Below are positions 1-43,415 of a DNA stretch of 43,415 nucleotides, one piece after another. How positions within the stretch are numbered: position 1 is the stretch's first letter; each line of letters starts with the position of its first letter. Under the pieces are notes generated by a model. The model saw nothing but the letters and a program-made list of their open reading frames with translations, made no database searches and was not told where the DNA came from. Made by a program: the position numbers and the translations under genes. This DNA comes from Polyangiaceae bacterium (lineage in GTDB: Bacteria > Myxococcota_A > Polyangia > Polyangiales > Polyangiaceae): the NCBI GenBank assembly GCA_029941785.1, contig JAPYTK010000021.1, forward strand, positions 1-43,415, written 5' to 3'.

Positions 1-176
1 GCGCTCGCGATGGACCCGTGGCGTCGAGTGAGGGTGGAGGCTCTCTGTATGGACCCGTGGCGTAGGAGCCCGGTGGAGGCGCTCGCGATGGACCCGTGGC
101 GTCGAGTGAGGGTGGAGGCTCTCTGTATGGACCTGTGGCGTAGGAGCCCGGTGGAGGCGCTCGCGATGGACCCGTG
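1..176. repeat. 39-bp tandem repeat in 78-bp higher-order units
   Basis: Two 39-bp monomers alternate: 1-39, 40-78, 79-117, 118-156 and a partial fifth from 157. The 78-bp unit at 1-78 recurs at 79-156 with one substitution visible (cccgtgg to cctgtgg near 134). All monomers share a core atggaccYgtggcg and end in gtggag. In frame 1 each monomer encodes 13 residues of the type MDPWRR..VEAL.; this frame is open at the window edge and runs to a stop at 285. The array continues off the left edge, so its copy number is unknown. It could be the tail of a repeat-rich coding sequence or a non-coding minisatellite. Confidence 0.9.
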
Positions 177-995
177 GGGCCGCGCGCTGATTCTTGGACC
201 ACGCCGGCTGTATGGTGCTCGAGATGCCGTCGCACTGGTGCGGGCGGCGAAGCGTTGTCCCTCGTGGCGTATTCCGACGGCGTAGGTGGCGGGCGGCAGA
301 AGCACAGAATGGGTGGCCCGAGTCGCTCCGCGACTTCGAGTGAGCTGTGGTCGTGAGACAGGAGGCGGATCCGGACGTCGTGCAGCGTCTCGGACGGCCT
401 TGGAGGTGCACACGCAGGCCATCGCAGCATGCGGCCCTGCGGCGCTTTGGAGGCGCGCGAGCTCGGTTTGGCGTGTGGTGGTTGCATGGAAAAAAAGTGG
501 TGTTGGTATGAGCAAAGCCCCGACGGCGACGGCCGCCGGAGCTGCTTAGATGACGACGATTGGTGACCCCACCGACTCCGGAACACGGTTGTGTCGTATT
601 GGTGGATGGCAGCGAAAGAGCTGTGCGAACTCTGGCGGAGGTTCGATTGCACAGCGCACGCTGTTGTCCTCGGAGCGCGCCATAGCCGTGGGTCGCAGTC
701 TGTGAGAGATGAGGTCGTCATCGCTCCCAGTGTTCCCCCTGGCGCGCCCCTGGCTGCGACAAGCTCGCAAGCACCCAAATCCCTGTGGGTGCATGCGGGC
801 GAGGGTCGCGTGTTGGACGAGAGCCTCGCTATTTTCCAACGGATCCAAAGGATCCGGTGGCGAAAGAGCGGGGGACAAACATCGTTGCTCAGCCATCCCT
901 GTCGGAGCAACACTGTCAGTCGGCTGTTGGCGGGTCTTGCAGTAAGCCCTTGCACCACGCCGCGTATTGCTACGCAGTGAGACGCAATGACCCGA
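177..995. other. Intergenic stretch, no convincing gene
   Basis: Several open frames cross this stretch on both strands (for example 286-549 plus and 546-1205 minus). None has recognisable motifs, a good ribosome binding site or protein-like composition; the translations are rich in Arg, Pro, Cys and Ser, as expected of unconstrained GC-rich frames. A short perfect hairpin (cggatcc, 3-nt loop, ggatccg) lies near 839-856. Nothing else was recognised. Confidence 0.5.
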
Positions 996-1272
996 GGTTT
1001 GGCCGCACCCTAGTTGCGTGCGGCCAAACCCCCCAATTGGAACTCGAGTGACACGGACCATCCCAAGTCCGTGGTGTTCGAGCCCCCTCGTCGAACCGTG
1101 CGGCAGCGACCCCATCCCTAAGGTCGTCGACGCGCGGTTCGCGAAACAGACGCCAGCGGCGCGGGCGCGCGGTGCGTGCTTTGCCTGTGTTGGTGTCTGT
1201 TTCATGATGCGGGTTTCGTTGGGCTTCGACGTGAGGCGCAGGTACGTTGACCTAGCGCCTCACGCTACGAAG
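996..1272. repeat. Cluster of four strong inverted repeats
   Basis: Four hairpins follow one another downstream of the minus-strand flagellin. The first pairs 996-1008 with 1018-1030 (13 bp, ggtttggccgcac, 9-nt loop). The second pairs 1052-1058 with 1067-1073 (cacggac/gtccgtg), with a possible outer helix 1043-1047 with 1078-1082. The third pairs 1143-1155 with 1191-1203 (13 pairs including one G-U). The fourth pairs 1231-1243 with 1250-1263 (13 bp around one bulged base), with an outer helix 1224-1228 with 1268-1272. None has a U-run, so they are not textbook terminators. They may form a structured 3' region of the flagellin transcript or a separate RNA. Confidence 0.7.
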
Positions 1273-1303
1273 CGATGTGGCGGGTGATCTCGATCGCGAG
1301 GGA

Positions 1304-2134
1304 TTAGCCCAGAAGCGAAAGAGCGACCTGAGGTGCCTGGTTGGCTTGCGCCAACACGGAGGTACCGGCTTGCAGAAGGACCTGCGAGCGCGCCAGGTTC
1401 GACGTCTCGGATGCCACGTCGACGTCGCGAATGGCGCTGTTCGCAGCTTCGAGGTTGCCTCGAATCGTCTGCGAGTTGCTCACCGCGTAGGCAAGACGGT
1501 TGACCGCCGCGCCGAGCTCAGAGCGACGAGTCGACACGCTCGTGAGCGCCGAGTCGAGTGCGTCGATCGCGGTATTGGCGTTCACGCCGGTCGCGCCGGC
1601 AACGTCGATACCACTGAGGCCGAGACCACTGATGGAGATGCCACCGAAGGTAACGGAGATGGTGTCGAAGGTCGTGGTGTTGATACCGACCTGGAAGGCG
1701 ACCGAGACCTGCGTACCTGCCAACATTTCCTTGGTGTTGAACTGGGTCGTTTCGGCGAGACGCAGGATTTCGTCCTTCAGGAGTTGGAACTCCGTATCGA
1801 GGAACAAGCGGTCTGTGGACGTCAAGTCACCGTTCGCAGACTGGACGGCGAGTTCGCGCATACGAATGATGACGGTACTGATTTCACCGAGACCACCTTC
1901 CGCGGTCTTGGCCATGCTGATGCCGTTGTTCGTATTGCGTTCGGCAACCGTGAAGCTGCGGATTCGTGCTTTCAAGCTCTCGCTGATCCCCATCCCTGCA
2001 GCGTCATCGGCTGCAGTATTGATGCGGAAACCGCTCGACAGACGTTCGTAGGATTTTTGGAGACTGAACTGGTTACGAGAGAGAGCGTTTTGGGCTTTGG
2101 TCGAGGCGATATTTGTATTGATATAGAGAGGCAT
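1304..2134 (-). CDS. Flagellin (paralogue 1)
   Basis: This 276-aa protein is a short flagellin, the secreted subunit that polymerises into the flagellar filament. It has the conserved N-terminal D0/D1 region starting MPLYINTNIAS, with RLSSGFRINTAADDAAG near residues 32-48 and the RMRELAVQSANG helix near 91-102. The C-terminal D1/D0 ends with SQVLLQAGTSVLAQANQ and LSLLG. The variable D2/D3 domain is nearly absent, giving a minimal flagellin. It starts 5 nt after an AAGGAGT ribosome binding site held in a small hairpin (2140-2154). No sigma-28-like promoter was found in the 160 nt upstream; the nearest one on this strand lies at 2596-2620, ahead of the small ORF and hairpin at 2318-2362, so read-through from there is possible. 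About 60-70 percent identity to the flagellins at 17662 and 19236 is my eye estimate. Confidence 0.97.
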   Translation of the reverse strand: MPLYINTNIASTKAQNALSRNQFSLQKSYERLSSGFRINTAADDAAGMGISESLKARIRSFTVAERNTNNGISMAKTAEGGLGEISTVIIRMRELAVQSANGDLTSTDRLFLDTEFQLLKDEILRLAETTQFNTKEMLAGTQVSVAFQVGINTTTFDTISVTFGGISISGLGLSGIDVAGATGVNANTAIDALDSALTSVSTRRSELGAAVNRLAYAVSNSQTIRGNLEAANSAIRDVDVASETSNLARSQVLLQAGTSVLAQANQAPQVALSLLG

Positions 2135-2139
2135 GGATT

Positions 2140-2182
2140 ACTCCTTCATAGAGTGCGCGAACCCTGAACGTCTTCATGACGC
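2140..2182 (-). promoter_or_regulatory. Flagellin leader element A: two stem-loops, SD hairpin
   Basis: On the minus strand, a stem-loop gcgtc-atgaa-gacgt (2168-2182) is followed after 13 nt by ACTCT-ATGAA-GGAGT (2140-2154). In the second, the Shine-Dalgarno GGAG forms the 3' arm of a 5-bp stem including one U-G pair. The start codon follows 5 nt later. The same arrangement recurs at four other places in the window. Sequestration of the ribosome site is inferred from pairing only. Confidence 0.7.
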
Positions 2183-2295
2183 CCATGTATGACTGAGTTC
2201 GACTTATGGGTTTTGAGCTTGTGGCGGTGCAGTAAGAGAACGCCACCATGGCGTCTCTCCAGTGGTGATTGACATCACCGTGCAGTTGGCTTTCG

Positions 2296-2378
2296 CCCCG
2301 CCTCACTCGTCAAAAGCGGAGGTCGCTACGCACCATCAAGCTCGGTGATGCGTAGCGCCTCCTAACGGAGTGGCGGGG
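2296..2378 (-). terminator. Nested inverted repeat ending the small leader RNA
   Basis: The inner helix pairs 2318-2332 with 2349-2362 (14 bp around one bulged base). On the minus strand it is followed by gcttttg at 2317-2311, which fits a weak intrinsic terminator. An outer helix pairs 2296-2308 with 2368-2378 (11 bp around a 2-nt bulge) and encloses the inner one. Because the outer helix includes sequence both before and after the terminator, the element could act as a terminator or attenuator between the 30-codon ORF and the flagellin downstream. Confidence 0.55.
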
Positions 2379-2422
2379 TATTTTTCACAGCAAAGGCCAA
2401 CTGTGAATCTTGGACTTTGTCG

Positions 2423-2515
2423 TTAGCTGCTGCGCATCATCTGCGGCGTGACGGCATGGTAAAGACCATCCGTGCTCGCGATGGAGCAAGCAGTCGTGCT
2501 TACGTGGCGGAACAT
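2423..2515 (-). CDS. 30-aa ORF behind a flagellin-type leader
   Basis: An ATG sits 4 nt after the conserved SD hairpin and opens a 30-codon frame beginning MFRHVSTTAC and ending PQMMRSS. There is no resemblance to flagellin, no signal peptide and no membrane segment. The good ribosome binding site argues that it is translated. The peptide could be a functional leader peptide whose translation affects the downstream hairpin at 2318-2362, or a chance ORF left after loss of a flagellin gene. Confidence 0.4.
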   Translation of the reverse strand: MFRHVSTTACSIASTDGLYHAVTPQMMRSS

Positions 2516-2519
2516 GGCA

Positions 2520-2565
2520 ACTCCTTCTTAGAGTCTGAACGGACTTGCCGTCGTCATGACGGCGG
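2520..2565 (-). promoter_or_regulatory. Flagellin-type leader element B
   Basis: An imperfect 18-bp palindrome at 2548-2565 is followed, 13 nt downstream on the minus strand, by ACTCT-AAGAA-GGAGT at 2520-2534. The spacing is identical to leader A (13 nt), and the SD hairpin has the same fold with loop AAGAA instead of ATGAA. Confidence 0.65.
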
Positions 2566-2593
2566 TTGGCGAGATGTGATCCGTTCAAAGGGG

Positions 2594-2620
2594 TAAACGG
2601 ATAAGCGACAATTCCCTTGA
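2594..2620 (-). promoter_or_regulatory. Predicted sigma-28 (FliA) promoter, leader RNA B
   Basis: The minus strand reads TCAAG, 14 nt, then TCCGTTTA. The sigma-28 consensus is TAAA-N15-GCCGATAA. The same variant, with CCGTT in the -10 element and identical spacing, precedes 17662, 18747 and 19236, which supports the call. The predicted start is near 2586. Confidence 0.6.
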
Positions 2621-2782
2621 GAGATTCGCTGAAGAAAGTTCAAATATTGTTGGCGGGGGCATGTCGGGTTTGTTGAATTGTCTAATGACTCCCGCCGATT
2701 AGGGTCGCGGATTAGTGACTCGCCCGTTCTGGCGAAAGCAACGTTCTCGTCACGCGAAACCGGCTGCTATGCTCCCCGGACG

Positions 2783-3742
2783 ATGAAGAGTGGACTCGTA
2801 GCCGGCGCGGCGAATCACCATCGAGGATTTAGGCGCATCGTCACGTCGCTTGTGGCCCTGGTGATCGTCCCGACGGTGTTCTTGCTCGCCGTGGGGATCA
2901 TGATGTTGGTCTTCTGGGAGGAGAAGCTCAATCTGCTTTTCGGTATTCTCGTGGTGACCTTCGTCGGCTGCCTCGTGGCGGGCGGGATCCTCGTTTTGAT
3001 CTTGCTTCGGCGGGAGGCCAACCTCTCGAAGCTTCAGCTCGACTTCGTCTCGAAGGTGAGTCATGAACTGCGGACGCCGTTGACGTCGATCCGCATGTTC
3101 GTCGAAATGCTCCAGGAGACGCACGACAGCGAAGAGCGCCGAATCTGCCTCGAAGTGCTCCACAAGGAGACAGGCCGATTGACGGATCGGATCGAACGGC
3201 TCTTGGATTGGGGGCGCATGGAGGCCGGTCGCCGTATCTACGATCGCCAGGCCGACACCGTCGAAGCGGTCGTCCGTGATGCGCTCGTTGCCTTTGATGC
3301 TTCGTGGGTGGGTCGCAAACGAGATATCGAAGTGGATATCGGAGAAGACCTGCCCCAAGTGGAGGTCGATCGAGGGGCGCTAGGGGATGCCATCGTGAAC
3401 CTCTTATCGAACGCCGTGAAGTACAGTACCGACGAGCCTGAAATCGCAATACGAGCACGACAAGATGGGCGTTGGGTACGCATTTCAGTAAGTGACAAGG
3501 GGTGCGGGATCCCCCGGCTCGAGCACTCACGCGTGTTTCAACGGTTTTATCGGGTGGACGACCGTCTCTCGCGGGATCTCGAGGGTTCCGGCTTGGGTCT
3601 CGCCATCGTCCGACACGTCGTGCAGGCTCATGGGGGCCGTGTCGAACTCGATAGTGAGCCTGGACATGGCAGCACCTTCAGCTTGGTGCTGCCGGCCATC
3701 GACGGCCGGGCCAAGCGAGAGGAGAAAACACACAGTGGCTGA
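2783..3742 (+). CDS. Membrane sensor histidine kinase
   Basis: This 319-aa protein autophosphorylates and passes phosphate to the response regulator encoded just downstream. Two membrane segments (about residues 19-44 and 50-75) are separated by only a few residues, so there is no periplasmic sensor domain and the signal is probably sensed in or at the membrane. The dimerisation helix has the H-box SHELRTPLTS with His94. The ATP-binding domain has an N-box (NLLSNAVKYS), a G1 box (DKGCGI) and a G2 box (GSGLGLAIV). An in-frame start 35 codons upstream (2678) exists, but its extra residues look non-coding, so the ATG at 2783 is preferred, without a strong Shine-Dalgarno. The stop overlaps the regulator by 8 nt, implying translational coupling. 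The signal is unknown. Confidence 0.93.
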   Translation: MKSGLVAGAANHHRGFRRIVTSLVALVIVPTVFLLAVGIMMLVFWEEKLNLLFGILVVTFVGCLVAGGILVLILLRREANLSKLQLDFVSKVSHELRTPLTSIRMFVEMLQETHDSEERRICLEVLHKETGRLTDRIERLLDWGRMEAGRRIYDRQADTVEAVVRDALVAFDASWVGRKRDIEVDIGEDLPQVEVDRGALGDAIVNLLSNAVKYSTDEPEIAIRARQDGRWVRISVSDKGCGIPRLEHSRVFQRFYRVDDRLSRDLEGSGLGLAIVRHVVQAHGGRVELDSEPGHGSTFSLVLPAIDGRAKREEKTHSG

Positions 3743-4433
3743 ACCTCTGGATCCCGTTGGCCGAATTCTCGTGGTCGAGGACGACCCGTCCATTTTACTA
3801 GGTCTCCGTATCGCGCTCGAGCGCGAGGGCTACGCCGTGACGCTCGCCGAAGATGGCCTCGACGGACTGCAGCAGGCGCGAGCGACGTCGTGGGACTTGA
3901 TCATTTTGGACGTCATGTTGCCGAGGCTCAATGGCTATGAGTTTCTGTCCAGGCTCGGCGAAGAAATTCGGACCAAGCCGGTCATGGTGCTGAGCGCCCG
4001 CACGGAGGACGAGGACAAGGTGGTCGGTCTCGACTTGGGTGCTGAGGACTATATGACCAAGCCCTTCAGCGTACCGGAGCTGCTGGCGCGCGTTCGCGCC
4101 ATCCTGCGACGCCGTCGTGAGAAACCTCCCACCGTGTTTGAGTTCGGCGATGTCCTCGTGGATGCGAACAAGCACGAGGTGTACAAGGCGGGCGCGCCGG
4201 TCGATCTCACCCAGACGGAGTTCGATGTGCTCATGACCTTGGTGAGAGCGGGTGGGAGCGCCCGATCGCGCGCGCAGATCTTTTCGTCAGTTTGGGGAGA
4301 AGAGCATCACGGCACGCACCGGACGATCGATAACTTCGTGGCGCAGCTGCGCGGGAAGCTCGAGGAAGATCCCACCGCGCCCTTGTTGCTGTTGACGGTC
4401 CGGGGTGTGGGCTACCGATTGGCATTCACGTAG
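3735..4433 (+). CDS. OmpR-family response regulator
   Basis: This 232-aa two-domain regulator is the likely partner of the kinase at 2783. The receiver domain has the acidic pocket VVEDD (residues 13-17), the phosphoacceptor Asp59 in LIILDVMLP and Lys109 in YMTKPFS. The C-terminal winged helix is of the OmpR/PhoB type, with LTQTEFDVL, the recognition region HRTIDNFVAQLRGKL and the closing VRGVGYRL. The GTG at 3735 is chosen because it starts just before the receiver fold and has AGGAGA about 11 nt upstream. The ATG-free longer frame upstream runs antisensibly through the kinase gene. Its 3' end overlaps the convergent acetyltransferase gene by 22 nt. Confidence 0.94.
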   Translation: MAEPLDPVGRILVVEDDPSILLGLRIALEREGYAVTLAEDGLDGLQQARATSWDLIILDVMLPRLNGYEFLSRLGEEIRTKPVMVLSARTEDEDKVVGLDLGAEDYMTKPFSVPELLARVRAILRRRREKPPTVFEFGDVLVDANKHEVYKAGAPVDLTQTEFDVLMTLVRAGGSARSRAQIFSSVWGEEHHGTHRTIDNFVAQLRGKLEEDPTAPLLLLTVRGVGYRLAFT

Positions 4434-4915
4434 AGCTGAAGTCGCTCCGATTCGATTGTCGTGGTCTTCTCGAACTTCAAGCCTGACTTTTCGGCAACGC
4501 GGATTGAGGCGATATTGTCCAGGGCGACGAGGGCGACGATCCGGTCGATGCCGTGCTCGATGGCCGCCGCAAGGACGGCGCGGCAAGCTTCGGTTGCGTA
4601 GCCTTGGCCCCAGCTCTCGCGCTCGATGAAGTAGCCCACCTCGAGTTCAATGACCCCGTCCACCTTACAGGGCCACAAGCCGGACCGACCGACCAGTCGC
4701 TCGTCCCTCTTTCGAACGACTGCAAGCGGGCCGGCCCCATGAAGTTCCCAGGTGGCGACGTACTTTCTGAGATCGTTCAAACAACGCTCGTGGTCCCGCG
4801 GACCACCCAAATATCGCATGGCGATGGGATCGGAGAACATGGACGTCAGCGCGTCGAGATCGCCATCCCGGAAGGGCCGCAGACGAAGACGCGCGGTCTC
4901 CAGTTCGGACTTCAT
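4412..4915 (-). CDS. GNAT-family N-acetyltransferase (RimJ/RimL-like)
   Basis: This 167-aa protein belongs to the GNAT acetyltransferases of the RimJ/RimL type, which move acetyl from acetyl-CoA to an amine such as a protein N-terminus or a small molecule. It opens with the family signature ETARLRLRPF. The acetyl-CoA pyrophosphate loop is ESWGQGYATEAC near residues 99-110, and the closing segment is NIASIRVAEKSGL. The substrate cannot be told from sequence. The start codon overlaps the stop of the upstream lipoprotein gene (ATGA), so the two form an operon. Confidence 0.9.
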   Translation of the reverse strand: MKSELETARLRLRPFRDGDLDALTSMFSDPIAMRYLGGPRDHERCLNDLRKYVATWELHGAGPLAVVRKRDERLVGRSGLWPCKVDGVIELEVGYFIERESWGQGYATEACRAVLAAAIEHGIDRIVALVALDNIASIRVAEKSGLKFEKTTTIESERLQLYVNANR

Positions 4916-5592
4916 TTACGGCGCGACCGCATGGTCGAGACGAGCGAGAACAAGATACGGCGACCTTCTCCTGCAATTGTGGCCTTCTTGTTTGCGTGGG
5001 CGAAGAGCACCAGCGAACCGGATTCACAGGCGGTGAGTGTCGAGGTCGCGACTTTCGGCCTTCCTTGCTTCGCTCCGTAAATGCCTTGTTGAAGTCCGGA
5101 AAAGAACAGCACGCGCCGTTTGGCGACAGTGGTGTCTTCAAAGGTCATCCCGGAGGGCTTGTCCTTGTCTTCCGCCTGCGACTTCTTCATCCGCTCCCAT
5201 TGGTCGTCGAGGAGCTGCGCGCAGCCCTTCTTCTCGTCCTTGGCCATTTCGCTGATCGAAAGCAGTCGATCGCCTCCCGGCCACGTGAAGACTTGCATCT
5301 GAGCGATCTCGGTCGGCAAGCTTCGCGAGCTCGTGTCCTTTTTTCTGAGTCCATTGGGGACACGGATGGTCGTGCCGTTGGCCAAAGTCACGACCAAGGC
5401 TGCGCCTCCGGGGGCTCCGGTCTTGGCGGAGGTGACGCCGGTCGACGTTGCGGCGCCGGTCAGCCCGCCCGTGTCGCTCGACCCTTCGGGCCTCACGGGC
5501 CCGCTCTGACAACTAAGGAGAGAGCCGACGAGGAGGGATTGAGCCAGGCGGGCATGGTGAGCTCGGGGTTGGAAAAACGCTACGACTCGCAT
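4912..5592 (-). CDS. Putative lipoprotein, unknown function
   Basis: The chosen ATG (5592) gives a 226-aa protein with an Arg-containing N-terminus, a hydrophobic stretch and a lipobox-like LVGSLLSC, so export and lipid attachment are likely. A Ser/Thr/Gly-rich linker follows (about residues 30-55), typical of lipoproteins in this group. The remainder has an alpha/beta-like mix with no motif I recognise; it contains two Cys late in the chain. A longer frame reaches 5730, but the extra residues look non-coding. There is no clear Shine-Dalgarno. It is translationally coupled to the acetyltransferase. Confidence 0.7.
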   Translation of the reverse strand: MRVVAFFQPRAHHARLAQSLLVGSLLSCQSGPVRPEGSSDTGGLTGAATSTGVTSAKTGAPGGAALVVTLANGTTIRVPNGLRKKDTSSRSLPTEIAQMQVFTWPGGDRLLSISEMAKDEKKGCAQLLDDQWERMKKSQAEDKDKPSGMTFEDTTVAKRRVLFFSGLQQGIYGAKQGRPKVATSTLTACESGSLVLFAHANKKATIAGEGRRILFSLVSTMRSRRK

Positions 5593-5706
5593 GGGGGTAG
5601 CGGACTTGATTAGGCGCACGCCGTCAACCCATTCGCTTGCGGAGGAGCTCATCGCTCCGCGCTTGCGCTGATCGTGGGTACCGTGCATGCTCGGCTCGGT
5701 TTTGAC

Positions 5707-6801
5707 ATGGCGGATAAGGCAAAGGACCAATTGAGCGCAGTGAAGGCCAGCGGATCACGGGTGAAGAGCGAGTTCAAGGACGGGCATGACCTGGGACTGA
5801 CTCCTACGCGGCCGCTCGATTTGGGTCGTTGCCACGGCTTCTCGGACTTGCTGACCGCCATGGGCCAGACGTCCTTTGGTGGTCGGCAGCTGGGCGAGGC
5901 GGCGGACATCCTCGAGTTGATGGTGGGGGACGAGGAGTGCTTGGTGGTAGGCACCTTCTCTGGGGCCATGACCGTGGCCAAACAAGGCCTCGTGCTCTGC
6001 GATATGATCGACCGGGGGATGATCGACGTCGTCGTGTCGACCGGGGCCCTCATGGCGCACGGATTGGTCGAGGCGCAGGGGATGACTCACTTCAAGGCTA
6101 CGGCCGAATTGGATGATCGGGAGCTGTACTATGCGGGATTCGATCGTGTGTACGACACGCTCGAACTCGAGAAGAACCTCGATGACCTCGAGGCGATCCT
6201 CGACGGATTGCTCGACCGATGGCCAGACGACCAGGAGGTGTCTTCCCACCGGTTGTTTGAGCGCCTTGGTCAGCAGCTCATCGAGACGGCGCCCGGCCGG
6301 GGGATCCTGCAAAGCGCTGTCGCGAAGGGGGTGCCGGTGTACGTCCCAGCGTTCACCGACTCCGAACTCGGTCTCGACTTTGCGCTCCACAGTCGCAAAC
6401 GGGAGCGTGAGGGACGGCCGAAGCTACGCTTCGACCCTTTTCTCGATCTCGAAGACTACACGCGCCGCATCGAAGCCAAAACACGGCTCGGGATCTTCAC
6501 GATAGGTGGAGGGGTGCCCCGCAACTGGGCTCAGCAGGCTTGTTGTTACATCGACCTCATTTCGACCCGGCAGGGTCATGAGGGCCAGCTGCGCAGGTTT
6601 CAGTACGGCGTGCGAATTTGCCCGGAGCCGGTGCATTGGGGAGGTCTGAGTGGCTGCACCTATTCGGAGGGCGTGTCGTGGGGGAAATTCGTTCCCCCTT
6701 CAGATGGTGGACGTTTTGCTGAAGTGCCGGCTGACGCGACGATCGCGTGGCCTTTGCTCGTGGCCGGTGTGATGGAACGAATCAATGGGCGAACTTCATA
6801 G
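5707..6801 (+). CDS. Deoxyhypusine synthase-family protein
   Basis: The 364-aa product belongs to the deoxyhypusine synthase family, NAD-dependent enzymes that transfer an aminobutyl group from spermidine to a lysine or amine. The lysine forming the enzyme-imine intermediate in eukaryotic enzymes lies in SWGK, and VSWGKFVPP is conserved here near residue 328. Other family blocks visible are DLLTAMGQTSFGGRQLGEA, VVVSTGALMAHGLVEA and IGGGVPRNWAQQ. Bacteria lack the eIF5A substrate, so a polyamine role (homospermidine- or spermidine-type synthesis) is more likely than protein modification; this is inference. The ATG at 5707 is preferred over a GTG at 5674. It leads a same-strand run with acetate kinase-PduL, LOG protein and ornithine carbamoyltransferase. 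Confidence 0.88.
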   Translation: MADKAKDQLSAVKASGSRVKSEFKDGHDLGLTPTRPLDLGRCHGFSDLLTAMGQTSFGGRQLGEAADILELMVGDEECLVVGTFSGAMTVAKQGLVLCDMIDRGMIDVVVSTGALMAHGLVEAQGMTHFKATAELDDRELYYAGFDRVYDTLELEKNLDDLEAILDGLLDRWPDDQEVSSHRLFERLGQQLIETAPGRGILQSAVAKGVPVYVPAFTDSELGLDFALHSRKREREGRPKLRFDPFLDLEDYTRRIEAKTRLGIFTIGGGVPRNWAQQACCYIDLISTRQGHEGQLRRFQYGVRICPEPVHWGGLSGCTYSEGVSWGKFVPPSDGGRFAEVPADATIAWPLLVAGVMERINGRTS

Positions 6802-6815
6802 AGGGTAAGAAACCG

Positions 6816-8657
6816 ATGCATATACTCGTCATCAATTGTGGTAGTTCGTCGATTAAGGCGGCGATCATCGAGCATGAGACCGGTGTGCGCCTGGTCGGCG
6901 TTCACGTCGAACGAATCGGCGAGGCCGAGCCGCGCCGGAAATTTCGCGGGGACAACGAGCCCAGCCCGTGTTCGGCCTCGGATCACGGCGAAGCGTTGGA
7001 GGCCGCTCTTCCGGAGTTGCTTCGGCGTTTGCCGGAGGGAAGCGAGTTGCATGGCGTGGGCCATCGCGTGGTCCACGGGGGGGATGAGTTTATCGAGCCG
7101 ACGCGGATCACCGATGAGGTGGCCGAGGCCATTTCCAACCTCAGTGCGCTCGCGCCGCTCCACAATCCGGCCAACTACGCGGGTATTGTGGCGGCACGCA
7201 AGCTCCTGCCGGACTTGCTGCACGTCGCCGTATTCGACACCGCCTTTCACGCGACTCTTCCGCGGCGCGCCTACACCTATGCCTTGCCCGAGGAATTGTC
7301 GCGAAAACACAACATACGGCGCTATGGATTTCATGGCACCAGCCACGCTTACGTCGCGCATCGTGCGGCCGAGTTTCTCGAAGCGGATATCCACGAACTG
7401 CGCTTGATCACGTGTCACTTGGGCAACGGCGCGAGCGTGTGCGCGATCGAATACGGTCGGTCGGTCGAGACGAGCATGGGGATGACACCTCTGGAGGGCC
7501 TCGTCATGGGAACCCGCTGTGGCGATCTCGACGCCGGGGTCGTGGTTCAATTGTTGCGGGCCGGTCGGATGACCGTGGATGAGGTGGACAATCTGCTCAA
7601 TCGTCAGAGCGGGTTGCGTGGTCTTAGTGGTTTCAGCAATGACATGCGGGACATCGAGGAACGAGCTGCCGCAGGTGATGACCGGTGTCGTTTGGCCATC
7701 AGTGTTTGTGCACATCGGGTGCGCAAGTATATTGGCGCTTACGCGGCGATGATGGGCGGCGTGGATGCGATCATTTTTACGGCGGGGATCGGAGAGAACA
7801 GTCCGCTCGTCCGTCATCGTGTCGCCCAGAGGCTCGAGTTTCTCGGTGCGCGTCTCGACGAAGTGCGAAATCGCGAAGCCGCTGTAAATCGAGACAATCC
7901 AGTCGTGGAGGTTTCGACGAATCACAGTCGCACGCGGCTGCTTGCTGTCGCGACGGACGAGCAACACGCGATCGCCCAAGAGACGGCAGGCTTGGTGGTG
8001 GAACGTGACCGTGTCGGTGGTGAGCGGATCATTCCCGTGGCTGTTTCTGCGCGCCATATCCACCTCACTCAGTCGATGGTCGAGCGACTTTTTGGGCGTG
8101 GTCACAAGCTGACGCCACGAAAAGAGCTCTCGCAACCCGGGCAATTTGCGTGTGAGGAGACCCTTGATCTCATTGGACCCAAGCGGAGCATCGAGAAGGT
8201 GCGGGTGCTCGGTCCGGTGCGGAGTAAGAACCAGGTAGAGATCTCACGTACCGATGAGTTTTGGCTGGGCATTGACGCTCCGGTTCGCAATTCCGGAGAA
8301 GTGCAAAACAGTGCGGGCATTGCTTTGCGCGGACCCAGGGGAACCGTTGAGCTCAAAGAGGGCGTGATCTGCGCGCGTCGCCATATTCACATGCGACCGG
8401 AAGACGCCGAGTTCTTTGGGGTGGAAGACCGAGATGTCGTGGAGGTGGCGCTCGATTCACCGGGACGTGACCTGATCTTCGGTGACGTCCTCGTTCGAGT
8501 GTCGTCGAAGTACATGTTGGAGATGCACATCGACACCGACGAGGCGAACGCAGCCGAACTCAACTCCGGTGCCGAAGGCTTGTTGATGGCAACGGACGGG
8601 ACCGCGACGCTCACCTTGAGACGTACGCGTCACGAGCGAGGTCGGCGTGTCGAGTAG
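6816..8657 (+). CDS. Acetate kinase-PduL phosphotransacylase fusion
   Basis: This 613-aa protein joins two enzymes of the acetate pathway. Residues 1 to about 400 are an acetate kinase (ASKHA fold): INCGSSSIK, GHRVVHGG, RRYGFHGTSHAYV, HLGNGAS, GTRCGDLDAG and GIGENSPLVR are all present. Residues about 405-600 are a PduL-type phosphate acyltransferase with its two metal-binding motifs, VAVSARHIHLT and CARRHIHM. Together they would convert acyl-CoA and phosphate to acyl-phosphate and then to acid plus ATP, possibly passing acyl-phosphate between domains. The ATG at 6816 starts the kinase fold directly. The gene is 14 nt after the deoxyhypusine synthase-like gene, and its end overlaps the LOG gene by 11 nt. 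Confidence 0.93.
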   Translation: MHILVINCGSSSIKAAIIEHETGVRLVGVHVERIGEAEPRRKFRGDNEPSPCSASDHGEALEAALPELLRRLPEGSELHGVGHRVVHGGDEFIEPTRITDEVAEAISNLSALAPLHNPANYAGIVAARKLLPDLLHVAVFDTAFHATLPRRAYTYALPEELSRKHNIRRYGFHGTSHAYVAHRAAEFLEADIHELRLITCHLGNGASVCAIEYGRSVETSMGMTPLEGLVMGTRCGDLDAGVVVQLLRAGRMTVDEVDNLLNRQSGLRGLSGFSNDMRDIEERAAAGDDRCRLAISVCAHRVRKYIGAYAAMMGGVDAIIFTAGIGENSPLVRHRVAQRLEFLGARLDEVRNREAAVNRDNPVVEVSTNHSRTRLLAVATDEQHAIAQETAGLVVERDRVGGERIIPVAVSARHIHLTQSMVERLFGRGHKLTPRKELSQPGQFACEETLDLIGPKRSIEKVRVLGPVRSKNQVEISRTDEFWLGIDAPVRNSGEVQNSAGIALRGPRGTVELKEGVICARRHIHMRPEDAEFFGVEDRDVVEVALDSPGRDLIFGDVLVRVSSKYMLEMHIDTDEANAAELNSGAEGLLMATDGTATLTLRRTRHERGRRVE

Positions 8658-9231
8658 GAGGAGCTTCAGGGCCGTTGCCGTCTACTGCGGCTCGAGCAAC
8701 CGGGTTGATTCGAAGTACCTCGATGTCGCGACCCACGTGGGCACTGAATTGGCTTCACGGGGGGTGGGTGTTGTCTACGGCGGCGGAAGCGTTGGCTTGA
8801 TGGGGGCGGTCGCTGATGGGGCCCTGCAGGCTGGCGGTCGGGTTGACGGGGTCATCACGGACAAGCTCATGGATATGGAACTTGGTCACCCGCGACTGAC
8901 CGAGCTTATCGTCACCAAGACGATGGGCGAGCGGAAGATGAAGATGGCGTCGCTGGCGGATGCTTTCATCGGCCTACCCGGTGGATGGGGAACCTTGGAG
9001 GAAGTCTTCGAGGTCGTCACGCTCACCCAGCTCGAATACCACCGCAAACCTGTGGGGCTGCTCAATGCCGGTGGTTACTACGATCATCTCGTCGCTTTCC
9101 TGGATCATGCTGCTGGCGAGGGATTCATACGGCCGTCGCACCGAGGCCTTATTTCTTGTGCGAGCACGATTGAAGGCCTTTTGGGGCAGCTAGAGGTCGC
9201 TGAATTGCCCGGCGTAGCGGGGCTGTTTTAG
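8647..9231 (+). CDS. LOG-family protein (cytokinin-type phosphoribohydrolase)
   Basis: This 194-aa Rossmann-like protein belongs to the LOG family, once annotated as lysine decarboxylases and shown in several members to release a base from nucleoside 5'-monophosphates. It contains the family motifs GGGSVGLMG (near residues 45-53), MGERKMKM and PGGWGTLEE, whose Arg/Glu residues are catalytic. The GTG start at 8647 overlaps the end of the acetate kinase-PduL gene by 11 nt. The physiological substrate is unknown; a link to polyamines from the old decarboxylase label is not supported. Confidence 0.92.
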   Translation: MSSRRSFRAVAVYCGSSNRVDSKYLDVATHVGTELASRGVGVVYGGGSVGLMGAVADGALQAGGRVDGVITDKLMDMELGHPRLTELIVTKTMGERKMKMASLADAFIGLPGGWGTLEEVFEVVTLTQLEYHRKPVGLLNAGGYYDHLVAFLDHAAGEGFIRPSHRGLISCASTIEGLLGQLEVAELPGVAGLF

Positions 9232-9373
9232 GCCCTCTTGTTCCTGCGAAGAAGGCCCAAAGTCCGATTTGAGCGGGTGACGCGTCCGTTGTTTTCGACG
9301 CGCTGCGTTGCCAAATCAAACAAGTCATTCACTAGCCTTGAATCGCGAGCCGGCAGGCGGCAGGCTCCCGCGC

Positions 9374-10312
9374 ATGACCCGCCATTTGAGAAGCTTACTG
9401 GACTTATCGTCGGCCGATTTTCAGCGCATCGTGGCACTCGCTCAATTGGTGAAATCCAATCCGGGCGATTACCGGGAAGCACTCAAGCATCGCTCGATCG
9501 CGTTGATGTTTTCGAAGCCCTCGACTCGGACGCGCGTGTCTTTCGAGGTCGGGATCGGACAGCTTGGAGCCCAGGCCCTCTTCTTGACAGCCGGAGGCAA
9601 ACTCGGCTTGCAGGTGGGTCGAGGAGAGTCGCACCACGACACGGCCAAGGTCTTGTCTCGTTATGTCGACGCGCTGGTCGTGCGGACGTTTGGGCAAGAT
9701 CATGTGGACGAACTGGCGGAACATGGGACGATCCCGATCGTGAACGCCCTCACCGATGCCTATCATCCATGTCAGGCTCTTGCGGACGTCCTGACCATGC
9801 GCGAGCACTTTGGCGACATCCGGGGACGGAAGCTCGTTTTTGTTGGACCGGGGAACAACGTCACGCACTCTTTGATGCTCGCGGGACCGCGCGCGGGTTT
9901 TGATGTGGTGTGCGCGTGCCCCGAGGACCTTCCTCCGGATGGCAAGGTGCTGGCCCGGGCCCAGGATGATGCGGCCGCCGCGGGGACGTCGGTGACCTTG
10001 TGCGCGGATCCGGTCGAGGCGGTAAGGGATGCTTCGGTCATCTACGCTGATACGTGGGTGAGTATGGGCCAGGAGGACGAGGCGGCGGCCCTCAAGAAGA
10101 GGCTAGCGAGCTACCAAGTCGATGAGCGCTTGATGTCTGCTGCAGCAGAGGATGCCGTTTTCTTCCATTGTTTGCCCGCACATCGTGGGGATGAGGTTAG
10201 CGAGGCGGTCATCGATGGACCGCGGTCGCTCATCTTCGATGAAGCGGAGAATCGTTTGCACGCGCAGAAGGCCCTTCTGTTGCTTTTGTTGGGGGCGGAG
10301 CCATGGATCTGA
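9374..10312 (+). CDS. argF: Ornithine carbamoyltransferase
   Basis: The 312-aa enzyme makes citrulline from ornithine and carbamoyl phosphate in arginine synthesis. The carbamoyl-phosphate motif is STRTRVSFE (near residues 49-57), the second site is YHPCQALAD, the ornithine loop is DTWVSMGQE and the closing catalytic motif is FHCLPAHRGDEV. The SMG loop supports ornithine rather than putrescine or acetylornithine as substrate. The ATG at 9374 is used because it begins at the family's usual N-terminus (TRHLRSLLDLS); an upstream in-frame start at 9308 adds unrelated residues. The stop overlaps the next gene by 10 nt. No other arginine gene is in the window, so the enzyme could serve biosynthesis or a catabolic carbamoyl-phosphate pathway. 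Confidence 0.95.
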   Translation: MTRHLRSLLDLSSADFQRIVALAQLVKSNPGDYREALKHRSIALMFSKPSTRTRVSFEVGIGQLGAQALFLTAGGKLGLQVGRGESHHDTAKVLSRYVDALVVRTFGQDHVDELAEHGTIPIVNALTDAYHPCQALADVLTMREHFGDIRGRKLVFVGPGNNVTHSLMLAGPRAGFDVVCACPEDLPPDGKVLARAQDDAAAAGTSVTLCADPVEAVRDASVIYADTWVSMGQEDEAAALKKRLASYQVDERLMSAAAEDAVFFHCLPAHRGDEVSEAVIDGPRSLIFDEAENRLHAQKALLLLLLGAEPWI

Positions 10313-11150
10313 GGCCTGACCAGCTCGATTCACGTCATCGACATATTGTCGATACCTGCGAACCCTTCGTCATCAGTTATCCGGCGAATTACGATGCGCT
10401 CGACTTTGCCCCGATGGGCTTCGTCATTCCCGAACACCGACGCTACACCGCGACACGGCTGTCGAGTCGCGATGTGATCGACGGCCTTCATCACCTCGAT
10501 AGGGTGACTTTTGGCGATCAAGAGATGCGGATGCCCCGCTGGGTACTCTTCGATTGCGGGGAATTTCCGGGAATGGTGTTTGGATTTGGCCGAGCGGCGC
10601 GTGAATTGCCGATGGCCGTCCGGGAGGCGTACCACGTGGTGGATCGGGACGAGGCCTTCGTTCCTCTATCGATGTGGGTTGCGATCCCCTGTGCGGAGCC
10701 CGATGCGTGGTTCGGTCACAATTTGTCGTCGGCGAATCTCGTGCTGAAAGTGAAGAACGCGCTTCCTGGCCTTGCTACCTTGACCAAGGTCCTGGGTGTA
10801 GGGGTCACCCAAGCCAAGCGCCAATACGGCGCAACGCAATGGGACAGCTCGAGTATCTCGCTTCATCTGCGTCTGGGCCCCATGGAGGTGCTTAGCGCCT
10901 ACACTCCTGCCCATACCCACCCCGAGACCCTGTCGTATCTGATCCAAGTTGATGACCAGACCTTGGCGGCGGCGATCTCGCCTCGAAAGCACAGTGAGGA
11001 TCTCTCGGGGGATCGCATCATCGAGGCGGGGGACAGCCAAGCCATTCGCGACCTACACGACGAGATCGAGTCGGGCATTCGTTGGCAAATGGTGCGAGCC
11101 GAGAAGCGCGCCGATGGCCCTCAGCGATTGCATCTCGTTCGGTTGCCCGC

Positions 11151-11154
<4 letters not shown>
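10303..11154 (+). CDS. Conserved-looking protein of unknown function
   Basis: This 283-aa soluble protein is not recognised. It has no signal peptide or membrane segment. It contains a strand-rich first half (motifs DCGEFPGMVFGFGR and PLSMWVAIPC), a central KVKNALPGLATLTKVLGVG region, and a second half with PAHTHPETLSYLIQVDD. The gene starts inside the last codons of ornithine carbamoyltransferase (10-nt overlap), so it is cotranscribed and probably translationally coupled. Its stop overlaps the convergent lipoprotein gene through a ctag palindrome. Coding composition and the tight operon fit support a real gene; the function is open. Confidence 0.8.
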
Positions 11155-12017
<863 letters not shown>

Positions 12018-12115
12018 GGCGAGTAGCGAATTGTAGCAGCTTGCCTCGAAAGTCTCCACGCTGCCGAACTGTCCTCGCCATATCGAAGAAGATCGGCGTA
12101 TGATTCCTGGTCAAA

Positions 12116-13444
12116 GTGGCGTTATTGCCTGGAACCTCGATATCGGCTGACTTGCAGCTCTCCCGCCCATTGAACGAAGGGGCGATGGGGAGCGTGTGGG
12201 CAGCAGAGCATGCGGAGTATGGCGACGTGGCTGTGAAGTTCATCGCCGGACGGCAGCTTCGGTCCCCTGATGCCCGGGCTCGTTTTCGCCGCGAGGCTTC
12301 CGTTCTGAGCGAGCTTCACAATCTGAACATCGTCCGTACCTTCGGCCACGGCGTGACCGATGGCGACACGCCTTATGTGCTCATGGAACTGCTAAAGGGC
12401 GAGAGCCTTGAGGCGCGGCTCTCGCGAGAGGGACAACTTCCTCTCGATGACATCGCGGCGATCGTCATGCAGCTCGGCTATGCGCTCTCCGAAGTACACG
12501 CGAGCGGCATCATTCATCGCGACGTGAAGCCAGCCAATATCTTCTTGGTGGGAGTCGACGATTTTCCATTACTGAAATTGGTCGATTTTGGCATGGCGCG
12601 CCATGAACGGGTGAGGACAGGGAGCCTCGTGACCGCAGTCGGGGTCAGCGTTGGAACGCCGGACTACATGAGTCCGGAGCAAGTACTGGGTTCGGCTGAC
12701 GTCGATTGGCGTTGCGACCTGTGGGCATGTGCGGTCGTGGCTTATCGCATGCTCTGTGGATTCATGCCCTTCGAGGGCGAGAGCCCCCATGCCTTGGTGT
12801 TTTCGATTTGTCGCGGGGAATTTCGCCCCTTGACGGACAGCCCTGCCATCGCTGCTTTTCAGCCATGGTTCGAACGGGTGTTCATGCCCGACAAGCTAAA
12901 ACGATACGCCGTCGCCAGCGAACAAGTCGCTGCTTTTCAACAGGCCGTCGAGGCGGCGCTCGGGAAGCGTGCCGCGCTGGGAGGCGAACGTACGGTGGAG
13001 TACGACATCGCCCAGCTCATGGCGGATTCGGCGGCCCGAAGCGCAAAGGCCGCCTCGTCGAGTGTGCCCACGCTCGTACCCAGCCAACCGCTGATCAGTG
13101 AGATGATGAACTCGTCCGCGCAGCCGACGGCGATTCGTCGGGTGTTGCCTGACGGGCCTGTCGCCGAGGCTGAGAAGATCAGCTTTACTGAGGAAGAGTT
13201 GCCGAGCTTGCCCCGGCCACCGATGTCATACGGAATGCCCGGCGCGGCTAGCGAGCAGGCAGAAGCCGAAGACGCCGACGCGCCCGTCTCGGAGCCGGAG
13301 CTGCCCGAGCCCCTTGTTCCGGCGGACCCCGATTCGCGGCCGCCATCCCGATTGAATTCGTGTGCCGCGACGGCGTTCGCTCTCATCGTGGGAATAACGC
13401 TCGGCACTATCGGGGCTGCTATGCTCTGGCGCTTTCTGTCCTGA
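12116..13444 (+). CDS. Hanks-type Ser/Thr protein kinase with C-terminal membrane anchor
   Basis: This 442-aa kinase has a cytosolic catalytic domain at residues about 10-280: a Gly-rich loop EGAMGSVW, the ATP lysine Lys41 in VAVKFI, the catalytic HRDVKPAN with Asp136, DFGMAR and the P+1 region GTPDYMSPEQ. A low-complexity Ala/Pro/Glu linker follows, and a single hydrophobic segment near the C-terminus (residues about 418-438, ending AMLWRFLS) anchors it. There is essentially no extracytoplasmic domain after the anchor, so signal sensing is probably not periplasmic. The GTG at 12116 is chosen, since the upstream ATG at 12100 is out of frame. It is divergent from the Cys-rich lipoprotein gene with a gap of about 100 nt. 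Confidence 0.93.
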   Translation: MALLPGTSISADLQLSRPLNEGAMGSVWAAEHAEYGDVAVKFIAGRQLRSPDARARFRREASVLSELHNLNIVRTFGHGVTDGDTPYVLMELLKGESLEARLSREGQLPLDDIAAIVMQLGYALSEVHASGIIHRDVKPANIFLVGVDDFPLLKLVDFGMARHERVRTGSLVTAVGVSVGTPDYMSPEQVLGSADVDWRCDLWACAVVAYRMLCGFMPFEGESPHALVFSICRGEFRPLTDSPAIAAFQPWFERVFMPDKLKRYAVASEQVAAFQQAVEAALGKRAALGGERTVEYDIAQLMADSAARSAKAASSSVPTLVPSQPLISEMMNSSAQPTAIRRVLPDGPVAEAEKISFTEEELPSLPRPPMSYGMPGAASEQAEAEDADAPVSEPELPEPLVPADPDSRPPSRLNSCAATAFALIVGITLGTIGAAMLWRFLS

Positions 13445-13458
13445 GCTGCGGGCCGCTT

Positions 13459-14619
13459 TCAGGAGCTGAGCAGTGCCTCGAGCTGTACCAGGATAGCGCT
13501 CGTCACCTCACTCATCTTGGATGCGTTCGCTTCGCCTGCGAGGTCGTAGGTCAGCGTCTCGCCCTTGGAGAGTACTGTCCGGACGGCCGTCTCGATTGCG
13601 TCGCCCGCCTTGACGAGTTGTGCGTCTTCCTTCCGGTTGCCGAGCCACCGGAGGGCTTCGCTCGTTGCCAAGATCATGGCCGTCGGGTTTACCTTGTCCT
13701 TGCCCGCGTGGCGAGGGGCCGAGCCATGAATGGGCTCGAACATCGCGTGGTTTTCGCCCACGTTGCACCCCACGGCCATGCCCATCCCGCCTTGCAGCAC
13801 GCTCGCGAGATCGGTGACGATATCACCGAACATGTTCGTCGTGACGATGACGTCATAGTACTCCGGTTGGCCGATCAGCCACTGGGTGAAGGCGTCGACG
13901 ATCGCGACATCTTTTTCGATTTCCGGATAATCTTCGCCGATTTCGTCGAAGATCGATTTGAAGAAGCGACACCCTTCGAGCACGTTGTTCTTCACGACGC
14001 AGGTGACCCGCCGTTTGCCGTCTTTGGGTGCGCCGTTGCGTTTCATGGCCATCTCGAAGGCGAGCTTGATGATCCGTTCGGACGCGTGACGAGTGATGAT
14101 GCGGGTGTCGGTTGCGACCTGACCTACGCCGCCCGGGGACAAGATGCCCCCGATCCCCGCGTACAGGCATTCGGTATTCTCGCGCAGGAACAGCATGTCG
14201 ACGTTTTTTGGGTCCCACACTTGCTTGTGGGAGCCGCTGATGCGCGCGCGAACGCCGGGGAACAGCTTGACCGGGCGGATGTTGGCATACAGATCGAGCT
14301 TGATCCGGTTGCCGATGACGGGCGACCAACCGGCCATGTTCCCGTCCGGCATCGTCACGGGACCGACGCCATCGGGCGAGGGCCAGCCGACGGCCCCCAA
14401 CAGAACCACGTCGGCGTCACGACACTTTTGCTCCGAGCCTTCGGGCCAGTCTCGTCCGTGCTCGAGGAAGTACTGTCCACCGCAGGGGATCTCGTCGATG
14501 TTGAAGTCGGCTTCAGTGTGCTTCGTCACGAGATCGAGGACGCGCTTGGCTTCTTCAGCCACCTCGATGCCCGTCCCGTCGCCGGGCAAGAGCACGATGT
14601 CATAGGTCTTGTTCGCCAT
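13459..14619 (-). CDS. Isocitrate/isopropylmalate dehydrogenase-family enzyme
   Basis: The 386-aa enzyme belongs to the NAD(P)-dependent beta-hydroxyacid oxidative decarboxylases (LeuB, Icd, homoisocitrate and tartrate dehydrogenases). It opens with IVLLPGDGTGIEV. It has the substrate-binding arginines in YANIRPVKLFPG, the RENTECLYAG loop, metal-binding aspartates in TTNMFGDIVTDLAS and the cofactor loop EPIHGSAPRHAGK. The usual RENTEG or RELTGG reads RENTEC here, so the substrate is not clear; 3-isopropylmalate, isocitrate and tartrate are candidates. No leu gene is next to it. The ATG at 14619 removes 12 non-conserved residues from the longest frame. It lies downstream of the AgmX-like gene, behind a hairpin at 14680-14708. 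Confidence 0.9.
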   Translation of the reverse strand: MANKTYDIVLLPGDGTGIEVAEEAKRVLDLVTKHTEADFNIDEIPCGGQYFLEHGRDWPEGSEQKCRDADVVLLGAVGWPSPDGVGPVTMPDGNMAGWSPVIGNRIKLDLYANIRPVKLFPGVRARISGSHKQVWDPKNVDMLFLRENTECLYAGIGGILSPGGVGQVATDTRIITRHASERIIKLAFEMAMKRNGAPKDGKRRVTCVVKNNVLEGCRFFKSIFDEIGEDYPEIEKDVAIVDAFTQWLIGQPEYYDVIVTTNMFGDIVTDLASVLQGGMGMAVGCNVGENHAMFEPIHGSAPRHAGKDKVNPTAMILATSEALRWLGNRKEDAQLVKAGDAIETAVRTVLSKGETLTYDLAGEANASKMSEVTSAILVQLEALLSS

Positions 14620-14679
14620 GCCACAGTGCTTGACCGTAGCGCCCCGCGACGTCAAGGGTCAGCGTTTGGACAGACAACA

Positions 14680-14708
14680 GCCCGCCCCCGAATATCTCGG
14701 GAGCGGGC
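14680..14708 (-). terminator. Hairpin downstream of the AgmX-like gene
   Basis: On the minus strand a 12-bp helix (including one U-G pair) with a 5-nt loop pairs 14697-14708 with 14680-14691, then reads tgttgtctgtcc. The U-run is weak. It lies about 30 nt after the AgmX-like stop and about 60 nt before the dehydrogenase start, so it could terminate or attenuate between them. Confidence 0.55.
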
Positions 14709-14738
14709 GGTGAGGGAGTGAGAGGACCGGCGCGTAAA

Positions 14739-16262
14739 CTAGGCGCCAGGAGAGAACAGGATGGGATAGCTCACTGTGACGATTCCCTTCTCCGGGGCCG
14801 GGAAACTCAGTCCAGAGAACGCGGACGCGACGCAGGCGTGCACGCCGGCATCGGGTAGGTCGCCTCCTGCTGAGGCGCCTGAGACGGAGCCGCTGCGGCT
14901 GATGACGAAACTCACGATCACGCGCCCTTGCAAGCTTGGATTGTTGTCCAGGGCGCGCTTGTAGCAGTAGCGGAAGCGGCCGAAGTTGTTCCTTACGATG
15001 CGTTGGATGACCGCGGGAGGAAGCGTACCGCTCTGGGAGATCCCCGCCGAGCGGAGCCGCGGTGGTTTGGTACCGTGTCGTCCACCAGGTTTGCAGTTCA
15101 GGCAGCGACCGGCGAAGCCACCCGGGCCTCCGGGGCCGATCCCTACGGTCCGCACGCCGTTCATTCCGATGAAGTCACCGCCGCCGTCGCCGCCTTCACC
15201 GATCCCGCTGATGCCGAGGCCGCCAGGGCCGTAGCCGCCGATGTCGTCGCTCCAGAGATTTCCTTGGGCACTGAGAGGGTCGTCGCCATGTGCGAAGTCC
15301 CCGCCGAAGGGCGAGGTTGGCGCTTCGGGGTCGCCGCTATGCTGGTTGAGCAGTCCGACCATGCCGAATTCCGAGGCGAGCCGAAGGCCCGCGTGGCGCG
15401 ACAGCTGTGCCTCATGCTCTTCGCCGCTGTCACGTACTGCGGCGCGGCCGCTCTTGCCAGCCAGCGTCGGGTTGCCCGCGGCCCCAGCTTCTCCGGGACT
15501 CGATGCGCCTCCAGCGTTGGATGTCGCCGAGCCCGGCTCATCATTGCCTGCCGTCGGAGGCGGAGCCTTGGTCTCGGTCTCCGCGTCGATCTTCAAGAAG
15601 TACGTCACGAGTTCGCGTTGGTCATCGCTGAGCGAGTCGTCGGAGGCGGTGCCCATGTTGGGCATCAGCGCGGCCAAGGTAAGGCCGAGTGCGCCGTGGG
15701 CGATAAAGGAGCCTAGCGCGAACAACATGAACCCACCGAACAACTTGAGTGCTGCCGGGAAGCGTCGACCCAGCTTGATCCCCCGCGCGGTGATCGTAAA
15801 CTCTTCGAGTTTGACGGTCACTTGCTCGCCTACCGCGAGCGAAACGAGCTCCGTTGCGCCGGTGCCGCTGGTCGGCATCAGGAGTCGGCCGCTTTCGATG
15901 AGGAGTTGCGGCTCCTCGGGCAGCACGCGGACCGGTAGAGGGTATCGCTTTCCCTTGGTGGGCATACGATCGTCGATGGAGAAACTCTCGCCCTTCTTCA
16001 GGTTGGCTACATGCAACAGGCTGTGGCCCCATCGGATTTCCACTTCGACGCCGTCGACCTCGCTGTCCGTCTCGCTTCCGGGGACATCCGGTGCCAACTT
16101 GAGCAGACGGTACTCGTAGCTGCCTTCTTCGCGCGGCTCGTGCAAATCGACCGCAAAGGGGGAGGCCACGGGGAACTCGCTCAAGAAAGGGTTGATCGGT
16201 GTTGCCTCGTTGATGCGACGCAGCAGGTCGCGTTCGGGCGTGTGGTTGGTTCTTGTCATCAT
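14739..16262 (-). CDS. AgmX/PglI C-terminal-domain protein with one membrane segment
   Basis: This 507-aa protein ends in the AgmX/PglI C-terminal domain, a TonB-C-like fold found in myxobacterial motility and envelope proteins. The hallmark is a run from LPPAVIQRIVRNNFGRFRYC through CYKRAL and a V.V.F.I.R.G core to LSFPAP. An N-terminal cytosolic part of about 190 residues is followed by one hydrophobic segment (about 174-197, with FGGFMLFALGSF), an Ala/Gly/Pro-rich spacer and a Gly-rich stretch. It may transduce force or signal across the envelope. Two adjacent ATGs exist (16262, 16259); GAGGAG about 9 nt upstream supports this start over the longer frame to 16385. Confidence 0.87.
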   Translation of the reverse strand: MMTRTNHTPERDLLRRINEATPINPFLSEFPVASPFAVDLHEPREEGSYEYRLLKLAPDVPGSETDSEVDGVEVEIRWGHSLLHVANLKKGESFSIDDRMPTKGKRYPLPVRVLPEEPQLLIESGRLLMPTSGTGATELVSLAVGEQVTVKLEEFTITARGIKLGRRFPAALKLFGGFMLFALGSFIAHGALGLTLAALMPNMGTASDDSLSDDQRELVTYFLKIDAETETKAPPPTAGNDEPGSATSNAGGASSPGEAGAAGNPTLAGKSGRAAVRDSGEEHEAQLSRHAGLRLASEFGMVGLLNQHSGDPEAPTSPFGGDFAHGDDPLSAQGNLWSDDIGGYGPGGLGISGIGEGGDGGGDFIGMNGVRTVGIGPGGPGGFAGRCLNCKPGGRHGTKPPRLRSAGISQSGTLPPAVIQRIVRNNFGRFRYCYKRALDNNPSLQGRVIVSFVISRSGSVSGASAGGDLPDAGVHACVASAFSGLSFPAPEKGIVTVSYPILFSPGA

Positions 16263-16483
16263 CGGCTCACTCCTCGGATCTAAAACAATGGGCCAGAACG
16301 ACCGCAGGTGGCGGTCCTCTGGATGTGCGGCGATGAGCGAGACCGATTCGCCGCACGCTATGCGTGGGCGGCGGAGCTTGTTCACCTGCCGTGTACGTAA
16401 GAATAGACCACCGATCTGCGGTTTGGTTCCGCGTTTTCGGATCTTTCGCTTTGGCTGGAATTTTCTCGACTTGTCTGTGGCTC

Positions 16484-17326
16484 TCAGTGCGCGGAGCCAA
16501 AATCGTCCAATTCGTCGATTTCGAGTGTTGGCACGAGCGAAGCCGGAAAGCTGCTGGCCTCATCGGCTCCCATCGACGTGAGCGCTTGCCGGGCCAGTTC
16601 GCCGGTCGTCACCAGCTTGTCGACGTGCACCCCACGAAAAGGAGTGGGGTAGGGACGTAGCCGGAGCAAGGCGCGCTCTAGCAGACGGGCGGCCGGGGCA
16701 GGCTTGTTCTGGGCGACGACCTTGTGCATGGCGGCGGCGACTTGGATAAGACCCTGTAAGAACTGACGCGCTTCTTCGTCTTTTTCGTCACGCCAAATCT
16801 CCTCCCAGAATTCGTGGGCGTCGAAGAACTCCCCTTGGAGGTAGGCGCGCGCGCCCTGGTCGAACCAGCTCTTGCGAGCGGCCTCAGGTACCTTTGGTTC
16901 GGGTTGAGACTGGCTCCACACGGGCACCGTGCCCCGCAGGATCAGGGGAGGGGCCAGAGAGGGGTCCACGTGGCAGTGGGCCCCGCCCGACGCATCCAAG
17001 GCCTCTTGTACGGCCGACGAGCAACGGTCAATGCCTTCTCGAAGGCGACGGATATCGACTCCCATATAGATGTCTTCGAATCCCTCGAGTCGCACTGTGG
17101 CGCGAGCGAGCAGTCTCAGGGAGCCTCGTGGGGCCACGTCGTTGCACGCCTTGTGCATGGCGCTGGCGACTTGAATCAAGGCCTGCAGGAGGCGCGCGCG
17201 TGTCTCATCGTTTTCGTGGTGCCACAGTGCTTCCCAGTACTCGTGGGCCTCGAAGTGATCACCCGCACGGTAGGTCTCGATACCACGAATAAAGTGGGCA
17301 CGTGGATCTGCGACAGGTTCGTCCAT
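16484..17326 (-). CDS. Tandem DUF309 protein
   Basis: The 280-aa protein contains two copies of the DUF309 helical domain, usually a single small protein of unknown function. Copy 1 (about residues 10-115) has GDHFEAHEYWEALWHHE and LLQALIQVASAMHK. Copy 2 (about 155-255) has GEFFDAHEFWEEIWRDE and FLQGLIQVAAAMHK. The AHE.WE motif with conserved His and Glu, matched to the later Gln and His, could bind a metal. Both copies keep these residues, so neither looks decayed. It diverges from the flagellin at 17662. Function is unknown. Confidence 0.88.
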   Translation of the reverse strand: MDEPVADPRAHFIRGIETYRAGDHFEAHEYWEALWHHENDETRARLLQALIQVASAMHKACNDVAPRGSLRLLARATVRLEGFEDIYMGVDIRRLREGIDRCSSAVQEALDASGGAHCHVDPSLAPPLILRGTVPVWSQSQPEPKVPEAARKSWFDQGARAYLQGEFFDAHEFWEEIWRDEKDEEARQFLQGLIQVAAAMHKVVAQNKPAPAARLLERALLRLRPYPTPFRGVHVDKLVTTGELARQALTSMGADEASSFPASLVPTLEIDELDDFGSAH

Positions 17327-17396
17327 GTGTTCGCGTTGTTAGCGCGACGTGCAGGGGGCGTCCTGCGAGAAAGTCCACATCCAACCAAAAAAAAAC

Positions 17397-17423
17397 TCAA
17401 GTCTTGAGCAGAGCAACCGTTTT
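17397..17423 (+). promoter_or_regulatory. Predicted sigma-28 promoter of flagellin 2
   Basis: The sequence TCAAG, 14 nt, a, ACCGTTTT matches the variant seen ahead of the other flagellin-type units. It leaves an unusually long 5' leader of about 230 nt before the flagellin at 17662, and no closer match was found. That leader (17430-17600) has GC-rich possible hairpins but no ORF that I can support. Confidence 0.55.
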
Positions 17424-17608
17424 ACATGATTGGCGGGAACCTGGCGGATCCTGTCCAACCCTGAGTGGAGGAGGGCCTCACGGACCTCCTTTGCGGGGCG
17501 ATCATGCGCAGGCTTGGCGGGCTGCGCGTGGTCGGTCCGGGTGATGCCCTGGCGGACGTCATCCCGGTGGAGTGCGTCACATGTTGTGCGTGCTCTCTTA
17601 TTCCATGA

Positions 17609-17654
17609 ACGTCGTCAAGATGACGACGTGTACGGCAACGCTCTAAGAAGGAGT
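17609..17654 (+). promoter_or_regulatory. Flagellin leader element C
   Basis: A perfect 9-bp stem-loop ACGTCGTCA-AGA-TGACGACGT (17609-17629) is followed by 10 nt and the SD hairpin gCTCT-AAGAA-GGAGt (17640-17654), 7 nt before the ATG. Compared with element D, one base pair in the first stem changes from G-C to A-T on both arms, a compensatory change that supports pairing in vivo. Confidence 0.7.
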
Positions 17655-17661
17655 CAATTTT

Positions 17662-18492
17662 ATGCCGCTCTATATCAATACCAATGTCCCATCGCTCATG
17701 GCCCAGCGCAATCTGAACAAAGCGCAGAGCCGTCTTCAGACCTCCTTTCAACGACTATCCAGCGGTTTCCGCGTAAACCAAGCTTCCGATGATTCGGCTT
17801 CGATGGGGATCAGTGAAACCCTGAGAGCACGCATCAAGAGTTTCGCCGTTGCCGAACGAAACACCAACAACGCCATCAGTATGGCGAACACGGCCGAAGG
17901 TGGCCTCAACGAGATCAGCGGCATCGTTCTTCGTATGCGCGAGCTGGCGGTCCAGAGCGCCAACGGCGATCTCACCTCCACGGATCGAAGCTACATCGAC
18001 ACCGAGTTTACCAACCTCAAGGAGGAGATCACCCGTCTCGCTGAAACGACGGAGTTTAACGGCAAGGAACTTCTCGCTGGCACGACGGCCGACGTCAATT
18101 TCCAAGTTGGTATCAACGTCACGACTCACGACACCATCGCGGTGAGCTTTGGTGGGGTCTCCCTCTCGGCCTTGAGCCTGAGCGGTGTGTCGGTGGGCGG
18201 TGCGACCGCTACGAACGCGACCAACGCGATTACGTCCATCGATACTGCCTTATCGACGGTCTCGGAGCGACGTGCTCAGTTTGGCGCGGCGTCCAACCGG
18301 CTCAGAATTGCGGCGGCCAACTCGACAACCATGCGGACCAATCTCGAGGCAGCCAACAGTGTCATCCGCGACGTCGACGTGGCGGCGGAGACGGCCGTGC
18401 TCGCTCGCTCACAGGTCTTGCTCCAAGCGGGCTCCGCGATTCTCGCCCAGGCGAACCAAACACCCAATCTCGCGTTGTCGCTGCTTCGGTAG
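17662..18492 (+). CDS. Flagellin (paralogue 2)
   Basis: This 276-aa flagellin matches paralogues 1 and 3 in length. It starts MPLYINTNVPSLMAQ, keeps RLSSGFRVNQASDDSAS and RMRELAVQSANGDLTSTDRS in the N-terminal D1 helices, and ends SQVLLQAGSAILAQANQ..LSLLR. The central domain is short and rich in Gly, Ser, Thr and Ala. Small differences from paralogue 3, such as SDDSAS in place of ADDAAG and a final Arg, suggest a specialised filament subunit. Ribosome entry is at GGAG 7 nt upstream, inside the SD hairpin. A strong terminator follows at 18557-18588, so it is monocistronic. Confidence 0.97.
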   Translation: MPLYINTNVPSLMAQRNLNKAQSRLQTSFQRLSSGFRVNQASDDSASMGISETLRARIKSFAVAERNTNNAISMANTAEGGLNEISGIVLRMRELAVQSANGDLTSTDRSYIDTEFTNLKEEITRLAETTEFNGKELLAGTTADVNFQVGINVTTHDTIAVSFGGVSLSALSLSGVSVGGATATNATNAITSIDTALSTVSERRAQFGAASNRLRIAAANSTTMRTNLEAANSVIRDVDVAAETAVLARSQVLLQAGSAILAQANQTPNLALSLLR

Positions 18493-18556
18493 CAACAACG
18501 TTCTGCCTCGATGACTGTTCCTTAGATTCCCCAAAAAAGAACACAACGGCAGTGGG

Positions 18557-18588
18557 CCGCGCACGGGAAACCGTGCGCGGTTTTTTTT
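18557..18588 (+). terminator. Strong intrinsic terminator of flagellin 2
   Basis: A perfect 10-bp GC-rich helix (ccgcgcacgg, loop gaaa, ccgtgcgcgg) is followed directly by eight T residues. This is a textbook rho-independent terminator, about 65 nt after the flagellin stop. Confidence 0.95.
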
Positions 18589-18639
18589 GTGTGGCGTCTG
18601 AGATGGCGGAAGAAAGTGCGCGGGGCATGCCCTTTTTCC

Positions 18640-18666
18640 TAAAGTTCTTTAGTGATTGGCCGTTGT
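18640..18666 (+). promoter_or_regulatory. Predicted sigma-28 promoter of leader RNA D
   Basis: The sequence reads TAAAGTTC then GCCGTTGT after the correct 15-nt spacing from TAAA. This is the best match in the window to the sigma-28 consensus TAAA-N15-GCCGATAA. The predicted start is near 18673. It drives no flagellin, only the orphan leader RNA. Confidence 0.65.
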
Positions 18667-18694
18667 TATAGACAAGCGGCAATATATGTCGCTT

Positions 18695-18739
18695 CATCGT
18701 CAAGATGACGATGTGGTCATCGGTACTCTAAGAAAGAGT
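18695..18739 (+). promoter_or_regulatory. Flagellin-type leader element D
   Basis: The first stem-loop is CATCGTCA-AGA-TGACGATG (18695-18713). After 11 nt follows ACTCT-AAGAA-AGAGT (18725-18739). In the second hairpin the SD GGAGT has become AGAGT, which turns a U-G pair into a U-A pair: the fold is strengthened while the ribosome site and the GGA motif are weakened. The ATG is 7 nt downstream. Confidence 0.65.
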
Positions 18740-18942
18740 GTTACCTATGCCGAACTGAGACCGAACATCGGCCCATATGGGATCGTCTCTGCACGCGTAA
18801 GCATCCGCCAGGCGCTTGGTGCAGCTGCACCGTGTTCGGGATCATACGGAGGGTTGACTGAGCAGGACTTCGGGACTGTAAGGTCGGCTCTAGAGCGCCG
18901 TTCGACAAGCTGGGTGTTGGGCGGAATCCTGGCACCCAGCCT

Positions 18943-18980
18943 ACGCGTCGGCGCTCGTTGCCGGCGCGTGTTTTCATTTT
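18943..18980 (+). terminator. Terminator of leader RNA D
   Basis: A 10-pair helix including one G-U pair joins 18943-18952 and 18960-18969 around the loop gctcgtt. It is followed by gttttcatttt, a reasonable U-rich tail. It ends the orphan leader RNA about 300 nt after its promoter. Confidence 0.7.
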
Positions 18981-19129
18981 GTGTGCTTGTTTTTGACGGT
19001 GGCGTCGCCGTTCCCTCACGAGCTCGCTCGGCCCTTTGCGGCCCTTACTTTTCCGCCCGAAGGGGATGCGATGGTCTCGCTCTATCTATGCGAGCCTCGA
19101 AGAAAAAATAAAAATCGTACAGCAGGCCC

Positions 19130-19156
19130 TAAAGAATTTCAGTTTCCGACCGTTCG
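19130..19156 (+). promoter_or_regulatory. Predicted sigma-28 promoter of flagellin 3
   Basis: The sequence reads TAAAG, 14 nt, ACCGTTCG with the standard spacing, about 80 nt before the start codon at 19236. The -10 shares CCGTT with the promoters at 17397, 18640 and 2594. Confidence 0.6.
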
Positions 19157-19160
19157 TAAG

Positions 19161-19228
19161 GACTAGCGGGAATCTAATTTGCGCTAGTCACTTAGGAAGT
19201 GGCGGGGAATCACGCTCTATGAAGGAGT
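19161..19228 (+). promoter_or_regulatory. Flagellin leader element E
   Basis: This leader lacks the tca-aga-tga stem-loop. It has an 8-bp stem gactagcg/cgctagtc (19161-19168 with 19182-19189) close to the predicted transcript start, a small hairpin CACTT-agg-AAGTG (19189-19201) with a GGA in its loop region, and the conserved SD hairpin gCTCT-ATGAA-GGAGt (19214-19228). The ATG follows after 7 nt. Confidence 0.6.
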
Positions 19229-19235
19229 CATCAAC

Positions 19236-20066
19236 ATGCCGCTGTACATCAATACGAACGTAGCTTCGTTACAGTCTCAGAAGAATCTAAACAAAGCCCA
19301 GGCGACGCTGCAGAGATCGTTCCAGCGCCTATCTAGTGGCTATCGAATCAACAGTGCAGCGGATGACGCTGCAGGTCTCGGTGTTTCCGAGTCTCTGCGC
19401 GCTCGAATCCGAAGCTTCGCTGTTGCCGAAAGAAATACCAACAATGCCATCAGCATGGCGCAAACGGCGGAAGGTGGTCTCAATGAGATCAGCGGAATCG
19501 TCGTCCGTATGCGCGAGCTGGCGGTCCAGGGCGCCAACGGCGATCTGACCTCGACCGACCGTAGCTATATCGATACCGAGTTTGGCGCGCTCAAGGAGGA
19601 GATCGACCGGCTCGCCGAGTCGACCGAGTTTAACGGAATAGAATTGCTCGCGGGCACATTGTCTTCCATCAACTTCCAGGTCGGTATCTCGACGAGCAGT
19701 TCCGATACGATTGGCGTCAGCTTCGGCGGTATTTCGCTCAGTTCCTTGGGGCTGAGCGGGATGTCCGTGGGCGGGGCTTCGGCTACGAATGCCACCTCAG
19801 CCATCACGGCTCTCGACGACGCGCTCACCACCGTGTCGAGTACGCGTGCCGCCTTCGGTGCGGCGAGCAACCGCCTCTCGATCGCCGTTGCCAATTCGCA
19901 GACCATGCGAACCAACCTCGAGGCCGCGAACAGCGTTATTCGTGACGTGGATGTGGCCGAAGAAACGGCCATCCTGGCTCGCTCGCAGGTGTTGCTCCAA
20001 GCGGGCACGTCGGTGTTGGCGCAAGCCAATCAGGTGCCGACCCTGGCGCTCTCGCTGTTGGGTTAA
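19236..20066 (+). CDS. Flagellin (paralogue 3)
   Basis: This is the most canonical of the flagellins, 276 aa. It begins MPLYINTNVASLQSQKNL, then has RLSSGYRINSAADDAAG, the export- and assembly-relevant RMRELAVQGANGDLTSTDRS and the C-terminal SQVLLQAGTSVLAQANQ..LALSLLG. The variable domain is minimal (about residues 145-195). It has its own sigma-28-type promoter and leader. A 12-pair hairpin without a U-run (20069-20104) separates it from the divergent flagellin, so some read-through into that gene is likely. Confidence 0.97.
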   Translation: MPLYINTNVASLQSQKNLNKAQATLQRSFQRLSSGYRINSAADDAAGLGVSESLRARIRSFAVAERNTNNAISMAQTAEGGLNEISGIVVRMRELAVQGANGDLTSTDRSYIDTEFGALKEEIDRLAESTEFNGIELLAGTLSSINFQVGISTSSSDTIGVSFGGISLSSLGLSGMSVGGASATNATSAITALDDALTTVSSTRAAFGAASNRLSIAVANSQTMRTNLEAANSVIRDVDVAEETAILARSQVLLQAGTSVLAQANQVPTLALSLLG

Positions 20067-20068
20067 CC

Positions 20069-20104
20069 GTTTCATTCGGCATCGTTTGGATCGCCGGATG
20101 AAAC
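20069..20104 (+). terminator. Hairpin after flagellin 3
   Basis: A 12-pair helix including one U-G pair joins 20069-20080 (gtttcattcggc) and 20093-20104 (gccggatgaaac). No U-run follows, so it is either a weak terminator or an mRNA-stabilising 3' structure. Confidence 0.5.
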
Positions 20105-20138
20105 ACTCGCGGGGGGACTTAGCTCCCCTGTCTCCACT

Positions 20139-20170
20139 CGAGGATGCACATAAGCCATCCTCGGGGAGGA
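20139..20170 (+). promoter_or_regulatory. Hairpin directly before the SD of the divergent flagellin
   Basis: The stem cgaggatg/catcctcg (20139-20146 with 20156-20163) is followed immediately by GGGGAGGA, a strong Shine-Dalgarno 7 nt from the ATG at 20178. Here the ribosome site is outside the stem, unlike in the other leaders. A second small hairpin (gggg, then cccc) lies at about 20112-20128. Confidence 0.5.
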
Positions 20171-20177
20171 TCCATTT

Positions 20178-21005
20178 ATGACCATCTACCCCAAAAATGA
20201 CCTCAAGAATCTGCGTTTGCTGCGAGGCAACTTGACGCGCGGGCGGAGCGATCTCGAGCGTTCGTTTCGGCGACTATCGAGTGGTATTCAGGTGAACGAT
20301 CCTCGCGACGGAGAGAGTCTCGAAATCGCGGCGTCCTTGAGGTCGCGGATCAGACGTTTTGGGGCAGCGGAGAGAATGACCCATCGGGCTATCGTGGTAG
20401 CCAAGTCCGCGGAGGGCGGCCTCGGGGACATCGCCCGAGTCGTCGAGCGGATGCGCGACTTGGCTGGACAGAGCGCGGATGATCAGCTCTCCCTCACGGT
20501 ACGTGGCGAGCTGGACGACGAGTTTCAGGGCCTGAAGGCCGAGATCATTCGGCTGAGTGACCACGCCGAGCTGCATGATCCACGGATGATGTACGCTGGG
20601 GGGAGTATCGATTTTCAGATTGCTCCGGCCACGATCGGCAGCGACCGCGTGCAGGTCGACTTTTCCGGCGTCACCCTTACGTTGCTCGGCCTACAGGATG
20701 CCTCGCTGCTCGAGGAGCAAGAGGGCATGTTGCTCGATGGCGCAGGGGTGTTCGACGAAGCGTTGCACGAGATCGATCGAAGGCAGGAACACGCCGGATC
20801 GTTGGTCAAACGAGTGCGACGGGCCGTGATCGGTGCTCGCGCCATCACACGCAATCTTCAGGCCGCAAGCAGTGGCGTAGCCGAGGTCGATCATGCCGAG
20901 AGCCAAAGTGTCCTGGTGAGGGCGCAGATGTTGCTACGTTCCGGCGTCAGCGTACTCGCTCAAGCCAATCAAGGTACGGGCATTGCCCTTCACCTGCTTC
21001 ATTAG
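20178..21005 (+). CDS. Divergent flagellin-like protein
   Basis: This 275-aa protein aligns with the flagellins end to end (SFRRLSSGIQVN, AKSAEGGLGDIARVVERMRDLAGQSA, LLRSGVSVLAQANQ) but has lost many invariant residues. The start reads MTIYPKNDLKN instead of MPLYINTN; AERNTNN has become AERMTHR; STEFNG has become HAELHDP. The centre is acidic, with DASLLEEQEG. The frame is intact, so it is under selection or recently diverged. It may be a minor or terminal filament subunit, or a regulator that competes for the flagellin chaperone. It probably shares the flagellin 3 transcript and has its own strong Shine-Dalgarno. Confidence 0.85.
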   Translation: MTIYPKNDLKNLRLLRGNLTRGRSDLERSFRRLSSGIQVNDPRDGESLEIAASLRSRIRRFGAAERMTHRAIVVAKSAEGGLGDIARVVERMRDLAGQSADDQLSLTVRGELDDEFQGLKAEIIRLSDHAELHDPRMMYAGGSIDFQIAPATIGSDRVQVDFSGVTLTLLGLQDASLLEEQEGMLLDGAGVFDEALHEIDRRQEHAGSLVKRVRRAVIGARAITRNLQAASSGVAEVDHAESQSVLVRAQMLLRSGVSVLAQANQGTGIALHLLH

Positions 21006-21072
21006 GACCAGCAAAAGTCGAACCATTTGATGGTCTTCACTTTCGCGTAGCTGCCGGGCTGCGGGCGTCCGT

Positions 21073-21474
21073 TCAGTCAGCCTCGTCCAGGAGCAGTGGC
21101 GGGCGGCCGAAGCGGCGTCGCAGTCGGTCGACGCGGCCCTTGACGAAGCGACGCCTGAGCAGCCTTCGCGCGGCCGTTCGTTGTACGGGTCCACCGAGCA
21201 GCAAGAGGCCGACGAGGATCGTGAGAAGGCCTTGCCCCGGAACGCCCGGTATCGCCAAGACGAGGCCGAAAGCGATGAGCAGGACGGCCAGAACGTTCTT
21301 TGCGGTCATGAACAGTACGCTCCGCGCCGATCGAGGCCGTCGGCTCTGCGGATCGAGGAAGTAGCTCGGGGGCAGAGCGACCAAGAAACTCACGACGATG
21401 GTGCTCGACACCACGAGACCCAGCACGAACAGGCCCACGCTTAGGGCAATCGAGCTGTTGTTGAAGGAGGGCAT
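21073..21474 (-). CDS. Small membrane protein, PGPGW-like
   Basis: The 133-aa product has two or three hydrophobic segments, the first near residues 10-32 and a second pair near 58-95. Between them lies IPGVPGQGLLTILVGLLLLGG, close to the PGPG(W) motif of a small family of inner-membrane proteins of unknown function. The C-terminus is strongly basic (RRLLRRRFVKGRVDRLRRRFGR) and probably cytosolic. A GTG-initiated frame from 21525 would add 17 residues; the ATG at 21474 is preferred as it starts just before the first membrane segment. Confidence 0.7.
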   Translation of the reverse strand: MPSFNNSSIALSVGLFVLGLVVSSTIVVSFLVALPPSYFLDPQSRRPRSARSVLFMTAKNVLAVLLIAFGLVLAIPGVPGQGLLTILVGLLLLGGPVQRTAARRLLRRRFVKGRVDRLRRRFGRPPLLLDEAD

Positions 21475-21534
21475 GGCGGAGTGAGGATCGGGGCACTCGA
21501 CAATGGGCGCAAGTCGACCCGACACGTGGGGACC

Positions 21535-22788
21535 TCAGGAGCGGTGATTCGGTTCGTCGTCGATGGCGTCGGCGAGCAGTTCGGCGAAGCTGAACGCGCA
21601 CGTAAAACCAGGTGAGACGGCGTTCAAGACGTGCAGCGATCGGGGACCCGATTCGAAACAGAAGTCCATGACCAGCTCTGAACGACGGCGATGGACGAGC
21701 TGCGCGCGGATCCCTGGCCTGCCCCAGGTGACGAAACTCTCTGGCTTGACGCCGTCGATGAGGGAGCTGGCCTCGGACACCAAGGCGCGACGAAAGCTCT
21801 TGCGAGGCTCGCGCATGGCGTGGCGCCGGAAGCTCGGATCGCCGATGAAGAGCCGGCCTTGCTGGCCGAGAATCGATCCGAGTTCGCCGATCGAGAAGCC
21901 TTGGAAGAAGCCCGAGCGGCCGACGGCGCCGTAATTCTCCAGCCACCAAGCCGGGGTTGCGGTGGGGCCGATCTTCACCCGTCCGTCGACGGTCACTGTG
22001 AAGTGCACGCCAAGAAAGGGAAGGTCGAGGTCGGGTACGGGGTAGACGTGTACGGCCAACGTGCCCGCCGTGTCATTGCCATACAGGTAGTGCCCCTTGA
22101 AGGGCAGCATCGCGTAGTCGTTGGCAAAACCGAGATCTTGCGCGATTTTTACCGCGTGGAGGCCGGCGGCGTTGACCATGAACCCGGCATGGATCGCACC
22201 ACGTGTCGTCGTGTGAGTTTGCTCATGGCGCTTGAGCCAAGCGGTATCGAGCACCAATTCGATCCCGCGACTCACGGCCGCTCGCGCCAGCGATATCATG
22301 ACCGCTCGGGGTGACACAGCGGCGGTGGAGGGAGAAAACAAGGCCTCCCCGAAACTCTGCGCTCGCGGCTCGATACGCTGCACATCTTCGGCGGAGATGA
22401 GCTCGAGGCTGACACCGTTATCGTCGCCTCGCCGCTTCAGTTCGCTCAGTCCGGTGCGCTCTTGCTCGTTGCGGGCGACGACGAGTTTTCCACATTTCCG
22501 GAGGGGTACTTTGTGCTCCTCACACCAAGCTTGCATACGTGCGTTGCCTTCACGACAGAGTCGGGCCTTGAGGCTGTCGGCCGAGTAGTAAAACCCTGCG
22601 TGCAGGACGCCGCTGTTTCGCCCGCTCGCGTGGGCACCGACGTCTGGTTCTTTTTCGATGACGCAAACGCTTGCCCCGGGCCGGCGGCGCCGTATTTCGA
22701 GCGCCAAACTCAAGCCCACCACGCCTCCACCCACGACAAGAAAGTCTGTCGTCTTTGGCAGGTCACGGGCGACGTGATAATCAGGCAT
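21535..22788 (-). CDS. FAD-dependent oxidoreductase, LhgO-like
   Basis: The 417-aa protein belongs to the DAO-fold flavoenzymes and most resembles L-2-hydroxyglutarate oxidases. The FAD-binding motif is FLVVGGGVVGLSLALEI near residues 16-32, followed by an acidic strand end (CVIEKEPDVGAHASGRNSGVLHAG), the typical LhgO sequence around SGRNSGV(L/I)HAG. Family residues PFKGHY and KIGPTA are visible. It would oxidise L-2-hydroxyglutarate to 2-oxoglutarate, feeding electrons to the membrane quinone pool. The start at 22788 overlaps the ATG of the divergent gene within a CATG palindrome. Starts further upstream (up to 22875) are possible but would lie inside that gene. Confidence 0.87.
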   Translation of the reverse strand: MPDYHVARDLPKTTDFLVVGGGVVGLSLALEIRRRRPGASVCVIEKEPDVGAHASGRNSGVLHAGFYYSADSLKARLCREGNARMQAWCEEHKVPLRKCGKLVVARNEQERTGLSELKRRGDDNGVSLELISAEDVQRIEPRAQSFGEALFSPSTAAVSPRAVMISLARAAVSRGIELVLDTAWLKRHEQTHTTTRGAIHAGFMVNAAGLHAVKIAQDLGFANDYAMLPFKGHYLYGNDTAGTLAVHVYPVPDLDLPFLGVHFTVTVDGRVKIGPTATPAWWLENYGAVGRSGFFQGFSIGELGSILGQQGRLFIGDPSFRRHAMREPRKSFRRALVSEASSLIDGVKPESFVTWGRPGIRAQLVHRRRSELVMDFCFESGPRSLHVLNAVSPGFTCAFSFAELLADAIDDEPNHRS

Positions 22789-22804
22789 GGCGCGCGAGTG
22801 TGTC

Positions 22805-23365
22805 ATGAGCGATACCATGGGAAAGCCAGCTGAGGAAACGACCGATGGCGGTTTGTCGCCACGGGTCGTTGTCATCGCGGTTTGGGGCGTCGCGGGCGTT
22901 TTAGCCTTGTTGGCTCAGGCTCTGATCCGGCTCACGCCGCTGGCCATCGAGCCACTGGAGAAGCAGATGCTCAGCTCTTGGCAACTGGTCCTGTACGTCC
23001 TTTGGGCGGTTGCCAACGCCTATGCCGAGGGTTACCGAGGCTTTCAAAAGTCCTTCTCCCCTCGGGTTGTGGCGCGCGCGCTTCATCTCGGTCGGAATCC
23101 CCGCCCGATCCATGTCCTTTTTGCGCCGGCTTTTTGCATGGCTCTGTTTCATGCCAAGCGCAAGAACCTCATGCTGTCTTGGGGACTCACGACGTTCATC
23201 GTGCTCGCCGTGATTCTGATCCGGCAGCTGCCTCAGCCATGGCGAGGTATCGTCGATGTGGGCGTCGTTGTGGGTCTCGTATGGGGGGCGATCTCCATCG
23301 TCGTGATTTTTGCTCGCGCCTTGACCGGACGACACGAGCCCACCACGGACAGCTTCCCCGTGTGA
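22805..23365 (+). CDS. Membrane protein of unknown function
   Basis: This 186-aa protein (192 aa if the ATG at 22787 is used) has about four hydrophobic segments: RVVVIAVWGVAGVLALLAQAL, WQLVLYVLWAVANAYA, a segment around VLFAPAFCMALFH, and paired segments from LTTFIVLAVILI to GAISIVVIFARAL. Between segments 2 and 3 lies a basic loop (EGYRGFQKSFSPRVVARA). I do not recognise the family. The gene is divergent from the LhgO-like oxidase with overlapping or nearly overlapping starts, which suggests co-regulation. Confidence 0.78.
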   Translation: MSDTMGKPAEETTDGGLSPRVVVIAVWGVAGVLALLAQALIRLTPLAIEPLEKQMLSSWQLVLYVLWAVANAYAEGYRGFQKSFSPRVVARALHLGRNPRPIHVLFAPAFCMALFHAKRKNLMLSWGLTTFIVLAVILIRQLPQPWRGIVDVGVVVGLVWGAISIVVIFARALTGRHEPTTDSFPV

Positions 23366-23429
23366 CAAGATCGTCTTCAACGACAGCACAGCTGGCGGGA
23401 CGCGGAGCGCACTGTATCTTTGGTGCCGC

Positions 23430-23960
23430 TCAGTCTTGGCTCGCGACAATCTTGAGGGCTTGGTCGACCGCTTCGGCTGCCGTGCGTGCTTCGACGACGG
23501 GGTCGCTTCGCTTATCATCGATCAATTCGCCGGCGAGTTTAGCGGCCCAGCCCGCCGTCGAAGAAAGGGCGACGATGGGCTTGTCGAGTTGCCAGGACAC
23601 GGCGATTTCGCTTAGCGTTCCCGAGCCCCCACCGACGGCGACCACCACATCAGCCATGGCGACCACGACGACGTTTCGAGCGATGCCCAGGCCTGTGGGG
23701 ATCGCAACGTCGACATAAGGGTTGGCGTCTTGGACTTGGTAGCCAGGGAGCACCCCGATCACGTCGCCGTCGTTCCACAATTGTGAGCTGCGCGCGCCAC
23801 GCGAGCTTGCTTCCATGACGCCAGCCAGACCTCCGGTGGCGACGCGAAATCCCGCGTCGATCGCAAGCTTGCCGAGCTCGACGCACAGCTCCTCGGTCGC
23901 GGGATCGACCGTGAGCCCGCTGCCGATCACGCTCATGACCTTTCGTCGTTCAGGCTGCAT
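23430..23960 (-). CDS. SLOG-family (TIGR00725-like) nucleotide-binding protein
   Basis: The 176-aa Rossmann-like protein resembles LOG/DprA-type (SLOG) proteins. It opens with MSVIGSGL and has the glycine motifs TGGLAGVMEA and VGGGSGTLSE, the latter matching the PGGxGTxxE motif of LOG enzymes with Pro replaced. The catalytic Arg/Glu pair of LOG is not clearly kept, so ligand binding is more likely than base release. It is unrelated in position to the LOG gene at 8647. Two in-frame ATGs near the start (23960, 23936) are possible. Confidence 0.83.
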   Translation of the reverse strand: MQPERRKVMSVIGSGLTVDPATEELCVELGKLAIDAGFRVATGGLAGVMEASSRGARSSQLWNDGDVIGVLPGYQVQDANPYVDVAIPTGLGIARNVVVVAMADVVVAVGGGSGTLSEIAVSWQLDKPIVALSSTAGWAAKLAGELIDDKRSDPVVEARTAAEAVDQALKIVASQD

Positions 23961-24003
23961 CGCTCGACGCTAACACGGTAGCGCTGGTAGAGTCGCTGCT
24001 AGA

Positions 24004-25485
24004 ATGCAAGCGGGATTTCGACGATGGCTACTGAGCGTGGGGCGCTGTGTCCTGCTCGGGTGGCTCGTCACGGGCGTGGCGATGGCCTGCGCCCCCTCCA
24101 AGTCTTCCGCGAAGCGCTTGGCTCAGCTCGAGCGTTGCCATGTCCAAGGCGGGACACGTTTGGCGGGTTGCGCGACCATCGAGGTGCCGCTCGTGCACAG
24201 CGACGCCAAGCTAGGCACGATCCCCTTGCGGGTAGCTGTCTTTGAGGCCGAAAGCCGCACGCCTTCGCCTGACCCCATCTTCTTGCTCGCGGGCGGGCCG
24301 GGCCAAGCGGCGACCGAGGCTTTTCCGCAGCTGCTCCCCGCGTGGTCGCGGATGACGGCCACACGAGATATCGTGCTCATCGACGTTCGTGGCACCGGGG
24401 CTTCCAAGCCGCTCGACTGTCCCCAAGACAGGTCCCTCGAAGCGATCTTTCGGACCGATAACATCGCTGGTTCGGCCAAGCGATGCGCAGCCTTGTTTGC
24501 TTCGACCGCGAAGTATCACACGACCGCCGCCTTGGCGGACGATCTCGACGTCGTTCGTGCCCAGTTGGGGTACGAGCGGATCAACCTGCTCGGTGTGTCC
24601 TACGGCACCCGGCTCGCTCTCGAGTACGCCCGCCGCCACCCCAAGCGGCTTCGGACTATGGTGCTCGACAGCGTGGCGCCACCCACGATGGTCCTCTCTT
24701 TGAGCTTTGCCTTGGATGGTCAGCGAGCGCTCGACCAGATGTTCGATCGTTGCGCCAAGAACGCCGACTGCCACAAATCGTTTCCGAATTTGAAGGAGGA
24801 TTTTCACGCCCTGCTCGCGAGCCTGGACGATGGGAAGAAGCTGACGATCCATCACCCGCACACGGGGAAGCCCATCGAGATCCTCCTACGACGACACATC
24901 TTTGCGCAGGCGATTCGCGGCTTGTTGTACGCGCCCCTTTTTCGATCGCTGCTTCCGCTTACCATTCAGCAGGCCAAGCAAGGGAACTTCGATCCTTTCG
25001 TCGCGCAAATTGCCACGCTTGCCGGGGGCGCCCAGGAGGGCATGAGCGAAGGCCTCTTCTTGTCCATCGCGTGCGCGGAGGACATTCCACGCCTCACAGA
25101 AAAGGCCATCGTCGAGCAGAGTCGGGCGAGTTTTCTCGGAGATTCGATCGTTCGCGAATTTCAGCGTGCCTGCGCGCACTGGCCCAGCGCGGCCCACCCC
25201 AAGGGCTTCGGCATGCCGGTGAGCAGCGAGGTGCCGACGCTGCTCTTGTCCGGCGAACTCGACCCGGTCACGCCCCCACGATGGGCCGAGGAAGCGCTGG
25301 CCACGCTGCCCAATGGACGGCACATCGTCGTGCCTGATGAGGCGCACGGGGTGGCCGCGATCGGTTGTGTGCCCCGTCTGCTCGAGCGTTTCCTGAATGA
25401 GCCACAGAAGCGGGATTTTGATGCGGGCTGCATCGACGACCATCATGGGATGAAGTTCTTTCTCGATTTCGCGGGGCCGGGATGA
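24004..25485 (+). CDS. Exported alpha/beta hydrolase (TAP-like peptidase)
   Basis: The 493-aa protein resembles secreted proline iminopeptidase / tripeptidyl aminopeptidase (TAP-like) enzymes. It has a signal peptide with a possible lipobox at VAMAC (Cys about 29). The oxyanion loop is LAGGPGQAA, and the nucleophile elbow is GVSYGTRLA with Ser near residue 200. The C-terminal catalytic acid is in SGELDPVTPP and the His in PDEAHGVAA. It probably removes residues from peptides in the periplasm or outside. Its stop overlaps the start of the ABC ATPase gene (ATGA), so the three genes to 27430 form one operon. Confidence 0.9.
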   Translation: MQAGFRRWLLSVGRCVLLGWLVTGVAMACAPSKSSAKRLAQLERCHVQGGTRLAGCATIEVPLVHSDAKLGTIPLRVAVFEAESRTPSPDPIFLLAGGPGQAATEAFPQLLPAWSRMTATRDIVLIDVRGTGASKPLDCPQDRSLEAIFRTDNIAGSAKRCAALFASTAKYHTTAALADDLDVVRAQLGYERINLLGVSYGTRLALEYARRHPKRLRTMVLDSVAPPTMVLSLSFALDGQRALDQMFDRCAKNADCHKSFPNLKEDFHALLASLDDGKKLTIHHPHTGKPIEILLRRHIFAQAIRGLLYAPLFRSLLPLTIQQAKQGNFDPFVAQIATLAGGAQEGMSEGLFLSIACAEDIPRLTEKAIVEQSRASFLGDSIVREFQRACAHWPSAAHPKGFGMPVSSEVPTLLLSGELDPVTPPRWAEEALATLPNGRHIVVPDEAHGVAAIGCVPRLLERFLNEPQKRDFDAGCIDDHHGMKFFLDFAGPG

Positions 25486-26273
25486 TTGACGTTCAACACC
25501 TCAAGAAACACTTCGGCGAGGTCATCGCGGTCGACGATGTGTCGCTCCGCGCGGACGATGGTCAGATCACCGGATTGCTGGGGCCGAACGGCGCGGGGAA
25601 GACCACGACTCTCCGTTGCATCAGCTCACTCGTTCGGCCCGATAGCGGTACGGTGATGATCGACGAGATCGACGTCGCGCGCCGCCCTAATGAAGCCAGG
25701 CGCCGGCTGGGTGTCTTGCCTGACGCACGCGGTTTGTATCCGCGTCTGACCGCGCGGGAGAACATCCGTTACTTTGGCGAGCTTTATGGCATGGAGAGGG
25801 CCACGCTCAATACGCGGATCGACGAGCTGAGCGACTGGCTCGATATGGGCGGGGAGATCGACCGGCGCGTCGCGGGCTTCTCGCAGGGCGAACGGATGAA
25901 GGTGGCGATCGCGCGGGCGGTCGTACACGACCCGCAGACGGTCCTGCTCGATGAGCCGACGAATGGCCTCGACGTGATGAGCACCCGCGCCATGCGCAGC
26001 TTCGTCTGCAAACTGCGCGAGCAGGGTCGTTGCGTCGTGCTTTCGAGTCACATCATGCAGGAGGTCGCGGCGCTCTGTGATGACATCGTCATCGTCGCCG
26101 AGGGCCGCGTCGTTGCCCACGGGAGCCCCGACGCGTTGCGGGAGCAGACTGGGCTCGAATCACTCGAGGATGTGTTCGTCAAGCTCACGCTTGGGGACCG
26201 CTACGCCGAGCTACCTGAGCCGCCCGATCCGCCCGAGCTACCTGAGCCGCCCGAGCCGGAGGTGGAGCCATGA
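25482..26273 (+). CDS. ABC transporter ATPase, NatA-type
   Basis: The 263-aa ATPase has Walker A GPNGAGKTT (near residue 34), the signature FSQGERMKVAIARA, Walker B TVLLDEPTNGLD and an H-loop SSHIMQEV. It resembles NatA, the ATPase of sodium-efflux and other ABC-2 exporters, and pairs with the permease next door. The C-terminus carries an unusual 25-residue Pro/Glu-rich tail with repeated L-P-E-P-P. Both junctions overlap by 4 nt (ATGA), indicating coupled translation. Confidence 0.95.
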   Translation: MIDVQHLKKHFGEVIAVDDVSLRADDGQITGLLGPNGAGKTTTLRCISSLVRPDSGTVMIDEIDVARRPNEARRRLGVLPDARGLYPRLTARENIRYFGELYGMERATLNTRIDELSDWLDMGGEIDRRVAGFSQGERMKVAIARAVVHDPQTVLLDEPTNGLDVMSTRAMRSFVCKLREQGRCVVLSSHIMQEVAALCDDIVIVAEGRVVAHGSPDALREQTGLESLEDVFVKLTLGDRYAELPEPPDPPELPEPPEPEVEP

Positions 26274-27430
26274 TAGGGGCGGTCTTCCGCAAAGAGATGC
26301 TCGACAGCATTCGCGACCGTCGGTCCATGCTCTCGATGCTGCTGTTTCCTCTCATTGGCCCTCTGGTCGTCGCTCTCACCTTCACGCGTATCGTCGATCA
26401 GCACCAACCCGACAGGACGTTCGAGCTGCCCGTTGTGGGGAGGGATCACGCGCCGGCCCTCGTCTCTCACCTCGAGCAGCATCGGATCACGATTGTGGAT
26501 GCGCCCACCAATCCCATCGAGGCGGTCAAACGACGTGAGCTCGACCTCGTCTTGGTGGTCGATCGCGATTTTGAACGAGACTTCCGTGCCGGAAAGAGCG
26601 GCAAGGTGGATCTGTGTGTCGACAGCACCCACTCGGAAGCGGCATCCAATGCGCGAAAGGTCGAGGCGGTCGTGGGGGCTTATGGCAACCGAATCGCGGT
26701 GAGGCGGCTGCTCGCTCGGGGAGTCGCGCCCGATCTGACCGCGCCGGTGACCTTGCGGCGGTTGGACGTGGCCACGGCCCAACAGCGCGCCGCGCGCTTG
26801 CTCAACCTCATTCCGATGTTCGTCCTCATCGCCTCTTTCCTTGGAGGGATGTACTGCGCGACCGACGCGACGGCCGGCGAGCGCGAACGTGGCTCGCTCG
26901 AGCCCTTGTTACTGACGCCGGCTCCTCGCCATCACCTCGTCATCGGCAAGTGGCTCGCCGCGACGGTGTTTTCTCTCGTGACGGTCGTGCTCACCCTATT
27001 GTTTACCTTGTTCGTTCTAAGCCGCGTACCGCTCGAACAGATAGGGGTCCGTTTCGATTTGACGGCCGCCGATGTCGGGGGGCTTCTTCTCGCCGTGATG
27101 CCGCTTTCGTTGTTTGCCACCGGGGCTCAATTGCTTATCGCGACCTTCGCCCGCAGCTTCAAGGAGGCGCAGACCTATCTGTCCTTGATGATCTTCCTGC
27201 CCATGTTGCCGGCCATGATCTTCATGTTCGAGCCGCTTCAGACCGAATGGTGGATGACGCTCCTTCCGGTCGTGGGCCAGCAGGCCATCTTGAGCGATGT
27301 CGTGAGCGGCGAGCCGGTGCATGCCCTCAGTTATGTGCTCGCGGCGCTGGCCTCCGGAGCGGCCGGACTGATCTGCGTCTACTTCACCGCCCGCCTCTTC
27401 CGGCGTGAGGGGATCATCTTCGGTCGCTGA
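26270..27430 (+). CDS. ABC-2 type permease, NatB-like
   Basis: The 386-aa membrane protein has an N-terminal membrane helix (residues about 22-40), a soluble domain of about 140 residues (D-rich: LDLVLVVDRDFERDF) and then about five more hydrophobic segments from LIPMFVLIASFL on. It contains the NatB signature ATAGERERGSLEPLLLTP. With the ATPase upstream it forms an exporter; sodium is one possible substrate, peptides or lipids are others. It is in an operon with a secreted peptidase, which could point to peptide handling. Confidence 0.92.
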   Translation: MIGAVFRKEMLDSIRDRRSMLSMLLFPLIGPLVVALTFTRIVDQHQPDRTFELPVVGRDHAPALVSHLEQHRITIVDAPTNPIEAVKRRELDLVLVVDRDFERDFRAGKSGKVDLCVDSTHSEAASNARKVEAVVGAYGNRIAVRRLLARGVAPDLTAPVTLRRLDVATAQQRAARLLNLIPMFVLIASFLGGMYCATDATAGERERGSLEPLLLTPAPRHHLVIGKWLAATVFSLVTVVLTLLFTLFVLSRVPLEQIGVRFDLTAADVGGLLLAVMPLSLFATGAQLLIATFARSFKEAQTYLSLMIFLPMLPAMIFMFEPLQTEWWMTLLPVVGQQAILSDVVSGEPVHALSYVLAALASGAAGLICVYFTARLFRREGIIFGR

Positions 27431-27550
27431 TCTTGGCGACTCATCCACGGCGGACAAAAAAAGACCGACGAGCGGCCCCGTTTTGGATGGTGTGTTCACA
27501 CCACCCGAGGAGACTCGCTCGCCGGAATTTCGATTGCTATTGGCTGGGGC

Positions 27551-27760
27551 TCAGGGAGCGTCGCCGGCTTGGCAGTCGCTGAGGCCGGCATCGCCGATCT
27601 TGCACACGAACGCCTTACGGAGGGCGCCGAACAAGAAAGCGTCGTTGCGAAGTACAACAGCTTTGTCACCGGAGGCAGCAACGCCACCGTACGCACACCC
27701 ACCCAAGATGCCACTGATCATCGCAATGGCAGCCATCTTCGTCAGAAACTTCGTCATCAT
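27551..27760 (-). CDS. Small lipoprotein (69 aa)
   Basis: A short signal peptide with lipobox-like ISGILGGC (Cys near residue 22) precedes about 45 residues with two more Cys (VCKIGDAGLSDCQ). The mature part begins AYGGVAASGDKAVVLRNDAF. A CTGGAG Shine-Dalgarno lies just before two adjacent ATGs (27760 and 27757), and the second has the better spacing. The length, signal and ribosome site support a real gene. Function is unknown. Confidence 0.75.
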   Translation of the reverse strand: MMTKFLTKMAAIAMISGILGGCAYGGVAASGDKAVVLRNDAFLFGALRKAFVCKIGDAGLSDCQAGDAP

Positions 27761-27936
27761 ATTCTCCAGAATCGATTCGTAGCGACGTGAGTGTCAACTA
27801 CAGATTGCGCGGGTTTGTCATGCTTGCGTATGAGCGTCAACTATCGTGAACATGGTTCACCGACCAAATCTTGCCTCGGGACGAATGAGCTATTTCAGGG
27901 TGTTCTGCACGTGGAAGATGGACTAGGCGCCCCTGT

Positions 27937-28485
27937 ATGCGTAATTCGATGGGCTTGACCGGTGTTGCCGTGTGCGTTGCGGCTCTGGCGATGCACGGAC
28001 CGGCTCGAGCCGATGATGGTTCTCCGTCATCGAAGCCTATCCCGCAGCGTCGCGGGGGCTCTTCACGGTTCGATTTGAACATCGAAGGCGGGCTCGGAAA
28101 GACGCTGCAGCGCGATGGCTTGACGGGGTTTGCGCGTGCCCGGGCCGGATGGTTGACGGTTGTCGAACCTCGTAATCCGCAAGGCTCACCGCTCTATGTC
28201 ACGGTCGGCGGGACGCTCGCGACCTCTGATCTGGGATTGTTTTCGGTTGGTCTACAAGGTGAACTGATGCACCTGTCGAGCGGATTCTGGGCGCAGGGTG
28301 GCGGTTTTGTCGATGTGACCAAACCTGGTCCGGGCGTGGCGCTGTCGGCGGGGTGGAGTCTGTTCGGCGTCGAGTTTCAGCGGCGCTTTGTGGATGAAGG
28401 GCGCGCGCTGACGGAGCCTCGGGCGGATTGGGCGGTCTACGGCAAATTACGTATTCCCGTCACCATTATCATGAGCGCTTTTTGA
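27937..28485 (+). CDS. Predicted outer-membrane or periplasmic protein
   Basis: This 182-aa protein has a cleavable signal peptide (VAVCVAALAMHGPARA, then DDGSP). The mature part is made of alternating hydrophobic and polar strands: FDLNIEGGLGK, FARARAGWLTVVEP, LYVTVGGTLATS, FSVGLQGELMHL, VALSAGWSLFGVEFQRRF and AVYGKLRIPVTI. This is consistent with a small beta-barrel or beta-rich envelope protein. No family is recognised. It converges on MsrQ. Confidence 0.75.
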   Translation: MRNSMGLTGVAVCVAALAMHGPARADDGSPSSKPIPQRRGGSSRFDLNIEGGLGKTLQRDGLTGFARARAGWLTVVEPRNPQGSPLYVTVGGTLATSDLGLFSVGLQGELMHLSSGFWAQGGGFVDVTKPGPGVALSAGWSLFGVEFQRRFVDEGRALTEPRADWAVYGKLRIPVTIIMSAF

Positions 28486-29056
28486 GGCGGACAGCGAGAA
28501 GCAGGGCGAGCACCACGCCGTAGACGATCGGCTCGGAGACATCGATCTTCACGCGCATATAGAAGTGGATCACGCCGAGAGGTACGGCCAAGTACACCAA
28601 GCGGTGGAGCTTCCGCCAACGTGTGCTCCCGAGGCGCTTGAGCGCGCCTTTTGTCGAGGTGAGGGCCAGCGGGACGAGAAGCACGAAGGCCGAGAAGCCG
28701 ATGGCGATGAAGGGGCGCTTGGTGATGTCGTCGACCACGTCCTGGACGTTCAGCTCCTTGTCGATGGCGAGGTACACGAGGAAGTGTAGAGCGATGGTGG
28801 CGAAGCCCATGAGTCCGAGCGTCTTGCGCAAGCGCATGGGCCATTTGAGGCCGAACACGATCTTCAGGGGGGTGCAGCTGAGCGAAGCGATCAGCAATAC
28901 GAGTCCGAGCAGGCCCAGTTGATTGAGCGCGGTCTCGATCGGGTTGGCGCCCAGACCACCGCTCGCGGCTCGGTAGCTGATCACCACGAGGGGAATGACC
29001 GATCCGGTGAGCACGGCGGGCTGCAGCCACCCCAGCTTGCGCGTGCGCGTGGCCAT
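28469..29056 (-). CDS. msrQ: MsrQ, heme-binding membrane subunit of MsrPQ
   Basis: The 195-aa integral membrane protein belongs to the ferric-reductase-like transmembrane family. It has about six hydrophobic segments and histidines typical of heme ligands (ATIALHFLVYLA and RKLHRLVYLAVPLGVIHFYM). It passes electrons from the quinone pool to MsrP for repair of periplasmic methionine sulfoxide. The start overlaps the last base of the msrP stop codon, so the two are coupled in the order msrP-msrQ. Confidence 0.92.
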   Translation of the reverse strand: MATRTRKLGWLQPAVLTGSVIPLVVISYRAASGGLGANPIETALNQLGLLGLVLLIASLSCTPLKIVFGLKWPMRLRKTLGLMGFATIALHFLVYLAIDKELNVQDVVDDITKRPFIAIGFSAFVLLVPLALTSTKGALKRLGSTRWRKLHRLVYLAVPLGVIHFYMRVKIDVSEPIVYGVVLALLLAVRLKKRS

Positions 29057-30066
29057 CAAAACGACGTTCCGAGGTCCATCCCGCGGTACAGCTTCGCGAC
29101 GTGCTGGCCGTAGCCATTGAACATCTTCGTCTCGATTCGCCCGCTCTGTCCGATCGGTCGCTCGCTCGCTTGGCTCCACCGCGGATGATCGACGGTTGGA
29201 TTCACGTTCGCATAGAAGCCGTACTCGCTTGGCGCCGCCTCGCTCCAGCTCGTTTTCGGCATGGTCTCTTGCAGGCGAATTTTCACGATCGACTTGATCC
29301 CCTTGAAGCCATACTTCCACGGCACGACGAGGCGAATGGGAGCACCGTTTTGGCCAAGCAATGCTCCGCCGTACAGACCGATGGCGAGCATCGAGAGGGG
29401 GTGGGTGGCTTCGTCGATCCTGAGACCTTCGACGTAGGGCCATTTGAGCACGGGCTGTCGCTGACCGGGCAGCATCTTGGGATCGTGGACCGTCTGGAAG
29501 GCGACATACTTCGCCCGCGAGGTCGGGTTGAGTCGCTTGATCAACGCCGCCAAGGGGAAGCCCAGCCAGGGGATGACCATGGACCACGCTTCGACACACC
29601 GCATACGGTAGATCCGCTCCTCGAGGGGAAACCACTTGAGCAGCGTGTCGAGGTCGATGAGTTGTTCTTTCTCGACCTCGCCTTCGATGCCGATCGCCCA
29701 CGGTCGCGTGACGAGCTTGTGGGCATTTCTTGCGGGAGCGGACTTCGACAATCCGAGCTCGTAGAAGTTGTTGTAGGTCGTGATCGCTTCGAAACTCGTT
29801 TTGGCTTCCTTCGTGCTGTAGGGGCTCGCGATCACCTGTGGCGGCGCGGCTGCCGTGGCGGACGTCGTCGGCCCGAGTTGGGGCAAGGGCGGGGGCGCCT
29901 CTGGAGGGTCGGCTTGTCCGCGGCTCGACACCGCCACGAGGGCGCCGCCCCATGCGCCGCTCGTGGCCACGAAGGCTCCAGCTTGGCCGATGAATGCGCG
30001 CCGGTTCGAATAGACCGCTTCGGGCGTGATCTCCGAGCCTTTGGGTTCGTCGACGGGATGGGACAT
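29056..30066 (-). CDS. msrP: MsrP, molybdoenzyme methionine-sulfoxide reductase
   Basis: The 336-aa catalytic subunit of MsrPQ uses a molybdopterin cofactor to reduce methionine sulfoxide in periplasmic proteins. A twin-arginine-type signal is visible ([17 protein letters not shown]), followed by a Pro/Ala-rich segment. The Mo-ligating Cys lies in [11 protein letters not shown], and family blocks [23 protein letters not shown] and the C-terminal FNGYG are all present. Its start is only 22 nt from the divergent rtcB start. The molybdate importer at 38154-40533 could supply its metal. Confidence 0.95.
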
Positions 30067-30088
30067 TTGCCACTATGATAGCCTCGCC

Positions 30089-31315
30089 ATGGCGAGCTAC
30101 CAAACCTTCCGGAGCGAGCGGAGTCGCGTGCCGGTGAGGGCGTGGATCGATGGCGTGCCCCTTGAGGATGCCGCTCGCGAGCAACTGCTGAACATCTCCG
30201 AACTGGACATCGTCCATCGCTGGGTGGCGGCGATGCCGGATGTTCATTGGGGGCTCGGTGCCACGGTCGGAAGCGTCATTCCGACCGTGGAGGCGATCAT
30301 TCCTGCTGCCGTCGGTGTGGACATCGGTTGCGGCATGATGGCGGTGCAGACGAGTTTGGTCGCAGGCGACCTGCCCGAAAGCCTCGGTCCCCTGCGTAGG
30401 GCGATCGAGCGAGCCGTGCCGCACGGTCGTACGAATCACGGTGGAGCGCGGGATGAAGGCTCGTTTCGCACGCCGACCGCCCCGGCGGAGAAGGCTTGGC
30501 GGAAATTGAAACGCGGTTACCAGCAGATCATCGACAAACATCCCAGCTTGGATCGCGGACGCACCGCGCAGCACTTGGGAACGCTCGGCAGCGGCAACCA
30601 CTTCATCGAGCTGTGTCTCGATGAGGCGGACCGCGTGTGGCTGATGCTCCACAGTGGTTCGCGGGGCGTGGGCAACCGCATCGGCAGCCAGTTCATCGCA
30701 TTGGCGAAGAAGGACATGCGACAGCACATTGCGAACCTTCCCGACGAAAATCTGGCCTATTTCAAGGAGGGAACGCAGCACTTTGACGACTACGTTTTTG
30801 CCGTCGAGTGGGCGCAGCGATTTGCGCGGATCAATCGCGAGCTGATGATGGCTGCCGTTGTCGATGCCTTGCGACAAAGCAAGCGCCTCCCGAAGTTCAA
30901 GGCGGATCGGATGGCGGTCGATTGTCACCACAACTACGTGACGCGCGAGCGGCACTTTGGTCGCGACGTCTTTGTGACCCGCAAAGGCGCGGTACGAGCC
31001 GGGCAGGGCGAGCTGGGCATCATTCCCGGCAGCATGGGGGCACGGTCCTATATCGTGCGCGGCCGGGGTAATCCGGATAGTTTCGAGAGCTGCAGTCACG
31101 GCGCGGGACGAGCCATGTCCAGACGCAAGGCAAAGCGCGTGTTCAGCGTGCAGGACCACGCTCGGGCCACGGTGGGCGTGGAATGCCGCAAGGACGAGGG
31201 TGTGCTCGACGAGACGCCAGGCGCCTACAAGTCCATCGACAAGGTCATGGCGGCCCAGGACGAACTCGTGGCGGTGGTCCACACCTTGCGCCAGCTCATC
31301 TGCGTCAAAGGTTGA
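30089..31315 (+). CDS. rtcB: RtcB RNA ligase
   Basis: The 408-aa protein is RtcB, the GTP- and metal-dependent ligase joining RNA 2',3'-cyclic phosphate and 5'-OH ends in RNA repair. All hallmark motifs are present: DVHWGLGATVGSVIP, GVDIGCGM (metal Asp and Cys), GSGNHFIE, HSGSRGVGN, a DCHHNYV metal His pair, PGSMGARSY and the nucleotidyl-accepting His in SCSHGAGR. Its length equals that of E. coli RtcB. No RtcA or RtcR gene is nearby. The ATG at 30089 is chosen at the expected N-terminus; the longer frame would run into the msrP start. Confidence 0.96.
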   Translation: MASYQTFRSERSRVPVRAWIDGVPLEDAAREQLLNISELDIVHRWVAAMPDVHWGLGATVGSVIPTVEAIIPAAVGVDIGCGMMAVQTSLVAGDLPESLGPLRRAIERAVPHGRTNHGGARDEGSFRTPTAPAEKAWRKLKRGYQQIIDKHPSLDRGRTAQHLGTLGSGNHFIELCLDEADRVWLMLHSGSRGVGNRIGSQFIALAKKDMRQHIANLPDENLAYFKEGTQHFDDYVFAVEWAQRFARINRELMMAAVVDALRQSKRLPKFKADRMAVDCHHNYVTRERHFGRDVFVTRKGAVRAGQGELGIIPGSMGARSYIVRGRGNPDSFESCSHGAGRAMSRRKAKRVFSVQDHARATVGVECRKDEGVLDETPGAYKSIDKVMAAQDELVAVVHTLRQLICVKG

Positions 31316-31339
31316 CGGCTCGGCCTGGCTCGGAGCTCT

Positions 31340-32767
31340 TTAGCCGAGCATCGCCTTGACCAGCACAGGATCCTGGTTGGCGATGTGCTCGTAGGGAAGA
31401 CCGGCTGCATCGAGCACGGTGCGATGAATGTCCGGCGGCCGCAGGATCTGGCCCGTGATGTCGTCAGGCGCGCCCGTCGTCATGTTGATGGGTCGACCCG
31501 AGTAGTTGTTGTCCGTCGTTCCACCGATCACCTGGTTGCCTTTGATCCCTCTACCTGCCACCAGGCAAGCCGACGAAAGGTGGTGATCGCGTCCGCCCCG
31601 CGGATTGATGTTGGGTGTGCGCGCAAAGTCTGACACCGCCATGATCGTCGTCCGATCCCAAAAGGGCTTGCCGTTGCTGTCCAGCGTGGTTTTCAAATAG
31701 CTGATCAGGCTTGCCAAGGCGTTGAAGCCGTCGCGGAGCGCTGGGGCATGATCCGTCGCCCAGTCCTCGTCGTGGTGGTCGATGCCGCTCGCGAGCTGGA
31801 CGCTCACCGCTTGGGCAATGTTGTTGGTGAGGGCTTGAGCCGCGATCGCCGCTTGCCCCCGTGGTCCCGCCAGAGCGTTGCCCGAGTTGGGGTTGGCAGG
31901 GTTGAGTCCGAATGCTTGGTACAGGTCGTAGATCGCGGAGTTTTCCGGCGGGTTTCGGATGAAGTTGAAGTGCTGCCACAGCGTACCCTCACTGAAGACG
32001 AGCGCCTTTTCGAAGCTCGCCCGATACGCCGACGTCATGCCACCAACGTCCAACTGTCGATCGAGGCAACTCGGATCGCTTTGAAGCGCGGCTAGCGCGG
32101 CTGCGCCCTTGGCTCCGGGATCGAGCGAGGCGTTGAGTGACCTCAGCACTTTCGAAAGATCTTGGTACCCGGTGATCTTCAGCCCGCTGGCTTTGGGGTC
32201 GAGCCCCTCGTTGAAGGTCTCGGAACGGATGACCAAGTTGGGGATCGGGGTCGTCGTGGTGTGCTCGTTGACCCAGAATGTCGCCATGGCGCTACCTGAG
32301 GCTGCGAGGCCCCGAGGGAACTTGCCGGTGAGAAAATAACGCCTCCCGACCTCGTGGGTGAGCGTGCCCATGTTGACGCCCCGCAAGACGCATAAATCTT
32401 CGAAATGACTGGCTAAATCGCCGATGGCCGGGCCGAAGCTGATGTTCGATCCGTTCGGTGTCACGAGCCCGGAGTTGTTGTTGCTCATCAGCGCCTCTAT
32501 GGCGCCGTCCTCCTCGGCGACCATCTCATAGCCCGTATAAACAGAGCCGGCGGGGTCATTGAACCGTGAATCCGTGTGGTCCCGCGGATCGAGGCTCAGC
32601 AAGGTGTCCCAGGCGCCATTGAATTCACAAAATATGAGAAGCGGCAGTTCATCCGCGGTGAGGTTTTCCGCCCCGGCTGAGGCGGGCCAAAAGGTGTCGG
32701 AGAGGGCATAGGCTCCAGCTCCAGCTCCCAAGCTGCTCAACATGCGTCGTCGTGTCAGGTTCATCAT
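31340..32767 (-). CDS. DUF1501-family twin-arginine-exported protein
   Basis: The 475-aa protein has a twin-arginine signal (NLTRRRMLSSLGAGAGAYALSDTF) and the DUF1501 fold, related to alkaline phosphatase/sulfatase enzymes. Visible family features are IFCEFNGAWDTLL near the start, ASGIDHHDEDWATDHAP, TIMAVSDFARTP and GGRDHH. The Asp and His residues of the last two blocks probably bind metal. The substrate is unknown. It is the last gene of a three-gene operon (31340-35138), where such proteins usually sit beside DUF1549/DUF1588-type cytochrome-like proteins. Confidence 0.88.
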   Translation of the reverse strand: MMNLTRRRMLSSLGAGAGAYALSDTFWPASAGAENLTADELPLLIFCEFNGAWDTLLSLDPRDHTDSRFNDPAGSVYTGYEMVAEEDGAIEALMSNNNSGLVTPNGSNISFGPAIGDLASHFEDLCVLRGVNMGTLTHEVGRRYFLTGKFPRGLAASGSAMATFWVNEHTTTTPIPNLVIRSETFNEGLDPKASGLKITGYQDLSKVLRSLNASLDPGAKGAAALAALQSDPSCLDRQLDVGGMTSAYRASFEKALVFSEGTLWQHFNFIRNPPENSAIYDLYQAFGLNPANPNSGNALAGPRGQAAIAAQALTNNIAQAVSVQLASGIDHHDEDWATDHAPALRDGFNALASLISYLKTTLDSNGKPFWDRTTIMAVSDFARTPNINPRGGRDHHLSSACLVAGRGIKGNQVIGGTTDNNYSGRPINMTTGAPDDITGQILRPPDIHRTVLDAAGLPYEHIANQDPVLVKAMLG

Positions 32768-32775
32768 CGTGATCC

Positions 32776-33486
32776 TCAGTCGATGTGGAAAGCGGGTGAC
32801 TCGAGCAAGCCGATGCAGACGGTGCGCCAGCCCTCGGCATCGCCATGAAGGCCTGCCCAGCCTTGATTGGAGGTGTCTCTTCCGGCTTCGAACACGGTGC
32901 GCAGTCTGGCGATATAGGGGTCATCGGCCGTCAGTCGCATACCCAAGAATCGCAGAGCCAAGTAGCGAAGATTCTCGTCGATTTGCTCGGTCGTTGCACT
33001 GCCGTCAATGGGAGCGAAGCGCCAGAGTGTGGTCTCGCTGTAGCTCGGTCGCTGTTGGTCACTCGTCGAGATTTGGCTGCAGACGTTGCGGGCCATGTCT
33101 CGCATGAACTTGACGTAGAGCGAGCTCGGGGCCGCGTTCTCTTCGGTGACCGCGATGAAGTCGGGCCGTCCGAGAACCGCACCGTAGACGTTGTCCGCAA
33201 GAGCCTCGCCCTTGCCTTCCATCCAAGTGATGGCAGGGCCCGCGACGTGGGCGCCGGCGACAACCGGTATCGAAGCCTCGAGCACCGCGATCGGCATCCG
33301 CTGCACATTGCGGGTTGGGCTGAGGGACGTCTGTGTACCGAGATCCCCGATGTCTCCTGTGTTCTCGCGGTCGGCCTTGACCTGGCTGTCGCTTGGCGGC
33401 TCCGGTGGCATCGAGGTGGTGTCGGTGGCGCAGGCCGCCATGACGGAGAGGCCTGCGAGTAAGGTTGTGGCGATGACAGCTCTCAC
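32776..33486 (-). CDS. Lipoprotein of the DUF1501 operon
   Basis: This 236-aa protein starts with a signal and lipobox-like LSVMAAC (Cys about 19), then an acidic linker. The rest is mostly helical with two Cys (RNVCSQI, WRTVCIGLLESPAFH). The sequence SPAFHID at the end resembles the end segments of DUF1549/DUF1588 proteins, which also close with short SP.F motifs, so it may be a detached domain of the same system. It is 4 nt overlapped with the gene upstream and 8 nt from the gene downstream. Confidence 0.75.
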   Translation of the reverse strand: MRAVIATTLLAGLSVMAACATDTTSMPPEPPSDSQVKADRENTGDIGDLGTQTSLSPTRNVQRMPIAVLEASIPVVAGAHVAGPAITWMEGKGEALADNVYGAVLGRPDFIAVTEENAAPSSLYVKFMRDMARNVCSQISTSDQQRPSYSETTLWRFAPIDGSATTEQIDENLRYLALRFLGMRLTADDPYIARLRTVFEAGRDTSNQGWAGLHGDAEGWRTVCIGLLESPAFHID

Positions 33487-35138
33487 GGCATCCTCCGATA
33501 CTGCGGCAATTGGACGATTCGTTTGACCAGGCGTGCGAGATCGTCGTGGCTCTGGAATTCGGCGCTGATCTCGTCGAGCAGGTCGACCTCGCTGTCCGCC
33601 GCGGTCGGTGACAGGTTCATCTCGCGCTTGAGCAAGAACTTGAACATGTTCATCGTCGTGGATCGGTACAAAATGCCGCTGTTCTTTGCATCGGCGACGA
33701 TTCCCGCGGGGCCCGCGTCATAGTTGGAGATGACCTCCGGGTGGTTCGCGTCGGCCCACTCTAGGGCGAGCAGTTTCCATCGTCGGATGTCCGGATCGAC
33801 AGGGTCTCGTACGACCTTGTAGAAGCGGTTGCAGTAGCTGCCGTTCGGCTCGACGTCGCCGGCGTTGCAGGCGGCCTGGGAGTTGAACTCCTTCGCGAAG
33901 CCAGCGAGCGGGGTGGAGCCCGCTTCCGCGATGCTCCCGAAGTAGGCGGCCAAGGGTTCGAGCACCGAGTGGCACTTGCGGCAGGTGCAGCGCGTCGTCA
34001 GATCGTCGCCTTCGGATTCGCAGCCACTCGTTTCGGGATTGGGCGGCTGAAAGTACTGACCGGTGAAGGCGATGCGGAAACGGTTTGCCCGTCCGCGGTT
34101 TGTCTGAAAGCGCAGCGAATAAGCGGGCAGCGTTAACACACCGGAGTGAGGAGCTTCGCGGGTGATCTCGGTCCAGCTCACATCATGCCAGTCGGGATCT
34201 TCTGCGATCGGTTGGTCGCCCTGACCGGGCTGCGTGTAAGCGCGCGCGTAGTTCGTTTGGGCAGCGAGATACTTTCGGTGAAACTCGAGTTTGCCGTTGG
34301 TGTACCCACGTTTGGTGGTGAGCATTTCGCTGTAGGGGCGACTGCCGTCCGTGTAGTCGTCGACCAGCCGCAGGAACTGCTCGCGCCATGCGGCCCACAC
34401 ATCTCGCTGGGCGGCGTATTGCAGGCAGAAACGCAGGTCCGGTCCGCAGCCACATTCTTTTTCGTCTCCGGCCAAGCGTTGGTTGCAGGGCAGCGTTTGC
34501 CCATTCTTGTCGTAGGTTTGTGCTTCCTGCGCGCCGAAGGCACATACGCGGAGCTTCGTGGTGGAATTCGTCTGCCAGTACGGAAGGACCTCGACGTATC
34601 CTTCTTGGCACCACGGCCCGATGGCGTCTGTCCCCTTGGCTTCGCAGACGGGCGTGCCGTCGGGGTTCCAGCCCAAGGTATCTTGGTGCACCGGCTGACA
34701 GGTGTGCGAGCCATCGCCTCCGCGAAAGGTCCGCTTCTTTGTCGTGCTGGGAATGAAGTAGTAACGGTCGGAGCCGACCAAGAAACTACTCAGCGTGAAG
34801 TTTTGCGTGATGAGGTTGACCCCATAGGGGTTGGGCCACAGCAACAGCTCGTGATAGCGCCGCATCGTGACCCGGAAACCGTCATCGGCGAGAAAGGCAT
34901 CGACCACGGCTTCGGGCATCGAGGTCTCGCCTTCGACGAGCGCGTAATCTTCGTAGGCCGGCACGCGACCTCGGAGGTCCATCGAGAGCCTGCGAAGATG
35001 CCGCTCGGGCGTGAGTTCTCGGTGGAGAAGGCATTGACCGCCTTCCTCACCTGCGTTGTCGTCGGGAGCGGCCGAAGAGGCGGCGGTCCACAAGAGAAGT
35101 GTGGCTGCCACGGCGATGGGTGCGCGCAGAATTTTCAT
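33483..35138 (-). CDS. Exported DUF1549/DUF1588-like protein with CxxCH
   Basis: The 551-aa protein has a signal peptide and a first domain with RHLRRLSMDLRGRVPAYEDY, a pattern seen at the start of DUF1549 proteins of Planctomycetes and Myxococcota. A large Cys-containing insert follows. A CTCRKCHSVLEPLAAYFG motif, a single heme-c-type CxxCH, sits near residues 385-402, and the C-terminus resembles DUF1588/DUF1585 segments. It is probably a periplasmic redox or surface protein working with the DUF1501 partner. The exact reaction is unknown. Confidence 0.8.
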   Translation of the reverse strand: MKILRAPIAVAATLLLWTAASSAAPDDNAGEEGGQCLLHRELTPERHLRRLSMDLRGRVPAYEDYALVEGETSMPEAVVDAFLADDGFRVTMRRYHELLLWPNPYGVNLITQNFTLSSFLVGSDRYYFIPSTTKKRTFRGGDGSHTCQPVHQDTLGWNPDGTPVCEAKGTDAIGPWCQEGYVEVLPYWQTNSTTKLRVCAFGAQEAQTYDKNGQTLPCNQRLAGDEKECGCGPDLRFCLQYAAQRDVWAAWREQFLRLVDDYTDGSRPYSEMLTTKRGYTNGKLEFHRKYLAAQTNYARAYTQPGQGDQPIAEDPDWHDVSWTEITREAPHSGVLTLPAYSLRFQTNRGRANRFRIAFTGQYFQPPNPETSGCESEGDDLTTRCTCRKCHSVLEPLAAYFGSIAEAGSTPLAGFAKEFNSQAACNAGDVEPNGSYCNRFYKVVRDPVDPDIRRWKLLALEWADANHPEVISNYDAGPAGIVADAKNSGILYRSTTMNMFKFLLKREMNLSPTAADSEVDLLDEISAEFQSHDDLARLVKRIVQLPQYRRMP

Positions 35139-35296
35139 GGCTTAACGGTGAATTTTAACCTGAAATCGCAAATAGGCGGACATAATTAGAAGGCACGTGC
35201 CGTGCCAGCTGATGCCGTCCGTGCGCAGGGAATATACCCTTTAATATCAGCCTGTTACGGATATTTGTAGGCCAGGGACTACGCATGAAACGACGG

Positions 35297-35319
35297 CTCT
35301 CTGCAATTTTTGCAGAGAG
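35297..35319 (-). terminator. Hairpin downstream of the YgfK-like gene
   Basis: A perfect 10-bp helix with a 3-nt loop (ctctctgcaa-ttt-ttgcagagag on the plus strand) lies about 15 nt after the YgfK-like stop. On the minus strand it is followed by ccgtcgtttc, a weak U-run, so termination is plausible but not certain. Confidence 0.6.
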
Positions 35320-35333
35320 TGAGGCCTACGCGG

Positions 35334-37313
35334 CTAGTTCCCGAGCGCTGTCAGCGGATTGGGCCGGGTCTCGTCGAGCACGCCTGAGATGATCGTGAGC
35401 ATGCTCTTCGCGGGGTGCGTCGACAGGCTGTGTCCGGCTGGTGCTTCAGCTCCGGCGACCAAGCGGGAGGCTTCGATGACGCCCGTCTTCGGCGCGAGAA
35501 TGAGCTCGATGACATCATCGCTGAACCGCGCCCCACCGCTTCCCCGTTCGATTTCGATGGCGTAATCACGGCCCTCAATGCGGGCCCGTGCCTTGATGAG
35601 ATCGGTGGACGCTTCGATGAAAAAACCGCCATGTTTGGCGAATGCTTCGAAGCTCTGGAGCGAGCCGAAGAAGCGTGGTTTTTCGATGTACGGTCCCCCG
35701 TCTTCGGGGCAAAAGATGTCACAGTTTCCACAGTCGTTGCAGAAGTCGGCGTAGTTACCGATTTGATGTTGTCGTTCGACGACGAACGGTTCGCCAACGT
35801 GGTGTTCGATCGAGCCGTCTGCGTTGATCGTCGCGCGCTCGCTGAAGCTGGAGGAGGCTTGCACGTCGAAGACGAAGTTGGCGTCGTTCGGGCAGACGGG
35901 CACGCACTTGTCGCAACTAATGCAGTCGAAGAGTACGAGCTGCGAGCCGATCTTCCGGGGAACGGCCGCGTTCTTCGCGAGGGTATAACGAGGATCGTTC
36001 AGCACTCGGCCAACGATGGTGCGCATGTTGTGCAAGGAGGCCTCGTGGACGTCTTTGATCCCCGCCGCCTCTGCCCCTTCGCACCGAAGGATGTAACTGC
36101 GGATGTCGGATGCCTCGAGTTTATGCATCCGCTTCTCGAGCGCCGTGAGGTACTTGAAAAGTCGTCCATAGCCACCTGGTCGAAGCAGATCGGTGCAGGT
36201 CGTGATCGGTGTCATTCCGCAGGCGACCGCATCGGGAAAGTTGCGGGCATCGATACCGGCGGAAAAACTGATCGGGAAGCTCGCGCCCATCGCTTCGCGG
36301 AAATTCAGGGCGAGGCTGAGGCTGATGGGAAACAACGGTTGGCCGGACATGTACATCCGGTCTTCATCTGGAAAAAAACTTCGGTGGTTTTTCACCACCA
36401 AGGTGTTGGTGAATTTTGCTCCCAGCATCCGCTCGCAGCGCTCGGCGATTTCTCCGAGGCGGCCCATCATCGCGAGCGCCTGATCCCACTGCAGGTCGCG
36501 TTCAAATTCTTCTTGGATGGGGGCGATGTCCGCGTAGCCAAGCTTTTCGTTCAAGATGCTGCAGACTTCATCGTAACCCAGCAGCGTGGGGTTCATCTTG
36601 ACCACGACGTGAACGCCCAAGTCTTCGAGGAGGTAACGGCAAATCGATTCGATCTCGTCGGCTGGGCAGCCGTGGAAGGTGCTGAGGGTGACGCAGTCCG
36701 ATATACGATGGGCAAAGTCGAGATCGCGGTAGCGCGCGAGATCACCGCTGAGCTCGGTACGAAGGCTGTCGATCACCTCGCGGGCGTCCACCATGCCCCG
36801 AATGAAGTCCGTGACCTTCGGGGTTCGGATCCCCGCTAGATCGTAGCCGACCGAAAGATCGAACAGGAGATCAGGACGCGTCTCGGCAAGGTCGCCGGCC
36901 ACGCCCGATTCCTTCAAAATGCGGATCAGCATCTGTGCCTTCACGTACTCGCGAAGGCTCTCGGGTACGCGAAGTTCCTGCGACCATTCGACGTTGTAGC
37001 CAACATTCGTCGCGTCGATACAGGGCCGGGGTAGTTCGAGGGTGTCGTTCTGTTGAACCGTTTTCAGCTCGATGATCCGGCTACCTCCGAGCCAGCTGAG
37101 CGCGATGTTCTGGGCTAGCTGACTCTGCGGTCCGGCGGCTGGTCCGAGCGGCGTGGAGGCGCGTTCACCGTGGAAGTCGACGGAGAGATCGAGACTCCCG
37201 TCACCGCGGTACCATTTGCGCTCCGGCAAATCGAAAACGGCCTCCTGGTGACGATGTTCAGCGATGGCGCGCCGTGCGAGCGCGGCCAAGCTCATGGGGA
37301 CAAGCTCGGACAT
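35334..37313 (-). CDS. YgfK-like iron-sulfur flavoprotein, N-terminal-half form
   Basis: The 659-aa protein resembles the N-terminal half of E. coli YgfK, a putative selenate-reductase-related protein, with a dihydroorotate/dihydropyrimidine-dehydrogenase-type FMN barrel. Barrel features include GPAAGPQSQLAQN near the start and PTLLGYDEVC, then FSAGIDARNFPDAVACGMTP. Near residues 470-540 are two ferredoxin-type [4Fe-4S] motifs, CISCDKCVPVCP and CNDCGNCDIFCP. E. coli YgfK is about 1,030 aa and has an added NADPH/FAD domain; that part is missing here, so the electron partner is a separate protein. A clear AAGGAG lies 5 nt upstream of the ATG. Confidence 0.88.
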   Translation of the reverse strand: MSELVPMSLAALARRAIAEHRHQEAVFDLPERKWYRGDGSLDLSVDFHGERASTPLGPAAGPQSQLAQNIALSWLGGSRIIELKTVQQNDTLELPRPCIDATNVGYNVEWSQELRVPESLREYVKAQMLIRILKESGVAGDLAETRPDLLFDLSVGYDLAGIRTPKVTDFIRGMVDAREVIDSLRTELSGDLARYRDLDFAHRISDCVTLSTFHGCPADEIESICRYLLEDLGVHVVVKMNPTLLGYDEVCSILNEKLGYADIAPIQEEFERDLQWDQALAMMGRLGEIAERCERMLGAKFTNTLVVKNHRSFFPDEDRMYMSGQPLFPISLSLALNFREAMGASFPISFSAGIDARNFPDAVACGMTPITTCTDLLRPGGYGRLFKYLTALEKRMHKLEASDIRSYILRCEGAEAAGIKDVHEASLHNMRTIVGRVLNDPRYTLAKNAAVPRKIGSQLVLFDCISCDKCVPVCPNDANFVFDVQASSSFSERATINADGSIEHHVGEPFVVERQHQIGNYADFCNDCGNCDIFCPEDGGPYIEKPRFFGSLQSFEAFAKHGGFFIEASTDLIKARARIEGRDYAIEIERGSGGARFSDDVIELILAPKTGVIEASRLVAGAEAPAGHSLSTHPAKSMLTIISGVLDETRPNPLTALGN

Positions 37314-37363
37314 CGGCTCCTTTTAGCACAGCCCGGGTCGCGGGGCTTCGACTCGGGCTCTGA

Positions 37364-38002
37364 TCAGATCCGCTCGCCCTGGCTGCTCTTGGAGGTCTTG
37401 GAGGGTTTGGGTTCGCAACGGGTGATGGCTGCTTCGCCGGAGCGAGTCTTGTTGAGATTTTCGACGACCTTGAGCATCGCGGGTTCGAGCGCGAGGCCGG
37501 GCAAGCCACCGATCAAGCGCGCCCGTTCCCTGCCGCAGCGATCGAAAAGCACCAACGACGGGCGCAACTTTCTGCTTCGGGCATCCCGACCGGCGATGTG
37601 TCGGATGAGCTTTCTGCTGCGATCGTGCGCGATAACCACCGGCGCGGTCGTCGTCGCGGCATGCTCAACGAGTTGCGACTTTTGGTCTGCGATGGCGATG
37701 ACCTTGGTACCGAGTTGCTGAAACTGTCGCTGGTATTTTGCCAGTCGCGAGAGCTGCACCTTGCACTCAAGGCAGTCTGCTTCGGGATAAACGGCGACGA
37801 GCAGGTGATGGCCGGCGGCTTGATCGGCCAAGGACGTGAGCTTGTTGGAGGCGTCTGCGGTGCGCGTGGCCCCCCGAATCGGCTGCAGCGCTCGAAGTTC
37901 AAACACCGAAATGGTGTCGGATTGTTTTGGACCGGCCTTCCCCGTATTCGCCAAGAAGAAGCAAGCGAACACCACGGCAATACAAGGAGATTGCCGAAAC
38001 AT
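37364..38002 (-). CDS. Exported thioredoxin-fold protein
   Basis: From the ATG at 38002 this is a 212-aa protein with a signal peptide (CIAVVFACFFLANTGKAG). It has a thioredoxin-like fold with VAVYPEADCLECKVQLSRL, where a CxxC (DCLECK) replaces the usual WCxxC. It may be a periplasmic thiol reductase, or AhpC/TSA-like. The C-terminus is basic and low-complexity (PSKTSKSSQGERI). A TTG start at 38011 is possible. A Fur-like palindrome lies just upstream (38059-38069). Confidence 0.78.
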   Translation of the reverse strand: MFRQSPCIAVVFACFFLANTGKAGPKQSDTISVFELRALQPIRGATRTADASNKLTSLADQAAGHHLLVAVYPEADCLECKVQLSRLAKYQRQFQQLGTKVIAIADQKSQLVEHAATTTAPVVIAHDRSRKLIRHIAGRDARSRKLRPSLVLFDRCGRERARLIGGLPGLALEPAMLKVVENLNKTRSGEAAITRCEPKPSKTSKSSQGERI

Positions 38003-38058
38003 GTCGGTCAAAGGTAGGAAAACTCGGTGGCGAGCGCAAGCCTAGAACACAGAAAATC

Positions 38059-38069
38059 ATAATGATTAT
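38059..38069. promoter_or_regulatory. Fur-like AT-rich palindrome
   Basis: An 11-nt perfect palindrome ATAAT-G-ATTAT lies about 60 nt upstream of the thioredoxin-fold gene (38002) and matches 11 of 13 bases of the central part of the Fur-box consensus. The surrounding sequence is otherwise GC-rich, so the AT-rich island stands out. It lies between the mod operon end and this gene and would control the latter. Other metal-responsive or unrelated regulators are possible. Confidence 0.4.
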
Positions 38070-38153
38070 AGGTTTTTGGGGCACCTGGCCACACCTCTGG
38101 TTACCTGTGTGGTCGACGCGCACACGGTTGGATCGTGGCCCGTGCGTCGCCTT

Positions 38154-38864
38154 TCAACGCGCGCCGCGGAGGAACTCTTCGACGAATGGGGTAGCGGGAG
38201 CGCTGCGTAGTTCGTCGAGGTCGCCCAACTGCGTGAGGCGTCCTTTTTCCAGGACCGCAACCCTTCCTCGAAAGGCCTCCACATCTTCGATGTCGTGACT
38301 CACGACCAGCGTGGGGATCCCGATGGCTTCGAGCCGGGTCGCGAGAAATTGGCGGACCTTTCTTCGCGCGCTAGCGTCGAGGGCTGCCGTGGGCTCGTCG
38401 AGCATGAGGGCACGGGGGCCGATAGCGAGGGCTCGCGCGAGGGCGACGCGTTGCGACTCACCTCCCGAAAGCGATGGCGTCGCGCGCTCGGCGAGGTGGG
38501 CGATGGCGAGATCGTCGAGGAGCTCCGAGACCTGCGCGCTGCGCGTCTCCCGATCGACGCCCTGAATTCCGAAACCGACGTTGTCCCGCACGCTCATGTG
38601 GGAAAACAGCGCGTATCGTTGCGGTACGTAACCTAGTTTTCGATCCTCGGTGGGCACGTTCGTGCCGGACGCCGTACGCAGCAGTTCGTTGTCGCCAAGG
38701 CGGATCACACCACGGGTTGGCGTGACGACGCCGAGTACGCACTTGAGCAGGGTCGTCTTTCCAGCGCCGTTCGGACCGATGAGCACCGTGGTCGCGTCGG
38801 AGGGGGGCAGTTCGACCTGCAAACTGAAATCATCGATCTTTGCGTCGACGTCGATGGCGAGCAT
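38154..38864 (-). CDS. modC: Molybdate ABC transporter ATPase
   Basis: This 236-aa ATPase drives molybdate uptake. It has Walker A GPNGAGKTT, the signature LSGGESQRVALARAL, Walker B ALMLDEPTAALD and the H-loop VSHD. At 236 aa it lacks the C-terminal molybdate-binding (TOBE) domain found in the 352-aa E. coli ModC, so ligand feedback is not expected in this subunit. It is coupled to modB by a TAATG overlap. The ModABC assignment rests on the permease and binding protein. Confidence 0.9.
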   Translation of the reverse strand: MLAIDVDAKIDDFSLQVELPPSDATTVLIGPNGAGKTTLLKCVLGVVTPTRGVIRLGDNELLRTASGTNVPTEDRKLGYVPQRYALFSHMSVRDNVGFGIQGVDRETRSAQVSELLDDLAIAHLAERATPSLSGGESQRVALARALAIGPRALMLDEPTAALDASARRKVRQFLATRLEAIGIPTLVVSHDIEDVEAFRGRVAVLEKGRLTQLGDLDELRSAPATPFVEEFLRGAR

Positions 38865-39721
38865 TAGGCGCTTCCTCCGCTGGAGCCATTACGCTTTCGG
38901 GCGCGGCGCTCGGTCGTGACCGTTAGCGCGTAGAGCAGCGTGAACGCGACGACCACGAGCACCAGCGACAGCGCTTGGGCGGCGCGCATGTCTGACTCGA
39001 AGGTCGTGTACACCGCTAGGGTGAGCGTCTGGGTCTTGCCGCTGAGGTTGCCGGCGAACATCAACGTGGCGCCGAACTCACCGAGTGCGCGCGCCCAGGA
39101 CATCGCGGCGCCGGCGATCAGCCCCGGGCCGGCGAGCGGCAGGGCGATCCGAAAGAACACGCGAGCTGGTGATGCGCCCAAGGTTCTGGCTACGGTGAGT
39201 TGGGAATCGTCGATGCCGCGAAAAGCCGACGTCGCGGCTTGGAGGAAGAACGGTGCGGACACGAAGGTCGCGGCCATCACCACCGCGGCGAGGGTGAAGG
39301 GGACGCTGTAGCCCATCCGCGCGAGCCAACCGCCCAGCAGGCCCATGCGGCCAAAGGCAAGCAGCAATGCCACGCCGGCCACTGCGGGAGGCAAGACCGC
39401 TGGCAGGCGGACGAGTGTCTCGATAATTTGTACCAAGCGGTTGTCGCGCCGGCTCAGCAGCCAGGCAAGCGGGGTGCCGCCCAGCACGACGATCACCAGA
39501 CTAAGGGTGGTGGTGACCAAGCTGAGCTTGAGCGCGGGCCATACGGAGGGGTGGGTGATCCCCGCACGAAAATCGCTGAAGTTCAGCGTCACGATCAGGG
39601 CAATGATCGGCAGTAGCATGAACGACAACAGCAGCCCGGCCGCGCCTGCCGTGCCCGTTTTCCACCACACGTTTCGTGGCAGACGTCGTCCTTTGCTCGT
39701 CGATTTGGTCAAGGTGCTCAT
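38864..39721 (-). CDS. modB: Molybdate ABC transporter permease
   Basis: The 285-aa integral membrane protein has the ModB/CysT-type permease fold, with about six hydrophobic segments. It contains the EAA-like cytosolic loop TLGASPARVFFRIALPLAGPG, through which it contacts the ATPase. The N-terminus is longer and more basic than in E. coli ModB (229 aa). It overlaps modA by 4 nt (ATGA) and modC by 1 nt. Confidence 0.92.
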   Translation of the reverse strand: MSTLTKSTSKGRRLPRNVWWKTGTAGAAGLLLSFMLLPIIALIVTLNFSDFRAGITHPSVWPALKLSLVTTTLSLVIVVLGGTPLAWLLSRRDNRLVQIIETLVRLPAVLPPAVAGVALLLAFGRMGLLGGWLARMGYSVPFTLAAVVMAATFVSAPFFLQAATSAFRGIDDSQLTVARTLGASPARVFFRIALPLAGPGLIAGAAMSWARALGEFGATLMFAGNLSGKTQTLTLAVYTTFESDMRAAQALSLVLVVVAFTLLYALTVTTERRARKRNGSSGGSA

Positions 39722-40533
39722 TTTGCCGCAGCGGGCGCGGTGAAGCCTAACTCCTCGAGCCTGGCTCTGCCGCGCCGCGAGCGGACGAAGGCGACGAAGC
39801 GTTGCCCCAGCTGCGGACGGGGGGCTCCGGTGACTGTCGCGATCGGATAGGTGGCGGTCACGTTGTATTCTGGGGGGATGCGGATCGCCTTGACCTTGTT
39901 GCCAGCGGCTGCGGCGTCGGTAGTGTAAACAATGGCGGCGTCCGCTTCGCCCAGCAAGACTTTTTGCAGTGTTTGCCTGACGTTGGTCTCGCGCGATACC
40001 ACGCTCTTTAGCACTCGTTGGGCGAAATCGCTTCCGAGTGCGTCCGGGCGACTTGCCCGCTTCAGCATCTGCTTGGTGTAGATGCCGACCGGGACGACTT
40101 CGCCGGCCAGCACCAGGCGCTTCGCCTTGGGGAGATCCGCGAGGGTCTCAAGGTGGGCAGGATTAGCCTTCGGCGTGATGAGAACGAGGGTGTTTTGCGC
40201 AAAAGGCGCTGGCGTATCGACGAGTTTTTTCTCATGAAGTACGCGCATGTGATTCGGATTGGCGGCGGCGAGAACCTGTGCGCGAGCTCCGTTCTCGATT
40301 TGGGCGCGGAGGCTCTGCGTTCCCGCCAAGTTGAGGATGACCTGAATCGTGGGATGCTCTTGTTTGAAGTCTTTCTCGATGGCGCGGAACGCCTCGGTCA
40401 GCGACGAGGCGGCGAAGACGAGCAGCTCTCCTGAGGGCTCGGCAGAATTCAAGGAGGCCGAGTCTTGGCCATTTGGCGTGCATCCGGCAACCAGCAGACA
40501 CAGAGGCAGGACCCATTGCAGGGGATTGGTCAT
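39718..40533 (-). CDS. modA: Molybdate-binding lipoprotein
   Basis: The 271-aa substrate-binding protein has a signal peptide with lipobox LLVAGC (Cys about 18), so it is a lipoprotein anchored at the membrane. It has the ModA hallmarks ELLVFAASSLTEAFRAIEKDF near residues 36-56 and FNLAGTQSLRAQIENGA-like and ASPNHM-like blocks (here LNLAGTQSLRAQIENGA and AANPNHMRVL). The C-terminal half contains LLGEADAAIVYTTDA. The ATG at 40533 is chosen over 40638 because the signal peptide begins there. The gene is 101 nt downstream of the FHA regulator. Confidence 0.93.
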   Translation of the reverse strand: MTNPLQWVLPLCLLVAGCTPNGQDSASLNSAEPSGELLVFAASSLTEAFRAIEKDFKQEHPTIQVILNLAGTQSLRAQIENGARAQVLAAANPNHMRVLHEKKLVDTPAPFAQNTLVLITPKANPAHLETLADLPKAKRLVLAGEVVPVGIYTKQMLKRASRPDALGSDFAQRVLKSVVSRETNVRQTLQKVLLGEADAAIVYTTDAAAAGNKVKAIRIPPEYNVTATYPIATVTGAPRPQLGQRFVAFVRSRRGRARLEELGFTAPAAAK

Positions 40534-40634
40534 CGTGCCCCGGGTGGCCCGCTGTCGGCTGCCGTCTTGTTTCGTCGATCGTCTCGGCCGAGCGTTTGAC
40601 GGTGACGGCAGCAAGGCCGAAGGCCGTACGACGA

Positions 40635-41996
40635 TCATGAGAGCAGCTCATGTCGTTTGAGTAGTTCGCGGAGGTGGTTCCGATCCATGCGTGCGGCCCG
40701 CGCGGCCTTGCTGATGTTCTTGTCGTGTCGTTCGAATAGCTCGGCCAGGTAGCGAGCCTCCCAGCGGGTGACGACGTGGTCCTTGGCTTGCCGGAAGGCG
40801 ATCGCCGGGTCGAAAAGCTCGCCCGCACCGTGTTGTTGGCGTTCGGCGATATGTTCGGCTGCGGCCTGGTCACCCAAGATCACGGCCCGTTCGATGGCGT
40901 GCCTCAGCTCGCGGACGTTGCCTCGCCACGGCAGGCGTTGCCACTGCTCGAGCAGTTCTGCTGGCGGCGTGGCACCCTCGCCAACCAGCTGATTGTAGAA
41001 GTGCTCAGCGAGATAAAGGATGTCCTCGGGTCGTTCGCGCAGCGGCGGCACCCTAATTCGCAACGTGCCGATGCGGTAGAAGAGGTCCTCGCGAAAATGT
41101 CCCTCATTGACTTGCTGGCGGAGATCGCGATTCGTTGCGGTGATCAGTCGTACGTCGACCGCGCGACGTTCTTGCGTGCCGAGAGGCGTCACGAAAGGCT
41201 CCTCGAGAACGCGCAAGAGCTTCGGCTGAAGAGCGAGCGGCAATTCGCCGAGTTCGTCGATGAACAGCGTGCCGCCGTCCGCCTCGGTGAAGGCACCGGG
41301 GCGATCGCGATCAGCGCCGCTGAACGCTCCTTTGACGTGACCGAACAGGGCGCTCTCGATGAGCGTTGGTGTCACCGAGCCGCAGTCAAAGGTTACAAAC
41401 GGTCCGTCTGCGCGCGCTGAGCGCGCGTGGATCATCTCGGCGAGGAGCGTCTTCCCGGTGCCGGTTTCTCCTTCGATGAGCACCTTGGATTCGGTCATGG
41501 CCATCCGTTCAGCCGTGCCGAAGACGCGGCGGATCGCGGTACTCCGGCCGAGCATCTCACCGAAGCTGTCGGCGTCGCTGAGGGGATGTGACACGGACCC
41601 ATCGAGCATGTCGAAGCGGACCACGCTGCGGCCGATGCGGATCATCGACTTGCTTGGCACCATCGCTGACTGCACCGTCATGTTCGACACCTCGGTGCCG
41701 TTCGTGCTGCCGAGGTCGCGGAGCAGAAAGCCGCGCGGTGTGTGCGTGATGGAGAAATGGTGACGGGAGACGGTGCGATCAGCCAAGATCAGGTCGTTTC
41801 CCTCTGAGGTACCTACACTCAGTTCGTCTCCTTCGGACGTCACCGTCTTGCCCGTGTCCGGTCCCGCGACGATCTTGAGTCGAAAGCGGCGCGTGTGGTA
41901 TTCGCGACTGCTTCCCCGCAGTTGGAACGTTCCGTCCTCGTGTCCCGTGGGCATCGGATCGACCCTAGCATAGCCCAGCGCGGACTGATCGGGCAT
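40635..41996 (-). CDS. FHA-domain sigma-54-dependent activator
   Basis: The 453-aa protein has an N-terminal FHA domain (about residues 40-130, with TVSRHHFSI and LGSTNGTEV) which binds phosphothreonine. A sigma-54 AAA+ domain follows (about 145-375): Walker A GETGTGKT, GAFSGA loop, Walker B DGGTLFIDEL and an R-finger region NVRELRHAIE. A Fis-type helix-turn-helix ends the protein (KAARAARMDRNHLRELLKRH). It activates sigma-54 genes in response to phosphorylation of a partner, and a kinase gene faces it 46 nt away. It is also upstream of modA on the same strand. Confidence 0.95.
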   Translation of the reverse strand: MPDQSALGYARVDPMPTGHEDGTFQLRGSSREYHTRRFRLKIVAGPDTGKTVTSEGDELSVGTSEGNDLILADRTVSRHHFSITHTPRGFLLRDLGSTNGTEVSNMTVQSAMVPSKSMIRIGRSVVRFDMLDGSVSHPLSDADSFGEMLGRSTAIRRVFGTAERMAMTESKVLIEGETGTGKTLLAEMIHARSARADGPFVTFDCGSVTPTLIESALFGHVKGAFSGADRDRPGAFTEADGGTLFIDELGELPLALQPKLLRVLEEPFVTPLGTQERRAVDVRLITATNRDLRQQVNEGHFREDLFYRIGTLRIRVPPLRERPEDILYLAEHFYNQLVGEGATPPAELLEQWQRLPWRGNVRELRHAIERAVILGDQAAAEHIAERQQHGAGELFDPAIAFRQAKDHVVTRWEARYLAELFERHDKNISKAARAARMDRNHLRELLKRHELLS

Positions 41997-42042
41997 GGCT
42001 CGTGGGGTTAGCGTCGTCCTGTACTATCATGGTGCTTCAGAA

Positions 42043-43415
42043 ATGACGTCGTCCAGACCATCGACTGCGCGCCTCATCGGCCGGTATTTCATGCACGCGC
42101 CCATCGCGGCTGGCGGCATGGGGACCGTGCACCTTGGTGCTCTGCTCGGAGAAGCGGGCTTTCAGCGAACCGTGGCGATCAAGCGTCTGAACCGCGAGTG
42201 GGTCGGAGAACACGCTTTCGAGGAGGGGCTGCTCGAGGAGGCGAAGCTCGCGGCGCGCATCCAACACCCCAATGTCATCCGCACCGTGGATCTGATCCGG
42301 GCCGACGGTGAGGTGTTCGTGGTCATGGACTATGTCGAAGGGGAGTCGCTCTCTCAACTCATCGTCCTTGCTTCACGTCGTGGTGTAACGATTCCGGTCG
42401 AGATCAGCGTGGCGATCATCATCGATGCTCTGCGCGGTCTTCATGCGGCACATACGGCTCGCAGCAAACAGGGGCGCCGACTCGTCATCGTTCACCGTGA
42501 CGTGTCGCCGCAGAATATTCTCGTGGGGACAGACGGGCTGTCTCGCGTGCTCGACTTTGGCATCGCCGAAGGGCGCGAGCAGAAGACGCGTCGTGGCGAT
42601 GACGCCGTGATCTACGACGACGAGCTGAAGGGCAAGCTCAGCTACATGGCTCCGGAGCAGCTGCACGGCGTGGCCACCGTGCGCACCGATGGCTATGCGG
42701 CGGCGGTCGTGCTCTGGGAGCTTCTCACCTTGCGCCGGCTCTTCGACGTGGACGAGCTGTACGAGGCCGTGGCGTTAATCGAAGCCGGAGACGTCGTGCC
42801 CCCCAGCGTTCATGCGCCGGAGGTGTCGCCAGAACTCGACGCGATCGTGCTGAAGGGATTGTCACGCGATCCGGCGGATCGTTTCGCTTCTGCTTCGGCG
42901 TTCGCGGAGGCTCTCGAGGATTGCGTCCGAGCGGAGCGTGCGACGCGGGTGGCGAGCTGGCTGCGCGAGCTGGCCTCAGAGGTCCTCGCCAAGCGTACGG
43001 CGCAGCTCGAGTTGCTCGAACGAGAGCTAGGTGACGGCGCGGCGTCCAGCGTCTTGGTCGAGAGCTTGGCCGGATCGTCCGGAGAGAGTCTGCTCGTCGA
43101 CCTGCCGGTGAACCCTGAAGCTGCGACCATGCGCGAAGGCGCGGACGCTTCAGCAGATCAGCGGACGGATGCTGCTCGCTCAGAAGACGCTCCGGCGGAA
43201 GAGTCGAGTCGAGATCCGCACCCCTTCCAACAATCGACCATGGTCAGCCGAGAGGGTTCGCCGCTCAGTACGCCACAGCTCGTGACGGAAGAGCCCACGG
43301 TCGTCAGTCGAGGGGGCGTGCGGTTGCAACCCAAGGTGGGTCCCGATGCGGCTCGTATCGTTCGGCAACGGAAGTGGATTCTTGCTGCCACTTTGGTGCT
43401 GGCTGGGACCGGAAC
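42043..43415 (+). CDS. Hanks-type Ser/Thr protein kinase, 3' end missing
   Basis: The open frame runs from the ATG at 42043 to the window end (457 codons visible). The kinase domain has a Gly-rich loop AAGGMGTV, Lys47 in VAIKRL, the myxobacterial HRDVSPQN catalytic motif, DFGIAEG and MAPEQL. An acidic low-complexity linker follows, then a basic run (RIVRQRKW) and the beginning of a membrane segment (ILAATLVLAGTGT) at the edge. An earlier ATG (42029) stops after five codons. It is divergent from the FHA-sigma-54 activator gene, typical of paired kinase and FHA partner genes in Myxococcota. The missing end is cut by the window. Confidence 0.93.
   Translation, partial: MTSSRPSTARLIGRYFMHAPIAAGGMGTVHLGALLGEAGFQRTVAIKRLNREWVGEHAFEEGLLEEAKLAARIQHPNVIRTVDLIRADGEVFVVMDYVEGESLSQLIVLASRRGVTIPVEISVAIIIDALRGLHAAHTARSKQGRRLVIVHRDVSPQNILVGTDGLSRVLDFGIAEGREQKTRRGDDAVIYDDELKGKLSYMAPEQLHGVATVRTDGYAAAVVLWELLTLRRLFDVDELYEAVALIEAGDVVPPSVHAPEVSPELDAIVLKGLSRDPADRFASASAFAEALEDCVRAERATRVASWLRELASEVLAKRTAQLELLERELGDGAASSVLVESLAGSSGESLLVDLPVNPEAATMREGADASADQRTDAARSEDAPAEESSRDPHPFQQSTMVSREGSPLSTPQLVTEEPTVVSRGGVRLQPKVGPDAARIVRQRKWILAATLVLAGTG

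Follow-up and report, generated by a model that had tools for sequence, protein, structure and literature searches.

An orphan flagellin leader between two flagellin genes of a Polyangia genome as a candidate CsrA-type decoy RNA

The region between two flagellin genes on a Polyangia contig contains a complete flagellin leader with no flagellin behind it. This unit (unit A, 18639-18975, forward strand) is composed of a sigma-28-type promoter, a two-hairpin leader, the frame ATG-CCG-AAC-TGA, and an intrinsic terminator, and the best single explanation for it, which we put forward tentatively as falling somewhat short of an even chance, is that it is an orphan CsrA-type decoy leader. The window (the whole stretch of DNA that was analyzed, 43,415 nucleotides) is contig C21 of a genome of approximately 6 Mb, and its closest named relatives are assemblies of Polyangia (Myxococcota) recovered from, among other sources, Lake Baikal water and groundwater.

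Unit A is flanked by flagellins at 17662-18492 and 19236-20066 (both forward strand). The upstream flagellin has its own promoter and leader (17396-17661, forward strand; located with the promoter matrix, the leader model, and leader comparison, and used here as a reference) and a strong terminator of its own at 18554-18583, and the downstream flagellin has its own promoter at 19129, which together with its leader spans 19129-19235 (forward strand; promoter matrix and leader comparison). Unit A therefore stands alone and is not the 5' UTR of the 19236 flagellin. Tandem flagellins that each carry their own promoter and leader are common here. Directly 3' of the 19236 flagellin lies a divergent paralogue (20178-21005, forward strand) with 39% identity to the 17662 flagellin and without the two-hairpin (H1-SD) leader described below. 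At another locus (L075:5297-6000), a 700-nt hairpin-rich spacer separates two flagellins, the second of which lacks the usual leader and promoter.

The promoter of unit A (CTAAAG-N15-CCGTT, 18639-18664) scores 19.8 bits with a matrix built from 22 flagellin promoter sites of relatives, a value reached by none of 20 random windows. It had been described as the best sigma-28-like promoter in the window, and it ranks second to the one at 19129 (21.9 bits). Downstream are a 5' hairpin (AAGCGGC-AAUAUAU-GUCGCUU, 18674-18694; fold and leader comparison), which occupies the place of a UGGCGGG element found in most other flagellin leaders, then the H1 hairpin with pentaloop AAGAU (18695-18713), the SD hairpin with loop AAGAA (18725-18739), and, as read earlier, an ATG that opens a three-codon frame, Met-Pro-Asn-stop (ATG CCG AAC TGA, 18747-18758). 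The unit closes with the terminator placed some 300 nt on by the preliminary description, a 12-pair stem (18942-18970) plus TTTTCATTTT (18942-18975), approximately 305 nt from the estimated RNA start. By sequence, unit A has two features expected of a sigma-28-dependent sRNA, a sigma-28-type promoter and an intrinsic terminator. Folding-energy z-scores against shuffled copies are -5.0 for the whole unit, -4.8 for its leader, and -3.6 for its body (taken to 18975).

The predicted two-hairpin leader is a family trait of Polyangia flagellins. Flagellins of the window's genome, its congener, and a sister genus share the promoter CTMAAG-N15-CCGTT and a leader plan in which H1, with a loop of the form A-N-G-A-Y, is followed approximately 31 nt on by an SD hairpin, ACUCU-ANGAA-GGAGU. 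Across 17 flagellin leaders of the clade, both loops read ANGA, and only the second base of this motif varies. In an alignment of 15 leaders (model R1), four of the six H1 pairs show two-sided changes, 97.8% of cells are paired, and covariation scores higher than in any of 500 shuffles or any slid version of the alignment. As this alignment includes unit A and a second orphan leader in the window (unit B), a second covariance model, R2, was trained on the 17 flagellin leaders only, with both units excluded.

R2 nevertheless recovers both, unit A at 41.6 bits (E=2e-10) and unit B at 47.7 bits (E=4e-12), in comparison to 48.7 and 50.5 bits for the flagellin leaders. This bears out the earlier reading that the unit A leader folds like the flagellin leaders. 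Two such units had been said to make chance less likely; both are statistically solid, and the B type is conserved in two further genomes. Across 108 genomes of the GTDB family, the strong model matches (E < ~1e-8) that were inspected precede flagellins, with four exceptions that have no flagellin frame: unit A, unit B, and the B-type units of G122 (locus L071) and G123 (locus L073). A match to R1 at L169 (G128), also without a flagellin downstream, was set aside as probably due to chance.

Other parts of the leaders vary. Close to the RNA 5' end, most of them contain another conserved element, GGRACC-UUGGC-GGGAACC, which forms a small hairpin with an internal loop (leaders of L031, L041, L044, and L219-L223, and window positions 17430-17470 and 19155-19215). 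A second leader class (L045, L071, L073, L076, L077, L040) has CCCGCCAC or CGCCAC just 5' of H1 instead, and the two motifs are mutually complementary. The L031 leader at 2910 (reverse strand) has an extra hairpin, CGUGCGUGCC...GGCACGUAGCG, inserted between H1 and the SD hairpin, which resembles a GCUACGC...GCGUAGC hairpin located after unit B.

Unit A retains 15 of the 16 invariant leader positions and all 11 pairs; the sole change is a G of the SD, which turns AAGGAG into AAAGAG and leaves no intact GGAG. The preliminary description had reported a lost GGA motif and a stabilized SD hairpin. The first holds for the SD, but the conserved loop motif is ANGA, and both copies are kept. The second holds in that one pair changes from U-G to U-A, but this is not special; the SD is predicted to be closed in nearly all leaders of the family, so a stabilized SD hairpin adds little. 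With its SD lost and a stop after three codons, unit A would make no flagellin.

The remainder of unit A is structured, gives no coding signal, and has no similarity to flagellin (18750-18940). The best local alignment score of this body against flagellin genes and their flanks is 30, compared to 27-34 in shuffles, and no residual flagellin coding similarity is found downstream of the ATG, as a pseudogene made by nonsense mutation or frameshift would retain. A whole-unit DNA search of 184 genomes of the order yielded terminator-like matches only, and no homologue was found in G001, G005, and G007, in plasmids, or in viral contigs (one exact 22-base pattern). Searches of the window against Rfam gave no match at the gathering score and one chance-level match around unit A.

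Unit B (2290-2621, reverse strand) lies upstream of a flagellin on the same strand (1304-2134). Its promoter, CTCAAG-N15-CCGTT (2596-2621), scores 16.2 bits, and its leader (2513-2588), which has 77% identity to the L073 unit, is of the second class, with an outer stem that encloses both CCCGCCAC (CUCGCCAAC in the window) and H1 (2547-2563, loop AUGAC). The SD hairpin (2520-2534) has an intact AAGGAG, and the ATG (2513-2515) opens a frame of 30 codons (MFRHVSTT..., 2423-2515) that is not a flagellin. A large 3' hairpin (2290-2384), without a good T-run, is placed like hairpins in L071 and L073 and after the first flagellin of L075. The likeness to unit A that had been proposed stands for the leader, the promoter, and a rough size class, and fails for the 30-codon frame and the lack of a good terminator; the two are not one kind of transcript, and unit B is possibly part of the downstream flagellin mRNA.

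The B-type units of L071 and L073, which belong to another genus, occupy the same place as in the window, upstream of a flagellin and with a membrane-protein gene of the same kind in divergent orientation, probably encoding a histidine kinase as judged by eye from its relative in the window. Between these two loci the leader is 89% identical, compared to 63% for the promoter, 74% for the frame, and 52% for the spacer, which indicates that the orphan leader is being conserved; its differences include a compensatory U-A to C-G pair and one change at the free loop base. The frame carries 20/21/16 mismatches at the three codon positions (32/19/91 in the adjoining flagellin), with 6 silent and 33 replacement codons, and the 75-aa frame of L071 was found besides only in L073. 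A conserved leader with a frame free of coding selection argues that unit B is kept as RNA, and at least some orphan leaders therefore appear to be kept as RNAs. Just 3' of the ATG, the window shares (T)CCGCCACG with L071 and L073, which suggests a short state older than the split of the two genera.

A candidate for the protein that would recognize such leaders is CsrA, which is encoded together with FliW behind flgL (PF02599 and PF02623 beside FlgL, contig C62). Flagellin-leader hairpins at L016, in the same GTDB family, have the canonical CsrA hexaloops CAAGGAUG and CAAGGACG, and flagellin leaders at L022, L024, and L026, in other families, have GGA pentaloops. No canonical ANGGA loop is present in unit A. 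We infer that the ANGA loops may be CsrA sites with a shifted motif; that CsrA binds them is a guess. CsrA proteins of the window's GTDB family mostly read VLRGEV/L, and VHR.E occurs in two of three proteins from family f3. The apparent passage from ANGGA hexaloops or GGA pentaloops in relatives to ANGA in the clade is accompanied by a change from VHR.E to VLRGEV near the RNA-contact arginine of CsrA, and this residue change is suggestive of altered contacts. Unit A is not a known Rfam family, and with its loops AAGAU and AAGAA it cannot be claimed as a member of the CsrA-titrating RNAs. A sponge rich in GGA was considered and rejected, as GGA triplets are at chance level (6 in unit A versus 6.05 in shuffles, 4 in unit B versus 5.0), and unit A is thus not a CsrB-like sponge.

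As a decoy, unit A would be a separate, sigma-28-driven RNA of approximately 305 nt, essentially untranslated, with a complete flagellin leader at its start. The pair of A-N-G-A loops would mimic both regulator sites on the flagellin mRNAs and would be bound by the RNA-binding protein that acts there, most likely CsrA, whose gene lies beside flgL and fliW. Produced during flagellin production, unit A would titrate CsrA and ease the repression of flagellin mRNAs, in the manner of the Campylobacter flaA leader if it works at all; at least some orphan leaders might serve to sequester the repressor protein of flagellin translation. Of the earlier suggestion of decoy or sensor RNAs, the decoy fits, with loops kept and SD lost, and the sensor is without support. 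With just two sites, a lone leader would titrate weakly unless it were abundant. Keeping loops and pairs while losing an SD G is decoy-like, but decay would equally begin in this way, and a single change is indecisive. More doubtful is the broader proposal that a Polyangia lineage made flagellin leaders into stand-alone sigma-28 decoys, keeping the ANGA loops and dropping the SD and the gene, and so tuning a CsrA-FliW switch.

Decay is the substance of the most serious rival, namely that unit A is a relic, what remains (promoter, leader, and terminator) of a tandem-array flagellin gene whose coding region is gone, idle today and with its SD starting to decay. Unit A sits where a flagellin of such an array is expected, among tandem flagellins with their own promoters and leaders, and keeps the ATGCCG start of its neighbors. 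It is also confined to this genome among the 184 of the order, which keeps the relic a serious rival that we consider possible and rank close behind the decoy. Homologous loci with a full flagellin frame had been named as the mark of a recent pseudogene. For unit A there is no homologous unit to compare among these genomes, and for unit B this mark is seen in part, as that position holds a full flagellin with the same kind of leader in L075, L076, and L077 and the short unit in L071, L073, and the window. Against a relic, the body of unit A retains no flagellin remnant and is itself structured, the promoter, both hairpins, and the terminator are intact even though, by eye, no more than 5 of 13 linker sites agree with the linker of the 17662 leader, and the B-type orphans are conserved as orphans.

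The full flagellins of L075-L077 also bear on a less probable alternative, in which B-type units (and perhaps unit A, through read-through transcription) are not RNAs in their own right and instead open a long flagellin mRNA leader of two modules, through which the next flagellin is controlled. No sigma-28 site was found between unit B and the 1304-2134 flagellin, nor in the corresponding intervals of L071 and L073; with the full flagellins in view, unit B may form the start of a long flagellin mRNA. Consistent with this reading, its 3' hairpin has a poor T-run, and in L071 and L073 as well as in the window the flagellin is preceded by a second H1-SD module, whereas unit A has a good terminator and the next flagellin its own promoter at 19129. 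We regard the reading as improbable overall. Even less probable is an antisense small RNA that pairs with flagellin mRNAs. The CCCGCCAC of B-class leaders is complementary to the UGGCGGG of most others, and CCCCGCCACU of unit B matches AGUGGCGGGG in the 19236 leader, but when units A and B are paired with nine of the genome's flagellin leaders, the duplex energies do not differ from those of shuffled copies, and antisense action is therefore unsupported. Finally, a small or overlapping protein is the least credible of all, as the 141-codon frame from ATG 18686 (open frame 18656-19111) passes through the terminator, and the 75-76-codon B frame of L071 and L073, which begins alike in three genomes, shows the mismatch pattern given above. 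No Pfam match supports such a protein.

If the decoy reading is true, a leader freed from its gene would be a simple origin for CsrA antagonists, in which the target is copied and the coding part is lost, and ANGA throughout the clade beside the canonical ANGGA of relatives suggests a shifted CsrA recognition motif. Flagellar regulation in swimming Myxococcota appears to be hardly studied, with little in the literature. CsrA control of flagellin is widespread, and in the hag system of B. subtilis the CsrA site lies in the leader; to our knowledge, that system as described includes no orphan leader copy, and we know of few RNA antagonists of CsrA outside Gammaproteobacteria. FliW-CsrA is reported to control flagellin levels in B. 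subtilis (PMC6529632), a likeness to the control proposed here. The C. jejuni flaA leader, which folds into two stem-loops with ANGGA in the loops and with the ribosome site in the second, binds and titrates CsrA (PMC4894983). As here, two hairpins precede the flagellin start, the second on the SD, and csrA and fliW are present; in C. jejuni, however, the leader that titrates remains part of the flagellin mRNA and has ANGGA loops, whereas the leader described here is gene-less, has ANGA loops, and is only predicted to bind. The sponges CsrB/CsrC and RsmX/Y/Z resemble unit A in the proposed sequestration of CsrA through hairpin loops, but unit A has no GGA enrichment, two candidate loops, a sigma-28 promoter, and a flagellin-leader origin. 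Sigma-28-dependent sRNAs are known from E. coli (UhpU, MotR, FliX, and FlgO; PMC10578931) and Campylobacter (CjNC1/CjNC4; PMC4626219), and these share with unit A the flagellar sigma factor and a tie to flagellar control. Base pairing is their main known or predicted mode of action, whereas unit A gives no pairing signal and starts with a flagellin leader.
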